From: a candidate division NC10 bacterium CSP1-5
Lineage (GTDB): Bacteria > Methylomirabilota > Methylomirabilia > Methylomirabilales > CSP1-5
Direction of reading: 5' to 3'
Length of the DNA: 64,000 bases
NCBI GenBank assembly: GCA_001443495.1
Contig: LDXR01000002.1
Coordinates: 1 to 64,000, forward strand
Shown piece after piece: positions 1 through 64,000 of the stretch (position 1 is the first letter of the stretch; every line of letters starts with the position of its first letter). The position numbers were made by a program, and so were the translations under genes. The notes beneath the pieces are model-generated. The model was given only the letters and a program-made list of their open reading frames with translations, was not told where the DNA came from and ran no database searches.

Positions 1-81
1 CCGGGTGACGACGAAGGCGCGCGAATCAGAGCGGTTAAGCGGCTCTTCGATCGGATTCTCTTTAATGGGCGGTGGGTCTAA
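1..81 (+). CDS. C-terminal end of an unidentified protein (cut by window edge)
   Basis: Frame 1 is open from the first base to a TAA at 79-81 and encodes a basic, hydrophobic 26-residue tail ending RILFNGRWV. The codon choice looks coding, but too little is present to name a family. It would belong to a gene transcribed in the same direction as glpX. It could also be chance open sequence. Confidence 0.35.
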   Translation, partial: PGDDEGARIRAVKRLFDRILFNGRWV

Positions 82-260
82 CCTTAGAGGATTCGGCCGG
101 TGACCCAATCACAGCCCGCTCTAACAAGGCGCTGGAGCCGGCGGCGTTGAGCAAGTCGGGCTCTTGTCGAGTCATCCGGGCGCCGCGACTCAGTGCCGGG
201 CGTTGGGCACGAAGAGAGAGGATGCGGTGAGGCCAGAGGCTTTCCGGCGGCGGTGCCCGC

Positions 261-289
261 TTGACTTCCTTCTAGGCCTCTTCTATACT
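261..289 (+). promoter_or_regulatory. sigma-70-type promoter upstream of glpX
   Basis: TTGACT (261-266) and TATACT (284-289) are separated by 17 bp, a near-consensus -35/-10 pair. Transcription would start near 296, giving a leader of about 54 nt to the glpX ATG. The rest of 82-325 shows no gene or clear repeat. Confidence 0.6.
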
Positions 290-349
290 TTCGTTCCGTT
301 GTAACTAGCTGAGAGATCAAGGTTTTTGCGACACTCGGGGGACTTATTC

Positions 350-1306
350 ATGGAGCGGAATCTGGCGCTTGATGTGGTGCGGGTGACGGAGGCCGCCGCG
401 CTGTCCTCGGCGCGATGGATGGGGCGGGGGAACATGCAGCTCGCGGAGCAGACCGCGCTGGACGCCATGCGCCGCGCCTTTGATGTGGTGGAGTTCGCCG
501 GGACCGTGGTGATCGGGCGCGGCGAAAAGGGAGAGACGCCCACCCTGTATGTCGGCGAGCAGGTCGGGTCTGGCAAGGACCCTCGGCTGGATGTGGCGGC
601 GGAGCCGCTCGAAGGGGCCTCCATTGTCGCCGAGGGGCGGGCGAACGCCCTGGCGGCGGTCGCCCTCGCCGAAAAGGGGTGCCTCTTTCCCGCCCCGGAT
701 GTCTACATGGAGAAGATCGCGGTCGGGCCCAAGGCGCTGGGCGCCATCGATATTACCGCAGGGCCGGAGGCGAACCTGCGCTCCATCGCCGAGACGATGA
801 AGTGCTATGTCGAGGATCTCACCGTTGTCGTCCTCGACCGCCCTCGCCATGCCGACCTCATCCGGACGGTTCGCGAGGCGGGGGCTCGGATCAACCTGAT
901 TCAGGATGGTGACCTTTCGGCGGCGATCGCCACCGCCCTCGAGGATTCAGGGGTGGATATCCTCATGGGGATTGGCAGGGCCCCGGAAGGGGTGCTGGCG
1001 GCGGCGGCGCTCCGATGTCTGGGCGGCGACATGCAGGCGCAGTTCAAGCCGGCGAGCGAGAGGGACGTCGAGCGGGTCCGCCGGACCGGCCTGAGGGATG
1101 TGGATCGAGTCCTCACCATCACTGATCTCGCCCGGGGGGGAGAGGTCACGTTCACCGCGACCGGGGTCACCGATGGCGATCTCCTGAAGGGGGTCCGGTT
1201 CTTCGGAGGGGGGGCAAAAACCCACTCGCTGGTGATGCGCTCCAAGTCGGGAACGGTCCGGTTCATTGAGGCCATCCATCGCTTTGACCGAAATCCCATC
1301 TACTGA
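350..1306 (+). CDS. glpX: Class II fructose-1,6-bisphosphatase (GlpX family)
   Basis: Predicted to hydrolyse fructose-1,6-bisphosphate to fructose-6-phosphate in gluconeogenesis. The 318-residue length fits GlpX. Family landmarks are the N-terminal MERNLALDVVRVTEAAALSS, the YMEKIAVGP segment and VVLDRPRH. The ATG at 350 is preferred over an upstream TTG because it follows a GGGGGA ribosome site and matches the family start. One oddity is the metal/phosphate loop, usually DPxEGT, which reads EPLEGA here (about residues 85-90), with conservative Asp-to-Glu and Thr-to-Ala changes. The gene is first in a run with hisS and aspS and has its own promoter. Confidence 0.88.
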   Translation: MERNLALDVVRVTEAAALSSARWMGRGNMQLAEQTALDAMRRAFDVVEFAGTVVIGRGEKGETPTLYVGEQVGSGKDPRLDVAAEPLEGASIVAEGRANALAAVALAEKGCLFPAPDVYMEKIAVGPKALGAIDITAGPEANLRSIAETMKCYVEDLTVVVLDRPRHADLIRTVREAGARINLIQDGDLSAAIATALEDSGVDILMGIGRAPEGVLAAAALRCLGGDMQAQFKPASERDVERVRRTGLRDVDRVLTITDLARGGEVTFTATGVTDGDLLKGVRFFGGGAKTHSLVMRSKSGTVRFIEAIHRFDRNPIY

Positions 1307-1402
1307 ATCCTCTCCTCGTGCTTCAACTCAGGAGTGTGTTCACTCCCTCCGGTTCCACCGCTGTGGAGTGCGGGGGGCGTGCGGACGGTCCGAGGAGATT
1401 CG

Positions 1403-2692
1403 ATGCGCGAGGTCCAGCCCGTGATCAAGGGGGTCCGGGGCGCGCCGGACATTCTCCCCGCCGAGGTCGGTCGGTGGCGGCAGATAGAGGTCGGGGCCCG
1501 TCGCGTCCTGGAGAACTACGGCTACCAAGAGATCCGGACGCCCATGTTCGAGCGGACCGAGCTTTTTGTCCGGGGGATCGGAGAGGGGACCGACATCGTC
1601 GACAAGCAGATGTACACCTTCGAGGACCGGGGACACGAGAGTCTCACCCTGCGCCCGGAGGGCACGGCTCCCGTGGTCCGGGCCTACCTCGAGCACGGAC
1701 TTGTCACCAAGGGGAGCCTCTGTAAGGTCTATTACATCGGCCCGATGTTCCGCCACGAGCGCCCCCAGGCGGGCCGGTTTCGGCAATTCCATCAGATCGG
1801 GGCTGAGGCCCTCGGGGTGGAGGACGCCGCCCTCGACGCCGAGGTCCTCGACCTCCTCTCGCACCTGTTCGACACCTTGGAGGTTGCCGGGTGGCAGCTC
1901 CACCTCAACAGCATCGGCTGCGAGACCTGTCGCCCCGTCTTCCGCGAACGGTTCGCCCTCTCTATGCTGGGCAAGAAGGCGGGGTTATGTCCGGATTGCC
2001 TCGTGCGGCTCGAGCGGAACCCCCTTCGGATCCTGGACTGCAAGGTGGAGGGCTGTCGCGCCCTCGCCGCTCAAGCCCCCACCCCCCTCGAATCACTGTG
2101 TGGGGAGTGCGAGGCCCATTTCCGGAAGCTGCAGGGGCTGTTGCAGCTCCTCAAGATCGACTACAGCATCAACCAACACCTGGTGCGAGGCCTCGACTAT
2201 TACACCCGGACCACCTTTGAGTTCGTGAACCCGGCCCTGGGGGCGCAGAATGCCTTCGCCGGCGGCGGGAGATACGACCTGTTGGTGACAGAGATGGGGG
2301 GTCCGCCGACCCCCGGAATCGGATTTGCCATCGGCATGGAGCGTCTGTTGCTCTCGCTGCCGCCGGAGCGTCCCGGGGAGGCATGGGCGGGCGTCTTCGC
2401 CGTGACCATGGGAGAGGAGGCCTTTCACCTCGGCCTGCGACTCGTCCAAGAGCTCCGCCGGCAGGGGCTGCGGGCCGCCCTGGATATGGAAAGGCGCTCG
2501 GTCAAGAGCCAGATGCGTCTCGCCCACAAGGAGCGGTACCGCCACGCCCTCATCCTGGGTGACGACGAGCTCAGGGCCGGGATGGCCACGGTCAAGGACA
2601 TGGCCCACGGGGGACAAGAGCAGGTGCCTCTACCAGAGGTGGTGGAGCGGTTGACACGCGGGGAAGATCAGGCACAGCAGAAGGAAGCATGA
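1403..2692 (+). CDS. hisS: Histidyl-tRNA synthetase
   Basis: Cytoplasmic class II synthetase that charges tRNA-His. The 429 residues carry class II motif 2 (MFRHERPQAGRFRQFHQ), the histidine-binding RGLDYYTRT segment and motif 3 (GIGFAIGMERLLL). The C-terminal part fits the anticodon-binding domain. The ATG at 1403 follows GAGGAG at 1392-1397. A 23-codon upstream extension is possible but does not resemble HisRS. The TGA overlaps the aspS start (ATGA), indicating translational coupling. Confidence 0.95.
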   Translation: MREVQPVIKGVRGAPDILPAEVGRWRQIEVGARRVLENYGYQEIRTPMFERTELFVRGIGEGTDIVDKQMYTFEDRGHESLTLRPEGTAPVVRAYLEHGLVTKGSLCKVYYIGPMFRHERPQAGRFRQFHQIGAEALGVEDAALDAEVLDLLSHLFDTLEVAGWQLHLNSIGCETCRPVFRERFALSMLGKKAGLCPDCLVRLERNPLRILDCKVEGCRALAAQAPTPLESLCGECEAHFRKLQGLLQLLKIDYSINQHLVRGLDYYTRTTFEFVNPALGAQNAFAGGGRYDLLVTEMGGPPTPGIGFAIGMERLLLSLPPERPGEAWAGVFAVTMGEEAFHLGLRLVQELRRQGLRAALDMERRSVKSQMRLAHKERYRHALILGDDELRAGMATVKDMAHGGQEQVPLPEVVERLTRGEDQAQQKEA

Positions 2693-4452
2693 GGCGAAGC
2701 TATTATTGCGGAGAGGTGACGGCGGAACAGATCGGCGAGACCGTCACACTGATGGGCTGGGTCCACCGGAGGAGGGATCACGGGGGCCTCGTCTTCGTGG
2801 ACCTCCGGGACCGCGAGGGGATTGTGCAGATCCTCTTTGGGCCGGAGCACGGCTCTGACGCCTACGAGACCGCCAGGCGGATGCGGTCGGAGTATGTGAT
2901 CGCCGTGACGGGCCAGGTCCGCCGCCGCCCTCCCGGGACCGAGAATGTGCACCTCAAGACCGGCGAGGTGGAGGTGCCGGCCGCCGAAGCGCTCATCCTG
3001 AATGAGGCCAGGACCCCGGTCTTTCCCCTGGATGAGGAGCGACCCGTGGGCGAAGAACTCCGCCTCACCTATCGGTATCTCGACCTGCGCCGGCCGTCGC
3101 TCCAAAGAAATTTCCGAATCCGCCATCAGACCTCCCAAGTAGTCCGGGCCTTCTTCGACCGGCATGGCTTCATCGAGGTAGAGACCCCGGCGCTCACCCG
3201 GAGCACGCCCGAGGGCGCGCGGGACTACCTGGTGCCCTCCCGGCTCTACCCCGGGCACTTCTTCGCGCTGCCCCAGTCGCCCCAGCTCTTCAAGCAGCTC
3301 CTGATGGTGGCCGGCTTCGATCGCTATTTCCAGATCGTGAAGTGCTTTCGGGACGAAGACCTGCGGGCCGACCGGCAGCCGGAGTTCACCCAGATCGACG
3401 TCGAGATGTCGTTCGTAGACCGGGAGGACGTCCTGGCCATGACGGAGGAGATGATCTCGACCATCTTGCGTGAGGTGCGGGGTGTCGAGCTTGACCGGCC
3501 CTTCCCGCGCCTGAGGTATGACGAGGCGGTGGCGAGGTACGGTCTTGATAAGCCGGATATTCGATTCGAGATGTTCCTCGTGGAGGTGAGCGACCTGTTC
3601 CGGGGCACCGCCTTTCGCCCCTTCGCGGACGCCCTCGCCAGCGGGGGCCAGGTCAAGGGCATCAGGGTGCAAGGGAAGACCGAGACGTTCTCCCGAAAAA
3701 TGATCGATGACCTCACCGAGTTCGTGAAGGGTTTCGGGGCGAAGGGCCTCACCCCCTTTCGGATGACCGCAGAGGGGCTTCAGTCTCCGGTGGCCAAGTT
3801 CCTTGGTCCTGAGGCCCTCGAAGGGCTGGTCCGGCGTTTCGAGCTTGTGGCGGGCGACCTTGTCCTCGCGATCGGCGACAACCCGGCCGTGGTGGCGGAG
3901 TCCCTGGGCCGCCTGCGGGTGAAGCTGGGGGTCGAGCTGGGCCTGATAGACAAGACCCTTATCCGTCCTGTCTGGGTCACCGATTTTCCCCTCCTGGAGT
4001 ACAGCGAGGAGGAAAAGCGGCTCGTAGCGGTCCACCACCCCTTCACCGCCCCCATGGACGAGGATCTCCCGCTGTTCGAGAGCGCCCCCGAGACGATGCG
4101 GGCCAAGGCGTACGACCTCGTGATCAATGGCCACGAGTTGGGTGGCGGCAGCATCCGAAACCACGACCGGGAGACTCAGCAGAAGATGTTCGATGCCCTC
4201 GGGTTCAGCGCGGAGCAGGCGCGGGAGCGGTTCGGGTTCCTCCTGGAGGCCCTCGAATTCGGCACCCCGCCCCATGGGGGAATCGCCTTCGGGTTCGACC
4301 GCCTCATCATGCTGCTGACGGGGGCCGACTCGATCCGCGAGGTGATCGCCTTCCCGAAGACGCAGCGGGTTCAGTGCCTCATGACAGGTGCCCCTGCGGC
4401 GGTGGATCCCGTGCAGCTCAAGGAACTCGGCCTCAAACCGGATTTCGGCTAA
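2689..4452 (+). CDS. aspS: Aspartyl-tRNA synthetase, probably non-discriminating
   Basis: Class II synthetase of the bacterial type, 587 residues. It has an N-terminal OB-fold (GWVHRRRDHGGLVFVDLRD), the catalytic core with TRSTPEGARDYLVPSR and FALPQSPQLFKQLLM, the inserted GAD domain, and motif 3 GIAFGFDRLIML. His31 in RRRDHGG is the residue found in non-discriminating AspRS such as that of Pseudomonas aeruginosa, whereas E. coli has RRRDLGS. With gatC, gatA and gatB in the same window, this suggests the enzyme also makes Asp-tRNA-Asn for amidation. The start overlaps the hisS stop by 4 bp. Confidence 0.95.
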   Translation: MRRSYYCGEVTAEQIGETVTLMGWVHRRRDHGGLVFVDLRDREGIVQILFGPEHGSDAYETARRMRSEYVIAVTGQVRRRPPGTENVHLKTGEVEVPAAEALILNEARTPVFPLDEERPVGEELRLTYRYLDLRRPSLQRNFRIRHQTSQVVRAFFDRHGFIEVETPALTRSTPEGARDYLVPSRLYPGHFFALPQSPQLFKQLLMVAGFDRYFQIVKCFRDEDLRADRQPEFTQIDVEMSFVDREDVLAMTEEMISTILREVRGVELDRPFPRLRYDEAVARYGLDKPDIRFEMFLVEVSDLFRGTAFRPFADALASGGQVKGIRVQGKTETFSRKMIDDLTEFVKGFGAKGLTPFRMTAEGLQSPVAKFLGPEALEGLVRRFELVAGDLVLAIGDNPAVVAESLGRLRVKLGVELGLIDKTLIRPVWVTDFPLLEYSEEEKRLVAVHHPFTAPMDEDLPLFESAPETMRAKAYDLVINGHELGGGSIRNHDRETQQKMFDALGFSAEQARERFGFLLEALEFGTPPHGGIAFGFDRLIMLLTGADSIREVIAFPKTQRVQCLMTGAPAAVDPVQLKELGLKPDFG

Positions 4453-4491
4453 GTCATTGAAATTAAGGTGGGCAATAGCATCCTTTTTCAG

Positions 4492-4556
4492 TTGACACTG
4501 CCAAGAGAGGAGGAGTAGCATTTGAGAGACAGTGGGGACGGCTAACAGCCGTCCCC
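4492..4556 (+). promoter_or_regulatory. Putative promoter and leader hairpin ahead of phoH
   Basis: TTGACA (4492-4497) is followed 18 bp later by TAGCAT (4516-4521), a plausible sigma-70 promoter. A perfect 10-bp stem with an AAC loop (GGGGACGGCT at 4534-4543, AGCCGTCCCC at 4547-4556) lies just downstream. It is not followed by a T-run, so it is better read as a 5' leader hairpin of the phoH operon, or as a factor-dependent terminator of hisS-aspS. Confidence 0.4.
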
Positions 4557-4577
4557 TCATTGCTCTCAGGAGGGAAT

Positions 4578-5624
4578 GTGGTCCAGGGCGAGATGAAAGG
4601 CGAACGCGCGACGGTTCGAAGACAGGTGCCTCTCCCTTCGGGGGCGGAGATCCAGGCTCTTTTCGGCCGGAATGATGAGCATATCCGAATGGTCGAGGAG
4701 CGTCTCCACGTCCGGTTGGTGGCCCGCGACGGGCTGTTGACCATCAGCGGGACCGAGGAGGAGGTCGGGATCGCCGAGAAGGTGATCGCCGAACTTACCG
4801 CGCTGCTCCAGGGGGGGCGGACCATCGGAAACCACGATGTCAAGCTGGCCCTCCGGCACATTGGTCAGGAAGAGCAGCAGACCTTCCGAAAGATCCAGGA
4901 TGACTTCATCGAGGTCTCTGCGAAGAAGCGGGCGGTCCGACCCAAGAGCCTCGGGCAGCAGCGGTATATCGATGCCATCCGGACCCACGACATCGTCCTT
5001 GGGATTGGTCCCGCCGGGACGGGCAAGACGTACCTGGCGATGGCGATGGCCGTCTCGGCCCATCTCAAGCGCGAGGTGAGTCGGATCATCCTGACCCGGC
5101 CCGCGGTGGAGGCGGGGGAACGGCTCGGCTTTCTCCCGGGGACCCTCTACGAAAAGATCCACCCGTATCTCCGCCCACTCTATGATGCGCTCTACGACAT
5201 GCTTGAGACGGAGCGCGCGAACCGGCTGATCGAGATGGGCGTCATCGAGATTGCCCCCCTCGCCTTCATGAGGGGGCGCACCCTGAATGACGCCTTCATC
5301 ATCCTCGATGAGGCGCAGAACACCACCTCCGAGCAGATGAAGATGTTCCTCACCCGCCTCGGGTTCAACTCGAAGGCAGTGATCACCGGCGACATCACCC
5401 AGGTGGACCTCCCCCCCGGAAAGCTCTCGGGACTCATCGAGGTTCGTTCGATCCTGAACGATGTCAAGGGGATTGCGTTCGAGTACCTTGGCCAGGAGGA
5501 CGTCGTTCGCCACGAACTGGTCCAGCAGATCATTCGCGCCTACGAGCAGCGCCAGACCTCACCCCTCGCCTCCCGAGACCCGAGCCGGCGCGAGGAGGAT
5601 CCGGGGACGGGCGAGGGACGTTGA
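4578..5624 (+). CDS. PhoH-like ATPase (PhoL type)
   Basis: Cytoplasmic P-loop ATPase of the PhoH family, often linked to RNA metabolism and commonly next to ybeY. The N-terminal ~100 residues resemble a KH-like domain. Walker A is GIGPAGTGKTYLAMA and Walker B is FIILDEAQNTT, followed by a VITGDITQVDLP sensor region. AGGAGGG at 4568-4574 lies just before a GTG at 4578; an ATG at 4593 is an alternative. The order phoH, HD phosphohydrolase, ybeY reproduces a widespread bacterial gene order, which supports the assignment. Confidence 0.9.
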   Translation: MVQGEMKGERATVRRQVPLPSGAEIQALFGRNDEHIRMVEERLHVRLVARDGLLTISGTEEEVGIAEKVIAELTALLQGGRTIGNHDVKLALRHIGQEEQQTFRKIQDDFIEVSAKKRAVRPKSLGQQRYIDAIRTHDIVLGIGPAGTGKTYLAMAMAVSAHLKREVSRIILTRPAVEAGERLGFLPGTLYEKIHPYLRPLYDALYDMLETERANRLIEMGVIEIAPLAFMRGRTLNDAFIILDEAQNTTSEQMKMFLTRLGFNSKAVITGDITQVDLPPGKLSGLIEVRSILNDVKGIAFEYLGQEDVVRHELVQQIIRAYEQRQTSPLASRDPSRREEDPGTGEGR

Positions 5625-5648
5625 GGCGATGGCGGGGAGTCCGTACCG

Positions 5649-7319
5649 ATGAAAATCCCTCAGTGGGTGGTTTTGGGGGCGAAGAGGGGGAACGACACCA
5701 AGGCGAGCAAGCCGACCAGCTTGCCGACCTACCGCTACCGCCTTTCCCCGGTGGATCGACTCTTCCGGGCCTCGGAGCAGCGGCCACTGATCCCTCTGCT
5801 CTTGGGGTTCCTCCTGGCGTTGACCGTCGGGGCAGTCGTTGCCTCCTATCGTCCCCTTCCCTTCGGTCCCGTTTCGGCCGCTGCGATCGTGCTCCTTGCC
5901 GTGTGCGTGGTCGGGACCCTCCTCTTTTATGCCCGATTCCTCGAGGCCCGACCAGTCACCTCCCCACAGATGCTGTACCTCCTGGGGGCGGTGATCCTCT
6001 TGGCGACTCTGATCAACCGCTTCCTCCTCATTATCCTCGTCTCCTTGAGCCAGAGTTTCCCTTTCATTCCGCTCCATTCCTTCTACTATGCGATCCCCGT
6101 GGCCCTCGGGAGCGTGCTGCTGAGCGTGCTTTTCAATGCCCGAGTGGCCTTCGGGGGGGCGATGGCATTAGCCATTCTGTCGGCGCTCATGGTCACGGAT
6201 GAGGTGGCCTTCTTCCTCTACGGAGCGATCGGGGCCGTCGTCGGCGCCTTCAGCATCCGGCGGACTCAGGACCGCACCACCTTCTTTAAAGCGGGATTCT
6301 GGGTCGCCGTCGCCAACGTCGGCACCGTTTTGACCTTTATCTCGATCTACGGCCGGTCAGGCGTGGCGCTGCCGTATGACCTGGCGGCTTGCCTCGCGAA
6401 CGGCGCGTTGGTTGCCCTGTTTGCCTCCACCCTCCTTCCAGTCCTGGAGTATCTCTTTGGGACCGCGACGGATCTGAAGCTTCTCGAGCTGTCCAATCTG
6501 AATCAGCCCCTGTTGAAGCAGCTGATGAAGACCGCTCCCGGGACGTATCACCATAGCCTGATGTTGGCAGAGCTGGCGGAAGCGGCAGCCGAGGCCATCG
6601 GCGCCAATCCGCTCGTGTGTCGGGTGGGCGCGTACTATCATGACATCGGCAAGGTCAAGAAACCGGCCTACTTCATCGAGAACCAGATGGACGCCATGAA
6701 TAGGCACGATAAGCTCTCTCCAAGTCTGAGCAGCCTCATCGTCGTCTCTCATGTGAAGGACGGGATCGAGATGGCAATGGAGCATCGCCTTCCGGCCGCC
6801 ATCGTGGATCTCATCCCCCAGCACCATGGCACCCGCCTGGTCACCTACTTCTATGAAAGGGCCAAGGAGTCGCAGGACCCGGACCTGGGTGAGGTGAAAG
6901 AGGAGGATTATCGGTATCCGGGCCCCAAGCCCCAGACCCGGGAGGCAGCGATTCTCATGGTGGCTGACGCGGTCGAGGCGGCAGCCAGGACGCTCACCGA
7001 ACCCACCCCGGCCCGAGTCCTGGGGCTGGTCCAACGGATCGTCAATAACATCTTCATCGAGGGGCAACTGTCGGAATGTGACCTGACCCTCAAGGACCTC
7101 CACCAGATCGCCAGGGCCATGGTCCGCGTCCTCACCGCCATCCACCACCACCGGGTGGATTATCCAGGATACAGGTTTGAAGAGGTGAAGAAGAAGGAGG
7201 GTGAGAAGCGGGGGGATGGGGATACAGATTCGAAACGGGCAAAGGAGGAGGCGGGTCGGTCTGTCCCGTCTAAGACGGGTGGGGGAGAGGACCTTATCCG
7301 TCTTGGGCAGACCGAGTGA
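5649..7319 (+). CDS. Membrane-bound HD-domain phosphohydrolase (PgpH/7TM-HD type, no extracellular domain)
   Basis: The N-terminal half (about residues 45-270) contains seven or eight hydrophobic segments. The C-terminal half is an HD domain with TYHHSLM, YYHDIGK and QHHGTRL metal-ligand motifs. PgpH-type proteins hydrolyse c-di-AMP. Family members usually exceed 700 residues and carry a large extracellular 7TMR-HDED domain. This 556-residue protein goes almost directly into membrane segments and lacks that domain, so ligand sensing may be lost. It sits between phoH and ybeY as in many genomes. Its 3' end overlaps ybeY by about 100 bp. Confidence 0.85.
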   Translation: MKIPQWVVLGAKRGNDTKASKPTSLPTYRYRLSPVDRLFRASEQRPLIPLLLGFLLALTVGAVVASYRPLPFGPVSAAAIVLLAVCVVGTLLFYARFLEARPVTSPQMLYLLGAVILLATLINRFLLIILVSLSQSFPFIPLHSFYYAIPVALGSVLLSVLFNARVAFGGAMALAILSALMVTDEVAFFLYGAIGAVVGAFSIRRTQDRTTFFKAGFWVAVANVGTVLTFISIYGRSGVALPYDLAACLANGALVALFASTLLPVLEYLFGTATDLKLLELSNLNQPLLKQLMKTAPGTYHHSLMLAELAEAAAEAIGANPLVCRVGAYYHDIGKVKKPAYFIENQMDAMNRHDKLSPSLSSLIVVSHVKDGIEMAMEHRLPAAIVDLIPQHHGTRLVTYFYERAKESQDPDLGEVKEEDYRYPGPKPQTREAAILMVADAVEAAARTLTEPTPARVLGLVQRIVNNIFIEGQLSECDLTLKDLHQIARAMVRVLTAIHHHRVDYPGYRFEEVKKKEGEKRGDGDTDSKRAKEEAGRSVPSKTGGGEDLIRLGQTE

Positions 7320-7656
7320 TGAGGTCTCGGTGCTCCTCGTCGGTGATCGGGCCATCCGGCGGCTCAATCGGGCATACCTGAACCACGATCATCCCACCGA
7401 CGTCCTGGCGTTTCCGCAACCGAAGAGTTTCCCATTGCCAGGGCCGCATCTCCTCGGCGATGTGGTCATCTCGGTCGACACCGCTGCCCGCCAGGCCAAA
7501 GCGCACGGCCATTCCCTCAACCAGGAGCTGGCCCTCCTGCTGATTCATGGCCTCCTCCACCTCCTCGGCTACGACGATTCGACGCCAGCGGCGCGTCGCC
7601 GCATGTGGAGCACACAGGCCCGCCTTCTCGCCATCTCCGCCAGGCCCCTGTCCTGA
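7216..7656 (+). CDS. ybeY: Endoribonuclease YbeY (rRNA maturation factor)
   Basis: Small cytoplasmic metalloprotein acting in 16S rRNA 3'-end maturation and ribosome quality control. The family segment DVLAFP and the zinc motif HGLLHLLGYDD are visible. The canonical motif is HGxLHLxGYDH; the third metal ligand is Asp here instead of His. The coding sequence starts inside the end of the HD phosphohydrolase gene (about 104 bp overlap in another frame). The start is uncertain: GTG at 7201 and ATG at 7216 are both possible, and the ATG gives a normal N-terminus. Confidence 0.85.
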   Translation: MGIQIRNGQRRRRVGLSRLRRVGERTLSVLGRPSDEVSVLLVGDRAIRRLNRAYLNHDHPTDVLAFPQPKSFPLPGPHLLGDVVISVDTAARQAKAHGHSLNQELALLLIHGLLHLLGYDDSTPAARRRMWSTQARLLAISARPLS

Positions 7657-7733
7657 CACCAGCAGAGAGATTCTTCGTTGTCAAAAGGGATCTTCGCCCG
7701 CGCCTTCTCCGCCGCAGGCTGGAGCTGGCCGCA

Positions 7734-7787
7734 GAGTTTCCTCCGAAAGGAAACTCATTGAACTTTCCGCAAGATTTCCCCTATAAT
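7734..7787 (+). promoter_or_regulatory. Inverted repeat followed by sigma-70 promoter of the P450 gene
   Basis: A perfect 8-bp inverted repeat (GAGTTTCC 7734-7741, GGAAACTC 7749-7756) abuts a promoter, TTGAAC (7758-7763), 18 bp, TATAAT (7782-7787). The palindrome touches the -35 box, so it may be an operator, or a hairpin ending the ybeY transcript. The 7657-8018 gap holds no other gene that I can see. Confidence 0.55.
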
Positions 7788-8018
7788 CGGCCCTGTACCG
7801 CTCAGGGCCAGGGCTCTCGGACCTATCGATGACATACGTTCGCATCGGGGTTGCCGACCATGTCGGTCACAGAAAAGCCGCCCTGGAAGGGGCCCGCACC
7901 GGTCGTCGCATGCATCATCCCGAAGGACGAGACTGAACGATGCGATGGGGATAACCGCCTCCTGTCTCACCCATTGTCACAGGGCGCTGAGCGTCTTGGG
8001 GTCGCAGGGGCATGCAGG

Positions 8019-9443
8019 ATGAGCACCCCGTTGCGCCAAGAACACGCCCCACCGCTCCGTGGCTTGAAGGCGCTCACGACCGCCTTCCAGTTCGTGAGCG
8101 ATCCGATTCCCGTCATGCGCTCGATGTACATAGAGCGGGGGTTGATCAGTGCCTTTGGTAAGATCAATCCGCTGTCCAAGCGCGAGCGGCTGGTGGTCAT
8201 GGCCATCGGCCCGGAGTACAACCGCCAGATCCTGAGTGACCCGGATACCTTTCGGGCGCGCGGTATGGTGCTGCAGGGACCGCAGGGCTCGGCACACCAG
8301 CGGATCCGATTCGGCCTCATCAGCATGAACGGTGAACAGTACCTCCAGCAACGCAAGTTGCTCATCCCGCCGTTTCACAAGAAGAGCATGGAAGGCTATC
8401 ACAATGCCATCGTCAACCTGACCGAGCAGATGCTCGGCACCTGGCGGGATGGGGAGCAGCGCAACATGTGTGGCGAGATGCAGGCCCTGGCCCTGCGCGT
8501 CGCCAGCATGGTCCTCTTCGGCGGCAGCGACGCCGAAGAAGCATATCAGATCGGGCAGATGATGAAGGAGTGGCTCGCGATGTGCTTTCGTCGGCGTGTC
8601 TGGTTCTTCCAGGTAAACATCCCTGGGACCCCGTATCGCCGGTTGCTCGGGCATGCCGGGCGACTGGAAAGGGAGATTCGGGCCATGATCGATCGCCGTC
8701 GGCGAGAGGAGACGGGCGGCGGGGATGTGCTGTCTGTCCTGTTGCGTGCGAGAGACGAAAACGGCAACTCAGCGAGCGAGGGCGAGTTGATCGGTCAGGT
8801 GAACGTCATCTTCGCCGCGGCGCACGAAACGAACGCAAGTGCCCTCACGTGGACGCTGTTTCTGCTGTCCCAGCACCCACGGATCATGGCTGTGCTGTTG
8901 GATGAACTCGAGAGTACGCTCCACGGTGATGCGCCGAGGATCGACCAGCTGCATCACCTGGCTCTCTTGGAACGGGTAATCAAGGAGAGCCTGCGCCTTA
9001 TCCCGCCGGTGGTCTGGAGCACCCGGATCGTCGATCAGCCGGTCAAGCTTGGACCCTATTTTCTGCCGAAGGGTTCCCGTGTGTTATACAGCCAATACAT
9101 GACGCACCATCTTCCGGAGCTGTACCCGAATCCGGAGTGGTTTGATCCGGACCGGTGGCTCTCCACCGAACCGTCGCCGTACGCCTATCTCCCATTCGGG
9201 GGCGGGCCACGGATGTGCATCGGTTACGCCTTCTCGATGACGATGCTGCGGATCACCCTGGCGATGATCCTTCAGCGGTATCGCTTGTCGCTGGTGCCCG
9301 GTGCGAGGATCGACCGCAAGTACGCAGTCACGCTGTTGCCGAAGTATGGCATGCCCATGATGGTCCACAAACAGGATCGGCAGTTCACCAAGGAGATCCC
9401 TCGGGGCAATATCCACGAAATGGTCGATCTCGCCACGCATTGA
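8019..9443 (+). CDS. Cytochrome P450
   Basis: Soluble heme-thiolate monooxygenase of 474 residues. The heme-cysteine motif FGGGPRMCIG fits FxxGxRxCxG. The ExxR motif is ESLR in the K-helix, and the I-helix oxygen-activation segment is FAAAHETN (AGxDT-like). No membrane anchor is obvious. The ATG at 8019 is preferred because the 56 residues encoded upstream look non-coding and would extend a normal P450 N-terminus. The gene stands alone with its own promoter and no adjacent ferredoxin or reductase, so substrate and redox partner cannot be inferred. It requires O2, implying at least micro-oxic conditions. Confidence 0.93.
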   Translation: MSTPLRQEHAPPLRGLKALTTAFQFVSDPIPVMRSMYIERGLISAFGKINPLSKRERLVVMAIGPEYNRQILSDPDTFRARGMVLQGPQGSAHQRIRFGLISMNGEQYLQQRKLLIPPFHKKSMEGYHNAIVNLTEQMLGTWRDGEQRNMCGEMQALALRVASMVLFGGSDAEEAYQIGQMMKEWLAMCFRRRVWFFQVNIPGTPYRRLLGHAGRLEREIRAMIDRRRREETGGGDVLSVLLRARDENGNSASEGELIGQVNVIFAAAHETNASALTWTLFLLSQHPRIMAVLLDELESTLHGDAPRIDQLHHLALLERVIKESLRLIPPVVWSTRIVDQPVKLGPYFLPKGSRVLYSQYMTHHLPELYPNPEWFDPDRWLSTEPSPYAYLPFGGGPRMCIGYAFSMTMLRITLAMILQRYRLSLVPGARIDRKYAVTLLPKYGMPMMVHKQDRQFTKEIPRGNIHEMVDLATH

Positions 9444-9556
9444 TCGCTGGACACCCGGCGCCCGCTCGACACCCTGACACCGCATCACGGACCGGAGAAG
9501 GAAACGGTAACCTCCCAGAGGCGGCCAAGCAACCGGCGGGGGCGTTCACCACGCTA

Positions 9557-9585
9557 TTGACAGGGATTGCCGCTTGGGGGATACT
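9557..9585 (+). promoter_or_regulatory. sigma-70-type promoter for the two-component operon
   Basis: TTGACA (9557-9562), a 17-bp spacer and GATACT (9580-9585) precede the response-regulator ATG at 9650 by about 60 bp. Confidence 0.5.
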
Positions 9586-9649
9586 CCAGCCCTACACAGG
9601 CGATCATGATTGAACCACGGTCTTCTACCCACAGGTGAGGAGAGAAAGG

Positions 9650-11002
9650 ATGGGGCAGCGGATCCTGGTTGCGGACGATGAAGGGGCATCCCGAAAGGGG
9701 TTGAAGGCGCTCCTTGCCAACTGGGGCTACGAGGTCGAGGAAGCTTCCAACGGGGAGGAAGCCCTCCAGAAGGCCGTTGCTTTCCTTCCCGCGGTCATCG
9801 TCGCCGATCTCGTCATGCCCGGACTCGATGGGCTGGGGCTCTTGAAGGGCCTCCAAGAGGAGTTACCCTTCGCCGCGGTCATCATCCTGACTGGCCACGG
9901 GACCATCGAGACGGCGGTGACCGCCATGAAGCAAGGGGCCTACGACTATCTGACAAAGCCGGTGGATGTCCCGCGGCTCAGGGTGCTCATTCGGCGGGCC
10001 CTCGAGAAGGGGGAAGCGCTCCGGGAGGTGACACTCCTGCGGCGGCGGCTGAAAGAGGTCTGGGGGTACGGGAAGCTGGTGGGCAAGGGCAAGGCGATGC
10101 AGGAGGTGTACCGGCTCATTGATCTCGCGGCTCCGACCTCAGCTCCGGTGCTGGTCTCGGGAGAGAGCGGGACGGGCAAGGAGCTGGTGGCGCACATCCT
10201 CCACGAGCTTTCCCCCCGGGGCCAACGGGCCTTCGTCGCCGTGAACTGCTCGGCCATCCCGGAGACGCTCTTAGAGAGCGAGATCTTCGGTCATGAGCGG
10301 GGGGCCTTTACCGGTGCCATGGAGCGGCGGATCGGCTGCTTTGAGCTGGCGCATGAGGGCACCATCTTCCTGGATGAGATCGCCGAGATGAGCCCGTCGA
10401 CCCAGGCGAAGTTCCTCCGGATCCTTGAGGACGGCACGGTGAGGCGCCTCGGGGGCAAGGCAGAGATCAAGGTCGATGTCCGGGTCCTGGCTGCCACCAA
10501 CAAGGACCCCCTGAAGGCGATTGCCGATGGGAACCTGAGGGAGGATCTCTACTACCGCCTGAACGTCTTTTCCCTCGCCCTTCCCCCTCTCCGCGAGCGG
10601 CGCGAGGACATCCCCCTGCTCCTCCAGGCGTTCATCGAGGAGTTGAACACCAAGTACGAGAAGCGGATCAAGGCGGTCGATGAAGCGGCGCTGCGAATCC
10701 TGATGCGATATCCCTGGCCGGGGAACGTCCGGGAGCTACGGAACACGGTCGAACGGGCGGTCATCGCCTGCAAGGCCGATCTCATCACGGCGCGACACCT
10801 CCCCCCCGGACTTACGAACAAGGCCAGGGATGAGGGCTCCGATTCCATCTCCGTCCCTCTCGGGATCACCCTCGAGGAGGCGGAGAAGAACCTCATCCGC
10901 AAGACGCTCGCCTCGGCGAACAATAACAAGACGAAGGCGGCCGAGATCCTCGGGATCAGCTTGAAGACTCTCCACAACAAGTTGCATCGCTACGGGGTGT
11001 AG
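9650..11002 (+). CDS. NtrC-family sigma-54-dependent response regulator
   Basis: A 450-residue transcriptional activator in three parts: receiver domain (phospho-acceptor Asp in IVADLVMPGLDG), AAA+ sigma-54 interaction domain, and a C-terminal Fis-type helix-turn-helix (AAEILGISLKTLHNKL). The AAA+ part has Walker A GESGTGKE and an intact GAFTGA loop, so it should contact sigma-54 RNA polymerase. The ATG at 9650 follows GAGAGAAAGG. The partner kinase starts 1 bp after the stop. Its targets are unknown; the -24/-12 promoters near 26-29 kb are candidates. Confidence 0.93.
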   Translation: MGQRILVADDEGASRKGLKALLANWGYEVEEASNGEEALQKAVAFLPAVIVADLVMPGLDGLGLLKGLQEELPFAAVIILTGHGTIETAVTAMKQGAYDYLTKPVDVPRLRVLIRRALEKGEALREVTLLRRRLKEVWGYGKLVGKGKAMQEVYRLIDLAAPTSAPVLVSGESGTGKELVAHILHELSPRGQRAFVAVNCSAIPETLLESEIFGHERGAFTGAMERRIGCFELAHEGTIFLDEIAEMSPSTQAKFLRILEDGTVRRLGGKAEIKVDVRVLAATNKDPLKAIADGNLREDLYYRLNVFSLALPPLRERREDIPLLLQAFIEELNTKYEKRIKAVDEAALRILMRYPWPGNVRELRNTVERAVIACKADLITARHLPPGLTNKARDEGSDSISVPLGITLEEAEKNLIRKTLASANNNKTKAAEILGISLKTLHNKLHRYGV

Positions 11003-11003
11003 G

Positions 11004-12818
11004 ATGTGGTTCGGGATCAAAGGAAAAGAGGTCCTGGCGATTACCCTGTTGACTGTTCTGGTGGTGGTCACCACCACCTTCATCCACCTCTCCTGGGTGA
11101 CCACTCTGGTGGTACAAGAGGCGATACGACAGGCGCAGCTGATCGCGAAGCAGCTCTACGCGCAAAGCAGCCGGTCGCTCTCCCGAGCCCGAGACGCGAA
11201 TCCCTCAGAGATCCTCAGGAGCGATCGGGAGCTTCGAAGCCTGCTTGATGCGAGCGTCGGATACTCGCCCAACCTCCTGTACGCGCTGATCGCCGACCAG
11301 AAGGGAACAATGATCTTCCACAGCGAGCGAGAGAAGGAGGGCACGCCCGCCCCCGAGCGGCCGAGCCTGGAGCACCTTCTCTCCCTCGATCCCATTGGGC
11401 GGTTCCACGCCCTGTACGAGGAGGGGAAAATTTATGAATCCAGACTGCCCCTGAGCCTCGACAACAGGCCCTTTGGGAGCATCCGTCTCGGGGTCGCCAC
11501 CAGTCTGTTGAGGAAGGAGCTGAACGTCTCTGTGCAAAAGAGCCTGGCCCTCGCCGGCCTAGCCCTGCCTGCGACCTGGCTCGTCGCTATGGGTGTTGGC
11601 GCCCTGATCCTGAAGCCGATGCGCAGGTTCACACGGGAGACGGAAGGGGGGAGGCGGAGTGACCTGAGCAGTGGCGGCAGCCTGGGCCAGGGAGACGAGA
11701 TTGGCGAACTGACCTCCCCGCTCCAGCTCCTTGGCCAGCAGCTTCAGCCGGACCGACTGAAACTCTTCAGCGAGAAGGCCGAGCTTCAACAGGTCGTCGA
11801 TCACCTGGAGGACGGGATCGTCCTCTTCACCCAGGATCGGCGAGTCCTTTTCTTCAATAAGGCCGCGGAGGTGGTTGTGGGGCGGCCCTTGGAAGAGGTC
11901 GTGGGATGGCCGTGGGATGACGTGCTGAGGCCTTTCCACCCTCTCCGCCCGCTGCTGCAGCACGCCTTTGAGCACCGGGCCAGCTTTCGGAATGCTGCCG
12001 TCACCATGCCTCGCGACGACGGCAACAAGGAATTCTTGGTCTCGCTCTTCTTCGTCACGGATCGCCACAGGGCGATGGGGGCCATGGTTGTTGTCAAGGA
12101 TCTCGAATCGATCAAGACGCTCCGGTCCTTGATCACCTACTCCGCCAAGCTGACGGCGCTTGGCAGGCTCACGTCGGGACTCGCCCATGAAGTCAAGAAC
12201 CCCCTGAATGCCATGATGATCCACCTCGAACTCCTGAGGGAAAAGCTCGACATGCCTGCCGACGAGGTTCAGCAGAGCCTCGAGGTCATCGGGAGCGAGA
12301 TCCGGCGGTTGGATAGGGTGGTGCATGGGTTCTTGAGGTTTATCCGGCCTGAAGAGCTGAGCCTGAGGCTGTTAGACCTGAGCACCCTCCTCAGAGACGT
12401 GGCGGCCCTCATGGAGACAGAGTGGCAGAAGGAGGGTGTCCGCTTCGCCTTCCAGTTGGACCCCACGCTTCCTCTCATTGCCGCTGACGAGGAGCTGCTG
12501 CGGCAGGCGTTCCTCAACATCCTGCTGAATGCCTGTCAAGCCATGCCGACCGGCGGCATCGTTCGCATTTCGACGGCGATGGAGCGGTGGGATTCTGTGA
12601 CGGTGAGCATCGCCGACACAGGGGTCGGGATCCCCCCTGATGATCTGGGGAAGATCTACCAGCTCTACTACACGACGAAGCCTCACGGAAGCGGTATCGG
12701 CCTCTCCTTGGTGTACCGGGTCGTCCAGATGCATAACGGCTCCATTGACGCCTCATCGGAGCTGGGCCGGGGGACCACCATGGTCGTCCGGCTTCCGGTA
12801 AGCCAGTCCCGTTCGTGA
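11004..12818 (+). CDS. Membrane sensor histidine kinase (periplasmic sensor-HAMP-PAS-HisKA-HATPase)
   Basis: A 604-residue sensor. Transmembrane segments are seen near residues 10-32 and 180-200, enclosing a periplasmic region of about 145 residues. A linker then leads to a PAS domain (about 250-370), a HisKA dimerisation domain with GLAHEVKNPLNAMM (phospho-acceptor His) and an ATPase domain (NILLNACQAM, DTGVGIPP, GSGIGLSL). It is encoded directly after the NtrC-type regulator and is almost certainly its cognate kinase. The ligand is unknown. Confidence 0.92.
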   Translation: MWFGIKGKEVLAITLLTVLVVVTTTFIHLSWVTTLVVQEAIRQAQLIAKQLYAQSSRSLSRARDANPSEILRSDRELRSLLDASVGYSPNLLYALIADQKGTMIFHSEREKEGTPAPERPSLEHLLSLDPIGRFHALYEEGKIYESRLPLSLDNRPFGSIRLGVATSLLRKELNVSVQKSLALAGLALPATWLVAMGVGALILKPMRRFTRETEGGRRSDLSSGGSLGQGDEIGELTSPLQLLGQQLQPDRLKLFSEKAELQQVVDHLEDGIVLFTQDRRVLFFNKAAEVVVGRPLEEVVGWPWDDVLRPFHPLRPLLQHAFEHRASFRNAAVTMPRDDGNKEFLVSLFFVTDRHRAMGAMVVVKDLESIKTLRSLITYSAKLTALGRLTSGLAHEVKNPLNAMMIHLELLREKLDMPADEVQQSLEVIGSEIRRLDRVVHGFLRFIRPEELSLRLLDLSTLLRDVAALMETEWQKEGVRFAFQLDPTLPLIAADEELLRQAFLNILLNACQAMPTGGIVRISTAMERWDSVTVSIADTGVGIPPDDLGKIYQLYYTTKPHGSGIGLSLVYRVVQMHNGSIDASSELGRGTTMVVRLPVSQSRS

Positions 12819-12850
12819 TCTCCCGGACAGGATCGGCAGACGTGACAGCG

Positions 12851-13252
12851 ATGAGACTCCTTTCCTCCCTGTTCTTGTTGACGGTCCTCATGGTGGGCTG
12901 TGCCCAATCGAAGGCCGCCGGGGTCCCATCCGGTCCGGCTTCGCCTCAGTCGTACCCCATCCGAGAAGAACCCTCATCTCCTCCTCCGCGCCTCCTCTCG
13001 TCCCAGGTGGGCCGCGAGGAAGAGGAGCGGCTCAAGCAGCAGGCGGCAAGGAGCATCGAGAGCACAGAGCAGATGGTGAGGCAGATCAATGCGAAAAGGC
13101 TGGCCAAGGACCAGGAGGAGGTCCTTTCCACCATTCGGAGTTTCCAGTCCAAGGCGAAGGAGGCCCTTGCGCTTAAGGATTTCTCGAGGGCCTCTACGCT
13201 CGCGGACAAAGCCAGGATCCTTGCGAAGGAGCTGCTGACCACCCTGCGATGA
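12851..13252 (+). CDS. Small predicted lipoprotein
   Basis: A 133-residue protein with a signal peptide ending in a lipobox (MVGC, Cys about residue 17). A Pro/Ser-rich stretch is followed by a charged, helical, probably coiled-coil C-terminal half (EEERLKQQAARSIESTEQM). It lies 30 bp after the kinase gene, in the same operon, so it may be an accessory to that sensor or a cell-envelope component. No family was recognised. The ATG at 12851 gives a clean signal peptide; a GTG at 12815 overlapping the kinase is less likely. Confidence 0.7.
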   Translation: MRLLSSLFLLTVLMVGCAQSKAAGVPSGPASPQSYPIREEPSSPPPRLLSSQVGREEEERLKQQAARSIESTEQMVRQINAKRLAKDQEEVLSTIRSFQSKAKEALALKDFSRASTLADKARILAKELLTTLR

Positions 13253-13267
13253 GGAGGCAGCCTCCTC
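13251..13267 (+). terminator. Weak hairpin after the two-component operon
   Basis: GAGGAGG-CAG-CCTCCTC is a 7-bp stem starting at the lipoprotein stop codon, followed by GTTCTGT. It is a possible but weak intrinsic terminator. Confidence 0.3.
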
Positions 13268-13333
13268 GTTCTGTCCGTTCCCCGCGTTCCTCCCTCGTGT
13301 CACAAAACGACACGGGCAATGTCTGAACGTCTC

Positions 13334-13366
13334 CGCCGTGTAATCCTTACACGACCGCCGTGTAAA
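13334..13366. promoter_or_regulatory. Operator-like cluster of GTGTAA half-sites upstream of era
   Basis: CCGCCGTGTAA occurs at 13334-13344 and again at 13356-13366, 22 bp apart (two helical turns). An inverted TTACACG at 13348-13354 forms a perfect palindrome with the first copy (CGTGTAA-TCC-TTACACG). Another small palindrome (CGTGTC/GACACG) lies just upstream. The arrangement resembles a dimeric regulator site. The regulator is unknown. Confidence 0.4.
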
Positions 13367-13436
13367 TCTGACATATGTCGCTGTTCACCCCAGACTGCGG
13401 AAGGGGACGGGAGATTACTACAGCCGAGGTGTCGCG

Positions 13437-14354
13437 ATGATCGATGTTCCCTCGGGGCATAAGGCAGGATTCATTGCTGTCATTGGGCGGCCAAACGTCG
13501 GCAAGTCCACGCTGATCAACCGCCTGGTGGGTCAGAAGGTGGCGGCGGTCTCTCCGAAGCCCCAAACGACCCGCAACCGGATTGCGGGAGTCAGGACGAC
13601 CGGGTCGTACCAAATGATCTTCTTGGATACCCCGGGCATTCATCACGCTGAGACCCTCTTCAATCGCGAGATGGTCAAGCTGTCCCTCAGGACCCTGGCA
13701 GAGGTGGATCTCATCCTCTGGGTGATCGATGCCTCCGATCCCCTTTCCGATGAAGACCAATTGGTTCACGGGCATCTCCAGGACTGCAAGGTCCCGGTCG
13801 TTTTGGCCCTCAACAAGGTCGACCTGGTCAAGCCCAAGCAGCGCCTTCTTCCTGCCATTGACGCGTGTCACAGGCTGATCCCGGCAGCCGAGGTGGTTCC
13901 CATCTCGGCCACCGAGGGGGTCAACCTGAGTCTGCTAGAGGAGATCCTGCTGAGGTATCTCCCGGAGGGCCCGCTTTTCTTTCCTGCTGAGCAGACAACG
14001 GATCAGCCGCGACATCTTGTCGTCGCTGAGATTATTCGGGAGAAGGTCTTCGAGCTGGTGCATCAAGAGGTCCCCTACGCCGTGGCGGTCCAGGTAGACG
14101 AAATGGAAGAGCGGCCGGGGACGGCCCTCATGGACATTCAGGCCACCATCTATGTGGAGAGGGACTCCCAGAAGGGGATCATCATCGGGGAAGGGGGCAG
14201 GATGCTGAAGAGGATCGGACAACAGGCCCGCCAGGAGATCGAGGGGGTCCTTGGGGCGCGCGTCTATCTTGGCCTGTGGGTCAAAGTCCACAGGGCGTGG
14301 CGGAAGAACGAGGAGGCCCTGCGCCGCTTCGGATACCTGCTGAAGTCCGGGTGA
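13437..14354 (+). CDS. era: GTPase Era
   Basis: Essential GTPase that binds the 3' end of 16S rRNA and supports 30S assembly. The 305 residues show G1 GRPNVGKST, G2 region around PQTTRN, G3 DTPGIH, G4 NKVD and a C-terminal KH domain with GEGGRMLKRIG. The ATG at 13437 is a good family start. A functional link to YbeY and PhoH, about 6 kb upstream, is well known, although a two-component operon and a P450 separate them here. Confidence 0.95.
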   Translation: MIDVPSGHKAGFIAVIGRPNVGKSTLINRLVGQKVAAVSPKPQTTRNRIAGVRTTGSYQMIFLDTPGIHHAETLFNREMVKLSLRTLAEVDLILWVIDASDPLSDEDQLVHGHLQDCKVPVVLALNKVDLVKPKQRLLPAIDACHRLIPAAEVVPISATEGVNLSLLEEILLRYLPEGPLFFPAEQTTDQPRHLVVAEIIREKVFELVHQEVPYAVAVQVDEMEERPGTALMDIQATIYVERDSQKGIIIGEGGRMLKRIGQQARQEIEGVLGARVYLGLWVKVHRAWRKNEEALRRFGYLLKSG

Positions 14355-14478
14355 CGCGGCCCCCAAAGCCTGAGCTTTTCCTTTCCCGCTCTCACGCGCT
14401 GTGGTAGGATATGGACCGCTCATTGTAGGCGGTAAGAGTGCGCCTGGTCACGATGATCTATTTCCCACTGAGCCGGAG

Positions 14479-15891
14479 ATGCACGACGTCTGTGCCGTCA
14501 TTCTAGCCGCTGGCGAGGGGACCCGGATGCGGTCCCGGATCCCCAAGGTCCTCCACCCCCTGCTGGGCCGGCCCCTGATCTCCTATCCGGTGGACCTCTG
14601 CCTCGGCCTGGGGGTAAAGCGCGTGCTGCTGCTGGTGGGCCCCCGGGCCGAGGGGGTCAGGCAGGCTCTCGCGGGACGGCCGGTCGAGTTCGTAGAGCAG
14701 CCGGAACCCCGCGGCACGGCCGACGCGGTCCTCCAGACCGAGATGGCCCTGGCGGGCTTTCGCGGGACCGTCCTGGTCCTGGGGGGAGACACCCCCCTCC
14801 TCACCGAATCGACCGTGGCGGGGCTCCTCGACGCGCACCGCGCGGCGCGCGCGGTGGCGACGGTCCTCACCGCTCGTGTGGAGGATCCCGCCGGGTACGG
14901 CCGCATCCTCCGCGACCGACGGAGCGCCCTCAGGCGGATCGTCGAAGAGGTCGAGGCGACGGCGAAAGAGAAGGGGGTGCGGGAGGTCAATACCGGCTGT
15001 TACGGCTTCGCTGGCGCGGCCCTCTTTCCTGCCCTGAAGCGGGTGCCGGTCTCGCCGGTCAAGGGGGAGTCCTTCCTGCCCGGGCTGGTGGAGGTCTTCC
15101 TCCGACAGCGGCGCCGGATCCATACCTTTGAGGCGAGCGATCCCACCGAGGTGCTGGGGGTGAACACGCGGGCGGAGCTGGCCCAGGCTGCGGTCGTTCT
15201 CCGGCAGCGGGTGCATGAACGGCTGATGGCGGAAGGGGTCACCCTTCTGGACCCGGCCGCCACCTACATTGATGCGACCGTGACGATTGGCCCCGACACG
15301 GTGATCTACCCGGGCGTCATCCTCCAGGGGGCCACGACGATCGGCGCAGGGTGCGTCATCTATGGCCACTGCCGGATTCAGAATTCCCACCTGGCCGATG
15401 CCGTCACGATCCTGGACGGCTCGGTGATCTCCGAGAGCGAGATAGCGGAGGGGTGCGTGGTAGGGCCCTATGCCCATCTCCGCCCGCACAGTCGCCTCCG
15501 GTCGAAAGCCAAGGTGGGAAATTTCTGCGAGGTGAAGAAGGCGGTCATCGGCGCGGGTTCCAAGGTGCCGCATCTGGCGTATGTCGGTGACGCGACGATC
15601 GGGGAGAATGTGAACGTGGGGGCCGGCACGATCACCTGTAATTACGACGGCTTCGCCAAGCATCAGACGGTCATCGAAGACGAGGTCTTCGTCGGGAGCA
15701 ATGCCAACCTAGTGGCGCCCATCACGATCGGCCGGGGGGCCATCATCGCGGCCGGCTCTACCATCACCGAAGCGGTCCCCCCCGATGCCGTGGCCTTTGG
15801 GCGAGCCCCCCAGGTCACCAAGGAGGGGCGGGCCAAGGCGACCCGGCAGAAGCGGCAGGCGATGGCGCCTCCGAAGAGTGATGAGGACTGA
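14479..15891 (+). CDS. glmU: Bifunctional UDP-GlcNAc pyrophosphorylase / glucosamine-1-phosphate acetyltransferase
   Basis: Catalyses the last two steps to UDP-GlcNAc for peptidoglycan and LPS. The N-terminal uridylyltransferase has LAAGEGTRMRSRIPKVLHPL. The C-terminal left-handed beta-helix has hexapeptide repeats, HLAYVGDATIG with the catalytic His, and NVGAGTITCNYDG. The ATG at 14479 gives the family N-terminus MHDVCAVILAAG; the open frame extends 26 codons upstream from a GTG, without similarity. The 470-residue length is normal. glmS follows 12 bp later, so the two steps are co-expressed. Confidence 0.95.
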   Translation: MHDVCAVILAAGEGTRMRSRIPKVLHPLLGRPLISYPVDLCLGLGVKRVLLLVGPRAEGVRQALAGRPVEFVEQPEPRGTADAVLQTEMALAGFRGTVLVLGGDTPLLTESTVAGLLDAHRAARAVATVLTARVEDPAGYGRILRDRRSALRRIVEEVEATAKEKGVREVNTGCYGFAGAALFPALKRVPVSPVKGESFLPGLVEVFLRQRRRIHTFEASDPTEVLGVNTRAELAQAAVVLRQRVHERLMAEGVTLLDPAATYIDATVTIGPDTVIYPGVILQGATTIGAGCVIYGHCRIQNSHLADAVTILDGSVISESEIAEGCVVGPYAHLRPHSRLRSKAKVGNFCEVKKAVIGAGSKVPHLAYVGDATIGENVNVGAGTITCNYDGFAKHQTVIEDEVFVGSNANLVAPITIGRGAIIAAGSTITEAVPPDAVAFGRAPQVTKEGRAKATRQKRQAMAPPKSDED

Positions 15892-15903
15892 GGGCTGAGT
15901 AGC

Positions 15904-17733
<1,830 letters not shown>

Positions 17734-17821
17734 GCGGGAGCGCGACGGTTCCCATCTCGCGCCTTCATGTCACCCAGCCCATAATCGGACCCTGATCGAC
17801 AAAAATTTGCGCTGACCTTTG

Positions 17822-20014
17822 ATGACGGTGCACCCTGAAGCGTACCTGGCCGAACTAAATCCGCCCCAACGCGAGGCGGTCCTCCACACCGAGGGACCCC
17901 TCCTCATCCTTGCCGGGGCCGGGTCCGGAAAGACCCGTGTCATCATCTACCGGATCGCCTACCTCATCGGCGGGCTCCAGATTCGTCCCTGGAACATCCT
18001 CGCCGTGACCTTTACCAACAAGGCGGCCGACGAGATGCGTGGGCGGGTGGCCCAGCTCCTCGGGGCCGAGGGGCTGAACGTATGGGTGGGGACCTTTCAC
18101 GCCACCTGCGTGAAGATCCTGAGGAAAAACGCTGCCTACCTCGGCCTTCGGTCCTCTTTTCTGATCTACGATGAGGCCGACCAGCTCGCCCTGCTCCGGG
18201 AATGCCTCAAGGAGTTGGATCTGAGCGAGCGGGTGATTCATCCGCGCGTGGCCCAAAACAGGATCAGCCGGGCCAAGAATGATCTCCTCACCCCGGCGGA
18301 ATTCGCTGCCCAGGCGGGCGATTACCTCGAAGAGCGGGTGGCCAGGATCTATTACCGGTACCAGGCTGAGCTCCAGCGGAGCGGGGCCTTAGACTTTGAC
18401 GATCTCTTGGTCGAGGCGGTCCGACTGTTCCTGGAGCGACCCATGGTCCTCGGCTACTACCAGGACCTCTGGCGCTACATCATGGTGGATGAGTATCAGG
18501 ATACGAACCACGCCCAGTACCGGTTGATCCGCCTTCTGGCAGAGCGGCATCAGAATCTGGCGGTGGTGGGTGATGATGATCAGTCGATTTATCGGTGGCG
18601 TGGGGCCGATCTCGGGAACATCCTGGAGTTTGAACGAGACTATCCCTACTGCAAGACGGTGCGCCTGGAGCAGAACTACCGATCCACCCAGCGAATCCTG
18701 GAGACCGCTTCCTCAGTGATCGCCCATAACCGGGGTCGCAAGGCGAAGCATCTCTGGACCGAGAATGAAGAGGGGGACCCGGTGGGTTTCTGCCAAGCGA
18801 GGGATGAGGAGGACGAGGCCACCTTCGTTGTGGAGACCATCAGACGTCTGGCGATCGCGGAAGGGTGGAGCTTTGATGACTTCGCCGTGTTCTACCGGGT
18901 CAACGCCCAATCCCGGGTCCTGGAGGATGCCTGCCGGCGCGTGATGACCCCGTATATCATCGTGGGCGGCCTCCGGTTCTACGAGCGCAAGGAGATTAAG
19001 GACCTCTTGGCTTATCTCCGGCTCATCGCGAACCCTGCCGATTCGGTCAGCTTTCTCCGAGCGGTGAATGTCCCGACTCGAGGGATTGGGAAGACGACCT
19101 TGGAGAAGGTGAGCAGATTTGCCTCAGGAAAGGGGCTGTCTCTCTGGGAGGCCTGCCGTGAAATGGTCAAAGAAAATCTTCTCCCCGCGCGACAGGCCAA
19201 AGCCATCCAGGACTTCCAGGTCCTCATCGAACGCTGTACGGTGAAACTCCCCGGGAGCTCCGTTCCTGAAATGCTCAACGACCTTCTCCAGGAGACCGGA
19301 TATCTGGAGGAACTCCAGCGGGAAGCGACTCCTGAGGCCCTGAGTCGCCTCGAAAACCTTCGCGAGCTGATCTCCGCAGCCCAGGATTTTGTCGCGCGGA
19401 GTGAGGACAAGTCGCTTGAGGCCTTCCTGGATATGGTCGCGCTCCTCACCGATGTGGACGAGGGGATGAAAGATGCGCGGGGAAAAGTGACCCTGATGAC
19501 GCTACATATGGCCAAGGGGTTGGAGTTTCCCGTGGTCTTCATCACGGGAATGGAGGAGGGGGTCTTTCCGCACAGCCGGGCCTACACCGATCCGGAAGAG
19601 CTTGAGGAGGAGCGGCGTCTCTGTTACGTGGGGGTGACCCGGGCCAAGAAGCGCCTCTTCCTCACCGCGGCTATGCAGCGGCGGCTGTACGGCGGTGAGA
19701 GCGTCAACCTTCCGTCCCGGTTTCTGGAAGAGATCTCGCCGGAGCTTCTGCAAAGGGTCGAGACCCCGACTCCGTCGTATGCCCCACACCTGGAAGGCCT
19801 GGGGGTGTCGTCCGTGCGATACGAAGCGGAGGCGGATGACCCCCCCCTTGTGGATTTTTTGCAGCCGGGGGTCCGTGTCAGGCATCCGGAATGGGGGGTG
19901 GGCAGGATCCGCGAGCGGATCGGCAATGGAGACGAGCTGAAGGTTGTGGTGACCTTTCCGGGGATCGGGGTAAGAAAACTCAAGGTCAAGTACGCCCAAC
20001 TCACCCAGGCCTGA
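17822..20014 (+). CDS. pcrA: UvrD/PcrA-family ATP-dependent DNA helicase
   Basis: Superfamily 1A 3'-5' helicase for repair and replication restart, 730 residues. Visible motifs are the Q-motif LNPPQREAV, Walker A AGAGSGKTRV, motif Ia TFTNKAADEM, Walker B MVDEYQDTN, motif III GDDDQSIYRWRGA, motif IV EQNYRS, motif V LMTLHMAKGLEFPVVF and motif VI YVGVTRAKKRL. The C-terminal ~70 residues (WGVGRIRER) match the PcrA C-terminal module that binds RNA polymerase. The ATG at 17822 is preferred over the adjacent TTG. Confidence 0.93.
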   Translation: MTVHPEAYLAELNPPQREAVLHTEGPLLILAGAGSGKTRVIIYRIAYLIGGLQIRPWNILAVTFTNKAADEMRGRVAQLLGAEGLNVWVGTFHATCVKILRKNAAYLGLRSSFLIYDEADQLALLRECLKELDLSERVIHPRVAQNRISRAKNDLLTPAEFAAQAGDYLEERVARIYYRYQAELQRSGALDFDDLLVEAVRLFLERPMVLGYYQDLWRYIMVDEYQDTNHAQYRLIRLLAERHQNLAVVGDDDQSIYRWRGADLGNILEFERDYPYCKTVRLEQNYRSTQRILETASSVIAHNRGRKAKHLWTENEEGDPVGFCQARDEEDEATFVVETIRRLAIAEGWSFDDFAVFYRVNAQSRVLEDACRRVMTPYIIVGGLRFYERKEIKDLLAYLRLIANPADSVSFLRAVNVPTRGIGKTTLEKVSRFASGKGLSLWEACREMVKENLLPARQAKAIQDFQVLIERCTVKLPGSSVPEMLNDLLQETGYLEELQREATPEALSRLENLRELISAAQDFVARSEDKSLEAFLDMVALLTDVDEGMKDARGKVTLMTLHMAKGLEFPVVFITGMEEGVFPHSRAYTDPEELEEERRLCYVGVTRAKKRLFLTAAMQRRLYGGESVNLPSRFLEEISPELLQRVETPTPSYAPHLEGLGVSSVRYEAEADDPPLVDFLQPGVRVRHPEWGVGRIRERIGNGDELKVVVTFPGIGVRKLKVKYAQLTQA

Positions 20015-20048
20015 AGGATCGGCTCGGGAGAACATTCTTCGTCGGGAA

Positions 20049-20237
20049 CAGCACCTGCAAGCCCCTCGCTCCTGGCCTCCCGCGGCGACCCTGAGCGGCG
20101 GCTTACGGCCTGGGTCCCTCCGTGTTCACGATCCCTGCAAGGAAGCCCGGCACAGATCGCGCCTCGGTTTCCCAGGCCGTCGCCTGCCGAGGGGCCCCGC
20201 CGCTCCCGGCAATGTCGCTCGGGACCTGCAGGTGCTG
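20049..20237 (+). repeat. TIR-flanked intergenic repeat element, copy 1
   Basis: A 189-bp element between pcrA and gatC. It has perfect 11-bp terminal inverted repeats (CAGCACCTGCA at 20049-20059, TGCAGGTGCTG at 20227-20237). The core contains GGCGGCTTACGGCC, GGGTCCCTCCGTGTTCAC and GCCTCGGTTTCCC, all shared with the copies near 51.2 and 54.4 kb. Internal inverted repeats (GACCC/GGGTC, CCTCGG/CCGAGG) suggest folding as RNA or single-stranded DNA. No protein of its own is convincing. It fits a MITE or REP-like non-autonomous element. Confidence 0.7.
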
Positions 20238-20253
20238 CTCTTTATCCCTTCCA

Positions 20254-20284
20254 TTGGAAAATCTTTGCGGGGTCATCGTAAAAT
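20254..20284 (+). promoter_or_regulatory. Possible promoter of the gat operon
   Basis: TTGGAA (20254-20259) and TAAAAT (20279-20284) are 19 bp apart and lie 36 bp ahead of the gatC ATG. The spacing is long, so the call is tentative. Confidence 0.35.
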
Positions 20285-20320
20285 GCTATCATCTCTATAC
20301 CTTCCGTGGAGGATGCGGCG

Positions 20321-20611
20321 ATGAAGATCACGCGCCGAGAGGTGGAACATGTGGCGAGGCTGGCCCGGCTGGGCCTGGCCGACGAGGAGATGGAGAGGAT
20401 GCGGGCCCAGCTGGATGCGATTCTTACGTACATCGATAAGCTCAACCAGCTGGACACTCGTGAAATCAAGCCGACGTCCCACGTCATCCCGATGACCAAT
20501 GTCCTTCGCGAGGATGTGGTCTCCCCGTCGCTTTCTCAGGATCAGGCCTTGGCCAATGCCCCCGATCGCCACGAGGCCTTCTTCCGCGTCCCCCGCATCT
20601 TGGAGGCGTAG
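20321..20611 (+). CDS. gatC: Asp-tRNA(Asn)/Glu-tRNA(Gln) amidotransferase subunit C
   Basis: The 96-residue GatC stabilises the GatA-GatB complex. The family pattern MKITRREVEHVARLARLGL at the N-terminus and the C-terminal LREDVVSPSL and HEAFFRVPRIL are typical. The ATG at 20321 has GGAGG at 20308-20312 with ideal spacing. It is followed by gatA after a 100-bp gap filled by a heptad-repeat pair. Confidence 0.95.
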   Translation: MKITRREVEHVARLARLGLADEEMERMRAQLDAILTYIDKLNQLDTREIKPTSHVIPMTNVLREDVVSPSLSQDQALANAPDRHEAFFRVPRILEA

Positions 20612-20700
20612 TTCATGGTTCAGAGTTGATGGAAATGATCGTGGTCCCCCTCTCGGCGTGATAGGCGTTATCCATGAACCCTCAACCATGAACGGTGAAC
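20611..20700. repeat. Inverted pair of 7-bp-unit arrays between gatC and gatA
   Basis: GTTCATG-GTTCAGA-GTTGATG starts at 20611, and the complementary array CCATGAACC-CTCAACC-ATGAACG lies at 20672-20700. The units are 7 bp long and the two arms are reverse complements of one family (GTTCATGGTT), so the whole can form a cruciform or RNA hairpin. Confidence 0.6.
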
Positions 20701-20710
20701 GGGTCTTCCG

Positions 20711-22171
20711 ATGGAGCTGACCGGCCTGACCATTCATGAACTGCAGGGACTGCTCCGGCGCCGGGAGGTGACCGCAAAGCAGGTCCTGATGGCCTTTCTC
20801 AAGCGGATTGCCCAGGTCGAGGGAAAGATCCAGGCGTACATGGCCGTGACGGGCCTCGAGGCGCTCCGGATGGCCTCCCGTCTGGATCGACGCCGCCACG
20901 CGGGGGAGGATGCCGGCCCGCTCGCCGGGATCCCACTCGCCATCAAGGACGTCATCTGCACACAGGATGTTCCGACCACCTGCTCCTCCAGGATCTTGGA
21001 CGGATTCATTCCGCCCTATGACGCGACGGTGATGAGGCGCCTCAACCAGGCCGGCATGGTGCTGCTCGGAAAGACCAACATGGATGAATTCGCCATGGGG
21101 TCGTCCACCGAGAATTCGGGCTACAAGGTCACGCGCAACCCCTGGGACTTGGATCGGGTTCCCGGGGGGTCGAGCGGGGGGTCGGCGGCGGCGGTGGCGG
21201 CAGACCTGTGCACCGCCGCTCTCGGCTCGGACACCGGTGGCTCGATCCGGCAGCCGGCAGCCTTCTGCGGGATCGTCGGGGTGAAGCCCACCTACGGTCG
21301 CGTCTCGCGATACGGGCTCGTCGCCTTCGCGTCATCGTTGGATCAGATCGGGCCCATGACCAAGGACGTTCGGGATGCGGCGATCCTCTTAGGCGTCATC
21401 GCGGGTCACGATACCTGCGACTCCACCTCGGTAAACGTGCCTGTTCCGGACTACGTCGCCCAGTTGGGTCGCGAGGTGACTGGACTGAGGATCGGCATCC
21501 CGAAGGAGTACTTTATCGAAGGGATGGACCCCGAGGTGGAAACGGCCATTCGGGCGGCGATCAACGTCTTGGAGTCCCTGGGAGCGAAGGCAGAGTCCAT
21601 CTCCCTTCCCCACACCGAGTACGCCGTGGCGACCTATTACCTGGTGGCGACGGCTGAGGCGAGCTCGAATCTGGCCCGGTATGACGCGGTCAAGTACGGG
21701 TTTCGCGCTCGCGAGGCGAAGGACCTCCTCTCCATGTACATGAAAAGCCGGCAGAACGGATTTGGTGCCGAGGTGAAGCGACGGATCATGCTCGGGACCT
21801 ACGCCCTGAGCGCCGGCTACTATGACGCCTACTATCTGAAGGCCCTGAAGGTCCGGACCCTGATCCGGAAGGACTTCGAGGACACCTTCAAGCGCTGCGA
21901 AGTCATCCTGACACCGACTGCACCCACGCCTGCGTTCAGACTGGGTGAGAAGACTGCAGATCCCCTTACCATGTATCTCTCGGATATCTTCACCATTTCC
22001 GCCAATCTAGCTGGGATTCCGGGGGTCTGTCTCCCCTGTGGCTTTACACGGGCCGGGCTTCCCATTGGTCTCCAACTGCTCGGAAAGCCCTTTGATGAGG
22101 CGACCCTGCTTCAGGTGGCTTTTGCGTACGAACAGGCCACAGAGTGGCATAGGCGCAAACCTCCCCTCTAG
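20711..22171 (+). CDS. gatA: Asp-tRNA(Asn)/Glu-tRNA(Gln) amidotransferase subunit A
   Basis: Glutaminase/amidase subunit of GatCAB that supplies ammonia for transamidation. The 486 residues show the amidase Ser-cisSer-Lys triad: Lys in LAIKDVI, Ser in [13 protein letters not shown] and Ser in [36 protein letters not shown] is the standard GatA segment. It is part of a gat cluster that also contains a cyclotransferase-like gene. Confidence 0.96.
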
Positions 22172-22179
22172 GACGATGG

Positions 22180-22240
22180 CCGATCACCGACCACCGACGA
22201 GTGCAAGAACTTCTTCCTGACGGTCATCGGTCGTCGACGA
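22180..22240. repeat. Heptad-repeat pair between gatA and the cyclotransferase gene
   Basis: GATCACC-GACCACC-GACGAGT (from about 22182) and CGGTCAT-CGGTCGT-CGACGAG (from 22221) are inverted relatives built of 7-bp units. They occupy essentially the whole 72-bp gap. Confidence 0.55.
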
Positions 22241-22243
22241 GCA

Positions 22244-22687
22244 ATGTTCTACTTCGCGTACGGTTCGAATATGGAGCGGCATCATATGAAGCGGCGCTGC
22301 CGTTCCGCGAAGTTCGTGGCAGCAGCCACGATTCGGGATTACGAGCTGAATTTCACCGGAACGTCCTCGATGTGGGGGGGCGGGGTCGCCGACCTCAGTC
22401 CGGCGAAGGGGAAGGTCGTCGAAGGAGTCCTCTGGGATATCTCCGAGGCGGATCTCAAAGAGTTGGACGAATACGAAGGATATCCCAAGGTTTACGTCCG
22501 CCGAAACGTGGAGGTCGAGACTCCCGACGGGCGGAAGATGGAGGCCTTCGCCTACTTTACGGCGAGACCGGGCCTATACAAGGCACCCTCCCGTCGGTAC
22601 CTGCGGCTTCTGGTGAGCGGGGCCGAGGAGCACGGCCTGTCCGACAAGTACATCATGAACCTTGAAGCGATCCGCACCTCGGGATAG
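22244..22687 (+). CDS. Gamma-glutamylcyclotransferase-like (AIG2/GGCT fold) protein
   Basis: A 147-residue cytoplasmic protein. The N-terminal FYFAYGSNM substrate-binding loop and the catalytic-Glu region DEYEGYP identify the GGCT/AIG2 fold. Such enzymes cyclise gamma-glutamyl amines to 5-oxoproline. The substrate cannot be read from sequence. It is inserted between gatA and gatB, and both flanking gaps are filled with heptad arrays. Confidence 0.85.
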   Translation: MFYFAYGSNMERHHMKRRCRSAKFVAAATIRDYELNFTGTSSMWGGGVADLSPAKGKVVEGVLWDISEADLKELDEYEGYPKVYVRRNVEVETPDGRKMEAFAYFTARPGLYKAPSRRYLRLLVSGAEEHGLSDKYIMNLEAIRTSG

Positions 22688-22689
22688 TG

Positions 22690-22738
22690 GCCGGTGACTG
22701 GTGATTAGTATCTTGTCACCAACCACTAGCCACCAAGC
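22690..22738. repeat. Heptad-repeat pair upstream of gatB
   Basis: GGTGACT-GGTGATT-AGTATCT (about 22692-22712) is mirrored by TCACCAACCACTAGCCACC (about 22716-22735), again 7-bp units in inverted orientation. The family matches the arrays near 49.95 kb. Confidence 0.55.
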
Positions 22739-22749
22739 ACGGGTGAGCG

Positions 22750-24222
22750 ATGAATCGCGAACCAGAATACGAGGCGGTGATCGGGCTCGAAGTACATGCC
22801 CAACTCCTCACCGCATCGAAGATCTTCTGTGGCTGCAGCACGCGGTTCGGGGAAGCCCCCAACTCCCAAACCTGTCCCGTCTGTCTCGGCCTGCCGGGGG
22901 TCTTGCCCGTCCTCAATAAGAAGGCGGTGGAGTTCGCTATTCGCACTGCGCTCGCTGTCCGTGGCTTGATCGCGGCCCACTCCATCTTTGCCCGAAAGAA
23001 TTATTTCTACCCCGATCTCCCCAAGGATTATCAGATATCCCAGTACGAGCTCCCCCTCAGCACTGGGGGGTTTGTCGAGATCAACAACGACGGGATGGCC
23101 AGGCGGGTGCGGATTCGGCGGGTTCATCTGGAGGAGGATGCCGGAAAACTCCTCCACGCTGGGACCATGGATCGCGCGGAGTACAGCCTGGTCGATTTCA
23201 ATCGGTGCGGCGTCCCGTTGATCGAGATGGTGACGGAACCGGACCTGCGTACGCCGGAGGCGGCGGCGGAGTTCTTGAAGGAGTTTCGGGCCATCCTCCA
23301 ATATCTGGAGGTCTCCCAGGGGAACATGGAGGAGGGCAATCTTCGCTGTGACGCCAATGTCTCGGTCCGTCCGACGGGCACCGCGGAGCTCGGGGTGAAG
23401 ACCGAGGTCAAGAACATGAATTCGTTTAAGAATGTCCAGCGGGCCCTGGAGTATGAGATCGAGCGACAGATCAGGCTTCTGAAATCAGGTCAACCGATCG
23501 TCCAGGAGACCCACCTCTGGGACGCCACGCAAGGGGTCACGCTCCCCATGCGGGGGAAAGAGGAGGCTCATGATTACCGTTACTTCCCCGAGCCGGACCT
23601 GGTTCCGGTCGAGATATCTCCCGCGTGGGTTGAGGAGATCGCTGCGAGCCTGCCGGAGCTCCCCGCCGAGCGGCGGCAGCGCTTTGTTCAGGCGTACGGG
23701 CTCCCCGAGTACGACGCGGCGGTGCTCACCGCCAGCAAGGCGCTGGCCGACTTTTTTGAGGAATGCACCCACCGCCACCGGGACGTCAAGCTGGTGAGCA
23801 ACTGGATCATGTCCGAGCTCTTGGGATACCTCAATCGGGAGGGAAAAGAGATCACCGAAAGTCCCGTGACTCCCGCCCAATTGGCCGCCCTCCTGAAGCT
23901 CATCCAGGAGGGAGTCATTAGCGGTAAGATCGCCAAGGTGGTGTTCGAGGCGATGTACCAGACGGGAAAGAGCCCTGAGGCCATCATCCGGGAGAAGGGA
24001 CTAATCCAGATCACGGACCCGGAAGAGCTCGGGAGGATCGTCGATCAGGTGCTGGCCGAGAATCCTGGCCCCGTGTCCGACTTCAGAGGGGGAAAGGAAA
24101 AGGCCCGCACGGCACTGGTCGGGGCGGTGATGCGCGCGACGAAGGGGAAGGCCAATCCGCAACTCGTCAATGATCTGCTCCGGGAGAAGCTCGCCGGTGG
24201 GAAAGTCCACCCCGAGGAATGA
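22750..24222 (+). CDS. gatB: Asp-tRNA(Asn)/Glu-tRNA(Gln) amidotransferase subunit B
   Basis: Kinase/transamidase subunit that phosphorylates and amidates the misacylated Asp or Glu. The 490 residues include [14 protein letters not shown], the Cys motif CGCST...[32 protein letters not shown] and the C-terminal YqeY/tail domain ([15 protein letters not shown]). The start at 22750 is the family start. It completes GatCAB with gatC and gatA. Confidence 0.96.
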
Positions 24223-24225
24223 CAA

Positions 24226-25275
24226 ATGCGAATCGCGTTGATCACGCCCTACTACTACCCGTCCGTTCGCGGCAATGCAGTTACCGTAGGACGGATTGCG
24301 GCGGGTCTCCGCGAACGCGGGCATCAGGTTGAAGTCCTCTCGCTCGACGCATGTAAAAATGCACGGGAAATTCCCTCGGCCATTCGGGTCTTTGATCCCG
24401 ATCTTCTCCATGGGTTTCATGCCTTCATGACCGGAGAACTCGTCGTGAACGAGGCGAAGGCGGATGACGTACCACCCCTGGTGACCATCACCGGCACCGA
24501 TGTCAACATTGATCTGTTTCATCCGGAGCGGCGCGAAAGGGTGGTGGACATCCTGACTCGAGTACAGGGCATTGTCGTCTTTCACGAGAGCATCCGAAAC
24601 AAACTGCTGCGGGAAGTCCCATGCCTGGATGGAAAGATTCGGGTAATTCGGCAAACGGTTGCCTGCGGTGACAAAACCGACACGTATCGGTCGCAGTGGG
24701 GGCTTGGCCCCCAGCATGTGGTCTTCTTCTTCCCGGCGGGAATCCGTAGCGTGAAGAATCTTCCCTTTTGCATTCCACCGCTCGCCCGGCTTCAGACCCG
24801 GTACCCAGACGTTCGCGCCGTCTACGCAGGTCCCATCGTGGAGGAAGAGGAGGGAAGGCGGCTGCTCAGCCTCCTTGCGGGCAACCGATGGACCCGCTAC
24901 CTCGGCGCGGTTCCCCACGAAGAGATCTGCAGCATGCTCCGGGTCGTGGACGTGGTGGTGAACTCCTCTCTCTCGGAAGGCGGGATGTCCAATGCCCTCC
25001 TTGAAGCCATGAGTCGGGGGGTGGCGGTCCTCGCCTCGGATATCGAGGGGAACCGATCGATCATTGTGGATGAGCTGGATGGTCTCCTCTTTTCCTCGGA
25101 AGAGGACTTTGAACGCAAAGCCGAGCGTCTGATTCTCGATCCCGATATGAGGCGACGCCTGGGCAGGCAGGCGCAGGCAAAGATCGAAAGGGAATTCTCC
25201 CGCGAGCGAGAAATCGACGCCTACGAGGCGTTCTACCGTGACCTGCTGGGTGCCGGTGGCGAAGGTGGCGCCTAA
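24226..25275 (+). CDS. GT4-family glycosyltransferase
   Basis: A 349-residue retaining glycosyltransferase of the GT-B fold. The N-terminal donor-independent domain starts MRIALITPYYYPSVRGNAV. The C-terminal nucleotide-sugar domain contains the E-x7-E motif in SLSEGGMSNALLEAM, and VLASDIEGNRSII matches the family. It begins 3 bp after the gatB stop, but a functional link is unlikely. There are no sugar-pathway neighbours, so the acceptor is unknown. Confidence 0.85.
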   Translation: MRIALITPYYYPSVRGNAVTVGRIAAGLRERGHQVEVLSLDACKNAREIPSAIRVFDPDLLHGFHAFMTGELVVNEAKADDVPPLVTITGTDVNIDLFHPERRERVVDILTRVQGIVVFHESIRNKLLREVPCLDGKIRVIRQTVACGDKTDTYRSQWGLGPQHVVFFFPAGIRSVKNLPFCIPPLARLQTRYPDVRAVYAGPIVEEEEGRRLLSLLAGNRWTRYLGAVPHEEICSMLRVVDVVVNSSLSEGGMSNALLEAMSRGVAVLASDIEGNRSIIVDELDGLLFSSEEDFERKAERLILDPDMRRRLGRQAQAKIEREFSREREIDAYEAFYRDLLGAGGEGGA

Positions 25276-25311
25276 CGAGTGCTCGGGAACGGGCTACCCC
25301 GAGGGGGTCCC

Positions 25312-26226
25312 ATGGATATTCGCGCGCTAGAGGTCTTCTGCAGGATCGTCGAACTCAAGAGCTTTTCAAGGGCCGCCGAGGCAGTGTATCTCACCCAGCC
25401 GACGGTGAGCGGCCACATCAAGGTACTTGAAGAGTTTGTCGGGGTGAAGCTGTTGGACCGGCTGGGCCGTGAGGTGCTTCCGACGAAGGTGGGAGAGCTC
25501 CTGTACGGTTACGCCAAGCAGATCCTCGCCCTGAGGAACCAGGCCATCCAGGCCCTGGAGGAGTACAAGGGCTCCTTGAAGGGGCACCTCGTGATTGGCG
25601 GGAGCAACATTCCCGGCGAGTACGTCCTCCCCACGCTGTTGGCTACCTTCAAGGCTCGGTACCCGGAGATCTCCATCACGCTGAAGATCGGCGACTCGCG
25701 GGAGATTGTCCGGGGGGTCCTGGAGGGGACGTTTGAGCTCGGCGCGGTTGGAGCGAAGTTTGACGACGGACAGCTGATCTACCTGAAGCTCTTGGAGGAT
25801 GAACTGGTGCTCGCCTTGCCGCCTGGGCACGCCTGGGCGAGCAAACCCGTTGTCGCCCTGGAAGAGCTTGTCGAACAGCCGATGATCTTAAGAGAGGTTG
25901 GGTCCGGCTCGAGAAAGGTCTTCGAGGATGCGCTTCACGTCGCACGACTCGACTCCAGCGCCCTGACGGTAGTGGCAGAGCTGGGGAGCACGGAGGCCAT
26001 CCGCCAGGCGGTGAAGAGCGGCGCAGGAGCTTCGGTGATTTCACTCAGGGCCATCCAGGACGACCTGGACCGGGGAACAATTCGGACTGTCCCCCTCGAA
26101 GGCATCAAACTCACTCGCGATTTCTATCTGGTTTATCACAAGAACCGCTCGCGCTCTCCCCTCTGTGAGGCATTCGCCAGTTTCCTCCTCGAATCGGTCA
26201 GCTCGAAATCGGCCGGGGGTTCCTGA
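25312..26226 (+). CDS. LysR-family regulator of the selenium-metabolism-associated type
   Basis: A 304-residue LysR protein with an N-terminal winged helix (SFSRAAEAVYLTQPTVSGHIKVLEE) and a periplasmic-binding-fold effector domain. The whole-length pattern, including LDRLGREVLPTK and GGSNIPGEYVLPTLL, matches my recollection of the LysR subfamily that NCBI annotates as selenium metabolism-associated. The ATG at 25312 follows GAGGGGG. The context supports it: tRNA-Sec lies about 2.7 kb downstream, and selB and a selenocysteine formate dehydrogenase lie about 8-15 kb downstream. The regulated genes cannot be proven from sequence. Confidence 0.8.
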   Translation: MDIRALEVFCRIVELKSFSRAAEAVYLTQPTVSGHIKVLEEFVGVKLLDRLGREVLPTKVGELLYGYAKQILALRNQAIQALEEYKGSLKGHLVIGGSNIPGEYVLPTLLATFKARYPEISITLKIGDSREIVRGVLEGTFELGAVGAKFDDGQLIYLKLLEDELVLALPPGHAWASKPVVALEELVEQPMILREVGSGSRKVFEDALHVARLDSSALTVVAELGSTEAIRQAVKSGAGASVISLRAIQDDLDRGTIRTVPLEGIKLTRDFYLVYHKNRSRSPLCEAFASFLLESVSSKSAGGS

Positions 26227-26331
26227 ACCTTGAGTGTTCGGATCGCCTCCCTCCGAAGCCTTGTATGAATAATCCGGCCCCGGAAACCCGCGTCGCATGG
26301 GCGTCACCAGCCCAGCGGTCCCTATGACCTC

Positions 26332-26347
26332 TGGCACGCTGCATGCA
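26332..26347 (+). promoter_or_regulatory. -24/-12 (sigma-54) promoter ahead of the pseudo-receiver gene
   Basis: TGGCACG-CTGC-ATGCA has GG and GC exactly 10 bp apart and a perfect -24 element; one base of the -12 TTGCA box deviates. It lies 150 bp before the ATG at 26497. The rest of 26227-26496 holds no gene. Confidence 0.5.
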
Positions 26348-26496
26348 CCATCTGCCCACCGAGAGGTTCGAGCGGCCCCTCTGGAGCAGAGAGGGTAGCC
26401 GAAGAGCATCCGGATGTGCTATTCTTGAGCCGCATCATGCCAATTGTCACCTAGACGGCCCTGCCCTCCTGAGGGTGTAAGGGAGGGAGATATCCC

Positions 26497-27282
26497 ATGC
26501 CAATGGTGCTGCTCGTTGACGCCGATCCAGACAGCAGCGCCCGCTTCGAGAAGGCGCTGCGGGCCGCGGGATACGAAGTCTCGGTGGCTCCGAGCGGCTC
26601 GCGCGCCCTGGCGATGTTGCGGCAGCGCCGACCAGATCTCATCATCAGCCAGGCTATGTTCGAAGACATGTATGGCTCGGAGTTCTGCACAGCGGTTCGC
26701 TCCGATCCTGCGACCAAAGAAATTATGTTCGTCCTCTTGGTCGATCGGACCTCACAGATGGCACACGCCACCCAGACTCAAGCGGATATGGTCCTCCCGG
26801 AAAACCTGCCCGTCTCCACCGTTGTGACTCGCATCGACACTCACCTGCGGCTTCGTGGCGTCCCGGGCCTTGGGCCGCCGCGCGTCCCGGATCCGAAGGC
26901 GGCCACGAAGCCCGGAGCGGCGGCAGCCGGGCCCACCCTCCAGGGTTCATTGGCGGTCATGGATCTGACGGAGGTGACCCAGGCCGTCTCCATCGGCAGA
27001 AAGACCGGGCGGCTCGTCCTCTCCTTAAAGGCCGGCCAGGGGGCAATCCTGTTTGACTCGGGTCGGGTCGTGCACGCTGAGTTCGCGGGAAAGACAGGAG
27101 AGGGAGCCTTTAACGCGCTCGTGGTGGCGTCCCATCGCGAGCGAGGCGGGTCCTTCTCCTTCGTTCCCGTCGCGGCCGGAGACGCGTCGCAGCTTCCGAG
27201 CACCATTCAGACAGACCTGGAGACCCTGCTCCTCAACATCGCCGTCGAGATGGACGAGAGTCAGCGGGATACGCGGAACTGA
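26497..27282 (+). CDS. Pseudo-receiver-DUF4388 protein
   Basis: A 261-residue protein. Residues 1-120 fold as a receiver (VLLVDADPDS keeps the acidic pocket), but the phospho-acceptor position reads Gln (DLIISQAMFEDMYG), so it is probably not phosphorylated. A Pro/Ala linker leads to a C-terminal DUF4388 (PatA-N-like) domain, LQGSLAVMDLTEVTQAVSI...GRLVL. Such proteins occur around gliding, pilus and c-di-GMP systems. GGGAGGGA at 26481-26488 supports the ATG. It heads a cluster with two PilZ genes. Confidence 0.75.
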   Translation: MPMVLLVDADPDSSARFEKALRAAGYEVSVAPSGSRALAMLRQRRPDLIISQAMFEDMYGSEFCTAVRSDPATKEIMFVLLVDRTSQMAHATQTQADMVLPENLPVSTVVTRIDTHLRLRGVPGLGPPRVPDPKAATKPGAAAAGPTLQGSLAVMDLTEVTQAVSIGRKTGRLVLSLKAGQGAILFDSGRVVHAEFAGKTGEGAFNALVVASHRERGGSFSFVPVAAGDASQLPSTIQTDLETLLLNIAVEMDESQRDTRN

Positions 27283-27413
27283 CCCGAGGGGGCGATCGCG
27301 TCCACATCTCCGTCACCACAAGTATCCGAGCCTGAGAGATCCTTGGTCTGAAATCACGCCCCAGGAGGCCCCCGCCTTTCACAGGGGAGGCTGGACTGCG
27401 GCAGTGGCCCAGG

Positions 27414-27429
27414 TGGCAACATAATTGCA
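27414..27429 (+). promoter_or_regulatory. -24/-12 (sigma-54) promoter ahead of the PilZ genes
   Basis: TGGCAAC-ATAA-TTGCA has the exact GG-N10-GC spacing and differs from the TGGCAC-N5-TTGCA consensus at one position. It lies about 60 bp upstream of the first PilZ start, in a 207-bp gap with no other gene. Confidence 0.6.
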
Positions 27430-27489
27430 TAGATGGTCGATACTCCGAGGGCAGGCGGGGCCGTGAGTTGAGGTAAGAAGGGGTCAGCG

Positions 27490-27870
27490 GTGAGGGTCAT
27501 CACAAAGGCACACCGGAGACGAGCTCCGCGCGCGAACCTCCAGAAGCGGAAGCCTCCGCGCTTTCGCGTTTCCGGGGTCACTGCGGCGATCACAGCGCTC
27601 CAGGAGGCCGAGGTGCTCGATCTCAGTCTGGAGGGAGCGCTTGTCGAGCATCAGGGCATGCTTCCCCTTGGAAGCCCCTGCTTCCTCCAGCTAGAGATCG
27701 ACGATCAGCGCATGGCGGTCGAGTGCCGCGTGGTGCACAGCCGTGTGAGCCGCAGGGGGGGAGGGGGTGCCCTGTACTATGAGACCGGGCTGCAGTTCTG
27801 CCACCTGTCCCGGGGGGCCGAGCAATCACTGGGGGCGCTCATCCGCTCCTACGGGGCCACCGAGGGTTAA
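27490..27870 (+). CDS. PilZ-domain protein (single domain)
   Basis: A 126-residue predicted c-di-GMP receptor. The basic N-terminus leads into an RxxxR-like segment (RKPPRFRVS) and the second PilZ motif DLSLEGALVE (D/NxSxxG). A VECRVVHSR strand and YETGLQF follow, as expected for the PilZ barrel. The GTG start at 27490 has a purine-rich AAGAAGGGG upstream. It is placed behind a sigma-54-type promoter and before a second PilZ gene. Confidence 0.75.
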   Translation: MRVITKAHRRRAPRANLQKRKPPRFRVSGVTAAITALQEAEVLDLSLEGALVEHQGMLPLGSPCFLQLEIDDQRMAVECRVVHSRVSRRGGGGALYYETGLQFCHLSRGAEQSLGALIRSYGATEG

Positions 27871-27926
27871 CAGCTATGGACGCCTCGGGACGGCATGGGA
27901 GGCAGCGAAAGGGGTAAGGAGCTCTG

Positions 27927-28718
27927 GTGGCAAGACGAAGGAAACGCGTTAAGAACTGGTTTAACCGCGAGTCCGCTCCCGAAGGGGTGCAGCCGCAAGC
28001 GTCCGTGGAGACGCCACCGGGGGTCGAAGCGGAATCGGCCCACCCAGTGCCGGACGAGGTCCGGACAGAGCCACCGGTAGAGGCACCCGAGGCGGGGTTG
28101 GAAGTCCCACTCGTCGCCGAAGTGTCAGACGGGGGTGAGCCGCAATCGGCCGCTCACGAGCCGGAGGCGGTCGAAATCCAGGTCTCCGCAGAAGCAGCCG
28201 GGGAGGTCGAGGTTCAACTCCCCCCCGAGGCCCCCGAGGAGCCTATTGTGCAGTTCGTCGCCCAGGCGCCCCCCGAAATCGAGGCACAGGCGGCGGCAGA
28301 GGCGTCCCCCGAGATTGAGACGCTGCTTACCCCGGAGCAAGAGGCCGACCTCCGAGACCAGAAGTCGGCGACGCGGCGGCAGTACGCCCGGTTCCTCGTG
28401 GGCGGAAAGGCCAAGGGCCGGGTCACGGCCATCTATGATGCAGTGGTCGTGAACCTCAGTATAGGGGGTTCGCTGATCGAACATGCCCATGTGGTCCGCC
28501 CGGGCACCCTCTCCTCCTTAGACCTTGACCTGTTCGGAAAGCGACTGCGGCTCAAGTGCCGCGTAGCCCGGTCGGTGGTCCACGGGTCACACGTGCTGCC
28601 CACTGGGGAGCGCGAACTGATTTACCGCACCGGACTAGAGTTTCTCGAGCTGTCTGAAGCGACGCGCCAGGTGATCGGAAGATATATCCAGTCCATGACG
28701 AACGAAGAGCCTCACTAA
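27927..28718 (+). CDS. PilZ-domain protein with long acidic Pro/Glu/Val-rich N-terminus
   Basis: 263 residues. Residues 1-12 are strongly basic (MARRRKRVKNW). Residues ~15-140 are a low-complexity acidic tether rich in Pro, Glu, Ala and Val (PEAPEEPIVQF, APPEIEAQAAAEASPEIE). Residues ~145-255 form a PilZ domain with RRQYARF and VNLSIGGSLIE motifs. The tether may place the c-di-GMP sensor at a distance from an anchoring site. The GTG at 27927 follows AAGGAG. It is probably co-transcribed with the preceding PilZ gene. The partner is unknown. Confidence 0.75.
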   Translation: MARRRKRVKNWFNRESAPEGVQPQASVETPPGVEAESAHPVPDEVRTEPPVEAPEAGLEVPLVAEVSDGGEPQSAAHEPEAVEIQVSAEAAGEVEVQLPPEAPEEPIVQFVAQAPPEIEAQAAAEASPEIETLLTPEQEADLRDQKSATRRQYARFLVGGKAKGRVTAIYDAVVVNLSIGGSLIEHAHVVRPGTLSSLDLDLFGKRLRLKCRVARSVVHGSHVLPTGERELIYRTGLEFLELSEATRQVIGRYIQSMTNEEPH

Positions 28719-28875
28719 GCTGCCACCTCGCCCGCGGCACAGCACGCCTCTCCGAAGCACCTTTCGCTGCCGACGCAGCACGAGGCCTCCTGCCAGTGAG
28801 GGGTTGGTGCGCGGCTTGCGTCGGAAACTCCTTGTCAACGCGACCCTTTAGCGCTACAAGGCGAATGAGGAGAGC

Positions 28876-28970
28876 TGGCGGAGGCGTGTGGGAATCGAAC
28901 CCACCGGCCCGCTTTTGGCAGGCCCTCCGGTTTTGAAGACCGGGAGAGCCACCAGACCCATTCCGCCTCC
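28876..28970 (-). tRNA. selC: Selenocysteine tRNA, anticodon UCA
   Basis: A 95-nt tRNA with encoded CCA, the same length as E. coli selC. The acceptor stem GGAGGCG pairs with CGCCTCC. The anticodon arm CCGGU-CUUCAAA-ACCGG carries UCA. There is a long extra arm (GGCCUGC-CAAAA-GCGGGCC, 7 bp) and a T-arm GUGGG-UUCGAUU-CCCAC. The possible eighth acceptor pair, typical of tRNA-Sec, is a G-A mismatch here. An inverted repeat (CCGACGCA/TGCGTCGG at 28770-28777 and 28817-28824) lies downstream. It decodes the UGA in fdhA. Confidence 0.95.
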
Positions 28971-29041
28971 ACCTCCGGAGAGCCAAGTGTAACAGTTGCG
29001 CGCTGCCGTGCGCAAGTCTCCCCGGAGAGGGTGTCCAGGTG

Positions 29042-29057
29042 TGGAACGGCTCTTGCA
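29042..29057 (+). promoter_or_regulatory. -24/-12 (sigma-54) promoter ahead of the HD-GYP gene
   Basis: TGGAACG-GCTC-TTGCA keeps GG-N10-GC and the full TTGCA box. The predicted start near 29068 leaves a very short leader containing GGAGAGGG (29069-29076) before the ATG at 29082. Confidence 0.5.
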
Positions 29058-29081
29058 ATTTCTCCCCCGGAGAGGGCGCCA

Positions 29082-30089
29082 ATGAGGGGTCTGTCCGAGG
29101 AACGACAGCCTCGCATCCTGGTGGTGGATGATCAGGAGGAGAATCTGAACCTCCTGGAGGCCTTTCTCACCGTCCACGACTACCAGGTCATCCGGGCGAG
29201 AGATGGTCGGGAGGCCCTGGCCCAGGTGGCCCAGGCGCCCCCTGACCTGATCCTCCTCGATACACACATGCCGCCGCCGGACGGCTTTGAGGTCTGCAAA
29301 CAACTCAAACAGCGCGAGGAGACCCGGCTGATCCCGATCATCATCGTGACGACCGCCGGGGAACTGGAGAGCCGGGTCCGGGGAATCGAGGCCGGCGCCG
29401 ACGATTTCTTGACGAAACCGGTCCACCGGGTGGAACTGGATGCCCGGGTCCGCTCCCTCCTGAAGCTCAAGCAGTATACCGATGAGCTGGAAAACGTGGA
29501 GGCGGTTCTGGTCAGTCTGGCCCTGGCCGTTGAGGCGAAGGATCCTTCAACCCATGGGCACTGTGAACGGCTGTCCGATTACGCCGTCCAGCTCGGGCAG
29601 CAGCTCGGCCTCCCCTCTGATCATCTCAGGGCCCTCCGTCGGGCCGGATATCTGCACGATCTCGGCAAGATCGCTGTTCCCGAGGCGATCCTCCTGAAGC
29701 CAGGTCCTCTGACGCCGGAAGAGGCGAGCATCATGCGGCTGCATCCGGTGGTCGGCGAGCGGATCTGTCGACCCCTGCGATCGCTGCGGCTGGTCCTTCC
29801 GATCATTCGCCACCACCACGAGCGGTGGGATGGAAGCGGGTATCCGGACGGTCTCGCGGGCGAGTCCATCCCGCTCACCGCCAGAATCCTGCAGATCGTC
29901 GACGTGTTCGATGCGTTGGTCGTGGACCGTCCCTATCGGGCCAGTCTCTCGCATGCCGACGCCACGCAGGTGTTGCAGGAGGAAGCCAGGAAGGGATGGT
30001 ACGATCCGGGCGTGGTGGCCGAATTCCTCGGGTTCCTCAACAGCAACGGGGGATCGTTACAGGCCGGGTCAGCGGCCATCGTGAGGTAG
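29082..30089 (+). CDS. Response regulator with HD-GYP c-di-GMP phosphodiesterase output
   Basis: 335 residues. The receiver domain (ILVVDDQEENLNLLEAF, phospho-acceptor in LILLDTHMPPPDG) is fused to an HD-GYP domain with HGHCERLSDYA, YLHDLGKIAVP, RHHHERWDGSGYPDGL and DVFDALV. The metal-binding and GYP residues are intact, so it should degrade c-di-GMP. The ATG at 29082 is preferred over an upstream frame extension because it gives a standard receiver start. Its 3' end overlaps convergent lon by 21 bp. It closes the c-di-GMP cluster with the two PilZ proteins. Confidence 0.9.
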   Translation: MRGLSEERQPRILVVDDQEENLNLLEAFLTVHDYQVIRARDGREALAQVAQAPPDLILLDTHMPPPDGFEVCKQLKQREETRLIPIIIVTTAGELESRVRGIEAGADDFLTKPVHRVELDARVRSLLKLKQYTDELENVEAVLVSLALAVEAKDPSTHGHCERLSDYAVQLGQQLGLPSDHLRALRRAGYLHDLGKIAVPEAILLKPGPLTPEEASIMRLHPVVGERICRPLRSLRLVLPIIRHHHERWDGSGYPDGLAGESIPLTARILQIVDVFDALVVDRPYRASLSHADATQVLQEEARKGWYDPGVVAEFLGFLNSNGGSLQAGSAAIVR

Positions 30090-32453
30090 CAGCGCTTCCT
30101 CCGTGACGAGGGCCATCTCCGGGATCTGGTCGACGCTCCTGATAAACCGGAACTCGAGCCCCTGCCGGACCTCGTCACGAATGTCTTCGAGGTCCTTGGC
30201 GTTCCGCTCGGGGAGGGCCATGGCCTTGAGACCGGCCCGCTTCGCCGCGAGCGCCTTTTCCTTGATTCCACCCACCGGCAAGACCTGCCCCCGCAACGTG
30301 ATCTCTCCCGTCATCCCCACCTCGCTCTGGACCGGCCGTCCCGTCACGAGGGAGAGCAGTGCCGTAAACATGGTGATCCCGGCGGACGGTCCGTCCTTGG
30401 GAATGGCTGCCGCGGGGACGTGGATGTGGATGTCCTGCTTCAGGAAGAAGTCCTCGGCCAGGTCGAGTTCCCGAGAACGGCTCCGGATGGCGCTCAGGGC
30501 CGCCTGGGCCGACTCCTTCATGACTTCGCCGAGATGGCCGGTCAGGATCAGGTTCCCCTTTCCTGGCATCTTCGTGGCCTCCACGAAGATGATCTCCCCT
30601 CCGGTGGGCGTCCAGGCGAGCCCGGTGGCCACGCCCGGTTGAGCGGTCCGCTCCGCCACCTCCGAGAAGAACTTGATCGGGCCGAGCAGGGGGTGCAGAT
30701 CTTCCGCGGTGACGATGACGGGATCGGTCCTCCCCTCTGACACCTGTTTGGCCACCGCGCGACAGATGGCGGCAATCTCCCTCTCCAGGTTTCGGACCCC
30801 CGCTTCACGCGTGTATGAGCTGATGATCTCGCGAATGGCGTCGTCGGTGACCGTGAGCTGCGCTGCCGTGAGCCCGTGGGCCTCGAGCTGCTTCTGGACC
30901 AGATAGCGCCTGGCGATGTGGAGCTTCTCTGAGTCAGTGTAGCCCGGCAGCTCGAGCACCTCCATCCGATCCCGGAGCGCCGCAGGGATCGGATCCAGGA
31001 TGTTGGCGGTCGCGATGAACATCACCCGGGACAGGTCGAAGGGAAGTTCGAGGTAGTGGTCCGAAAAGGTCGTGTTCTGCTCCGGGTCCAGCACCTCGAG
31101 CAGGGCGGACGAGGGATCTCCCCGGAAGTCGGCTCCGATCTTGTCCACCTCATCCAGCATGAAGACGGGGTTATTGCTTCCCGCCTTCCGGATGCTCTGG
31201 ATGATCCGGCCCGGCAGCGCCCCGACATAGGTCCGGCGGTGGCCGCGGATCTCGGCCTCGTCCCTGATCCCGCCGAGCGAGATGCGGATGAACTTCCGGC
31301 CCAACGCAGCCGCGATGGAGTGGCCGAGGGAGGTCTTGCCGACGCCGGGGGGGCCGACAAAGCAGAGGATAGGACCCTTCATGTCCTTCTTCAGCTTCCG
31401 AACCGCCAGATACTCGAGGATCCGTTTTTTCACCTTCTCCAGGTCGTAGTGATCCTGGTTCAGGATCTGCTCGGCGGCGGCGATGTCCAGGCGGTCCTCG
31501 GTCCCCTTGAGCCAGGGAAGATCAAGGAGCCACTCGAGGTAGGTCCGGACGACGCTGTACTCCGCCGCGGCGGGCGGCATCCGCGCCAGCCGGCCGAGCT
31601 CCCTGAGCGCCGCCTCTCGGACCTCGGTGGACAGGGGTGTCTCATCGATCCGCCGGCGCAGCTCTTCCGCCTCCTGGGTCCGCTCATCCCCCTCGCCCAG
31701 CTCCTGCTGGATCGCCTTGAGTTGCTCGCGCAGGTAGTACTCGCGCTGGCTCTTGTCCATCCCCGCCTTGACCTGGTCCTGGATCTGGCGACTGAGCTCG
31801 AGGGACTCCAGGTGCCGCGTGAGCAGCTCGGTCACGCGCCTCAGGCGGGGCTTGATCTCCGTGATCTCAAGGACCGCCTGCTTTTCCTCCACCGAGAGGT
31901 TCAGGTTCGAGGTGATCATATCGGCCAGCATCCCGCCCTCATCGATGTTGAGCGCCACGATGGCGAGCTCGGCCGGCAGGTTGGGGGAGAGGTCCACCGC
32001 CTGCTGGAAGAGGCGGCGCAGATTGAGTACGAGCGCATCGACCTCCTGGTCTCGTACCTCGTGATCGGGGAGCGGCACGACGGTGGCGCGGAAGTACGGG
32101 TCCGTCTGCGTCATCTGGCCGAGGCGGATCCGCTCGAGGCCCTGGACCATGATGCTGATCGTTCCGTCGGGCAGCTTGATCATCTTGGCGATGACCGCCG
32201 CGGTCCCCATCGGGAATAAATCATCGGGGCGGGGATCCTGCGTCTCTTGGTCCTTGAGGGCCACCACCCCGAGCATCCGGTTCCCCACCACCACCTCGTC
32301 AACGAGGCGGATGGATTTTTCTTGCCCGACCAGGATCGGAAGAATCACGTGCGGGAAAAGGACCGTTCCCCGGAGTGGTAGGAGTGGGAGGTCGCGTGGA
32401 ATCGGGGCAGCGCCGCCGGGTGGTGGACTCTGGGCTGTGTCCTGCGCTCTCAT
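30069..32453 (-). CDS. lon: ATP-dependent Lon protease
   Basis: A 794-residue LonA. It has an N-terminal substrate-binding domain (LPLLPLRGTVLFPHVILP), an AAA+ module with Walker A GPPGVGKTSL, and a C-terminal Ser-Lys protease with catalytic Ser in PKDGPSAGITM. It degrades misfolded and regulatory proteins. It lies 24 bp downstream of hsp20 on the same strand, giving a proteostasis unit. Confidence 0.96.
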   Translation of the reverse strand: MRAQDTAQSPPPGGAAPIPRDLPLLPLRGTVLFPHVILPILVGQEKSIRLVDEVVVGNRMLGVVALKDQETQDPRPDDLFPMGTAAVIAKMIKLPDGTISIMVQGLERIRLGQMTQTDPYFRATVVPLPDHEVRDQEVDALVLNLRRLFQQAVDLSPNLPAELAIVALNIDEGGMLADMITSNLNLSVEEKQAVLEITEIKPRLRRVTELLTRHLESLELSRQIQDQVKAGMDKSQREYYLREQLKAIQQELGEGDERTQEAEELRRRIDETPLSTEVREAALRELGRLARMPPAAAEYSVVRTYLEWLLDLPWLKGTEDRLDIAAAEQILNQDHYDLEKVKKRILEYLAVRKLKKDMKGPILCFVGPPGVGKTSLGHSIAAALGRKFIRISLGGIRDEAEIRGHRRTYVGALPGRIIQSIRKAGSNNPVFMLDEVDKIGADFRGDPSSALLEVLDPEQNTTFSDHYLELPFDLSRVMFIATANILDPIPAALRDRMEVLELPGYTDSEKLHIARRYLVQKQLEAHGLTAAQLTVTDDAIREIISSYTREAGVRNLEREIAAICRAVAKQVSEGRTDPVIVTAEDLHPLLGPIKFFSEVAERTAQPGVATGLAWTPTGGEIIFVEATKMPGKGNLILTGHLGEVMKESAQAALSAIRSRSRELDLAEDFFLKQDIHIHVPAAAIPKDGPSAGITMFTALLSLVTGRPVQSEVGMTGEITLRGQVLPVGGIKEKALAAKRAGLKAMALPERNAKDLEDIRDEVRQGLEFRFIRSVDQIPEMALVTEEALLPHDGR

Positions 32454-32477
32454 GGAGTGTCTCCCTAGGACACCTGG

Positions 32478-32924
32478 TTACTCGGTGAGAATAGGTACTG
32501 ACGTGGTGCTGGGATCCCCTCTCTTGGGGATGGTGATACGGAGGAACCCGTCCTGATAGACCGCTTCGATGGCGTCACGGGACGGGGTGAAGTCGAGGGA
32601 GACCCATCGTTCGAAGGGCCCGGATTCAATCTCCATCTGGTGGCATCGTTGTGCGTTGACCGGAGCAGCCACGCGCCGCGCCCCGGCAATCCGAAGGCGC
32701 TGTCCGTCGAGGTGGACCTCGATGTCCTTCCGGTCGGTCCCGGCTATCTCCATCAACACGATGACGGCCGAGCTCGTCTCGAAGACATCGATAGCCGGGG
32801 CAAAGCTCGAGCCCCGGACGGGGGCGGGGCGGCCGCGGTTGAAGAGGGACTTCATCATCTCGATCATGGTGGAGCGGAGCCGCTCGAAATCGCGCTCGAT
32901 GTCCTCGCCAGAATGCCTCACCAC
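32478..32924 (-). CDS. Hsp20/alpha-crystallin small heat-shock protein
   Basis: ATP-independent holdase of about 148 residues. The alpha-crystallin domain is visible as PAIDVFETSSAVIVLMEIAG, DRKDIEVHLDGQRLRIAG, and the C-terminal ITIPKR strand. The start is uncertain: GTG at 32924 or 32921 follows GGGAGAGGGG, while an upstream GTG at 32990 would add a 22-residue extension that resembles nothing. The gene precedes lon, a common pairing. Confidence 0.85.
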   Translation of the reverse strand: MVRHSGEDIERDFERLRSTMIEMMKSLFNRGRPAPVRGSSFAPAIDVFETSSAVIVLMEIAGTDRKDIEVHLDGQRLRIAGARRVAAPVNAQRCHQMEIESGPFERWVSLDFTPSRDAIEAVYQDGFLRITIPKRGDPSTTSVPILTE

Positions 32925-33014
32925 GACCCCTCTCCCTGATCGCACCGCGATCCACGCCACTGTCGGACGCGTGAGGTCCGCTGGATCCACCGGACACCCG
33001 CACGTCTCCTTGTC

Positions 33015-33320
33015 GATACGATATCAAAAGGAGAGGTCGGGATCAACCGCCCTGAGATCCCTGGGGCCATCCTCTTTGATCTGGGCATTGGGGATTCCCG
33101 GACTCGACCGGATGCGGCCATGGGGTACCGGGCGTGCCAGGCGGCCCGGGCGGAGAGCGTGGAGGATGTCATTTTCGCCTTGGCAACCGGGCGGGTGGAA
33201 GGGGATGTTAATCTGGTGGGGCAGGTCGGGGCTGAGATGGTGGTAGAAGCTGTCCTGCGCGCCGTCAAGACCGCAACGAGCCTGGGAGGCCTTCCCGCCC
33301 ACAGGGACCTACACCCGTGA
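33015..33320 (+). pseudogene. Remnant of a P1/DmpA-family (S58) peptidase
   Basis: The frame ending with TGA at 33318-33320 encodes two blocks typical of the S58 family. The middle block is IPGAILFDLGIGDSRTRPDA plus AMGYRACQAA. The C-terminal block is VIFALATGRVEGDVNLVG then VVEAVLRAVKTATSLGG. Full-length members have roughly 330 residues; the N-terminal third and the region with the catalytic segment between these blocks are missing, and there is no start or ribosome site. It is best read as an internally deleted, dead gene. Family assignment is from memory of the motifs. Confidence 0.55.
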
Positions 33321-33436
33321 TCCGGCTCGACGGGGCGCCCGGACCTGCGGACCTGCCCCAGACATACTCCAGGGAGCAGTCAGGGAGAACGTTGGACGGT
33401 GCGGCAAGGTGATCGAGCGGGGGAAGGGGGTGGCGC

Positions 33437-33643
33437 TTAGCTCTTCTGTCCCTCAGTTTTTCCTTCCGCCTCTTTCTTTTCCTTGGGGGTCACATCGATG
33501 GCATCTTTCCCCGACGTGGCATCCTTGAAGCCTCGGATCGCCTTCCCGAGGCCGCTGCCGATCTCGGGCAGGCGGCTGGCCCCAAAGACGATCAAGACGA
33601 TGAACAGGATCACCAAAAGCTCTGGAATCCCTAATCCGAACAT
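33437..33643 (-). CDS. tatA: Twin-arginine translocase subunit TatA
   Basis: A 68-residue protein with a single N-terminal transmembrane helix ([17 protein letters not shown]), the hinge SRLPEIG and an amphipathic helix [12 protein letters not shown], then a charged tail. It forms the Tat pore for folded proteins. The ATG at 33643 has AGGAGG just upstream; a longer frame to 33697 lacks similarity. It lies next to selB and a Tat-dependent formate dehydrogenase operon. No tatC is in the window. Confidence 0.93.
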
Positions 33644-33763
33644 CACACCTCCTGCCGCCAGGCTGCGGAAAAACCCTTCACCCGAGCCCGCTCTCATCTA
33701 AGCATCGTATATCTTCCACCCTTCTGTCAACCGGAAACTAGGCACTGGACTCCATCGGCGGTG

Positions 33764-35674
33764 TTACCGGCCGTAGAGGACGCGGTCGTCGCCCTGGCGG
33801 CGGGTGAGCTTGATTTGATCGAAGTGCTCCAGGTACGGGATGGCGTGCTTGCGGGTGATGCCGAGCAGATCCTTGAAGGTCGGAACGGAGATGGAGGAAT
33901 GCTGCGCCAGATACTCGAGGAGGCGCGCCTTCGCCTGTTCGTACGCGTCGCGATGCACATACAGGTCGTCCGTGATCTTGATAAGGGTGCCCTGTTCGAC
34001 CAGACGGAAGAAGACCGCCTGCGCGGCTCTTCGATCTGCACCCGCCTCCTTGAAGGCCGCCTCCACTGTCGGTGGCTGGAGTGCAGCAGCGCGGTAGAGG
34101 GTTTCGAGGCGCTCGGTGAGCGCCGCCTCTGCCGCCGAAAGTTGGGGCCGGTGCGCCGTGAGGCGGACTCGGTCTCGATCCTGGACCACCTCTTTCGCCA
34201 CCGTGAGGTCGTTCAAAAGCTGGGTGAACAGAGCCGGGGCAACCCCTCGCGCCAGGCGACTGCGAAGCTCCTCCTTGGAAATCCCCTCCCGCAGCGGGTT
34301 CTGCGCATGAAACTGCCTGAGCAGGCTCAGGATGGTGCCGCAGAGATCCTCATAGATCTCCCGATGGAGGTAAGCCTCTCCGTCCCGCCCCGGAAGCCGG
34401 ATGATTTTTCCGGCTGTCAGCAGCTCTCGAAGCTCACCCTGCAGGGCCTCGGGGTCCAGACCGGCCAGGGATTGGAGGCTCAAGGGAGAGAGGGGGGAGG
34501 TGTTGCTCTTCAAGACTTGCAGGAGACGGTCTCGCGATGAGCCCCGCTCCAGGATCTTGAGGTGGGCGACGACCTCGGGGCGCCTGCGTCGCTTGAGGGA
34601 TGGGCAGGGATCGAGAATGACCCCACCCCCTATGGTGGTGGAAGGGGAGTAGCTCCGAAGGACGTAGCGATCGTGGGGCATGGCCGCCGTGGGCTGCTCG
34701 AGACGGAGGTGGACGTACGCCTCCTCCCCTGGGTTCACCTTTTCGCGATCGAGCAGGATGGCCCGGGCCAGGATCTCGGCCGTCCCCAGATGAAAGCGGA
34801 CGCGAGCGCGGTTGTGGAGCGGCCTGGGGGCGTCCGGCAGCAGTGCAAGGGTCGCCTCAAGGGATGTGCTCACCCGGAGGGTACCCTGGAGGCAGAGGAG
34901 GTCGCCCCGCTCGATCTGGTCGGTCTCGAGCCCAGGGAGGTTGACCGCCGTTCGCTGCCCGGCCAGGGCCTTCTCCACACTCTCATTATGGACCTGGAGG
35001 CGCCGGACCCGAGAAGGCAGCTCCTTCGGAAGGATGGTCACCTCGTCGCCGATGGCAAGGGAGCCTGTCCAGAGGGTCCCGGTCACTATGGTGCCGAAGC
35101 CACGGATGGTAAAGACGCGGTCAATGGGAAGGCGAACGATTCCATCCCCTCGCCTCGGTTGGATTTCGGCTGCAAGTGAAGCGAGCGCATTGCGAACTTC
35201 ACGGAGCCCCTCGCCGGTGAGGGAAGAGACGGGGAGGATCGGCGCCGCGTCAAGGCAGGTTCCGGCGAGAAACGTCCGGATCTCCTCCTGAACGAGATCG
35301 AGCCACTCCGATTCCACCAGGTCCTTCTTCGTCAGGGCGACGAGTCCCCGACGGATGCCTAACAGCTCGCAGATGTGGAGGTGCTCCCGCGTCTGGGGCA
35401 TCACCCCCTCGTCGGCGGCGATGACCAGGATGACCAGATCGATCCCTCCCACGCCGGCCAGCATCGTCTTGACGAACCGTTCGTGGCCAGGCACATCGAC
35501 GATGCCCAGGGTGATCCTCTCTTCGAGGCGGAGAAAGGCGAAGCCCAGCTCGATGGAGATGCCCCGCTCCTTCTCCTCCTTGAGCCGGTCGGTGTCGATG
35601 CCGGTGAGGGCCTTGACCAGGGCGGTCTTGCCGTGGTCGATATGGCCAGCGGTCCCGACGATGACGTGCTTCAA
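33764..35674 (-). CDS. selB: Selenocysteine-specific elongation factor SelB
   Basis: 636 residues. The EF-Tu-like GTPase part has G1 VGTAGHIDHGKT, G3 DVPGHERF and G4 TKKD. Domains II-III are followed by C-terminal winged-helix modules (about residues 370-636) that bind the SECIS hairpin. It delivers Sec-tRNA-Sec to UGA. The likely start is TTG at 35674 (LKHVIVGTAGHIDHGK) after GGAG; the frame extends to 35752 without family similarity. It is downstream of fdhD and in the same direction as the Sec-containing FDH operon. Confidence 0.94.
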   Translation of the reverse strand: MKHVIVGTAGHIDHGKTALVKALTGIDTDRLKEEKERGISIELGFAFLRLEERITLGIVDVPGHERFVKTMLAGVGGIDLVILVIAADEGVMPQTREHLHICELLGIRRGLVALTKKDLVESEWLDLVQEEIRTFLAGTCLDAAPILPVSSLTGEGLREVRNALASLAAEIQPRRGDGIVRLPIDRVFTIRGFGTIVTGTLWTGSLAIGDEVTILPKELPSRVRRLQVHNESVEKALAGQRTAVNLPGLETDQIERGDLLCLQGTLRVSTSLEATLALLPDAPRPLHNRARVRFHLGTAEILARAILLDREKVNPGEEAYVHLRLEQPTAAMPHDRYVLRSYSPSTTIGGGVILDPCPSLKRRRRPEVVAHLKILERGSSRDRLLQVLKSNTSPLSPLSLQSLAGLDPEALQGELRELLTAGKIIRLPGRDGEAYLHREIYEDLCGTILSLLRQFHAQNPLREGISKEELRSRLARGVAPALFTQLLNDLTVAKEVVQDRDRVRLTAHRPQLSAAEAALTERLETLYRAAALQPPTVEAAFKEAGADRRAAQAVFFRLVEQGTLIKITDDLYVHRDAYEQAKARLLEYLAQHSSISVPTFKDLLGITRKHAIPYLEHFDQIKLTRRQGDDRVLYGR

Positions 35675-35805
35675 CGGAGAACTCCGAGGCGCGATGGTGG
35701 GTGAATGCTCCCTCGATACAGACAGTATAGAGAGATCTCGCCAAAAGCTCAACGGGTCAGAGAGGGGGGATGAAGGGAGAAAGGGATCAAGGGGTGGAGA
35801 TGGGA

Positions 35806-36582
35806 TTACCGGGCAGGGGTGGGCTCGGCAGCGGGGGTGTAGAGGATCCGCTCCGGGTGGGTGTAGAGATTAAAGCCGTCCCCCCGGGCGTAGCCGATCA
35901 GGGTGATTCCCAGCTGCTTTGCCCCTTCGATCGCTAACGAGGTGGGCGAGGTCCGCGAAATGATGAAGGGGGTCCCCATGTGGGCGCCTTTGCGGAGCAT
36001 CTCGGAAGAGATACGCCCGGTGCTCAAGAGGATTCGCCCGCGGGTCGGGATCTGTTGCAAGAGCGCCTCGCCCATGATCTTGTCCAGGGCGTTGTGGCGC
36101 CCCACATCCTCGGCCGTGATGAGCAGCTTCTCGCCGTCGCTCAGGGCCGCCCCGTGGACCCCTCGGGTCGCCATGTACAGGGTACAGGCCTCGAAGAGCT
36201 GGCGCATGAGGGGATAGACCTGCTCCGGCTTGAGCACCTCCTCAGACAGGAGGGGGAGGTATGGCTGGAGCGCCAGCGAAAAGGTGATCCCCCCGCTGCA
36301 CCCCGAGGTGAAGATACGCCGGACCGGGGGGGTGAAGGGCCTGGCGAGGGTGACCTCGGCCAGGCCCATCTCTTCGTGGATCTCGAGGGAGGTGATGTCG
36401 GCAAGATCCCGGATGATCCCTTCGAAGGAGAGAAACCCCACCACGAGGCAATCCAGCTTGACCGGAGTGCTCATCATCGTGGCAAGTTCTTGACCATTCA
36501 CGAGGATGGTCAGGGGCCGTTCCGTGACGACCCCCTTGTCCAGACTCTCGAATCGTCCTGCCTTGAATCGGTAGGTGCCCAC
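35806..36582 (-). CDS. fdhD: Formate dehydrogenase accessory sulfurtransferase FdhD
   Basis: 258 residues. FdhD transfers sulfur to the molybdenum/tungsten cofactor before insertion into formate dehydrogenase. The family blocks VVGFLSFEGII, TSGCSGGI and TAEDVGRHNALDK are present. E. coli FdhD has a CxxC pair; this protein has only one Cys in that loop, as several FdhD variants do. The GTG at 36582 follows GGGGGA and lies 13 bp after the membrane-subunit stop, so it is the tail of the fdh operon. Confidence 0.92.
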   Translation of the reverse strand: MGTYRFKAGRFESLDKGVVTERPLTILVNGQELATMMSTPVKLDCLVVGFLSFEGIIRDLADITSLEIHEEMGLAEVTLARPFTPPVRRIFTSGCSGGITFSLALQPYLPLLSEEVLKPEQVYPLMRQLFEACTLYMATRGVHGAALSDGEKLLITAEDVGRHNALDKIMGEALLQQIPTRGRILLSTGRISSEMLRKGAHMGTPFIISRTSPTSLAIEGAKQLGITLIGYARGDGFNLYTHPERILYTPAAEPTPAR

Positions 36583-36595
36583 ATGATTCCCCCGG

Positions 36596-37609
36596 CTAGT
36601 AGACGTTGAAGGGTGGGAAGGGGAGGGGTTTTCTGATCTCGCCTCCCCAGACGATGACGTACCGGAGGAGGAGCCCACCGACGAGGACCATCACGAATTT
36701 CACGTACAGGAGCCAGTCCGCTGGAACGCGAATGACCTTGACGAGTAGGACTTCCACGAGACTGGCCAGGAAGGGGAGCGCCAGGGCTAAGGCGATGACC
36801 CCCCACCAGAACCAGGGAGCAAGGTCGCCTTTGGTCAGCACCCCATATACGAGCTTCTGCCCGACGTCACCGGCCGCAAAGGCGGCGAGCATCAGATAGA
36901 TCCAGCTCCCTTCCGCGATGATGACCAACGTATCGAGGAGGCTGAGGGTCCCGGCAGTCTCGCTCGCCCCGCCGAGCTCTCTCCTGAGCACGCCGGAGGG
37001 CCGGAAGTGGTCCACCGCGAGGGCGACCAACCCGCATCCGGCAAGCCCCGTCGAGAGACCGGAGATGAGAAAGAGCACCGGGATGTATCTGGTGTCCCAG
37101 AGGGGACTGAACCAGTAGCCCCCAGGGATTGACCACGTCCCTGAGATGAGAAACCCGGTGTACAGAGCCATCCCGATGCCCGCCGGAATGGATAGGATCG
37201 CCACGATGAGGCGCGGGGCCCTTCCCGTCCGAAAGTACCAGAGGACGGCATATGCCACGGCGAGAGGGAAGAAGGCTGCGATGATCCAGCCACCGATGGT
37301 CAGCCAGGATCGGTAGTTGCTCATGAAGAGCGGGAAGAGGATTCCTCGTTCGGGTTTCCCCAAGTGAAAGGTGAGGGCCAAGCCTCCTACGATGGTAATC
37401 GGGAGGGTGATATAGGCCGCGATGCGAGAGAGGGCTTGGTATCGCTCGTGTTTTGCCCCGAGCAGGTCCGCCAGGGCTGCGATCAAAAGGGTTCCTCCGG
37501 CCATTCCTCCGAGAAAGAGATACCAGGGAATGTGAAAACTGGCCCCCCACTTTGAGGTGACCAGGATGATCGGTTCCAGTTGTTCCAGCGAGGGCATTTG
37601 CGGTGGCAT
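36596..37609 (-). CDS. NrfD/PsrC-type membrane subunit of formate dehydrogenase
   Basis: A 337-residue integral membrane protein with eight or more hydrophobic segments and the NrfD-like opening WGASFHIPWYLFLGGMAGG. It should pass electrons between FdhB and the quinone pool. This replaces the cytochrome b subunit (FdnI) used by E. coli. ATG 37609 is preceded by AGGAGGGATAGCG, an excellent ribosome site. It is encoded between the Fe-S subunit and fdhD, separated from fdhB by a strong hairpin. Confidence 0.88.
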   Translation of the reverse strand: MPPQMPSLEQLEPIILVTSKWGASFHIPWYLFLGGMAGGTLLIAALADLLGAKHERYQALSRIAAYITLPITIVGGLALTFHLGKPERGILFPLFMSNYRSWLTIGGWIIAAFFPLAVAYAVLWYFRTGRAPRLIVAILSIPAGIGMALYTGFLISGTWSIPGGYWFSPLWDTRYIPVLFLISGLSTGLAGCGLVALAVDHFRPSGVLRRELGGASETAGTLSLLDTLVIIAEGSWIYLMLAAFAAGDVGQKLVYGVLTKGDLAPWFWWGVIALALALPFLASLVEVLLVKVIRVPADWLLYVKFVMVLVGGLLLRYVIVWGGEIRKPLPFPPFNVY

Positions 37610-37633
37610 CGCTATCCCTCCTAAAGATGAAAT

Positions 37634-37663
37634 CCCCACCGGCGACCAAGGGCGCCGGTGGGG
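37634..37663 (-). terminator. Intra-operon hairpin between fdhB and the NrfD-type gene
   Basis: A perfect 11-bp stem (CCCCACCGGCG/CGCCGGTGGGG) with an 8-nt loop, followed on the - strand by ATTTCATCTTT. It resembles an attenuating terminator or a 3'-stabilising structure, placing the membrane subunit and fdhD under reduced readthrough. Confidence 0.5.
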
Positions 37664-37708
37664 ATCCCGTTGACTCCCGTGCCGAACGAGGTTCCTGCCG
37701 TCGGCGCG

Positions 37709-38317
37709 CTAGAAGCGGGGGCCTGCCGGATATGCGGTCTCCCATCCCCAGGCGCCGCCGCCAGAGCCACGGGCGGCCACGCGGGCGCGCACCACCTTGG
37801 CCACCTCTTCGGCGTCCCCTGCGATCAGCGCCTTGGTGGAGCAGACCGAGGCGCACATGGGCAGCTTCCCCTCGGCGATCCGGTTCGACCCGTAAGAGCG
37901 CCGCTCCTTCTCCGAGAAGGGCTCGTCGGGCCCGCCGGCGCAGTAGGTGCACTTGTCCATGACGCCCCGCGCCCCGAAGGCGCTTTCCTTGGGAAATTGC
38001 GGCGCCCCGAAGGGACACGCATACAGGCAGTACCCGCACCCGATGCAGGTCTCTTTGTTGACGTGGACGATTCCATCCGGCCGATGGTACAGGGCGTCCA
38101 CCGGACAGACGGCCACGCACGGTGCCTTGGAGCAGTGCATGCAGGGGACGGCGATGTTGGTCTCCCCCGGCTGCCCCTCGTTCACCGTGACGACCCGGAT
38201 GCGAGCTATGCCCTGCGGGACGTTATTCTCGTTCTTGCACGCGACCTCGCAGCCGCCGCATTCGATGCAACGCTTGACGTCGATGTAAAACTTCATCCGA
38301 GCGGTCGTTAAGGCCAT
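37709..38317 (-). CDS. Formate dehydrogenase iron-sulfur subunit (four [4Fe-4S] clusters)
   Basis: A 202-residue polyferredoxin. Cluster motifs are CIECGGCEVACK, CMHCSKAPCVAVCP, CIGCGYCLYACP and a split CTYC...CASVC set. It conducts electrons from FdhA to the membrane subunit. Unlike E. coli FdnH it has no C-terminal membrane anchor; the NrfD-type protein must supply it. The ATG at 38317 follows AAAGGGGGT. It lies 15 bp after fdhA. Confidence 0.92.
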   Translation of the reverse strand: MALTTARMKFYIDVKRCIECGGCEVACKNENNVPQGIARIRVVTVNEGQPGETNIAVPCMHCSKAPCVAVCPVDALYHRPDGIVHVNKETCIGCGYCLYACPFGAPQFPKESAFGARGVMDKCTYCAGGPDEPFSEKERRSYGSNRIAEGKLPMCASVCSTKALIAGDAEEVAKVVRARVAARGSGGGAWGWETAYPAGPRF

Positions 38318-38332
38318 AACTCACACCCCCTT

Positions 38333-41158
38333 TCAGGCCTTCTTGATCCGGCAAAGGGTCGTCTTGGTTTCCTGCATCTGCGTCACCCGGTCGTAGCCGT
38401 AGGTGGTCACCGTGTTGGCCGACTCACCGACGCTGTAAGGCGCCGTCCCCTCCGGGTACTTGTCGGCGAGCGACTTGCCCTCGAACACACCGCCCCAGTG
38501 GTAGGGCAGGAAGACGGTGTCGGGGCCGACCCGGCGGGTCACCTTGGCCTTGACCTTGATGCGGCTGGGCTTGTCGTCCATGTCCTCCGGCGTCTCGATC
38601 CACACCCAGTCGCCATGCTTGATCCCGTGATCATTGGCCAGCTTGGGGTGGATCTCGACGTACATCTCGGGGTTCAGTTCGACCAGCCACCAGGAGCTCC
38701 GCTCCGCGGCGCTGCCCCCCTCGAGCTCGACGATCCGCCCCGTGGTGAGGATGATGGGGTACTTCTTCACCCAGTCGGGCTTCTGCATGCTCTTGTACGG
38801 TTGCGGGACGCGGTAGTGTTCCTTCACGTCGTCGTAGGTCGGCCACTTGGCGATCAGGTCCGGCCGCGGGCTGTGGATAGGCTCACGGTGCGTGGGCACC
38901 GGATCCGGGATGTTCCAGGCGTTGAGCCGGGCCCGGCCGTTACCGTATGGATTCCGCCCCTCGGCCAGGGCCTGCTTGATAGGCTCCTGCGTCAGGTCGG
39001 TCGCGTACTCTTTTTGGGCGGGATAGCCGGCGTTGGGACCGCCGACCGGCGCCGCCCCGTCGGACGCGAGCATGGTCTCGCCGTCGGGCGCCTTGGGTCC
39101 CCAAACCGCACGGAACCCGGCCCCGCCCCTGGAGGCGGGGGTGTCGAGGCGGTAGAGGATGTGCGTGCCGGGGTGTTTGTCGTGCCAGCACGGCCACGGT
39201 AGGCCCCACTGCTCGCCGTCCACCGGGCCGCCCTCCGCCTTCTTGGTCTTGATGTCGAAGACGTGGGCCCACTGCTGCTGCCGCTTTAGGCGCTCGGGCG
39301 TCTGCCCGATGTAGCCGATCGAGAGGCACGCCGAGTTAATCTCGCGCAGGACGTCCTCCACCGTCTGATCGGGTAGCGCCTTGACCTCCTTCATGCTGGC
39401 GGGGACCCCCCGCCAGTCCCTCTTGAAGTTGTGGATGAACTGCTTCTTGAAGCCGAGCCGCTCGGCGAGGTCGATCATGATGGCCAGGTCCGTCCGGGCC
39501 TCCCAGATCGGATCCACGACCTTCTGTCGCCATTGGAGGTCACGGTTGGTGTTGGTAGCGGAGCCGGGCTGCTCGTAGTTGGTGGCGGCCGGCATGATAT
39601 AGATCCCGTCCGTCCTGTCGGGCAGGACCGCGGTGTTGGTGACAAAAGGGTCGAAGTCCACGATCAGCTCGACCTTCTCCAGTGCCTTCTTGACCCGGTC
39701 CATCTGCTGCATCGAGTTGGTGGAGTGGCCCATGAAGAAGACCGCCTTGATGTTGGTGTCCTGGCCGAGCTCTTTCGGATCGAGCAGCACCCCCTCGTAC
39801 CACCGGGCCACGGTGAAGCCGGGCTTTTCCATCATCTCTTTGCTCTTGAAGCGGGAGACGAGCCACTCGTACGGCACGTCCCACACGTTAGAATAGTGCT
39901 TCCAGGCGCTCTCCGCTATGCCGTAGTAGCCGGGCAGGTGCTCGGGGCCGCCGCCGACGTCGGTGACGCCCTGGATGCCGTCGTGGCCGCGGAACACATC
40001 GCACCCGCCGCCCGGCCTCCCCATGTTCCCCAGGACGAGCTGCAGGGCACAGTAGCTGCGCACCACGGCGGTTCCGTTGCTGTGCTGGGTGCCGCCCATG
40101 GCCCAGATGACAGTGCCGGGGCGGTTCTCGGCCAGGGCCTTCGCCACCCGGAACAGCTCCTCTTTGGACGCCCCGGTGATATCCGCGACGGTATCCGGGT
40201 CGTACTTGGCCACCTCTGTCTTGAGCGCTTCAAAGCCGTAGGTGCGCTCGTTGATCATCTTCTTGTCTTCCCAGCCCTTGGCCAGGATGATGTTGATCAG
40301 CCCGAAGATGAAGGGAATATCGGTCCCCGAGCGGATCCGGACATACATGTTGGCGAAGGCAGACGTCTTGGTGAACCGCGGGTCCACCGAGATGATGACG
40401 GCCCGGTTGACCTCCTTGGCGGTCAGGATGTGCTGCATGGAGATGGGGTGGTTCTCAGCCGGATTCATGCCGATGATCATCACGCTCCGGCTGTTGCGGA
40501 TGTCGTTCTGAGAGTTGGTCATTGCCCCGTACCCGAACACGTTGGCCAGACCGGCCACAGTGGTCGAGTGTCATATACGAGCCTGGAAGTCGACGTTATT
40601 GGTCCCCCACATCCCCGCCCACTTCCGGATGCCGTAGCCATGCTCGTTGGAGAAGTGGGCAGAGAAATTGATGTGGAGCGCATCCGGCCCATACTTCTTC
40701 CGGAGCTCCAGGAGTTTCGCGCTGATCTCGGACATGCCCTGGTCCCAGGAAATCCGCTGCCACTTCCCGCCGCTGAGCTTCATCGGGTAGCGAAGTCGCT
40801 TGTCGCTGATGACAGCCGACCTCGCTGCGGCGCCCTTGGCACACAGGCTTCCCTGGTTAATGGGGTGCTCGAACCAAGGCTCCTGGCTCACCCAGACGCC
40901 GTCCTTGACCTCGCCGATCAGGCCGCACCCGACCGCGCACTTGGTGCAGATGGTCTTGTATTGCGCAAGCTTGGGTGCCTCGACCGCTGCTGCAGAGGCC
41001 TCCCGGAAGATGGGGTTCGGAACCAAGGAACCGGCTGCCCCGACTCCGAGCCCGACACCAGCCGACTTCAGAAACTTCCGGCGGTCCATCAAGGGGTTCA
41101 GTGTCTCGACCGGGGAACTTCGGAGTGTTTCGCTTTCTCGAACTCTCCGTAGCGTCAT
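38333..41158 (-). CDS. fdhA: Formate dehydrogenase catalytic subunit, selenocysteine-containing (UGA recoded)
   Basis: A molybdopterin oxidoreductase of about 941 residues that oxidises formate to CO2 in the periplasm. The frame is continuous except for an in-frame UGA at 40573-40571, read as Sec about residue 196, where the active site lies (ARI-U-HSTTVAG). The residue number equals Sec196 of E. coli FdnG. A Tat signal (DRRKFLKSAGVGLG) precedes a [4Fe-4S] motif (CTKCAVGCG...CAKG). The ATG at 41158 is well spaced from AGGAGG; an ATG at 41164 abuts it. Gene callers would split it into a 197-residue and a 741-residue ORF. Confidence 0.95.
40535..40573 (-). promoter_or_regulatory. Bacterial SECIS element in fdhA
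   Basis: Directly after the UGA, GUGGCC-GGUCU-GGCCAAC forms a stem-loop with the GGUCU apical loop starting 18 nt after the UGA. The loop and distance are identical to E. coli fdhF as I recall it. Outer pairs (CAC with GUG) extend the stem past a small internal loop. This is the SelB-binding site for Sec insertion. Confidence 0.85.
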
Positions 41159-41169
41159 CCCCATCCCTC

Positions 41170-41373
41170 CTACCTGTAAAGGGTCCGATAGTACTTCTCA
41201 ACATCTTCAGTCCGGCGGTAGAGGATCGGATCGGGGACTCCCGGTTTCTTCCGGGCCGCAGCCTTCTTCGGTACCATCCCAAGGGCGACGGCGACCCCCG
41301 CTCCCGTCAGGAGCCCCTTCAGGAAGCTCCTCCTCCCGCCTTGAACCCCTGCGCTTTCCTTCCGTTCGCCCAT
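41170..41373 (-). CDS. Formate dehydrogenase region Tat-target protein
   Basis: A 67-residue protein with a twin-arginine signal (GRRSFLKGLLTGAGVAVALG) and a short tail ending ILYRRTEDVEKYYRTLYR. It matches the small family known from formate dehydrogenase operons (formate_TAT, TIGR02811, recalled from memory). Its role is unproven; it may assist export or assembly of FdhA. The ATG at 41373 has AAAGGA upstream. It is 11 bp ahead of fdhA. Confidence 0.82.
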   Translation of the reverse strand: MGERKESAGVQGGRRSFLKGLLTGAGVAVALGMVPKKAAARKKPGVPDPILYRRTEDVEKYYRTLYR

Positions 41374-41390
41374 AGCGCCCCGTCCTTTCC

Positions 41391-41633
41391 CTAACTGCGA
41401 CAACTCAGTGAGGTACAATGACAGACACCGTCACCTTCGGTGAACTTCACTTCGACCCAATAGCCCTCTTTCAGGTATTCAAAGCTACCGGTCATGAAGC
41501 CCCCGGTGGCAGGCTCCGGGACTTCGATGTTGCTTCCTTTGCCGAGATGAAGGGTAACCTCCTTCCCCTCCTCGGTGGCGATAACCACTAAACGGCGTGC
41601 AGGGTCAATTCTCTTCACCGACCCCTCTACCAT
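41391..41633 (-). CDS. Unrecognised 80-residue protein in the fdh operon
   Basis: Starts at ATG 41633 behind AAAGGAGG. It is predicted to be mainly beta: short strands GSVKRIDPARRLVVIATEEG, KEVTLHLGKG and YWVEVKFTEGDG suggest a small OB- or SH3-like barrel. The C-terminus is Cys-rich (CHCTSLSC). There is no signal peptide, so it is probably cytoplasmic. Placement 17 bp upstream of the Tat-target gene implies a role in FDH expression, maturation or metal handling. No family was recognised. Confidence 0.7.
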   Translation of the reverse strand: MVEGSVKRIDPARRLVVIATEEGKEVTLHLGKGSNIEVPEPATGGFMTGSFEYLKEGYWVEVKFTEGDGVCHCTSLSCRS

Positions 41634-41724
41634 CGCTCAGCCTCCTTTCCTAGATAGCTACACTACTCCCGTTGCAAGCTCAGACCGTCAGATGGAAGAA
41701 AGAGCGGAAACAGGACTTGGACAT

Positions 41725-41743
41725 CTTTTCATTCCACGAAAAG
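41725..41743. promoter_or_regulatory. Inverted repeat in the fdh intergenic region
   Basis: CTTTTC-ATTCCAC-GAAAAG (6-bp arms) lies about 100 bp upstream of the 80-residue gene, in the 170-bp gap before it. It is a possible operator; no regulator is identified. Confidence 0.3.
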
Positions 41744-41792
41744 CGGACTGGTTAATGCAGGTAGATCTTTGAGCTTAAGGTACCCTAAACTC

Positions 41793-41826
41793 GACCCCTC
41801 TTGTCAAGTATTTTTTGACCCCTCTT
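41793..41826 (-). promoter_or_regulatory. Direct repeats around a TTGACA box at the end of torD
   Basis: GACCCCTCTT is repeated at 41793-41802 and 41817-41826 (24-bp period). Between them is the palindrome CTTGTCAAG, which gives TTGACA on the - strand at 41807-41802. The -10 box is poor. It may be a secondary, regulated promoter for the downstream fdh genes. Confidence 0.3.
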
Positions 41827-42562
41827 CGCCCGTCCCCTCGATCTCTGGGGGGCCAAAGGTCGGTCCCTTCCAGCGGGTGACTCGCTCCCGGGCAGGCTGC
41901 CGGGGAGGGACAGCAGGACCCCACCCAGCCATCAGCTCCCTCTCCAGCTCCATGACCCCCCTGGTCAGTTTGGCGATCCCCTTGTAAAATATAACCTTTT
42001 CCCTCTTTTCTAGCTCGTCACAGAGGAGGAACGTCCACGGGAGGAGATGGGTCCTGAGAAACTCCCCCTGGAGGTGGAGCCATCGCTCCTCCTCTAGCGG
42101 CTCCTGCGCCACCTCTTGCCTCGCGATCAGTTGTCCCATGATCTCTAGCTCGCAGGCGATATGATCCTCGGGCTCCGTAAAGCCCTCCCTCGTCTCGAGG
42201 CCGGCCCGCCGGAGGAATCCCCGAACCTCGGCCAGAGAGGGACCGAAGAGTTCTCTCTCCATGTAGTACGACTCATAGGGGAAGACGACGGGCTCCCACG
42301 GAGAGATGAAGAGGAGGGTGTGCTCCTCAGCGAGGGCCTCGCAAAGCCGGGCAGGGTCTACCCGATGCTCGGACAGGTATGACCCGATGGCTTGCCACCC
42401 CTTGGCCAGCGAGGGATTGAGATTCTGAGCAGCCTCTATTCGCCCCTCCAGGTCTCGGCCGAGAACCTCGATGAGAGGCTCCTTGGGTGCCTCCATGAAG
42501 AGTTGGGACAGGAGTTCATAGTATCCCCGCCGGAACCCGGAGATCTCCCGGTCGCCGATCAC
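41804..42562 (-). CDS. TorD/DmsD-family molybdoenzyme chaperone
   Basis: A 252-residue all-helical chaperone. The family signature appears as EEHTLLFISPWEPVVFPYES and EDHIACELEIMGQLI. It should bind the Tat signal of FdhA until the cofactor is inserted. The GTG at 42562 overlaps the stop of the upstream Fe-S gene (GTGA). The open frame extends 91 codons further upstream, but that part is an out-of-frame shadow of the upstream gene. Confidence 0.85.
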   Translation of the reverse strand: MIGDREISGFRRGYYELLSQLFMEAPKEPLIEVLGRDLEGRIEAAQNLNPSLAKGWQAIGSYLSEHRVDPARLCEALAEEHTLLFISPWEPVVFPYESYYMERELFGPSLAEVRGFLRRAGLETREGFTEPEDHIACELEIMGQLIARQEVAQEPLEEERWLHLQGEFLRTHLLPWTFLLCDELEKREKVIFYKGIAKLTRGVMELERELMAGWGPAVPPRQPARERVTRWKGPTFGPPEIEGTGEEGSKNT

Positions 42563-44676
42563 GGCTCCCACCCCTTCTGCACCTCCATCATCGCCTTGAC
42601 GGCCCGGCAGTTCGGACACATGAGCAACAGATCCGCTCGACCCCCGAGAAAGGCCTCCATCATCCCCACCTTGGCCTGAATGGCAGCAAGTGCCCTCCTG
42701 TTGATGTACTCCTTGCCGCATTGGAGGCAGCCTACCATCTCGTCCTGGACCATGACCTGATACGCGAAGGCCGCCTTCTCCAGGATCAGATCCCGACGCA
42801 GGGTGATGACGTTTTCCGGGCAGGCCTTTTCGCACATGCCGCAGGCGACGCAGCTCATGTACCGGAACTCCAGGGTGTGCTTGTCGTCATCCAGTTTGAA
42901 GGCGTGGACCGGGCAGATGTTCACGCAGGACCGGCACATGGTGCATCCCTCGGCCCTGACCTCGGCCCAGGCGAAGGGGAAAGAGGTATTCTCCCTGACC
43001 CGTCCCGGATCCTTCCCAGTGCCGTACAGGAAGGTGGCAATCGCATCGGTGATGACCTCGCGGTTCTCCACCTTGTCGGTAAACTGCCCGTCCCATCTGA
43101 GAGGGAGGGGGGAGACGTCGGCGGCGAAGCGACCGAGGGCCGCCAGGGGCTCCTGCGCCGCCTCGGTCGTGGTGAAGAGGCGGATCCGGTCCCCGCCGAA
43201 TCCGAAGCTCTCGAGGACGATCCTGGTGAAATCCAGCTTCTCGAGAAGGAGCTGCCGCTCGCCGTGGGGACACTCCTCGCAGCCCAGTAGCGCGACGCCA
43301 GCCGCCCCCATGCGGAAGGCTGCGAGCATGTTGGCCTCAGAGACGTAACGGAGACAGGGAACCTCGACCGGCAGCAGATTGGCGGGGAGCGTGACACCTG
43401 AGGCCCGTGCGTTGTGGAGCGCGACCCGACCCTGGTTGCTGCAGTGGAAGGCGAGGACGGGACGGTCCGTATCGCCACCATTGACAGGGGCGAGGAGCGC
43501 CCGCATCCTGCGATAAAGATAGTCGGGGGATGGCTCGGCGAACTGCAGGGCCGAGGTGGGGCACGCCGAGACACAGGCCCCACAGGCCTCGCAGCTCACC
43601 GGGTCCACCTTGACCCGGGAAGGGGAAGCCGCCGGGTCACGCTGGATGGCATCGTAGGGGCAGGACGGGATGCAGATGCCGCATCCCTTGAAATCGGCGT
43701 AGCCGCCCGCGCAGGTTCCGATGTTGTACTTCACGAACTCCGGCTTCATGAAGTCGCCGATCAGCGCCATAACGTCGAAGGCGATCTCATCGATGTCCTC
43801 AGGCCGGACCACGGGCACATGATGGATGCCGGGACGCCGGTGGCGGGGGGGGAGCTCCCGGCTCCCGAAGAGGATCACCTGATCCGCCTCGACCACCTGC
43901 TGGTCTTTCCGGGGGATCTTGATCGCCCGGACCTCACCGCATTCGATGAGGCAATCCCCGCACCGATCGCACTTGGCATCGATGAGGCGCAAGCCTGCAG
44001 TGATGGCCTGGGTGTGGCAGACCGGGACGCAACGCATGCACGAGACGCACCGGTCGAGGTCGATGGACTGTGCCCGCTCGATACAAACCTTGAACTCGCC
44101 CAGATGCCCCTGGATCTCGGTTATCCGCCCACGGTTCAATTCGCAGGGCAGCGCCGAGGGGAGGAAGCTGTCGAAGGCCTCCGAGGTCTCCTCGAGCAGG
44201 AGCCTCACCTTGGCATGGTTGGCGAGCCTTCTCACGAGGGGAAAGGCGAGGGGGCTTTCGGCGGCGATGAAGATCAGATCGCCCGCCTTGACCGGCCGTT
44301 CCGGCATCTGCTGGCGCGCCTCGGCCGTCTCGAGGCTCGCTCGCAGCAGCCGGGCCGCCTTCCCGTTGGACGCCTCCCGCCCCTCATGGACCCAAAAGCA
44401 CTCCTCCTTCAGATTGAGGAGCTGGATCTGCTCCGGCTGGAATCCGATCGTGCCAAGCTCCTGGAGGAAGAAGTCCCGGGGGCCGCAGCAGCCGATTAGC
44501 AGTCGGTCATACTTCTCCTTCTGGGTCTGATACTTGAGGGGATGAATGTCGTCCAGCCGAAGCCTGGAATAGAGCTGGGGCTGGGTCGGCAGGTTCAGCG
44601 ATCGGGTGATGGCGCCGACATCCAGGGGGAGGGAGCGGTTACAGTCGCAGAGAAAAATCCCGACCTTCTTGGCCAT
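42559..44676 (-). CDS. Polyferredoxin / HdrA-MvhD-like fusion protein of the fdh operon
   Basis: 705 residues. The N-terminal ~200 resemble HdrA-type Cys-rich segments (FLCDCNRS, IGCCGPRDF) but show no FAD GxGxxG motif. Six ferredoxin motifs follow: near 210-220, 236-246, 332-339, 362-372, 579-588 and 609-619. Between the fourth and fifth is an MvhD/FrhD-like domain (VLAFHCSNQGRVAL, LGCEECPHGE; ~405-520). A CxxC pair (650-653, 687-690) ends the protein. It lacks a signal and is cytoplasmic. It may link formate-derived electrons to a soluble acceptor. It is first in the fdh operon and is translationally coupled to torD. Confidence 0.75.
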   Translation of the reverse strand: MAKKVGIFLCDCNRSLPLDVGAITRSLNLPTQPQLYSRLRLDDIHPLKYQTQKEKYDRLLIGCCGPRDFFLQELGTIGFQPEQIQLLNLKEECFWVHEGREASNGKAARLLRASLETAEARQQMPERPVKAGDLIFIAAESPLAFPLVRRLANHAKVRLLLEETSEAFDSFLPSALPCELNRGRITEIQGHLGEFKVCIERAQSIDLDRCVSCMRCVPVCHTQAITAGLRLIDAKCDRCGDCLIECGEVRAIKIPRKDQQVVEADQVILFGSRELPPRHRRPGIHHVPVVRPEDIDEIAFDVMALIGDFMKPEFVKYNIGTCAGGYADFKGCGICIPSCPYDAIQRDPAASPSRVKVDPVSCEACGACVSACPTSALQFAEPSPDYLYRRMRALLAPVNGGDTDRPVLAFHCSNQGRVALHNARASGVTLPANLLPVEVPCLRYVSEANMLAAFRMGAAGVALLGCEECPHGERQLLLEKLDFTRIVLESFGFGGDRIRLFTTTEAAQEPLAALGRFAADVSPLPLRWDGQFTDKVENREVITDAIATFLYGTGKDPGRVRENTSFPFAWAEVRAEGCTMCRSCVNICPVHAFKLDDDKHTLEFRYMSCVACGMCEKACPENVITLRRDLILEKAAFAYQVMVQDEMVGCLQCGKEYINRRALAAIQAKVGMMEAFLGGRADLLLMCPNCRAVKAMMEVQKGWEP

Positions 44677-44711
44677 CGGGTCGCTCCGGCGAGCGCTATG
44701 AGTGGCGAGGC

Positions 44712-44745
44712 CCAGGGTTGAAGGGGTTAAGGGTTCAAGGGTTAT
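44712..44745. repeat. Heptad-repeat array upstream of the fdh operon
   Basis: A run of GGGTTGA, AGGGGTT, AAGGGTT and CAAGGGTT units, an imperfect 7-bp array of the GGTTCAG family seen also at 47.98 kb. It lies between the promoter and the first fdh gene. Confidence 0.5.
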
Positions 44746-44759
44746 GTCAACTTAGTTCT

Positions 44760-44789
44760 ACGGTAGGCGGGCGGCGGAGTCGCTGTCAA
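44760..44789 (-). promoter_or_regulatory. Possible promoter of the fdh operon
   Basis: On the - strand TTGACA (44789-44784), an 18-bp spacer and TACCGT (44765-44760) precede the operon by about 80 bp. The -10 box is only a 3/6 match. Confidence 0.35.
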
Positions 44790-44876
44790 GGGAAAATAGG
44801 CTTTTTCTCCCCGCTCGTGTGGTCGGGCCTCCGGCGAGAAAGATGGTGACCGGCCCGTTGTTGGGCGTGCGGCTGC

Positions 44877-44990
44877 TCAGGCGGGCTTGAACGCGTAGCC
44901 CTTGCCGTCCTTGGCGATGGTGCGGACCGCCGGGCACGGCAGACGCCCCACAATCGGGGGGCCGTGGCAAGGGAGCTTGACAGGCTTCAA
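44877..44990 (-). other. Possible 37-codon ORF or gene remnant in the fdh-dac gap
   Basis: From a TTG at 44990 to TGA at 44877 the frame reads as a compact peptide with VKLPCHGPPIVGRLPCP and IAKDGKGYAFKPA, including two Cys. It looks protein-like but has no ribosome site and no family I recognise. It could be the 3' remnant of a lost gene. It is the only coding-like signal in the 437-bp gap. Confidence 0.2.
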
Positions 44991-45006
44991 CGATTTTACT
45001 TACACT
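44977..45006 (+). promoter_or_regulatory. sigma-70-type promoter for the carboxypeptidase gene
   Basis: TTGACA (44977-44982), an 18-bp spacer and TACACT (45001-45006) lie about 110 bp upstream of the GTG start at 45114. Confidence 0.45.
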
Positions 45007-45113
45007 GCCATGCGGGACTTCAGCGTCCCGGAGGTTCATCACGCGAAATCAGTGCCCTAGGTAGGCAAGGCCCGGATGTGCGCCCGAGTCCGTTGCTTCC
45101 AGGGGGCGTCTGA

Positions 45114-45965
45114 GTGAAGGGATTCGATCGGAGCAGACGGTTTCTTTCGCCTCTTGTGATCCTCTGTCTCGTTGGGACGGGGGCGCAAGCCCTCGCAAGG
45201 CCCTCTCAATCCCGGACGCTCTCATCTCCATCTGTCACGGTAAGGGCAGCCCTCCTGATCCAAAGGGAATCGGGCCAGATCCTCTATGCAAAAGCGGAGG
45301 ATCAAAGACTTCCCCCTGCAAGCCTCACCAAGGTGATGACGGCCCTCGTCGCCCTCGAATCGGACTCACTCGAGGCGACGGTCACCATAGACCGCGAGTC
45401 CGTGGTGCGTCGTCGGCCGAAGATTGGTGTCAGACCCGGCGACCGGTTTGTCCTTCGAGACCTGGTGACCGCGATGTTGATCACGTCGGCGAACGACGCG
45501 TGTCTCGCGGTGGCGCAGCACATTGGGGGGAGCGAGGCGGAATTTGTGGCAATGATGAATGAGAAGGCGGCGGCCCTCGGCTTGGTCGATACCCATTTCT
45601 CGAATGCCTGCGGGTTTGATGGCCCGGACCACTACTCCAGCGCCCGCGATCTCGCGATCCTGACCGAGGAGGCCTTACAGGATGATGTATTTGCCGTAAT
45701 CGTTCGGACGGCCAAGACAGAGATTTCGACGATCGATGCACGGCGACATTTTCGACTCTCCAACACCAATCGTCTTCTCGTGAACCCGGATGTCACGGGG
45801 CTGAAGACCGGCTTTACGAGTGAGGCCGGCCATTGCCTGATTGCCACCGCCTCCAGGAACGGAAAGAGCCTGCTGCTGGTCGGTCTTCATTTTCGCCATC
45901 GGTGGGGGGGACCGATGGCATTACTTCGTTATGGATTTGCGAGGGTCCAGGGCGCAGAAGGGTGA
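45114..45965 (+). CDS. D-alanyl-D-alanine carboxypeptidase (S11 family)
   Basis: A 283-residue periplasmic penicillin-binding protein that trims the pentapeptide of peptidoglycan. A signal peptide spans about residues 1-28. The active-site triad motifs are SxxK (PASLTKVM), SxN (TSANDA) and KTG (GLKTGFT). It lacks the C-terminal beta domain and amphipathic anchor of PBP5, so it is probably soluble in the periplasm. Its start is GTG at 45114. It is convergent with the DUF4340 gene. Confidence 0.9.
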   Translation: MKGFDRSRRFLSPLVILCLVGTGAQALARPSQSRTLSSPSVTVRAALLIQRESGQILYAKAEDQRLPPASLTKVMTALVALESDSLEATVTIDRESVVRRRPKIGVRPGDRFVLRDLVTAMLITSANDACLAVAQHIGGSEAEFVAMMNEKAAALGLVDTHFSNACGFDGPDHYSSARDLAILTEEALQDDVFAVIVRTAKTEISTIDARRHFRLSNTNRLLVNPDVTGLKTGFTSEAGHCLIATASRNGKSLLLVGLHFRHRWGGPMALLRYGFARVQGAEG

Positions 45966-45974
45966 TGAGGGTCT

Positions 45975-47705
45975 TTATTCGAGCAGCGCAGCGGGGTCTT
46001 GGGGGAGGGATTTCAGGAAGGTCGAGGGGACGGCGTAGATGTCGGGGTGATCCTGCGTCTTGGCGTAGAGCAGATCCCCTTCGGTCTTTCCCAGGAGCAG
46101 CGTCCCGAGGGGCTTGCCGTCGGTCTTGGTGAGGGTCACGGTGGCGGCAGGCTTCTCGAGACCGTAGCGGCTCAGATCCGTCGGCTCTCGTGCCACCACC
46201 TTTTCCCACTTGAGATTCTTGATGTCGTTCAACAGGTCGGTCACGGCCGCATACTTCGTCTTCCCTTCTCGGGGCTTCTTGAGTTGCCAGCGGTCCTTCT
46301 GCTTCTCGAGGAGGATCTCTTGGCCATCCCTGGAGAGTCCCATCTTTCCCACGTCCCACATCTCGAAGCTTAGAAGCTGCCGGCGGCGCAGGTCGGAGGG
46401 CCCCTGGGTGAGCTGTTCAAAGAGTCGTGCCTCTACCAGGGCGACCGCTTGACCGGAGCCCACCCGGACATAGGCCCCTTCCCGCTTGTCTGCCCTGTTC
46501 AGGGCGAGGCTGGTCAGGGGCTTTTCCCCTTTGTCCCAGAGGCGGATGGTCACGGCCGGGGCGTCAAGACCGTAGGGCTTCAAGGTCTTCGCGTTATCGG
46601 TCACAAACTCTTTGACCCGAGCACGGACGAGGTCCCACAGCAAGTCCTCGACCACCCGCTGATCCGCTAACGCCTCCTCCGGCTCTTTGATCTTCCAGGT
46701 GTCCCCCTCCTTCGTGACGAGTGTCCGTCCCCTGGGACTTTCGAGTTCGATCCGGGCCACCTGTCCATGGTCAAAGTTGAGCAGCGTCCGGTCTCTCAGG
46801 TCGGCCGCGTGCTGCGGCAGGCCCTTGACAAAGGCCTCCTTTAGTTCGAGGATCTGTTGCTCACCCCGCCGCCGCGCATACAGACCCCCAGGTTTTTTCC
46901 GGGTTCCGAGGAGGAGGGTGGCCTCGGCTTCCCCTTCCAGGGCGAACGTGATCTCGCCTCGGGGAGGGTCGAGGCCAAGGCTGCCCAAATTCGCCGGAGG
47001 TTTGTCCAGGAAAGTTGTCACCTGGTCTTGAGTGACGGCCCGCAGGAAATCCGACATCTTGGCGGGATCGGCCTTGGCCTCGAGGGGGTGAATGATCCAC
47101 CACTCGTTCTTCTCTCGGCGCTCGAGGCGCAGTTGGAGGGAATTCCAGGAAACCCTCACCGTCCTCACTCCTTCGCGATCGATGAAGAGGGGGGCCTTGC
47201 TACGGAAGGCGAATGGCTCTCTTTCCAGAGAGGCCTTGACGGTCGCGGGGACGAGGAGGATTTTTTTCTCTCCGGGACGCCGGGCGTAGGCCGAGAAGCC
47301 GGCGGGTGCGGCAATGCCCACTTCCAGAGTAAAGGGTTGGTCTTTGTCCTTGAGCTGAACGGTCAAGACAATGGCGGGATTCTGGAGGCCGAACTCGCCG
47401 ATATTCTCCTGGGCCTCTAACGTTCGTTCGATCCTCGCCCGGGTCACGTTCCCCAAGAGGGCGATGATCTCCCTTTCATCCCCCCGGTCCTCCACCGGTT
47501 GGCTCATGCGCCATCCCTGCTCCTCTCTGATCAGGGTGATGACCGTTTCCCCGCGTCGGATGCTCAGGGTGCTGACCTCTTTCTCCTGGAACGGGACCAG
47601 CTTCGTCTCGTCCTGTTTCCGAGCCTCCCTGATTTCCAGGAAATAGTAGGCGAGGCCGAGCAGGGCGAGGACGCCGGCGAGGAGTAGGGTGGTGCGAAAC
47701 CTCAT
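45975..47705 (-). CDS. DUF4340 domain protein of a Gld-like ABC export operon
   Basis: A 576-residue protein with an N-terminal membrane anchor (FRTTLLLAGVLALLGLAYYF) and a long extracytoplasmic part. The latter has repeated modules of the type WRMSQPVEDRGDEREIIALL, WWIIHPLEAKADPAKMSDFL and WKIKEPEEALADQRVVEDLL, i.e. three or four tandem DUF4340-like units. Its function is unknown. It overlaps the GldG-like stop by 4 bp and is the last gene of the operon with an ABC ATPase, permease and GldG-like protein. Confidence 0.82.
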   Translation of the reverse strand: MRFRTTLLLAGVLALLGLAYYFLEIREARKQDETKLVPFQEKEVSTLSIRRGETVITLIREEQGWRMSQPVEDRGDEREIIALLGNVTRARIERTLEAQENIGEFGLQNPAIVLTVQLKDKDQPFTLEVGIAAPAGFSAYARRPGEKKILLVPATVKASLEREPFAFRSKAPLFIDREGVRTVRVSWNSLQLRLERREKNEWWIIHPLEAKADPAKMSDFLRAVTQDQVTTFLDKPPANLGSLGLDPPRGEITFALEGEAEATLLLGTRKKPGGLYARRRGEQQILELKEAFVKGLPQHAADLRDRTLLNFDHGQVARIELESPRGRTLVTKEGDTWKIKEPEEALADQRVVEDLLWDLVRARVKEFVTDNAKTLKPYGLDAPAVTIRLWDKGEKPLTSLALNRADKREGAYVRVGSGQAVALVEARLFEQLTQGPSDLRRRQLLSFEMWDVGKMGLSRDGQEILLEKQKDRWQLKKPREGKTKYAAVTDLLNDIKNLKWEKVVAREPTDLSRYGLEKPAATVTLTKTDGKPLGTLLLGKTEGDLLYAKTQDHPDIYAVPSTFLKSLPQDPAALLE

Positions 47706-49159
47706 GCCGACCGTCTCCGGCGGAGAAAGACGACGACCCAGGTGCTGATCATCGCGAGCGGCGGGAGGACGAGGATCCCCCAGAAGGCGACCCGCGCCTG
47801 ATGCGCGGTGAGGACCAGCGGCCTGAACTTGGCCTGCCGCGGGCGAATGGCGATCAGTTGTTCTTCCTCGGCGAGCCAGCTGACCGAATTCAAGAAGAGG
47901 TCCCGATTCCCCGCGAGATTCAGGTAATTGTTGTGAATAACGGCAGAGGTTCCGTAGGCGACAATCCGCCCCTTTTTCTGGTTCAGGGTTGAGGGTTCAG
48001 GGTTCAGGGTCTTCTCTGTCTTGGGGGCCTCGGTCGTCGGTCGTCGGTCATCGGTCGTCACCTCGACCGTCGCCACCGCCCCCACCGGCACTGGGCCCTG
48101 CCGATCCTTCCCCTCGTCATACCCGGCCTCTCCCCGGTCCAGGGCGGCCTTGTCGGTTTCGGCCCAGCTCCCGGAGCTAGTCCGTCCGAGCACCTGCACG
48201 GTGACCCCGGCCGGCAGTTCCTTGGCTGCATCCACCGTCCGCGCGAAAGGGAAGAAGGACGCCAGGGTGAAGTCTTGCGTGATCGGGTGCGGCTCGTACT
48301 GGGTGACCACCGGGAGGAGGTAATCCCCCCCGAAGGCCCGGCTCAGCCGATCCACGATGATATCCTTGCCCATCACGATGCCGTACTTCTTGAGGAGGTC
48401 GGTGAGTCCGGGGGCGGTGAAGGGATCGAGGAAGACCAAGAGCTTGCCCCCTCGTTTGACATAGGCCTCGATGAGTTGCAGCTCGGTTGGCAACGAATCG
48501 CTTTGGGGACCGGCGATGACAAGGACCGCCGCATCCTTGGGGACCTCCCTTTCGCGGAGCAGCAGGAGGGGCTTGACCTCGTACTGGACCTCGGTAAGCG
48601 CCTGCTTCACCTGGGAGAGGCCCTGCCGCGCGGTGCTTTCCAGCCCTGCCTCGCCGTGGCCGGTAAGGAAATAGAGGACTCGCTTCTCCTTGCGGAGGAG
48701 CTTGACCAGGGCGTTGGTGATCTTCTCCTCCTCGGCCCCCTGGAATTTTTCCTCTTTGCCTCCACTCTCGAGGACGATCGTCCCGTACGTCGTAATGCCG
48801 TACCGCCTCGCCAGGGCGGGGTGGCGGTCCGGGTCCACCAGCTCGAAGCGGAACTTGGGAGAGAAGTGGGCGTACTGGGCTAGAAGGTCCTGAGCGGCTG
48901 CCTTTCCCGGCTCGTCGGTCCGATAGAAGGCGACGGCGTGCACTTCGTTCTCCAACGATCTGAGGAGCTTGATAGATTGATCAGATAGGCTGTGGCGCCG
49001 CCCCTCGGTCAGATCCACCCGGACGTTATGGCGGATTGCTAACGCCTCGACCCCCACGACGATGGCAAGAAACAGCATCAAGGCCAGGGCCGTGTTCAGC
49101 CCGTACCGCGTCCCCCGACGACGCACCATCTCGTGGAGCCGTAAAAGCATTCGCCCCAT
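47702..49159 (-). CDS. GldG-like extracytoplasmic ABC-transporter auxiliary protein
   Basis: 485 residues. An N-terminal transmembrane helix (~20-42), the typical RVDLTEGRRHSLSDQSIKLL start, an IFT52/GldG-like region (FLTGHGE, LVIAGPQSDSL, GGKLLVFLDPF) and a C-terminal transmembrane helix are visible. It is part of the Gld-type ABC system in Bacteroidetes and similar exporters elsewhere. Residues ~370-395 (TTDDRRPTTEAPKTEKTLNP then EPSTLNQ) are encoded by heptad DNA repeats and are probably an inserted surface loop. Confidence 0.82.
   Translation of the reverse strand: MGRMLLRLHEMVRRRGTRYGLNTALALMLFLAIVVGVEALAIRHNVRVDLTEGRRHSLSDQSIKLLRSLENEVHAVAFYRTDEPGKAAAQDLLAQYAHFSPKFRFELVDPDRHPALARRYGITTYGTIVLESGGKEEKFQGAEEEKITNALVKLLRKEKRVLYFLTGHGEAGLESTARQGLSQVKQALTEVQYEVKPLLLLREREVPKDAAVLVIAGPQSDSLPTELQLIEAYVKRGGKLLVFLDPFTAPGLTDLLKKYGIVMGKDIIVDRLSRAFGGDYLLPVVTQYEPHPITQDFTLASFFPFARTVDAAKELPAGVTVQVLGRTSSGSWAETDKAALDRGEAGYDEGKDRQGPVPVGAVATVEVTTDDRRPTTEAPKTEKTLNPEPSTLNQKKGRIVAYGTSAVIHNNYLNLAGNRDLFLNSVSWLAEEEQLIAIRPRQAKFRPLVLTAHQARVAFWGILVLPPLAMISTWVVVFLRRRRSA
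47980..48060. repeat. Two heptad arrays inside the GldG-like coding sequence
   Basis: GGTTCAG-GGTTGAG-GGTTCAG-GGTTCAG-GGT (47980-48011) and CGGTCGT-CGGTCGT-CGGTCAT-CGGTCGT-C (48031-48059) are tandem 7-bp arrays of the two families otherwise found between genes. They are translated in frame as a Thr/Pro/Asp/Arg-rich loop. Confidence 0.8.
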
Positions 49160-49162
49160 GGG

Positions 49163-49930
49163 TTACCCCTTCCACCGTCGAACTTCGAGCGACTTCAGCG
49201 TCGCGAAGAGAAAGAAACTAGTCATGCCCAGATAGTAGGCGATGTCCTTCGTCTCCAACACCCCGCGGGCAAAGCTCGTGAGGTGCTCCACGATGGAGAG
49301 GTGGCGGAAGAGCGCGCCCCAGTCCCCTTCGGCGAGGGTCGCCCCCCAGCCGATGATCCACAACAGGAGTGAGGCGCCAAAGGCAAAGGCCCCCGCCACA
49401 ATCTGATTCTCCGTCAGGGAAGAGAAGAGAAGTCCCAGAGAGAGAAAGGCCATTCCCAACAGGAGGAGGCCCAGGTATCCGGTGAGGATGGGATACAGCT
49501 CGAGCTCGCTCCACCACGTGAGGAGGAGCATATAGAGGGCTGTAGTGGAGAGGAGGAGGGCATACAGAGCCGTGGCCGCCATGAACTTGCCCAACAGGAT
49601 CTCCCCATCCCGAAGCGGATAGGTGAGCAAGAGCTCTAACGTTCCCTGCTTCCGCTCCTCGGCGAACAGACGCATCGTGAGGAGGGGCATCAGAAACAGG
49701 AGCACCACGCCGAGATCGATGAAAAACGGTCGGACGATGCCATCGGTGACGTTGAGGCCCCTGGCGAGCCCTGGATTCATTGCGGCCTGGACGCTGATGA
49801 GACTCAGATAGGCCAGAATCGAATAAAAGAAATATCCGGAGATGACGAGGAAAAGCGTGAAGATGGCATACGCAATAGGGGAGGCGAAGTAGGAGCGCAT
49901 CTCTTTCTTGAATACCGCTAGCGTCCCCAT
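49163..49930 (-). CDS. ABC-2 type membrane permease (GldF-like)
   Basis: 255 residues and six predicted transmembrane segments. The opening GTLAVFKKEMRSYFASPIAY is characteristic of GldF/ABC-2 permeases. The ATG at 49930 follows TGAGGGATTC; a longer frame to 50008 runs into the heptad repeat. It partners with the ATPase upstream and the GldG-like protein 3 bp downstream. Confidence 0.88.
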   Translation of the reverse strand: MGTLAVFKKEMRSYFASPIAYAIFTLFLVISGYFFYSILAYLSLISVQAAMNPGLARGLNVTDGIVRPFFIDLGVVLLFLMPLLTMRLFAEERKQGTLELLLTYPLRDGEILLGKFMAATALYALLLSTTALYMLLLTWWSELELYPILTGYLGLLLLGMAFLSLGLLFSSLTENQIVAGAFAFGASLLLWIIGWGATLAEGDWGALFRHLSIVEHLTSFARGVLETKDIAYYLGMTSFFLFATLKSLEVRRWKG

Positions 49931-49940
49931 GAATCCCTCA

Positions 49941-50040
49941 GGTGATTGGTGACTAGTGATTAGTGAATAGTGTGGGGAGGACGCAACGAACGAAGAGTTG
50001 GCCCTCAATCACCAACCACCAACCACTATTCACCCGTCAC
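49941..50040. repeat. Inverted heptad arrays spanning the ATPase stop codon
   Basis: GGTGATT-GGTGACT-AGTGATT-AGTGAAT-AGTG (49941-49971) faces CAATCAC-CAACCAC-CAACCAC-TATTCAC (about 50006-50033). The right arm overlaps the last codons and the TAG stop (50026-50028) of the ABC ATPase gene. Confidence 0.65.
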
Positions 50041-50973
50041 GGGTTCTTCGGTGACCAGGCGTATAAAGATATCCTCCAGGCTCATGTCGACCGGTCTGAG
50101 CTCCAAGAGCCCCCAGCCGCTGGTACAGACGACCCGTGCGAGCTCCTGGCGCAGGTCCCGGTCCTTGTCCGTCTCGACGAGATACCGGCGCAGCGCCCCG
50201 GCCCCGTCCTTCATCGCGACCTGCAGGACGCCTGGCGCCTCGCGGAGTCTGACCGAGACCTGGTCCGGTGGCCCGTCAATCTGGAGCAGCACTTGGGTCG
50301 AACGCTGGAGGCGGCGGGTCAGGGTCTCTGGGGTGTCCACCGCCACGATGCGGCCCTCGTTGATGATGATCACCCGCTGACAGACCATGCTGACCTCGGG
50401 CAGGATATGCGTGGATAGAATCACCGTGCGTTTGCCCTGCATATCCCGGATGAGACTGCGGATTTCGATGATTTGCTTGGGATCAAGTCCGATGGTCGGC
50501 TCGTCGAGGATGAGGATGGGCGGGTCGCCGAGGAGGGCCTGGGCGAGTCCCACCCGCTGGCGATAGCCCTTGGAGAGCTTGCCGATGATCCGCCCTCGGG
50601 CATCCTGGAGGAGGCACCGTTCGATCGCCTCCCCGACCCGCTGGCGTCTGGTCAGCCGGGAAAGTCCTTTGGCCTCCGCCACGAAGCTCAGATATTGGGT
50701 CACGGTGAGGTCGGTGTACAGGGGAACGTGCTCCGGCAGGTAGCCGATCCGCCGCCGCACATCCAGGGCCTGGGTGCGGATGTCGTATCCGCCTACCCTG
50801 GCGGTGCCGGAGGTCGGAGGCATGTAGCACGAGAGGACGCGCATCGTGGTGGTCTTTCCGGCCCCGTTCGGACCGAGGAATCCCACCACCTCCCCCTGCT
50901 GCACCGTGAAGGTGAGGCTGTCAATGGCGGTCGTATTCCCGTAGACCTTTGTGAGCCCCTCTACCTCGATCAT
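50026..50973 (-). CDS. ABC transporter ATP-binding protein (GldA-like)
   Basis: A 315-residue ATPase with Walker A GPNGAGKTTTM, signature LSKGYRQRVGLAQ, Walker B ILILDEPTIGLDP and H-loop STHIL. The C-terminal ~85 residues form the extension seen in GldA/NatA exporters. It is first of a four-gene operon (ATPase, permease, GldG-like, DUF4340). The substrate is unknown. The last residues and stop codon coincide with a heptad-repeat array. Confidence 0.92.
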   Translation of the reverse strand: MIEVEGLTKVYGNTTAIDSLTFTVQQGEVVGFLGPNGAGKTTTMRVLSCYMPPTSGTARVGGYDIRTQALDVRRRIGYLPEHVPLYTDLTVTQYLSFVAEAKGLSRLTRRQRVGEAIERCLLQDARGRIIGKLSKGYRQRVGLAQALLGDPPILILDEPTIGLDPKQIIEIRSLIRDMQGKRTVILSTHILPEVSMVCQRVIIINEGRIVAVDTPETLTRRLQRSTQVLLQIDGPPDQVSVRLREAPGVLQVAMKDGAGALRRYLVETDKDRDLRQELARVVCTSGWGLLELRPVDMSLEDIFIRLVTEEPVTGE

Positions 50974-51146
50974 CGCGACCCCCGAAGATTATAATCCCTT
51001 CTACGGGAATGACAACCCCCCCTGCTCGATGACCGACGACCGTCAAGAGTCAGTGGCCCCTGTACGCCCCTCGCTCCAGGCCTCACATGAGCCCATGCGA
51101 GGAGGCGTGGTCCCGCTGATCGGCGGTTCGCCCTTCTTTTCTTCCT

Positions 51147-51385
51147 CAGGCGGCACGTTTAGGCCCCGAGCGACATTGCCGGGAGCGGCGGGGCCCCTCG
51201 GTAGGCGGCGGCCTGGGAAACCGAGGCGCGATCCGTGCTCGTTTCCTTGCACGGAGCGTGAACACGGAGGGACCCAGGCCGTAAGCCGCCGAACAGGGTC
51301 GTCGCGGGAGGCCAGAAGGGAGGGACCTACACGTGCCGCCTGTCTCATCTCCCGGCAAGGTCGCTCGGGACCTGCAGGTGCTGCC
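51147..51385 (-). repeat. TIR-flanked intergenic repeat element, copy 2 (inverted), plus a solo end
   Basis: The core is the reverse complement of copy 1 (GGCGGCTTACGGCC, CCTCCGTGTTCACGCTCCGTG, GCCTCGGTTTCCC). It is bounded by 17-bp inverted repeats with 16 matches (CAGGCGGCACGTTTAGG 51147-51163; CCTACACGTGCCGCCTG 51326-51342). A further copy of the terminal segment (GGTCGCTCGGGACCTGCAGG, running on into TGCTG) sits at about 51359-51383 in the opposite orientation to the core, so one end appears duplicated. Heptad arrays flank it (51027-51043 and 51450-51466). The 50974-51506 gap contains nothing else. Confidence 0.65.
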
Positions 51386-51506
51386 CAAGCCATCGAGCTC
51401 TTCGGCCGTCATTGCGGACTGCTGACAGCAGACTATTGATAGCTTTCCGCGGTCATCGGTCGTCGGACTTCGGCGAGCTCAGTCGAGCCGTCATCGGCAG
51501 TGACGG

Positions 51507-52871
51507 CTATGTCAGTTCGACACCTGCGAGCAGGCCCTGGACGTTGTCGAGCTTGTCCAGGGTGAGACATCGCTCGATAAGGAGGGATCGGGACGGCTCT
51601 GGAAGGATGCGGCGGGTGAGGGCGTGGAACTTGGCGATGAGCTCCTCCGGGGTCATCGGGTTTTTGGGATCGCCTTTGGGGAAATCGACCCGTGCCTCGT
51701 GTCGGATCCCCTGCGTGGTTTCGATCGTCACAACCGCAGGCCACTTGTCGGGGTAGACGCGGTCGAGTTCGGGATCTGTTTGAAGGACGACCGTGGACAT
51801 GAGGTGACGGACGGCTCGATCGCGGATTCCCTCTTGGGTGAAATCGTCCAGCCCGACCCTGCCGTGCAGGAGCGCTGTGGCGACGCAGTAGGGGATGCTG
51901 AACTTCGCGGCATAGGGGCTGGCCGGTTCTACCTTCTCAAGAAGATCCAGGGCCGCCGAGTAAACGCGGACGGTGATCTTCTTGATATCGGTCGGCTTGG
52001 CGTTGAGTCGGGTCTTGATGGCCAGGGCGGCGTCAATGCTCGAGTGGATGTGGTAGCACGCGGCGTGGGCCTTAAAGGAGTTCTCCAGGATCCGGAGGGG
52101 GCGCGTTCCCAGGCCTTCAGTCAGGCGGGCAAGCTCCGGGGCGGTAGAGGTGGCCTGGGCGAGGCCCTTCTCTCCCTCGAAGATCTGCGAGGCGGCTGTG
52201 AGTCCCTGCTCTGCAAGGAGGGCGGCGAGGAGCCCATCGGCCGCCGCCTTGGCAAGGTGGAGCTGCTTCGACATGGCCCCTTCCACCAGGAATTCCCACA
52301 GCCCTGCCGATTGGGTTCCCGCGCTCCCGAGCGCCCAGACGATCTGCTCCGGCGTCAGGCGGAGCAGCTTGCCGGCAGCCGCGGCGGCGCCAAAGACCCC
52401 GCATGTGGCCGTGGTCTGCCAGAAGTGGTAATGACTTGGTCCCAGCGCTTCACCTGCCCTGATCGCCACCTCGTATCCCGCCACGATGGCAGTCAAGAAT
52501 TCTCGGCCCGCGATGCCGTCCCGCTCGGCCACCGCGAGCGCGGCCGGGATGACGGGGGCCGCCGGATGAAGCACCGAGGGTTTGTGGAGGTCGTCCATCT
52601 CCACCACATGGGAGGAGGCAGCATTGACGAGCGCGGCAAAATGGGATGAGGTCTTGGATCCATCGGGAATCACCGTCGCCTGGGGTGTTCCCCCCAGCCC
52701 TCTGGCAACACGCACGAACATTTGGATGGGCCGGGTTTTCGATCCCGCGATGGCCGAGCCCAGCCAATCGAGGACGCAGAGCTTGGCCATCTCGATCACG
52801 TCGGCCGGCAGCCCGTCGGACCCCAGATCGGTAATGAAGCTAGCCAATTTTTCGGAGATCGTCTTTGCCAT
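51507..52871 (-). CDS. MmgE/PrpD family protein (2-methylcitrate dehydratase-like)
   Basis: A 454-residue protein of the MmgE/PrpD fold. Visible family blocks are VLDWLGSAIAGS near residue 30, ASSHVVEMDDLHKPSVLHPA, the helical core with GEALGPSHYHFWQTTATCGVFG, and KAHAACYHIHSSIDAAL. Members include 2-methylcitrate dehydratase and iminodisuccinate epimerase, and many are uncharacterised. No other propionate-cycle gene is near, so the substrate is open. The ATG at 52871 is the natural start. Confidence 0.88.
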   Translation of the reverse strand: MAKTISEKLASFITDLGSDGLPADVIEMAKLCVLDWLGSAIAGSKTRPIQMFVRVARGLGGTPQATVIPDGSKTSSHFAALVNAASSHVVEMDDLHKPSVLHPAAPVIPAALAVAERDGIAGREFLTAIVAGYEVAIRAGEALGPSHYHFWQTTATCGVFGAAAAAGKLLRLTPEQIVWALGSAGTQSAGLWEFLVEGAMSKQLHLAKAAADGLLAALLAEQGLTAASQIFEGEKGLAQATSTAPELARLTEGLGTRPLRILENSFKAHAACYHIHSSIDAALAIKTRLNAKPTDIKKITVRVYSAALDLLEKVEPASPYAAKFSIPYCVATALLHGRVGLDDFTQEGIRDRAVRHLMSTVVLQTDPELDRVYPDKWPAVVTIETTQGIRHEARVDFPKGDPKNPMTPEELIAKFHALTRRILPEPSRSLLIERCLTLDKLDNVQGLLAGVELT

Positions 52872-52967
52872 GATCTTTTCGGTTACCGCGTGGGCAGCTT
52901 ATGCAACTTTCATGCAAGCTGGCAATCCGAACGGCATCGGCCGGGCAGGTATCGCGATAATCCTAGG

Positions 52968-53084
52968 TTACGGATCGGAGCAGTCACGCATGAAGCCACA
53001 CCGGGGGCAGATGATCTTGCAGTGGATCTCCAGCATTTCGGCCCCACACACATCACACACATAGATGTCCTGTTGGGTTGTCAT
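52968..53084 (-). CDS. 38-residue zinc-ribbon protein
   Basis: A complete micro-ORF, ATG at 53084 to TAA at 52968. It has two CxxC knuckles (CDVC at 10-13, CPRC at 26-29) plus His21, Cys22 and Cys35, ending CGFMRDCSDP. This HCK-x-ICP-x-CG-x-x-RDCSDP pattern recurs in many bacterial genomes as a tiny hypothetical protein, as I recall, so it is likely real. It probably binds one zinc. It is 96 bp upstream of the MmgE/PrpD gene on the same strand. There is no strong ribosome site. Function is unknown. Confidence 0.72.
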   Translation of the reverse strand: MTTQQDIYVCDVCGAEMLEIHCKIICPRCGFMRDCSDP

Positions 53085-53194
53085 CGTAATGAGCTTATAC
53101 CCCTTTCCCGCCGCGTTCAAGGCCGATGCCCGTGGGGGTGTCGGGTACCCAGCACCCTTGGCCTATGGTATCATCAACCGGCAAGGAGGATCCG

Positions 53195-54220
53195 GTGAAG
53201 CGTAAGAGAGGCAAGGTGCGCATAGGGATTACGATGGGCGATCCTGCCGGGGTCGGGCCAGAGATCATCCTGAAGGCCCTCGCTCAACAAGCGATCTACC
53301 GGCAGGTCGTCCCGATCGTCATCGGCGATGGCGATATTCTGGAGCGGGCCAAAGGCTATGTGGGGAGCGGGCTCCGCCTCCGACGGATCGGATCGGCAGG
53401 AGAGGCTACGGGTCGCTTTCGGGAGGTGCCGGTGCTCGATCTCAAGAACATCGACCTCGAGCAGTGCCCCCCCGGCGTCCTCTCCGCCGTAGCCGGGCGG
53501 GCGGCGGTGGAGTACGTCTTCAGGGCGATCGATCTCGCCAGGGCCGATGAAGTAGACGCGGTGGTTACGGCCCCCATCAATAAGGAGGCGATGCACCGCG
53601 CCGGCTATCCATTTGCGGGTCACACCGAGATTTTCGCTGAACGGACTGGAAGCCGCAGCTACGCGCTGATGCTCGTGGCGGGGAAGCTGCGGGTGCTTCA
53701 CGTCTCTACCCATGTCTCACTCCGGGAGGCATGTGATCGGGTCAGAAAGGACCGCGTGCTGCAGGTCATCTGTCTGGGGCACGAGGCGGCAGCGGCGTGG
53801 GGTCTTCGCAGGCCGCGGATTGCTGTGGCTGGCCTGAATCCCCATGCAGGGGAGCAGGGGATCTTCGGCTACGAAGAGCGGGAAGAGATTGCCCCGGCAG
53901 TGGCGGCGGCCCGGGCCGAGGGAATCGATGCCGTTGGGCCCCTACCCCCCGACACCCTCTTTTACCGGGCGGTCAAAGGGGATTTCGATTTCGTCGTGGC
54001 GATGTATCACGACCAGGGGCATATCCCGGTCAAGCTCGGAAGTTTCGATCGGGCGGTCAATGTGACCGTGGGACTGCCGATTATCCGGACTTCGGTGGAT
54101 CATGGGACCGCGTTCGACATCGCGGGAAAGGGGACGGCGAGCCCTCGCAGTCTCGTGGAGGCGCTCCGTCTAGCCATCCGGATGGCCCGACATCGCGCAC
54201 TTCGCACCCTCCCCGCTTGA
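53195..54220 (+). CDS. pdxA: 4-hydroxythreonine-4-phosphate dehydrogenase
   Basis: A 341-residue NAD-dependent, metal-dependent dehydrogenase of pyridoxal phosphate synthesis. Motifs are GITMGDPAGVGPE, TAPINKEAMHRAGYPFAGHT (metal His) and TSVDHGTAFDIAG. The GTG at 53195 has a perfect AAGGAGG at 53183-53189; an upstream frame to 53126 is less likely. Some PdxA homologues (PdxA2) act on other substrates, and there is no other pdx gene nearby. Confidence 0.93.
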   Translation: MKRKRGKVRIGITMGDPAGVGPEIILKALAQQAIYRQVVPIVIGDGDILERAKGYVGSGLRLRRIGSAGEATGRFREVPVLDLKNIDLEQCPPGVLSAVAGRAAVEYVFRAIDLARADEVDAVVTAPINKEAMHRAGYPFAGHTEIFAERTGSRSYALMLVAGKLRVLHVSTHVSLREACDRVRKDRVLQVICLGHEAAAAWGLRRPRIAVAGLNPHAGEQGIFGYEEREEIAPAVAAARAEGIDAVGPLPPDTLFYRAVKGDFDFVVAMYHDQGHIPVKLGSFDRAVNVTVGLPIIRTSVDHGTAFDIAGKGTASPRSLVEALRLAIRMARHRALRTLPA

Positions 54221-54383
54221 ACCTTCAAGCCTTGCCTCGGTTGTCTCAATCCGAAAATGGCTGAGCAGCACCCCGCCCGCGGCCCAGCAAGTCCTGTCGT
54301 TGGCTGGCTCGCCGGCTCGGGCAATCATCCTTCGTCATCGGAAAATTCCACGGGTCGCTGATTCTGTTGCAACAGCCCCCTCG

Positions 54384-54557
54384 GCACCTCGCTCCGGGGC
54401 TCTCGCGGCGACCCTGAGCGGCGGCTTACGGCCCGGGTCCCTCCGTGTTCACGCTCCGTGCAAGGAAGTGCGCACGGATCGCGCCTCGGTTTCCCGGGCC
54501 GTCGCCTGCCGAGGGACCCCGCCGCTTCCGCCAATGTCGCTCGGCGCCTTCAGGTGC
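54384..54557 (+). repeat. TIR-flanked intergenic repeat element, copy 3
   Basis: A 174-bp copy in the pdxA-ferritin gap. It shares GGCGACCCTGAGCGGCGGCT, GTCCCTCCGTGTTCACGCTC and CGCGCCTCGGTTTCCC with copy 1. Only 6 bp of the terminal inverted repeat remain (GCACCT 54384-54389, AGGTGC 54552-54557). Internal arms CCGTGC/GCACGG and CCTCGG/CCGAGG are preserved. The remainder of the 54221-54660 gap shows nothing recognisable. Confidence 0.65.
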
Positions 54558-54660
54558 TCTTGCCTGGGGAGAGCCATCCCGCCCTCAAACATTGACCCCT
54601 CCGGCGGTTCAGGGTATTTTGCTCGGAAGCGCACTGAGCACAGGCGAAGTGGGGCGTTCG

Positions 54661-55770
54661 ATGGGATCTCCGGTGGATGTGAAGGTCTGGCGCGAGCACT
54701 GGCAGGATGAAGGGGACGCGGCCTACCTGTATCAATCCCTCGCTGCCATCGAGCCCGACCAGACGCGCGCCGAGATCTACCGGCGTCTGGCCGAGGTGGA
54801 GGAGCGTCACGTCAAGCTCTGCGGCGACATCCTGAAGGAGCAGGGAGAGACGCTACCGCCGTTCCATCCCAGCCTCCGGGCTAGGAGCCTGGCCTGGCTT
54901 GGACGAACCTTCGGCCCGGAGTTCCTCCTCTCCATCCTTCTGGCCGAGGAGGGGCGGGAACTCAAAGGGTATCTGCAGGCCTATAAAGAGGCGCCGACCC
55001 ACGGACCCAAGGGGACCATTGGCACACTCGCCCGCGAGACGGCAGAGCACGCGGAGACGTTGGGCAAGATGCTGGGGCGCGAAGGCGAACCGTGGCACCG
55101 GACCGCCTCGGGCGGCTATCTTCGGAATGTCGTGTACGGCTTCAACGACGGCCTCACCGCCAACTTTGGCCTGATCATGGGGGTCATCGGGGCGGAGGTT
55201 TCGGAAGGGATCGTCCTCATCTCCGGTATCGCCGGCCTCATCGCCGATGCCCTCTCCATGGGATCGAGCGGCTATTTAGCCGCCAAGAGCGAGCAAGAGG
55301 TCTACACCCACGAGGTCGCCATGGAGCGGGAAGAGATCCGGCTCATGCCCGAGGTCGAGAAGGAAGAGCTGGCCCTGCTCTATGAACTCAAGGGGATGAC
55401 GCCGGAGGAGGCCCGGCAGGCGGCCGAAAGGATCATGGCCGACCCCGAGGTGGCGTTAGTCGAGAAGACTCGCGAGGAGCTGGGGATCGTGCCGCAGGCC
55501 GTGACGCCCCTTCGGGAAGGGATCATCACCGGCATCGCCACCGGCTTTGGCGCCTTCATTCCCATCCTTCCGTTCCTGGTGACATCCGGTTCCGCAGCAG
55601 TCTGGGGTTCCATCGTCATCAGCATGCTGTCGCACTTCGGCGTGGGGGCGGCCCGCTCCTTCTTCACCGGCCGCGGGATCATCCGGAGCGGCATGGACAT
55701 GTTTCTGGTCGGGCTTGGTGTGGCCATCGTCGCTTATTTCATCGGCTGGCTCCTCACCGGCCATCTCTGA
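54661..55770 (+). CDS. Membrane-bound ferritin-like protein (MbfA type, VIT1 domain)
   Basis: 369 residues. Residues 1-150 form a rubrerythrin/ferritin-like four-helix bundle with diiron ligands (AEVEERHVKL, ETAEHAETLG). Residues ~155-369 are a VIT1/CCC1-type membrane domain (YGFNDGLTANFGLIMGVIGA, GLIADALSMGSSGYLAAKS, and terminal helices). MbfA-like proteins export iron and protect against oxidative stress. The ATG at 54661 is preferred; the frame extends upstream through repeat copy 3, which is not coding for this protein. No Irr or Fur site is recognised. Confidence 0.87.
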   Translation: MGSPVDVKVWREHWQDEGDAAYLYQSLAAIEPDQTRAEIYRRLAEVEERHVKLCGDILKEQGETLPPFHPSLRARSLAWLGRTFGPEFLLSILLAEEGRELKGYLQAYKEAPTHGPKGTIGTLARETAEHAETLGKMLGREGEPWHRTASGGYLRNVVYGFNDGLTANFGLIMGVIGAEVSEGIVLISGIAGLIADALSMGSSGYLAAKSEQEVYTHEVAMEREEIRLMPEVEKEELALLYELKGMTPEEARQAAERIMADPEVALVEKTREELGIVPQAVTPLREGIITGIATGFGAFIPILPFLVTSGSAAVWGSIVISMLSHFGVGAARSFFTGRGIIRSGMDMFLVGLGVAIVAYFIGWLLTGHL

Positions 55771-56053
55771 CGGGCATTGGATTACCCAGGGTGAGCCGGG
55801 ACATGATCCGCCTCGCGCTCCGTCGCTCCAAGATCAGAAGAAGATCGTCCGCCTGAGGCGTGGGCGCAGTGTCCGGTGTCGCCGAATAGGGTCATAACTC
55901 CAGAAATCGGGTAATGAATGGGGTGGCGGACGTGTTCACGCGAGAGGCAGGGAATTTGCATAGGAATCAACTGGCTGTTTTCAATGAGGCCTCTCTCTAC
56001 CATGTCCTCGGCCGTCCTGTGCCGTGGCGGCTGCGCATCGGAAAGCGAGCACG

Positions 56054-57661
56054 ATGAAATTTAACTACGAAAAGCTTTGTCGCTCTTGGAAGTGGGAAAT
56101 CCCCAACTATTACAACATCGGCCGTGACTGCACCGATAAGCACGCCCGGAGAAGATCCCACAGAAATAAAATTGCCTTGTACTGGGAGAATGAAGAAGGC
56201 GAGACTCAACAATTTACCTTCGCCGACCTGGCAAGGCTTTCCAACCAAATGGCCAACGCCCTCCGTGCGCTTGGATTCCGAAAGCGCGACCGCCTGCTGA
56301 TCCGCCTTCCCAACCTGCCTGAGTTTCCCCTGGTCTTCCTGGGAGCGATGAAGATCGGGGCCGTCCCGATTCCAAGTAGCACGATGCTGACCGCAGAAGA
56401 GGTTGCCTTTCTGCTGGACGACAGCCGACCGAAGGGTGTCGTCACTACACCCGAATTGTACGAGGCCGTCGAGGTCAACCGCGGTCAAAATAAAGCACTC
56501 AAGTCTGTCCTCATCGTCGGGAATCGTGTACCGCCCGGGTGTGTGAGTTTTTGGGACGTGGTAAAGAAGGGTTCTGCACATCTGAATGTCCCGGAGACGA
56601 AGGCGAATGACATGGCGTATATCTGTTACACCTCCGGGACGGCAGCCTTTCCAAAGGGTGTCGTCCACGCACAACGCGCCCTCATCGGACATGATCCTGC
56701 TGCCCTCTACTGGCAGGCGCTGAAGCCCAACTATACCGTCATGCACGCAGGGAGGCTCAACTGGACGTACACATTGGGGACAGGGTGTCTCGACCCATGG
56801 CGTCGCGGTTGCTCGACAGTCATCTACGGCGGGGAGCACGACCCCAAGAAATTTTTTGAGCTTATCGCGAAGTACCGGGTGAACGTCTTTATGGCTGTTC
56901 CTACCGTCTACCGACAGATGCTTCGTGTCGCAGACGAAGTCGATCTTGACCTTTCGAGCCTCCATCATGCCCTGAGCGCCGGTGAACTTCTGAGCGAAGG
57001 GCTCTTCCTCGCTTGGGAAGACCGGCTGGGAGTAGAACTCCATGACGGACTGGGGATGAGTGAGTTCAGCTACTACCTTTCCAATATGCCCGGAATGTCC
57101 ATCAAACCCGGCTCGCCAGGAAAACCGCAGCCCGGACACCGCTCTCTGCTCGTTGATGAAGCGGGGAAAGAAGTCGCTGGTGGACATACGGGAGTCCTCG
57201 CCACTCCCAAGGACGATCCGGGAATCATGCTTCACTACTGGGAGAAGCCCAAAGATACTGCCAAGATGTTTCGTGGAAAGTGGTTTATCAGCGGCGATTG
57301 TTTCACCAAAGATGAAGACGGGTATTTCTGGCTGGTGGGAAGAGAGGACGACATCATAACCACTTTCGGGTATCGGGTGTCACCCGTGGAGGTCGAAAGA
57401 GTTCTCGGTGGACACCCGGCGGTCCATGAGTGCGCCGTCACAGGTATAGGCGTGGCTGAAGACAAAACCATCACCGCGGCCTTTGTCGTCCTTCACCCCG
57501 GAAGACATGAGCACGAGAAACTCCGGCGGGAGCTGTTGGAGTATGCCGAGAAGCGTCTCGCCAAGTATAAATGCCCGCGAGAGATCGTCTTCCTCGAATC
57601 CCTTCCGAAGACTGCCAATGGAAAGGTCCAGCGGAAGGTGCTCAGGGAGATTTATGGCTAG
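56054..57661 (+). CDS. AMP-forming acyl-CoA synthetase
   Basis: A 535-residue ANL-superfamily ligase that activates a carboxylate as acyl-AMP and then acyl-CoA. Motifs are the P-loop YTSGTAAFPKGVV, VYRQML, WFISGDCFTKDEDGYFWLVG, GREDDIITTFGYRVSP and the C-terminal KTANGKVQRK with catalytic Lys. The P-loop has Ala-Ala where Thr-Gly is usual. The overall pattern is nearest to medium-chain/aryl (benzoate-CoA-like) ligases, but the substrate is not certain. The ATG at 56054 follows GGAAAG. The preceding 283 bp hold no gene. Confidence 0.88.
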   Translation: MKFNYEKLCRSWKWEIPNYYNIGRDCTDKHARRRSHRNKIALYWENEEGETQQFTFADLARLSNQMANALRALGFRKRDRLLIRLPNLPEFPLVFLGAMKIGAVPIPSSTMLTAEEVAFLLDDSRPKGVVTTPELYEAVEVNRGQNKALKSVLIVGNRVPPGCVSFWDVVKKGSAHLNVPETKANDMAYICYTSGTAAFPKGVVHAQRALIGHDPAALYWQALKPNYTVMHAGRLNWTYTLGTGCLDPWRRGCSTVIYGGEHDPKKFFELIAKYRVNVFMAVPTVYRQMLRVADEVDLDLSSLHHALSAGELLSEGLFLAWEDRLGVELHDGLGMSEFSYYLSNMPGMSIKPGSPGKPQPGHRSLLVDEAGKEVAGGHTGVLATPKDDPGIMLHYWEKPKDTAKMFRGKWFISGDCFTKDEDGYFWLVGREDDIITTFGYRVSPVEVERVLGGHPAVHECAVTGIGVAEDKTITAAFVVLHPGRHEHEKLRRELLEYAEKRLAKYKCPREIVFLESLPKTANGKVQRKVLREIYG

Positions 57662-57733
57662 GGCACGATGGAACCGGACGGCGACGCCATTCGAGGCGAT
57701 GGGTCAGGGATTGGCCCTACAGAGGAGATGTCG

Positions 57734-59155
57734 ATGAGCACGAAGAAACTCCATCTGAGTTTTTTTGAGAATGTGTCGTTCAATTTCGAGAAGGCCGCAG
57801 CCTTCACGCCGCATCCCCGAGGTCTGCTGGATGTCATCAAGGCCTGTAACAGTGTGTATGCCTTTCAATTTCCCATCCGCTCTCAGCGAGGCTACGAGGT
57901 CATTTCCGGCTGGCGGGTTGAACACAGCCATCACAAGCTTCCGGTCAAAGGGGGCATACGATATTCCGAGCAGGTGGATGAGGACGAAGTGAAGGCCCTC
58001 GCCGCCCTAATGACCTACAAGTGCGCGATCGTGGACGTCCCTTTTGGTGGCGCGAAGGGCGCGGTGAAGATCGACCCGAAAAAATACACGCCCCACGAGG
58101 TGGAGCAGATCACGCGGCGGTACACCGCCGAGCTGATCAAGAAGAACTTCATCGGTCCCGGAGTGGACGTGCCCGCCCCCGACTACGGAACCGGTCCACG
58201 AGAGATGGCCTGGATTGCGGATACCTATACGGCGTTCCACCCGGGACAGATCGATACGTTGGCGTGCGTGACCGGCAAGCCCATGTCATCGGGAGGCATT
58301 CAGGGAAGGATGGAGGCCACCGGGCGCGGGGTGTTCTTCGGTCTTCGGGAGGCCTGCGGTCACGAAGAGGATATGAAGAGCCTTGGCCTCTCCAAGGGGT
58401 TGGAGGGAAAGAGGATCGCGGTCCAGGGGTTAGGAAACGTGGGGTATCACGCCGCGAAGTTCTGTCAGGAAGGGGGATGTGTTCTCGTCGGAGTCGCCAT
58501 GCCCGAAGGCACCATCTACAATCCCAAAGGATTGGACCTGGATGGCGTGGTGAAGCACCGGCAAGAGACGGGTTCGATCCTGGGCTTTCCCAGGGCCACC
58601 AACCTCGCCAGCAGCGCCGAGGTCCTCGAGTGTGAGTGCGACATTTTAATCCCAGCCGCTCTCGAGAATCAGATCACTGAGGCTAACGCCCCGCGGATTC
58701 GAGCGAAAATCATCGCGGAAGGGGCCAACGGTCCCACGACGGCCGCTGGGGAAGAAATCCTTTTGCAGAAGAAGGTGATGGTGATCCCGGACATCTACCT
58801 GAACGCTGGTGGGGTGACCGTCTCGTATTTTGAATGGCTCAAGAATCTTTCCCACGTTCGGTTCGGGAGAATGGGCAAGCGGTTTGAAGAGACGGCCTTT
58901 GAGAAGATGCTGCGGGCGGTCGAGACCGCAACCGGAAAGACCTTTTCCGAGGCCGAGAGGCGCGTCATCGCCCACGGAGCCGACGAGCTTGACCTGGTCA
59001 ATTCCGGTCTGGAGGAGACCCTGATCAGCGCATATTGTCAGATCCGCGAGATATGGAAGGGAGATCGAAAGATCCCGGACCTCCGGACGGCAGGCTTCAT
59101 CAGCGCCATCAACAAGATCGCCGTATCGTACGAGGAGATGGGGATCTTCCCGTAA
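57734..59155 (+). CDS. Glu/Leu/Phe/Val dehydrogenase, probably glutamate dehydrogenase
   Basis: 473 residues. The catalytic region has [32 protein letters not shown] (catalytic Lys), [11 protein letters not shown] and the Rossmann motif [14 protein letters not shown]. It interconverts glutamate and 2-oxoglutarate with ammonia. The ATG at 57734 is best placed behind AGAGGAG; another ATG two codons upstream is closer to it. It lies 72 bp after the acyl-CoA synthetase and may share a transcript. Cofactor preference cannot be decided. Confidence 0.92.
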
Positions 59156-59166
59156 GCGTATGAGGC

Positions 59167-59460
59167 GTGGGCGATGACCACCTTCGGAAAGCCCGGAAGG
59201 GACTGACCGGCCTAGCCGTGCTGAGCTATAAGAACGCGAGGAGGGTCGTGATCCTGCTCGTCGGCAGCAGCGTGCTGCTGGTCGGTGTGGCGATGATCAT
59301 TCTGCCCGGTCCGGCGATTCTTGTGATCCCCGCGGGACTCGCCATCCTGGCAACCGAGTTTGCATGGGCTAGAGCTCTCCTCCGCAAGATAAAGGATAAG
59401 GCGCGGGACCTCTCGGGCGCCGCCAACATTTCTCCAAGACGACCGGACGGCGAAAGTTGA
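59167..59460 (+). CDS. PGPGW-family small membrane protein
   Basis: 97 residues with two adjacent transmembrane helices around VLLVGVAMIILPGPAILVIP and AGLAILATEFAWARALL, the signature of the PGPGW (TMEM) family. The usual PGPGW reads PGPAI here. The function is unknown. The GTG start at 59167 is 11 bp after glutamate dehydrogenase. A GTG at 59218 is another possibility. The following 269 bp, to 59729, contain no clear gene. Confidence 0.75.
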   Translation: MGDDHLRKARKGLTGLAVLSYKNARRVVILLVGSSVLLVGVAMIILPGPAILVIPAGLAILATEFAWARALLRKIKDKARDLSGAANISPRRPDGES

Positions 59461-59729
59461 CGAGGTGGCCCCCTCCCGTCCTGTTCCTTCTGCACAGGCA
59501 CATTCATTTACCACGGGAATCAATCATCAAGGTCGTAATCCATGTTTGCGGAGGGAACAAAGGACATTTGATTCTGGGGCGCGGCGCGGACGGTGACTGG
59601 CTCGATGCACCTGCTGACGATCGGGGGAAGACAGCTCCTGCTGGAGTGCGGGCTGTATCGATCAGAATTTTTTGCGCCTGGCGTTCTCGAGGTATAGGAT
59701 AGGGCGCGAACCTGGGCCGGAAGAGGGCG

Positions 59730-61766
59730 ATGGAGCACATAGCCTTTCTTAGGGATCTGGTGGCGGTCTTCGGGGTTTCGACGCTGGTGGTGTTTCTTTT
59801 CCGCCGCCTGCGGCAGCCGACGATCGTGGGTTTCCTCGCCTCGGGGGTTCTGGTGGGCCCCTATGGGTTGAGCCTCATCGCCGATGTGGCTCAGGTGGAG
59901 TTGTTGGCCGAGATCGGCGTGGTCCTCCTCCTCTTCACCATCGGCCTGGAGTTCTCGATCTCCAAGCTCGACCGGCAGATGGTTCTGTGGGGGGGGAGCC
60001 TCCAGGTGGTGGGGACCATCCTGCTCATTTCAGCAGGGGCGTGGGTTCTTGGCCTGCCGGGGGAGCAGGCGGTCTTCTTCGGGTTCCTCCTCGCCCTGTC
60101 GAGTACGGCCATCGTGCTCAAGATCCTGATGGACCGAGGAGAGATCGACTCACCGCAAGGCCGCTTTACCGTCGGGATCCTCCTCTTCCAAGATCTCTGT
60201 GTCGTTCCCCTGATGCTCCTCACGCCACTCCTGAGCGGCAAAGAGGCTTCGAGTCCGGCCGTCATCCTCTGGGTGCTGAGCAAGGTCGTCTTCACCGTTA
60301 CCCTGATCTTTGTCCTCTCCCGTTTCCTCGTCCCGAGGATCCTCTTTGAAGTGGTGAAGCTCAGGAGTCCGGAGGTCTTTATCATCTCTATCATCCTCAT
60401 CTGCCTGGGGACCGCCTGGGCCACGGCGCAGATCGGCCTCTCCCTCGCCCTGGGGGCATTCCTCGCGGGAATGGTCATCGCCGAATCGGAGTATTGCCAT
60501 CAGGCCCTCGCGAATATCGTGCCCCTGCGGGATAGTCTCAGCAGCCTCTTCTTCATCTCGGTGGGGATGTTGATGAACACGGGCACCCTCTTGGCCCACC
60601 CATTCGCGGTCGCCGGGACGCTGTCGGCTATCCTGATCGGAAAGACGGTCGTGGCCGTCGGGAGCGTTCTGGCGCTCGGATATCCCCTTCGCGTGGCTGC
60701 ATTGGTGGGGTGCGCGCTCGCCCAGGTGGGAGAGTTCTCCTTTGTCCTCTCTCGCGTGGGATGGGAGTGGGGGCTCATCACTCCACAGGTCAGTCAGTAT
60801 TTCCTCTCTGCCTCGGTCGTCAGCCTTCTCCTGACCCCGTTCATGATTGAGGTGAGCCCGACGCTGGCGCGGCGGGTCGGCCGCCTGCGGTGGATCGAGC
60901 GGCGGTTTCCGGGGCGGAGCTTCCAAGACCTTCGGCCTGAGGGGGTGGAATTCCGCGACCATGTGATCATTGTGGGGTACGGTCCCACCGGTCGGAACCT
61001 TTCCCGGGTCCTCAAGGCGACGCAGGTGTCGTACTGTATCCTGGAGATGAACGGTGAGACCGTGAGACGGATGCGGAAGATGGGGGAGCCCATCTATTAC
61101 GGGGACGTCTCGAGCCGAGAGGTCCTGAAGCACCTGATGATCCAGCACGCCCGATCCCTGGTGGTAGCTATCTCTGACCCCCCCTCGATCCGTCGGGCGG
61201 TCCGGCTCGCCCGGGAGCTCAATCCCCACCTCCACATTGTCGTCCGGACCCGGTACGAGGCTGAGATCGACGAGTTACACCGTCTGGGAGCAGATGAGGT
61301 GATCGCAGAGGAGTTCGAGACGTCCATCGAGCTCTTTGCACGCGTTCTGCGCCGCTATCATGTCCCCCGGGCGGTGCTCGAAGAACAGGTGGACAAGGTT
61401 CGGGGGGAGCGATACGAGATGCTGCGCCAGTTTCAGGTGCCTGCACTGCAGCAGGCGGATGTGGCCCGCCTCTTTGCGCAGGTCGATATGGAGACGTACC
61501 TGGCCCGAGAGGCGGCCTCCACCACGGGGAAGACCCTTGGCGAGCTGCACATCCGGCATCGGACAGGCGCCTCGGTGGTGGCGGTGATCCGGGACGGAAG
61601 CGTCTGGGCCAACCCCGGGCCGGACCACCGGATCGCGGCGGGGGAGGTGCTCGTCCTGGTGGGGAACCGGCACCAGGTGGAGCGAGCCCTGGTCCTCCTC
61701 GATCACGGGGAGGGAAAGGTGGGTGCCGGGGACGGGGAGCACACCGTGAAGCCACCGACGGCGTAA
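59730..61766 (+). CDS. CPA2-family cation:proton antiporter (KefB/KefC-like)
   Basis: 678 residues. The N-terminal ~390 hold 12-13 transmembrane segments with IGVVLLLFTIGLEFS and ALSSTAIVLKIL. A TrkA-N/RCK domain follows (VIIVGYGPTGRNLSRVL, ~415-530), and a TrkA-C domain closes the protein (~580-665). It is a K+/H+ or Na+/H+ exchanger gated by nucleotide or redox ligand. It is followed 44 bp later by the site-2 protease gene. Confidence 0.92.
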   Translation: MEHIAFLRDLVAVFGVSTLVVFLFRRLRQPTIVGFLASGVLVGPYGLSLIADVAQVELLAEIGVVLLLFTIGLEFSISKLDRQMVLWGGSLQVVGTILLISAGAWVLGLPGEQAVFFGFLLALSSTAIVLKILMDRGEIDSPQGRFTVGILLFQDLCVVPLMLLTPLLSGKEASSPAVILWVLSKVVFTVTLIFVLSRFLVPRILFEVVKLRSPEVFIISIILICLGTAWATAQIGLSLALGAFLAGMVIAESEYCHQALANIVPLRDSLSSLFFISVGMLMNTGTLLAHPFAVAGTLSAILIGKTVVAVGSVLALGYPLRVAALVGCALAQVGEFSFVLSRVGWEWGLITPQVSQYFLSASVVSLLLTPFMIEVSPTLARRVGRLRWIERRFPGRSFQDLRPEGVEFRDHVIIVGYGPTGRNLSRVLKATQVSYCILEMNGETVRRMRKMGEPIYYGDVSSREVLKHLMIQHARSLVVAISDPPSIRRAVRLARELNPHLHIVVRTRYEAEIDELHRLGADEVIAEEFETSIELFARVLRRYHVPRAVLEEQVDKVRGERYEMLRQFQVPALQQADVARLFAQVDMETYLAREAASTTGKTLGELHIRHRTGASVVAVIRDGSVWANPGPDHRIAAGEVLVLVGNRHQVERALVLLDHGEGKVGAGDGEHTVKPPTA

Positions 61767-61810
61767 CCTGAAGGGAGACCGGCCTTTACACCACCGTGGG
61801 GGGGAACGGC

Positions 61811-62911
61811 ATGAAATGGTCCTGGAAGCTGGGCGAGTTGGCAGGCATCGGCATCTATATGCATGCGACGTTCGTCGTCCTCATCGGCTGGGTGGCGGCG
61901 AGTCACTGGTTGGAGGCGCGGAGCGCGACCGTGGTAGTCAAAGGGGTGGGGTTCATTCTGGCCCTGTTCGGCTGCGTGCTGCTCCACGAACTCGGGCATG
62001 CCCTCACCGCAAAGCGATACGGCATCAAGACGCGGGACATCACCTTGCTCCCTATCGGTGGCGTGGCCCGCCTGGAACGGATGCCCGACGATCCCAGGCA
62101 GGAGTTGTGGGTGGCCCTTGCCGGTCCTGCCGTCAACGTGGTCATCGCCCTTGCCCTCTATGTCTGGCTACAGGTGACCGGCAGCTGGGCGCCCCTCGCG
62201 GAGCTCGGCGTGACAAAGGGCTCATTCGGGGGGCGCCTCATGGTGGTGAACGTCTTTCTGGCCGGGTTCAACATGCTCCCCGCGTTCCCGATGGACGGCG
62301 GAAGGGTATTGCGCGCCCTGCTGGCGACGCGGATGGACTATGTGCGGGCGACGCAGATTGCCGGGAGTCTGGGGCAGGGAATGGCCTTTCTGTTCGGGTT
62401 CATCGGGCTGTTCAGCAATCCGTTCCTGCTCTTCATCGCCCTGTTCGTGTGGATCGGCGCCGCGCAGGAGACGAGCATGGTGCAGATGAAGTCGGCATTG
62501 GGCGGCATCCCGGTGCGCCGGGCGATGCTCACTGACTTCCGTACCCTCTCCCCGGGGGATCCCCTGGTCCGCGCCGTTGAGCTGATCTTGGCGGGCTCCC
62601 AGCATGATTTTCCTGTCGTGGAGAACGGACGCGTGGTTGGCGTGTTGACGCGGGACGATCTCGTCGTCGCGTTGGCGCAGCAGGGCCAGGAATCGCCGGT
62701 CAGTGGCGTGATGCGGCGCGAATTTGAAGTGGCCGATTCTGCCGAGATGCTCGAGCCGGTGTTCCTGCGCCTGCAGGCCTGCGAGTGCCGTACCCTCCCC
62801 GTGACGAGCCATGGGCAGCTCGTCGGACTGGTTACCATGGACAATGTCGGGGAGTTCCTGATGATTCAGGCTGCACTCGTCGGAGCGAAGGGCCGTGCAT
62901 GGGCGGCATAG
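61811..62911 (+). CDS. Site-2 protease family membrane metallopeptidase (M50) with CBS domains
   Basis: 366 residues. Zinc motif HELGH is in LFGCVLLHELGHALTAKRYG, and the third ligand is in MLPAFPMDGGRVL. About six transmembrane segments span residues 10-215. A CBS pair (~235-355) follows, which usually binds adenosyl ligands and controls activity. Such proteases cleave membrane-bound regulators. The ATG at 61811 is preferred over a GTG at 61796. Its substrate is unknown. Confidence 0.92.
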   Translation: MKWSWKLGELAGIGIYMHATFVVLIGWVAASHWLEARSATVVVKGVGFILALFGCVLLHELGHALTAKRYGIKTRDITLLPIGGVARLERMPDDPRQELWVALAGPAVNVVIALALYVWLQVTGSWAPLAELGVTKGSFGGRLMVVNVFLAGFNMLPAFPMDGGRVLRALLATRMDYVRATQIAGSLGQGMAFLFGFIGLFSNPFLLFIALFVWIGAAQETSMVQMKSALGGIPVRRAMLTDFRTLSPGDPLVRAVELILAGSQHDFPVVENGRVVGVLTRDDLVVALAQQGQESPVSGVMRREFEVADSAEMLEPVFLRLQACECRTLPVTSHGQLVGLVTMDNVGEFLMIQAALVGAKGRAWAA

Positions 62912-62944
62912 ATTTCCCGATCCGATGACACGCGGGGGTGCCAG

Positions 62945-63982
62945 ATGTTTGTAGCGGTGCGGTGTCAGCCCGAAGGGAGCGTCGAAGAAACGACGGACCT
63001 CGCCTCGCTCGGTCCCTGGTTGGCCGAGGCCCAGGACAGGCTCTGGGTGGACGTGGCCAGCCCGGGCGTTGAGGAGATGGAGGCGGTGGGTCGGTCCTTC
63101 GGTTTTCATCCTCTCACCATCGAAGACTGCCTGCACGGCGGGCAGCGCCCGAAGGTGGAGGACTACGACGGCTACCTCTTCCTGGTTCTCCATGCGATCC
63201 CCCAGCAGCTCGAGGATCCCTGCGTCATCGAGGAGTTGGAAGAGCTCTACGTCTTCGTGACGCCGCGGGCCCTGGTGACCGTCCATCAGCGCGAGAATGA
63301 GTCGGTGTCGAGGCTCCGCGACCGGATCCGAAAAGAGCCAGCCCGCCTGGCCCAGCCCCCGGGATTCCTTCTTCACATGCTCGGCGACGGCGTCGCGGAC
63401 CAGTACTTCCCATTCCTCGACCGTGTGGAGGATGAGATCGACGACCTCGAGGCCCGGGTCGTGAGCTCCGGCAACCCTGAAATCCTCGACCGCCTCTTTA
63501 CCGTGAAACGGTCGCTGATCCATCTCCGGAAATCCCTGGGCCCTCTCCGCGAAGTCTTCAACGCCCTCAGCCGGCGCGATTACCCCCTCCTGGACCCCAA
63601 GGTCGCGCTCTACATGCGGGACGTCTATGATCACCTCGCGCGGGCCTCCGAGATCGTGGACGCCTGCCGGGACCTGGTGGCGACGACGATCGAGGCATAT
63701 CTGATGGCCACCTCGAACCGCTTGAACGACATTGTGCGCCAACTCACCATCATCGCGACGATCTTCCTCCCGTTGACCGCCGTCACCGGATTCTTCGGGA
63801 TGAACTTTGAGCATATCCCGTGGAACAGCCCGCTCGCCTTCATCCTCACCACCCTGTTCATCCTGGCCATTCCCGTCGTGATGCTCCGCTGGTTTCATCG
63901 GTGGGGATGGCTTGAGCGCGAGCCGAGCTTCATCACCAAGCGCGAGGCGAACAAAGGTCCCGGTCAGCGGGGATCGGCCTGA
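62945..63982 (+). CDS. corA: CorA-family Mg2+/Co2+ channel
   Basis: 345 residues. A large cytoplasmic N-terminal domain (to ~285) is followed by two C-terminal transmembrane helices. The GMN signature is in FFGMNFEHIPW, and LTIEDCLHGGQRPKVEDYDG is the family N-domain block. It forms a pentameric divalent-cation channel. It lies 33 bp after the site-2 protease gene, in the same orientation. Confidence 0.94.
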   Translation: MFVAVRCQPEGSVEETTDLASLGPWLAEAQDRLWVDVASPGVEEMEAVGRSFGFHPLTIEDCLHGGQRPKVEDYDGYLFLVLHAIPQQLEDPCVIEELEELYVFVTPRALVTVHQRENESVSRLRDRIRKEPARLAQPPGFLLHMLGDGVADQYFPFLDRVEDEIDDLEARVVSSGNPEILDRLFTVKRSLIHLRKSLGPLREVFNALSRRDYPLLDPKVALYMRDVYDHLARASEIVDACRDLVATTIEAYLMATSNRLNDIVRQLTIIATIFLPLTAVTGFFGMNFEHIPWNSPLAFILTTLFILAIPVVMLRWFHRWGWLEREPSFITKREANKGPGQRGSA

Positions 63983-64000
63983 ACCCGTCTCTTGCCTCGG

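Follow-up and report, generated by a model that had tools for sequence, protein, structure and literature searches.

Putative sigma-54 promoters upstream of DUF4388, PilZ and HD-GYP genes in a candidate division NC10 bacterium

Genes and sigma-54-like boxes of the locus

The window, by which we mean the whole 64-kb stretch of DNA that was analysed, contains a group of plus-strand genes for regulatory proteins. The first encodes a response regulator of 261 residues (Rec-DUF4388; ATG start, 26497..27282, + strand), in which Pfam identifies Response_reg and DUF4388 and no domain that makes, breaks or binds c-di-GMP. We take DUF4388 to be the PATAN-type domain that occurs in response regulators of type IV pili. 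Orthologues with 62-76% identity were present in five of the six congeners examined. In plasmid records, similarity to the protein was confined to the receiver domain.

Further downstream on the same strand lie two PilZ genes. PilZ gene 1 (GTG start, 27490..27870, + strand) encodes a protein of 126 residues with a Pfam PilZ domain containing the motifs RxxxR and DLSLEG. It is followed after 56 bp by PilZ gene 2 (27927..28718, + strand), whose product of 263 residues has a C-terminal PilZ domain with RxxxR and NLSIGG. Both domains keep the c-di-GMP motifs RxxxR and [DN]xSxxG, and the proteins are predicted to be c-di-GMP receptors. The N-terminal half of the second protein (27927-28320) is variable, acidic and rich in proline and alanine, and its length differs among relatives.

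The last gene of the group (ATG start, 29082..30089, + strand) encodes a protein of 335 residues with the Pfam domains Response_reg and HD_5 (Rec-HD-GYP). It is of the c-di-GMP phosphodiesterase type, and inspection of its sequence revealed the catalytic motifs LHDLGK and HHERWDGSGYP (pattern HD, HHExxDGxGYP). The GTG at 29031 given in the raw list of open reading frames is an unlikely start; the similarity of relatives begins at 29082. A selenocysteine tRNA gene (tRNA-Sec, anticodon UCA, 28876..28970, - strand; ARAGORN, Rfam RF01852) is divergent from the HD-GYP gene, and the two have a 111-bp promoter region (28971-29081) in common. At its other end, the HD-GYP gene shares its last 21 bp (30069-30089) with the 3' end of lon, a convergent gene, and this neighbourhood is kept in the relatives G001 and L135.

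The initial annotation had described three sigma-54 promoter matches ahead of the DUF4388, PilZ and HD-GYP genes. When the letters were rechecked, all three were found as quoted on the plus strand, each with GG-N10-GC, and each in the coding direction of the gene that follows. Box 1, TGGCACGCTGCATGCA (26332..26347, + strand), ends 149 bp upstream of the start codon of the Rec-DUF4388 gene; box 2, TGGCAACATAATTGCA (27414..27429, + strand), ends 60 bp upstream of that of PilZ gene 1; and box 3, TGGAACGGCTCTTGCA (29042..29057, + strand), ends 24 bp upstream of that of the Rec-HD-GYP gene. They deviate from TGGCAYR-N4-TTGCW by one, two and one mismatches, respectively. PilZ gene 2 has no box of its own here and is probably read from box 2.

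A scan of all positions on both strands with a consensus-based matrix placed boxes 3 (17.7 bits), 1 (16.5 bits) and 2 (14.1 bits), in this order, at the top of the window, followed by a site of 12.7 bits. This main matrix only approximates the published sigma-54 consensus; an independent second matrix, built solely from eleven boxes beside activator genes elsewhere in the genome, again ranked the three boxes 1 to 3. As a background estimate, ten first-order resamplings of the window contained 0-2 sites of at least 14 bits. The bare GG-N10-GC pattern was rejected as evidence, since with 1,143 matches in the window it is far too common. Given the raised density of sites in this genome, a group of three co-directional sites within 2.7 kb would arise by chance about 0.13 times per genome, so that the cluster by itself is only suggestive; the case is made by conservation and by the association with PilZ genes.

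No sigma-70-like promoter match was found on the plus strand of the region, and no c-di-GMP riboswitch was found in the leaders. A match to mir-671 scored below the gathering cut-off and was dismissed as spurious. Beside box 3 lies a conserved stretch that may be the sigma-70 promoter of the tRNA-Sec gene (TTGCGC, 17 bp, TTACAC; minus strand). Box 3 is preceded by an inverted repeat, TTGCGC-N8-GCGCAA (28996-29015). The left arm of this repeat is not kept in G001, G002 or L135, and it is therefore probably not an activator site.

Sigma-54 machinery and conservation of the boxes

Judged by the HD-GYP gene, the closest named relatives belong to NC10/Methylomirabilota. The genome (2.77 Mb, 99.7% complete) contains one rpoN gene (E=1.9e-63) with an intact RpoN box, ARRTVAKYR. 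It also encodes about 13 activators of the bEBP type, mostly of Rec-AAA-HTH architecture and most with GAFTGA or GSFTGA. Directly 3' of the full-length bEBP genes outside the window, a co-directional box of at least 14 bits was found in eight of twelve cases, which provides a positive control for the matrix.

An NtrC-type activator with its kinase had been reported about 16 kb upstream of the boxes. The pair exists: the activator (Rec-AAA-HTH with GAFTGA; 9635..11002, + strand) is paired with a sensor histidine kinase of sCache-PAS-HisKA-HATPase architecture (11004..12818, + strand). A role at the three promoters finds no support: the activator is one of about 13 of its type, no box of at least 13 bits lies beside its gene, and nothing links the pair to these promoters. 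Judged by position only, the nearest activator candidate would be a truncated PAS-type bEBP (G000:C5:1-766). This PAS-AAA gene (L263:1-766, - strand) is cut by the contig end. It adjoins a PilZ gene that is boxed, and a small boxed gene whose family is unknown is also found in this neighbourhood (L263:1828, + strand). The start of contig C19 may hold the other half of the truncated gene. A search for an activator site common to the PilZ promoters gave no dyad above shuffled controls, which we count against the explanation we prefer; activator sites may be degenerate or far away, or may be missing altogether. Among the activators here, none was recognised as binding c-di-GMP.

Comparison with relatives bore out the conservation that would be expected of functional boxes, the flanks having diverged, with two exceptions: G001 for box 2, and L135 (apparently a G004 contig) for box 3. 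All three boxes are kept in G002, box 3 without any change. Box 1 is kept before the Rec-DUF4388 orthologue in G001, G002, G003 and G004, and has its last base changed in G006. Box 2 is kept in G002 and L135 and weakened to TGGCCGCATATTTGCA in G001. Box 3 reads TGGAACGGCATTTGCA in G001, and its -12 G is lost in L135. The weakened box 2 and the lost G count against the explanation we prefer, though other boxes are present in these relatives. A box of 16.8 bits also precedes a more distant homologue of the HD-GYP gene (L136, 62% identity). In several promoter alignments, those of orthologous PilZ promoters included, the box is the main conserved block, and the PilZ promoter alignments show no second one.

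In G001 and L135, PilZ gene 2 has a box of its own. This box, TGGCATGGTTCCTGCT, lies in a stretch inserted before the gene (L070 of G001, and L135:1333), and a block of 23 bases around it is identical in both. In G001 it accompanies the weakened box 2, as if control had moved.

Genome-wide association with PilZ genes

Across the genome, the core pattern TGGMAN6WTGCA occurs 41 times, as against 9 times for its reversed control. Intergenic positions account for 36 of these sites, 33 of which are followed by a gene that runs in the direction of the box. The genes downstream encode PilZ, Rec-PilZ, receiver-domain, pilin-like, cyclic-nucleotide-binding and metabolic proteins.

The PilZ family of the genome is very large, with 29 domains in 24 genes, and both c-di-GMP motifs are present in 23 of the domains. 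The genome further has four GGDEF, four HD-GYP and three DUF4388 genes. We counted a gene as boxed if a site of at least 14 bits lay within 300 bp upstream, and used as controls 202 genes from ten arbitrary 20-kb stretches and the window. By this definition, 14 of 24 PilZ genes were boxed, compared to 5 of 202 controls (Fisher p=2.6e-12). Operon structure was excluded as the reason for the scarcity of boxed controls by restriction to genes with intergenic room: the fraction was still only 5/107 for controls with an upstream gap of at least 80 bp (p=6e-9 against the PilZ genes). The enrichment was the same with the matrix derived from bEBP-adjacent boxes and with simple mismatch counts. When the opposite strand of the regions ahead of the PilZ genes was scored, a box was present in only 2 of 24 cases. 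In congeneric genomes, 15 of the 25 PilZ genes examined were boxed. The flanks of the PilZ promoters showed no similarity to one another, which argues that the boxes were not simply copied together with the genes by duplication. Ten of the 24 PilZ genes, three of the four HD-GYP genes and three of the four GGDEF genes are without a box, and we count this against the explanation given below.

Interpretation and relation to known systems

Taken as a whole, the explanation that we consider very probable is that the boxes are -24/-12 promoters for sigma-54 RNA polymerase, and that the locus belongs to a sigma-54 regulon specific to the genus, whose boxed members comprise most PilZ genes as well as some genes of pilin-like, receiver-domain and other kinds. 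The position, quality and conservation of the boxes, the presence of rpoN and bEBPs, and the PilZ enrichment all count in its favour. From the sequence data we infer transcription from the boxes. RpoN holoenzyme would be held closed on each box until a signal-activated bEBP hydrolyses ATP and the promoter opens; opening would switch on the Rec-DUF4388 regulator, the two PilZ c-di-GMP receptors and the Rec-HD-GYP phosphodiesterase. Production of c-di-GMP receptors would in this way be gated by RpoN together with one or more bEBPs. In our best reading, PilZ receptors would be the clearest target class of the regulon, next to Rec-DUF4388, Rec-HD-GYP and pilin-like genes, and much of what the cell does in response to c-di-GMP seems to be under the control of one sigma factor. 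The accompanying PATAN-type and pilin-like genes suggest that the output is probably type IV pilus or surface behaviour. The sigma-54 link to c-di-GMP genes of the initial annotation is thereby supported: rpoN, the conserved boxes and the PilZ enrichment speak for it, with the reservations that DUF4388 does not qualify as a c-di-GMP domain and that the genes may not form one unit under a common activator.

The boxes could be true sigma-54 promoters without forming a single c-di-GMP regulon, if different bEBPs served the individual genes and the PilZ genes were boxed as a result of a broad use of sigma-54 at regulatory and surface genes in this lineage. We regard this as a serious possibility, somewhat short of an even chance. 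The genome has about 13 bEBPs, many with an adjacent box of their own, the PilZ promoters have no common upstream site, and boxes also precede metabolic genes and others of unrelated type, all of which fits such a division of labour. It sits less well with the fact that PilZ genes are boxed far more often than other genes with intergenic room, and with the placement of the three boxes before adjacent genes.

RpoN could also bind the boxes while a sigma-70 family polymerase carries out the main transcription, so that the boxes would be silent or act as roadblocks. Binding of RpoN at silent or roadblock sites is known from other bacteria, it is common for genes to have more than one promoter, and transcripts of the LysR gene may read through into Rec-DUF4388. 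Nevertheless, the lack of a sigma-70-like match on the plus strand, and the intergenic placement of the boxes at promoter distance, in the coding direction and conserved there, make this improbable. Least of all do we expect chance matches in a GC-rich genome, picked after the fact. GG-N10-GC alone is indeed very common, and the three-box cluster has a chance expectation of about 0.13 per genome; yet the conservation of the boxes in relatives contradicts such an origin, the core pattern is enriched 41:9, and the PilZ enrichment does not rest on the three boxes.

The sigma-54 regulon proposed here can be compared to several known systems. Francke et al. (2011; PMC3162934) described sigma-54 regulons as controllers of the cell exterior and linked one activator group to the c-di-GMP response. 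The boxes in their survey, like those here, are of the -24/-12 type, go together with RpoN and bEBPs, and lie ahead of genes with regulatory or surface-related roles; the survey does not mention PilZ, whereas here PilZ genes appear to be the clearest targets, with an expansion confined to one genus. In Pseudomonas putida, transcription of flgZ, which like the genes here encodes a PilZ (YcgR-like) c-di-GMP receptor with an RpoN link, is partly RpoN-dependent, with contributions of sigma-54 and FliA (PMC6093933). There, one flagellar gene is reached by read-through, whereas here many PilZ genes have boxes of their own and the locus has no adjacent flagellar gene. RpoN and a bEBP connect c-di-GMP to gene expression in the berA/BerB system of Burkholderia cenocepacia (PMC5552954); that bEBP binds c-di-GMP and drives an exopolysaccharide regulator, whereas the boxed genes here encode receptors. 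Geobacter sulfurreducens is an environmental bacterium with a similarly large sigma-54 regulon, and the main text of the paper describing it (PMC2725144) does not mention PilZ, GGDEF or HD-GYP. Single PilZ or c-di-GMP-linked genes under RpoN are thus already known (FlgZ, BerA/BerB), and what is new is a putative regulon with PilZ as its clearest target class. We found no paper on a sigma-54-PilZ link in NC10 bacteria in the literature outside most subscription journals.

For the Rec-DUF4388 protein, the closest parallels are the cyanobacterial PATAN-Rec regulators PixG and TaxP2, in which, according to the work cited in PMC10519157, PATAN contacts the pilus motor PilB. The combination of a receiver with a PATAN-type domain is shared with these proteins as they are presented there. 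The domain order (receiver first here) and the organism differ.

Control by c-di-GMP is usually studied via the enzymes that make or break the messenger. Here, the switch seems to act on the receptors themselves, through one sigma factor, and the genome has 24 PilZ genes as against only four for GGDEF proteins. The predicted regulon is concrete and testable for uncultured NC10 bacteria, and would offer a natural example of a receptor family in which promoters were gained repeatedly.

Among the genomes searched, 39 of 41 contain rpoN. A clear excess of the core pattern over its reversed control was confined to this genus; family f3 showed a smaller excess. In G013, G026 and G040, which represent other families, no boxes were found before PilZ genes except for one weak match, despite the presence of rpoN. 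These three have 3-12 PilZ domains each, compared to 11-70 per genome in the genus, a range that takes in partial genomes. The genus is marked both by site enrichment and by PilZ expansion. We see about equal chances for and against the idea that, as the family expanded in this NC10 genus, PilZ genes acquired sigma-54 promoters repeatedly and independently, in which case the sigma factor would decide on c-di-GMP responsiveness above the level of the messenger. The range is wide, with up to 70 PilZ domains in the 2.8 Mb of G006, 29 in the genome studied here, and 3 in G026 of another family.
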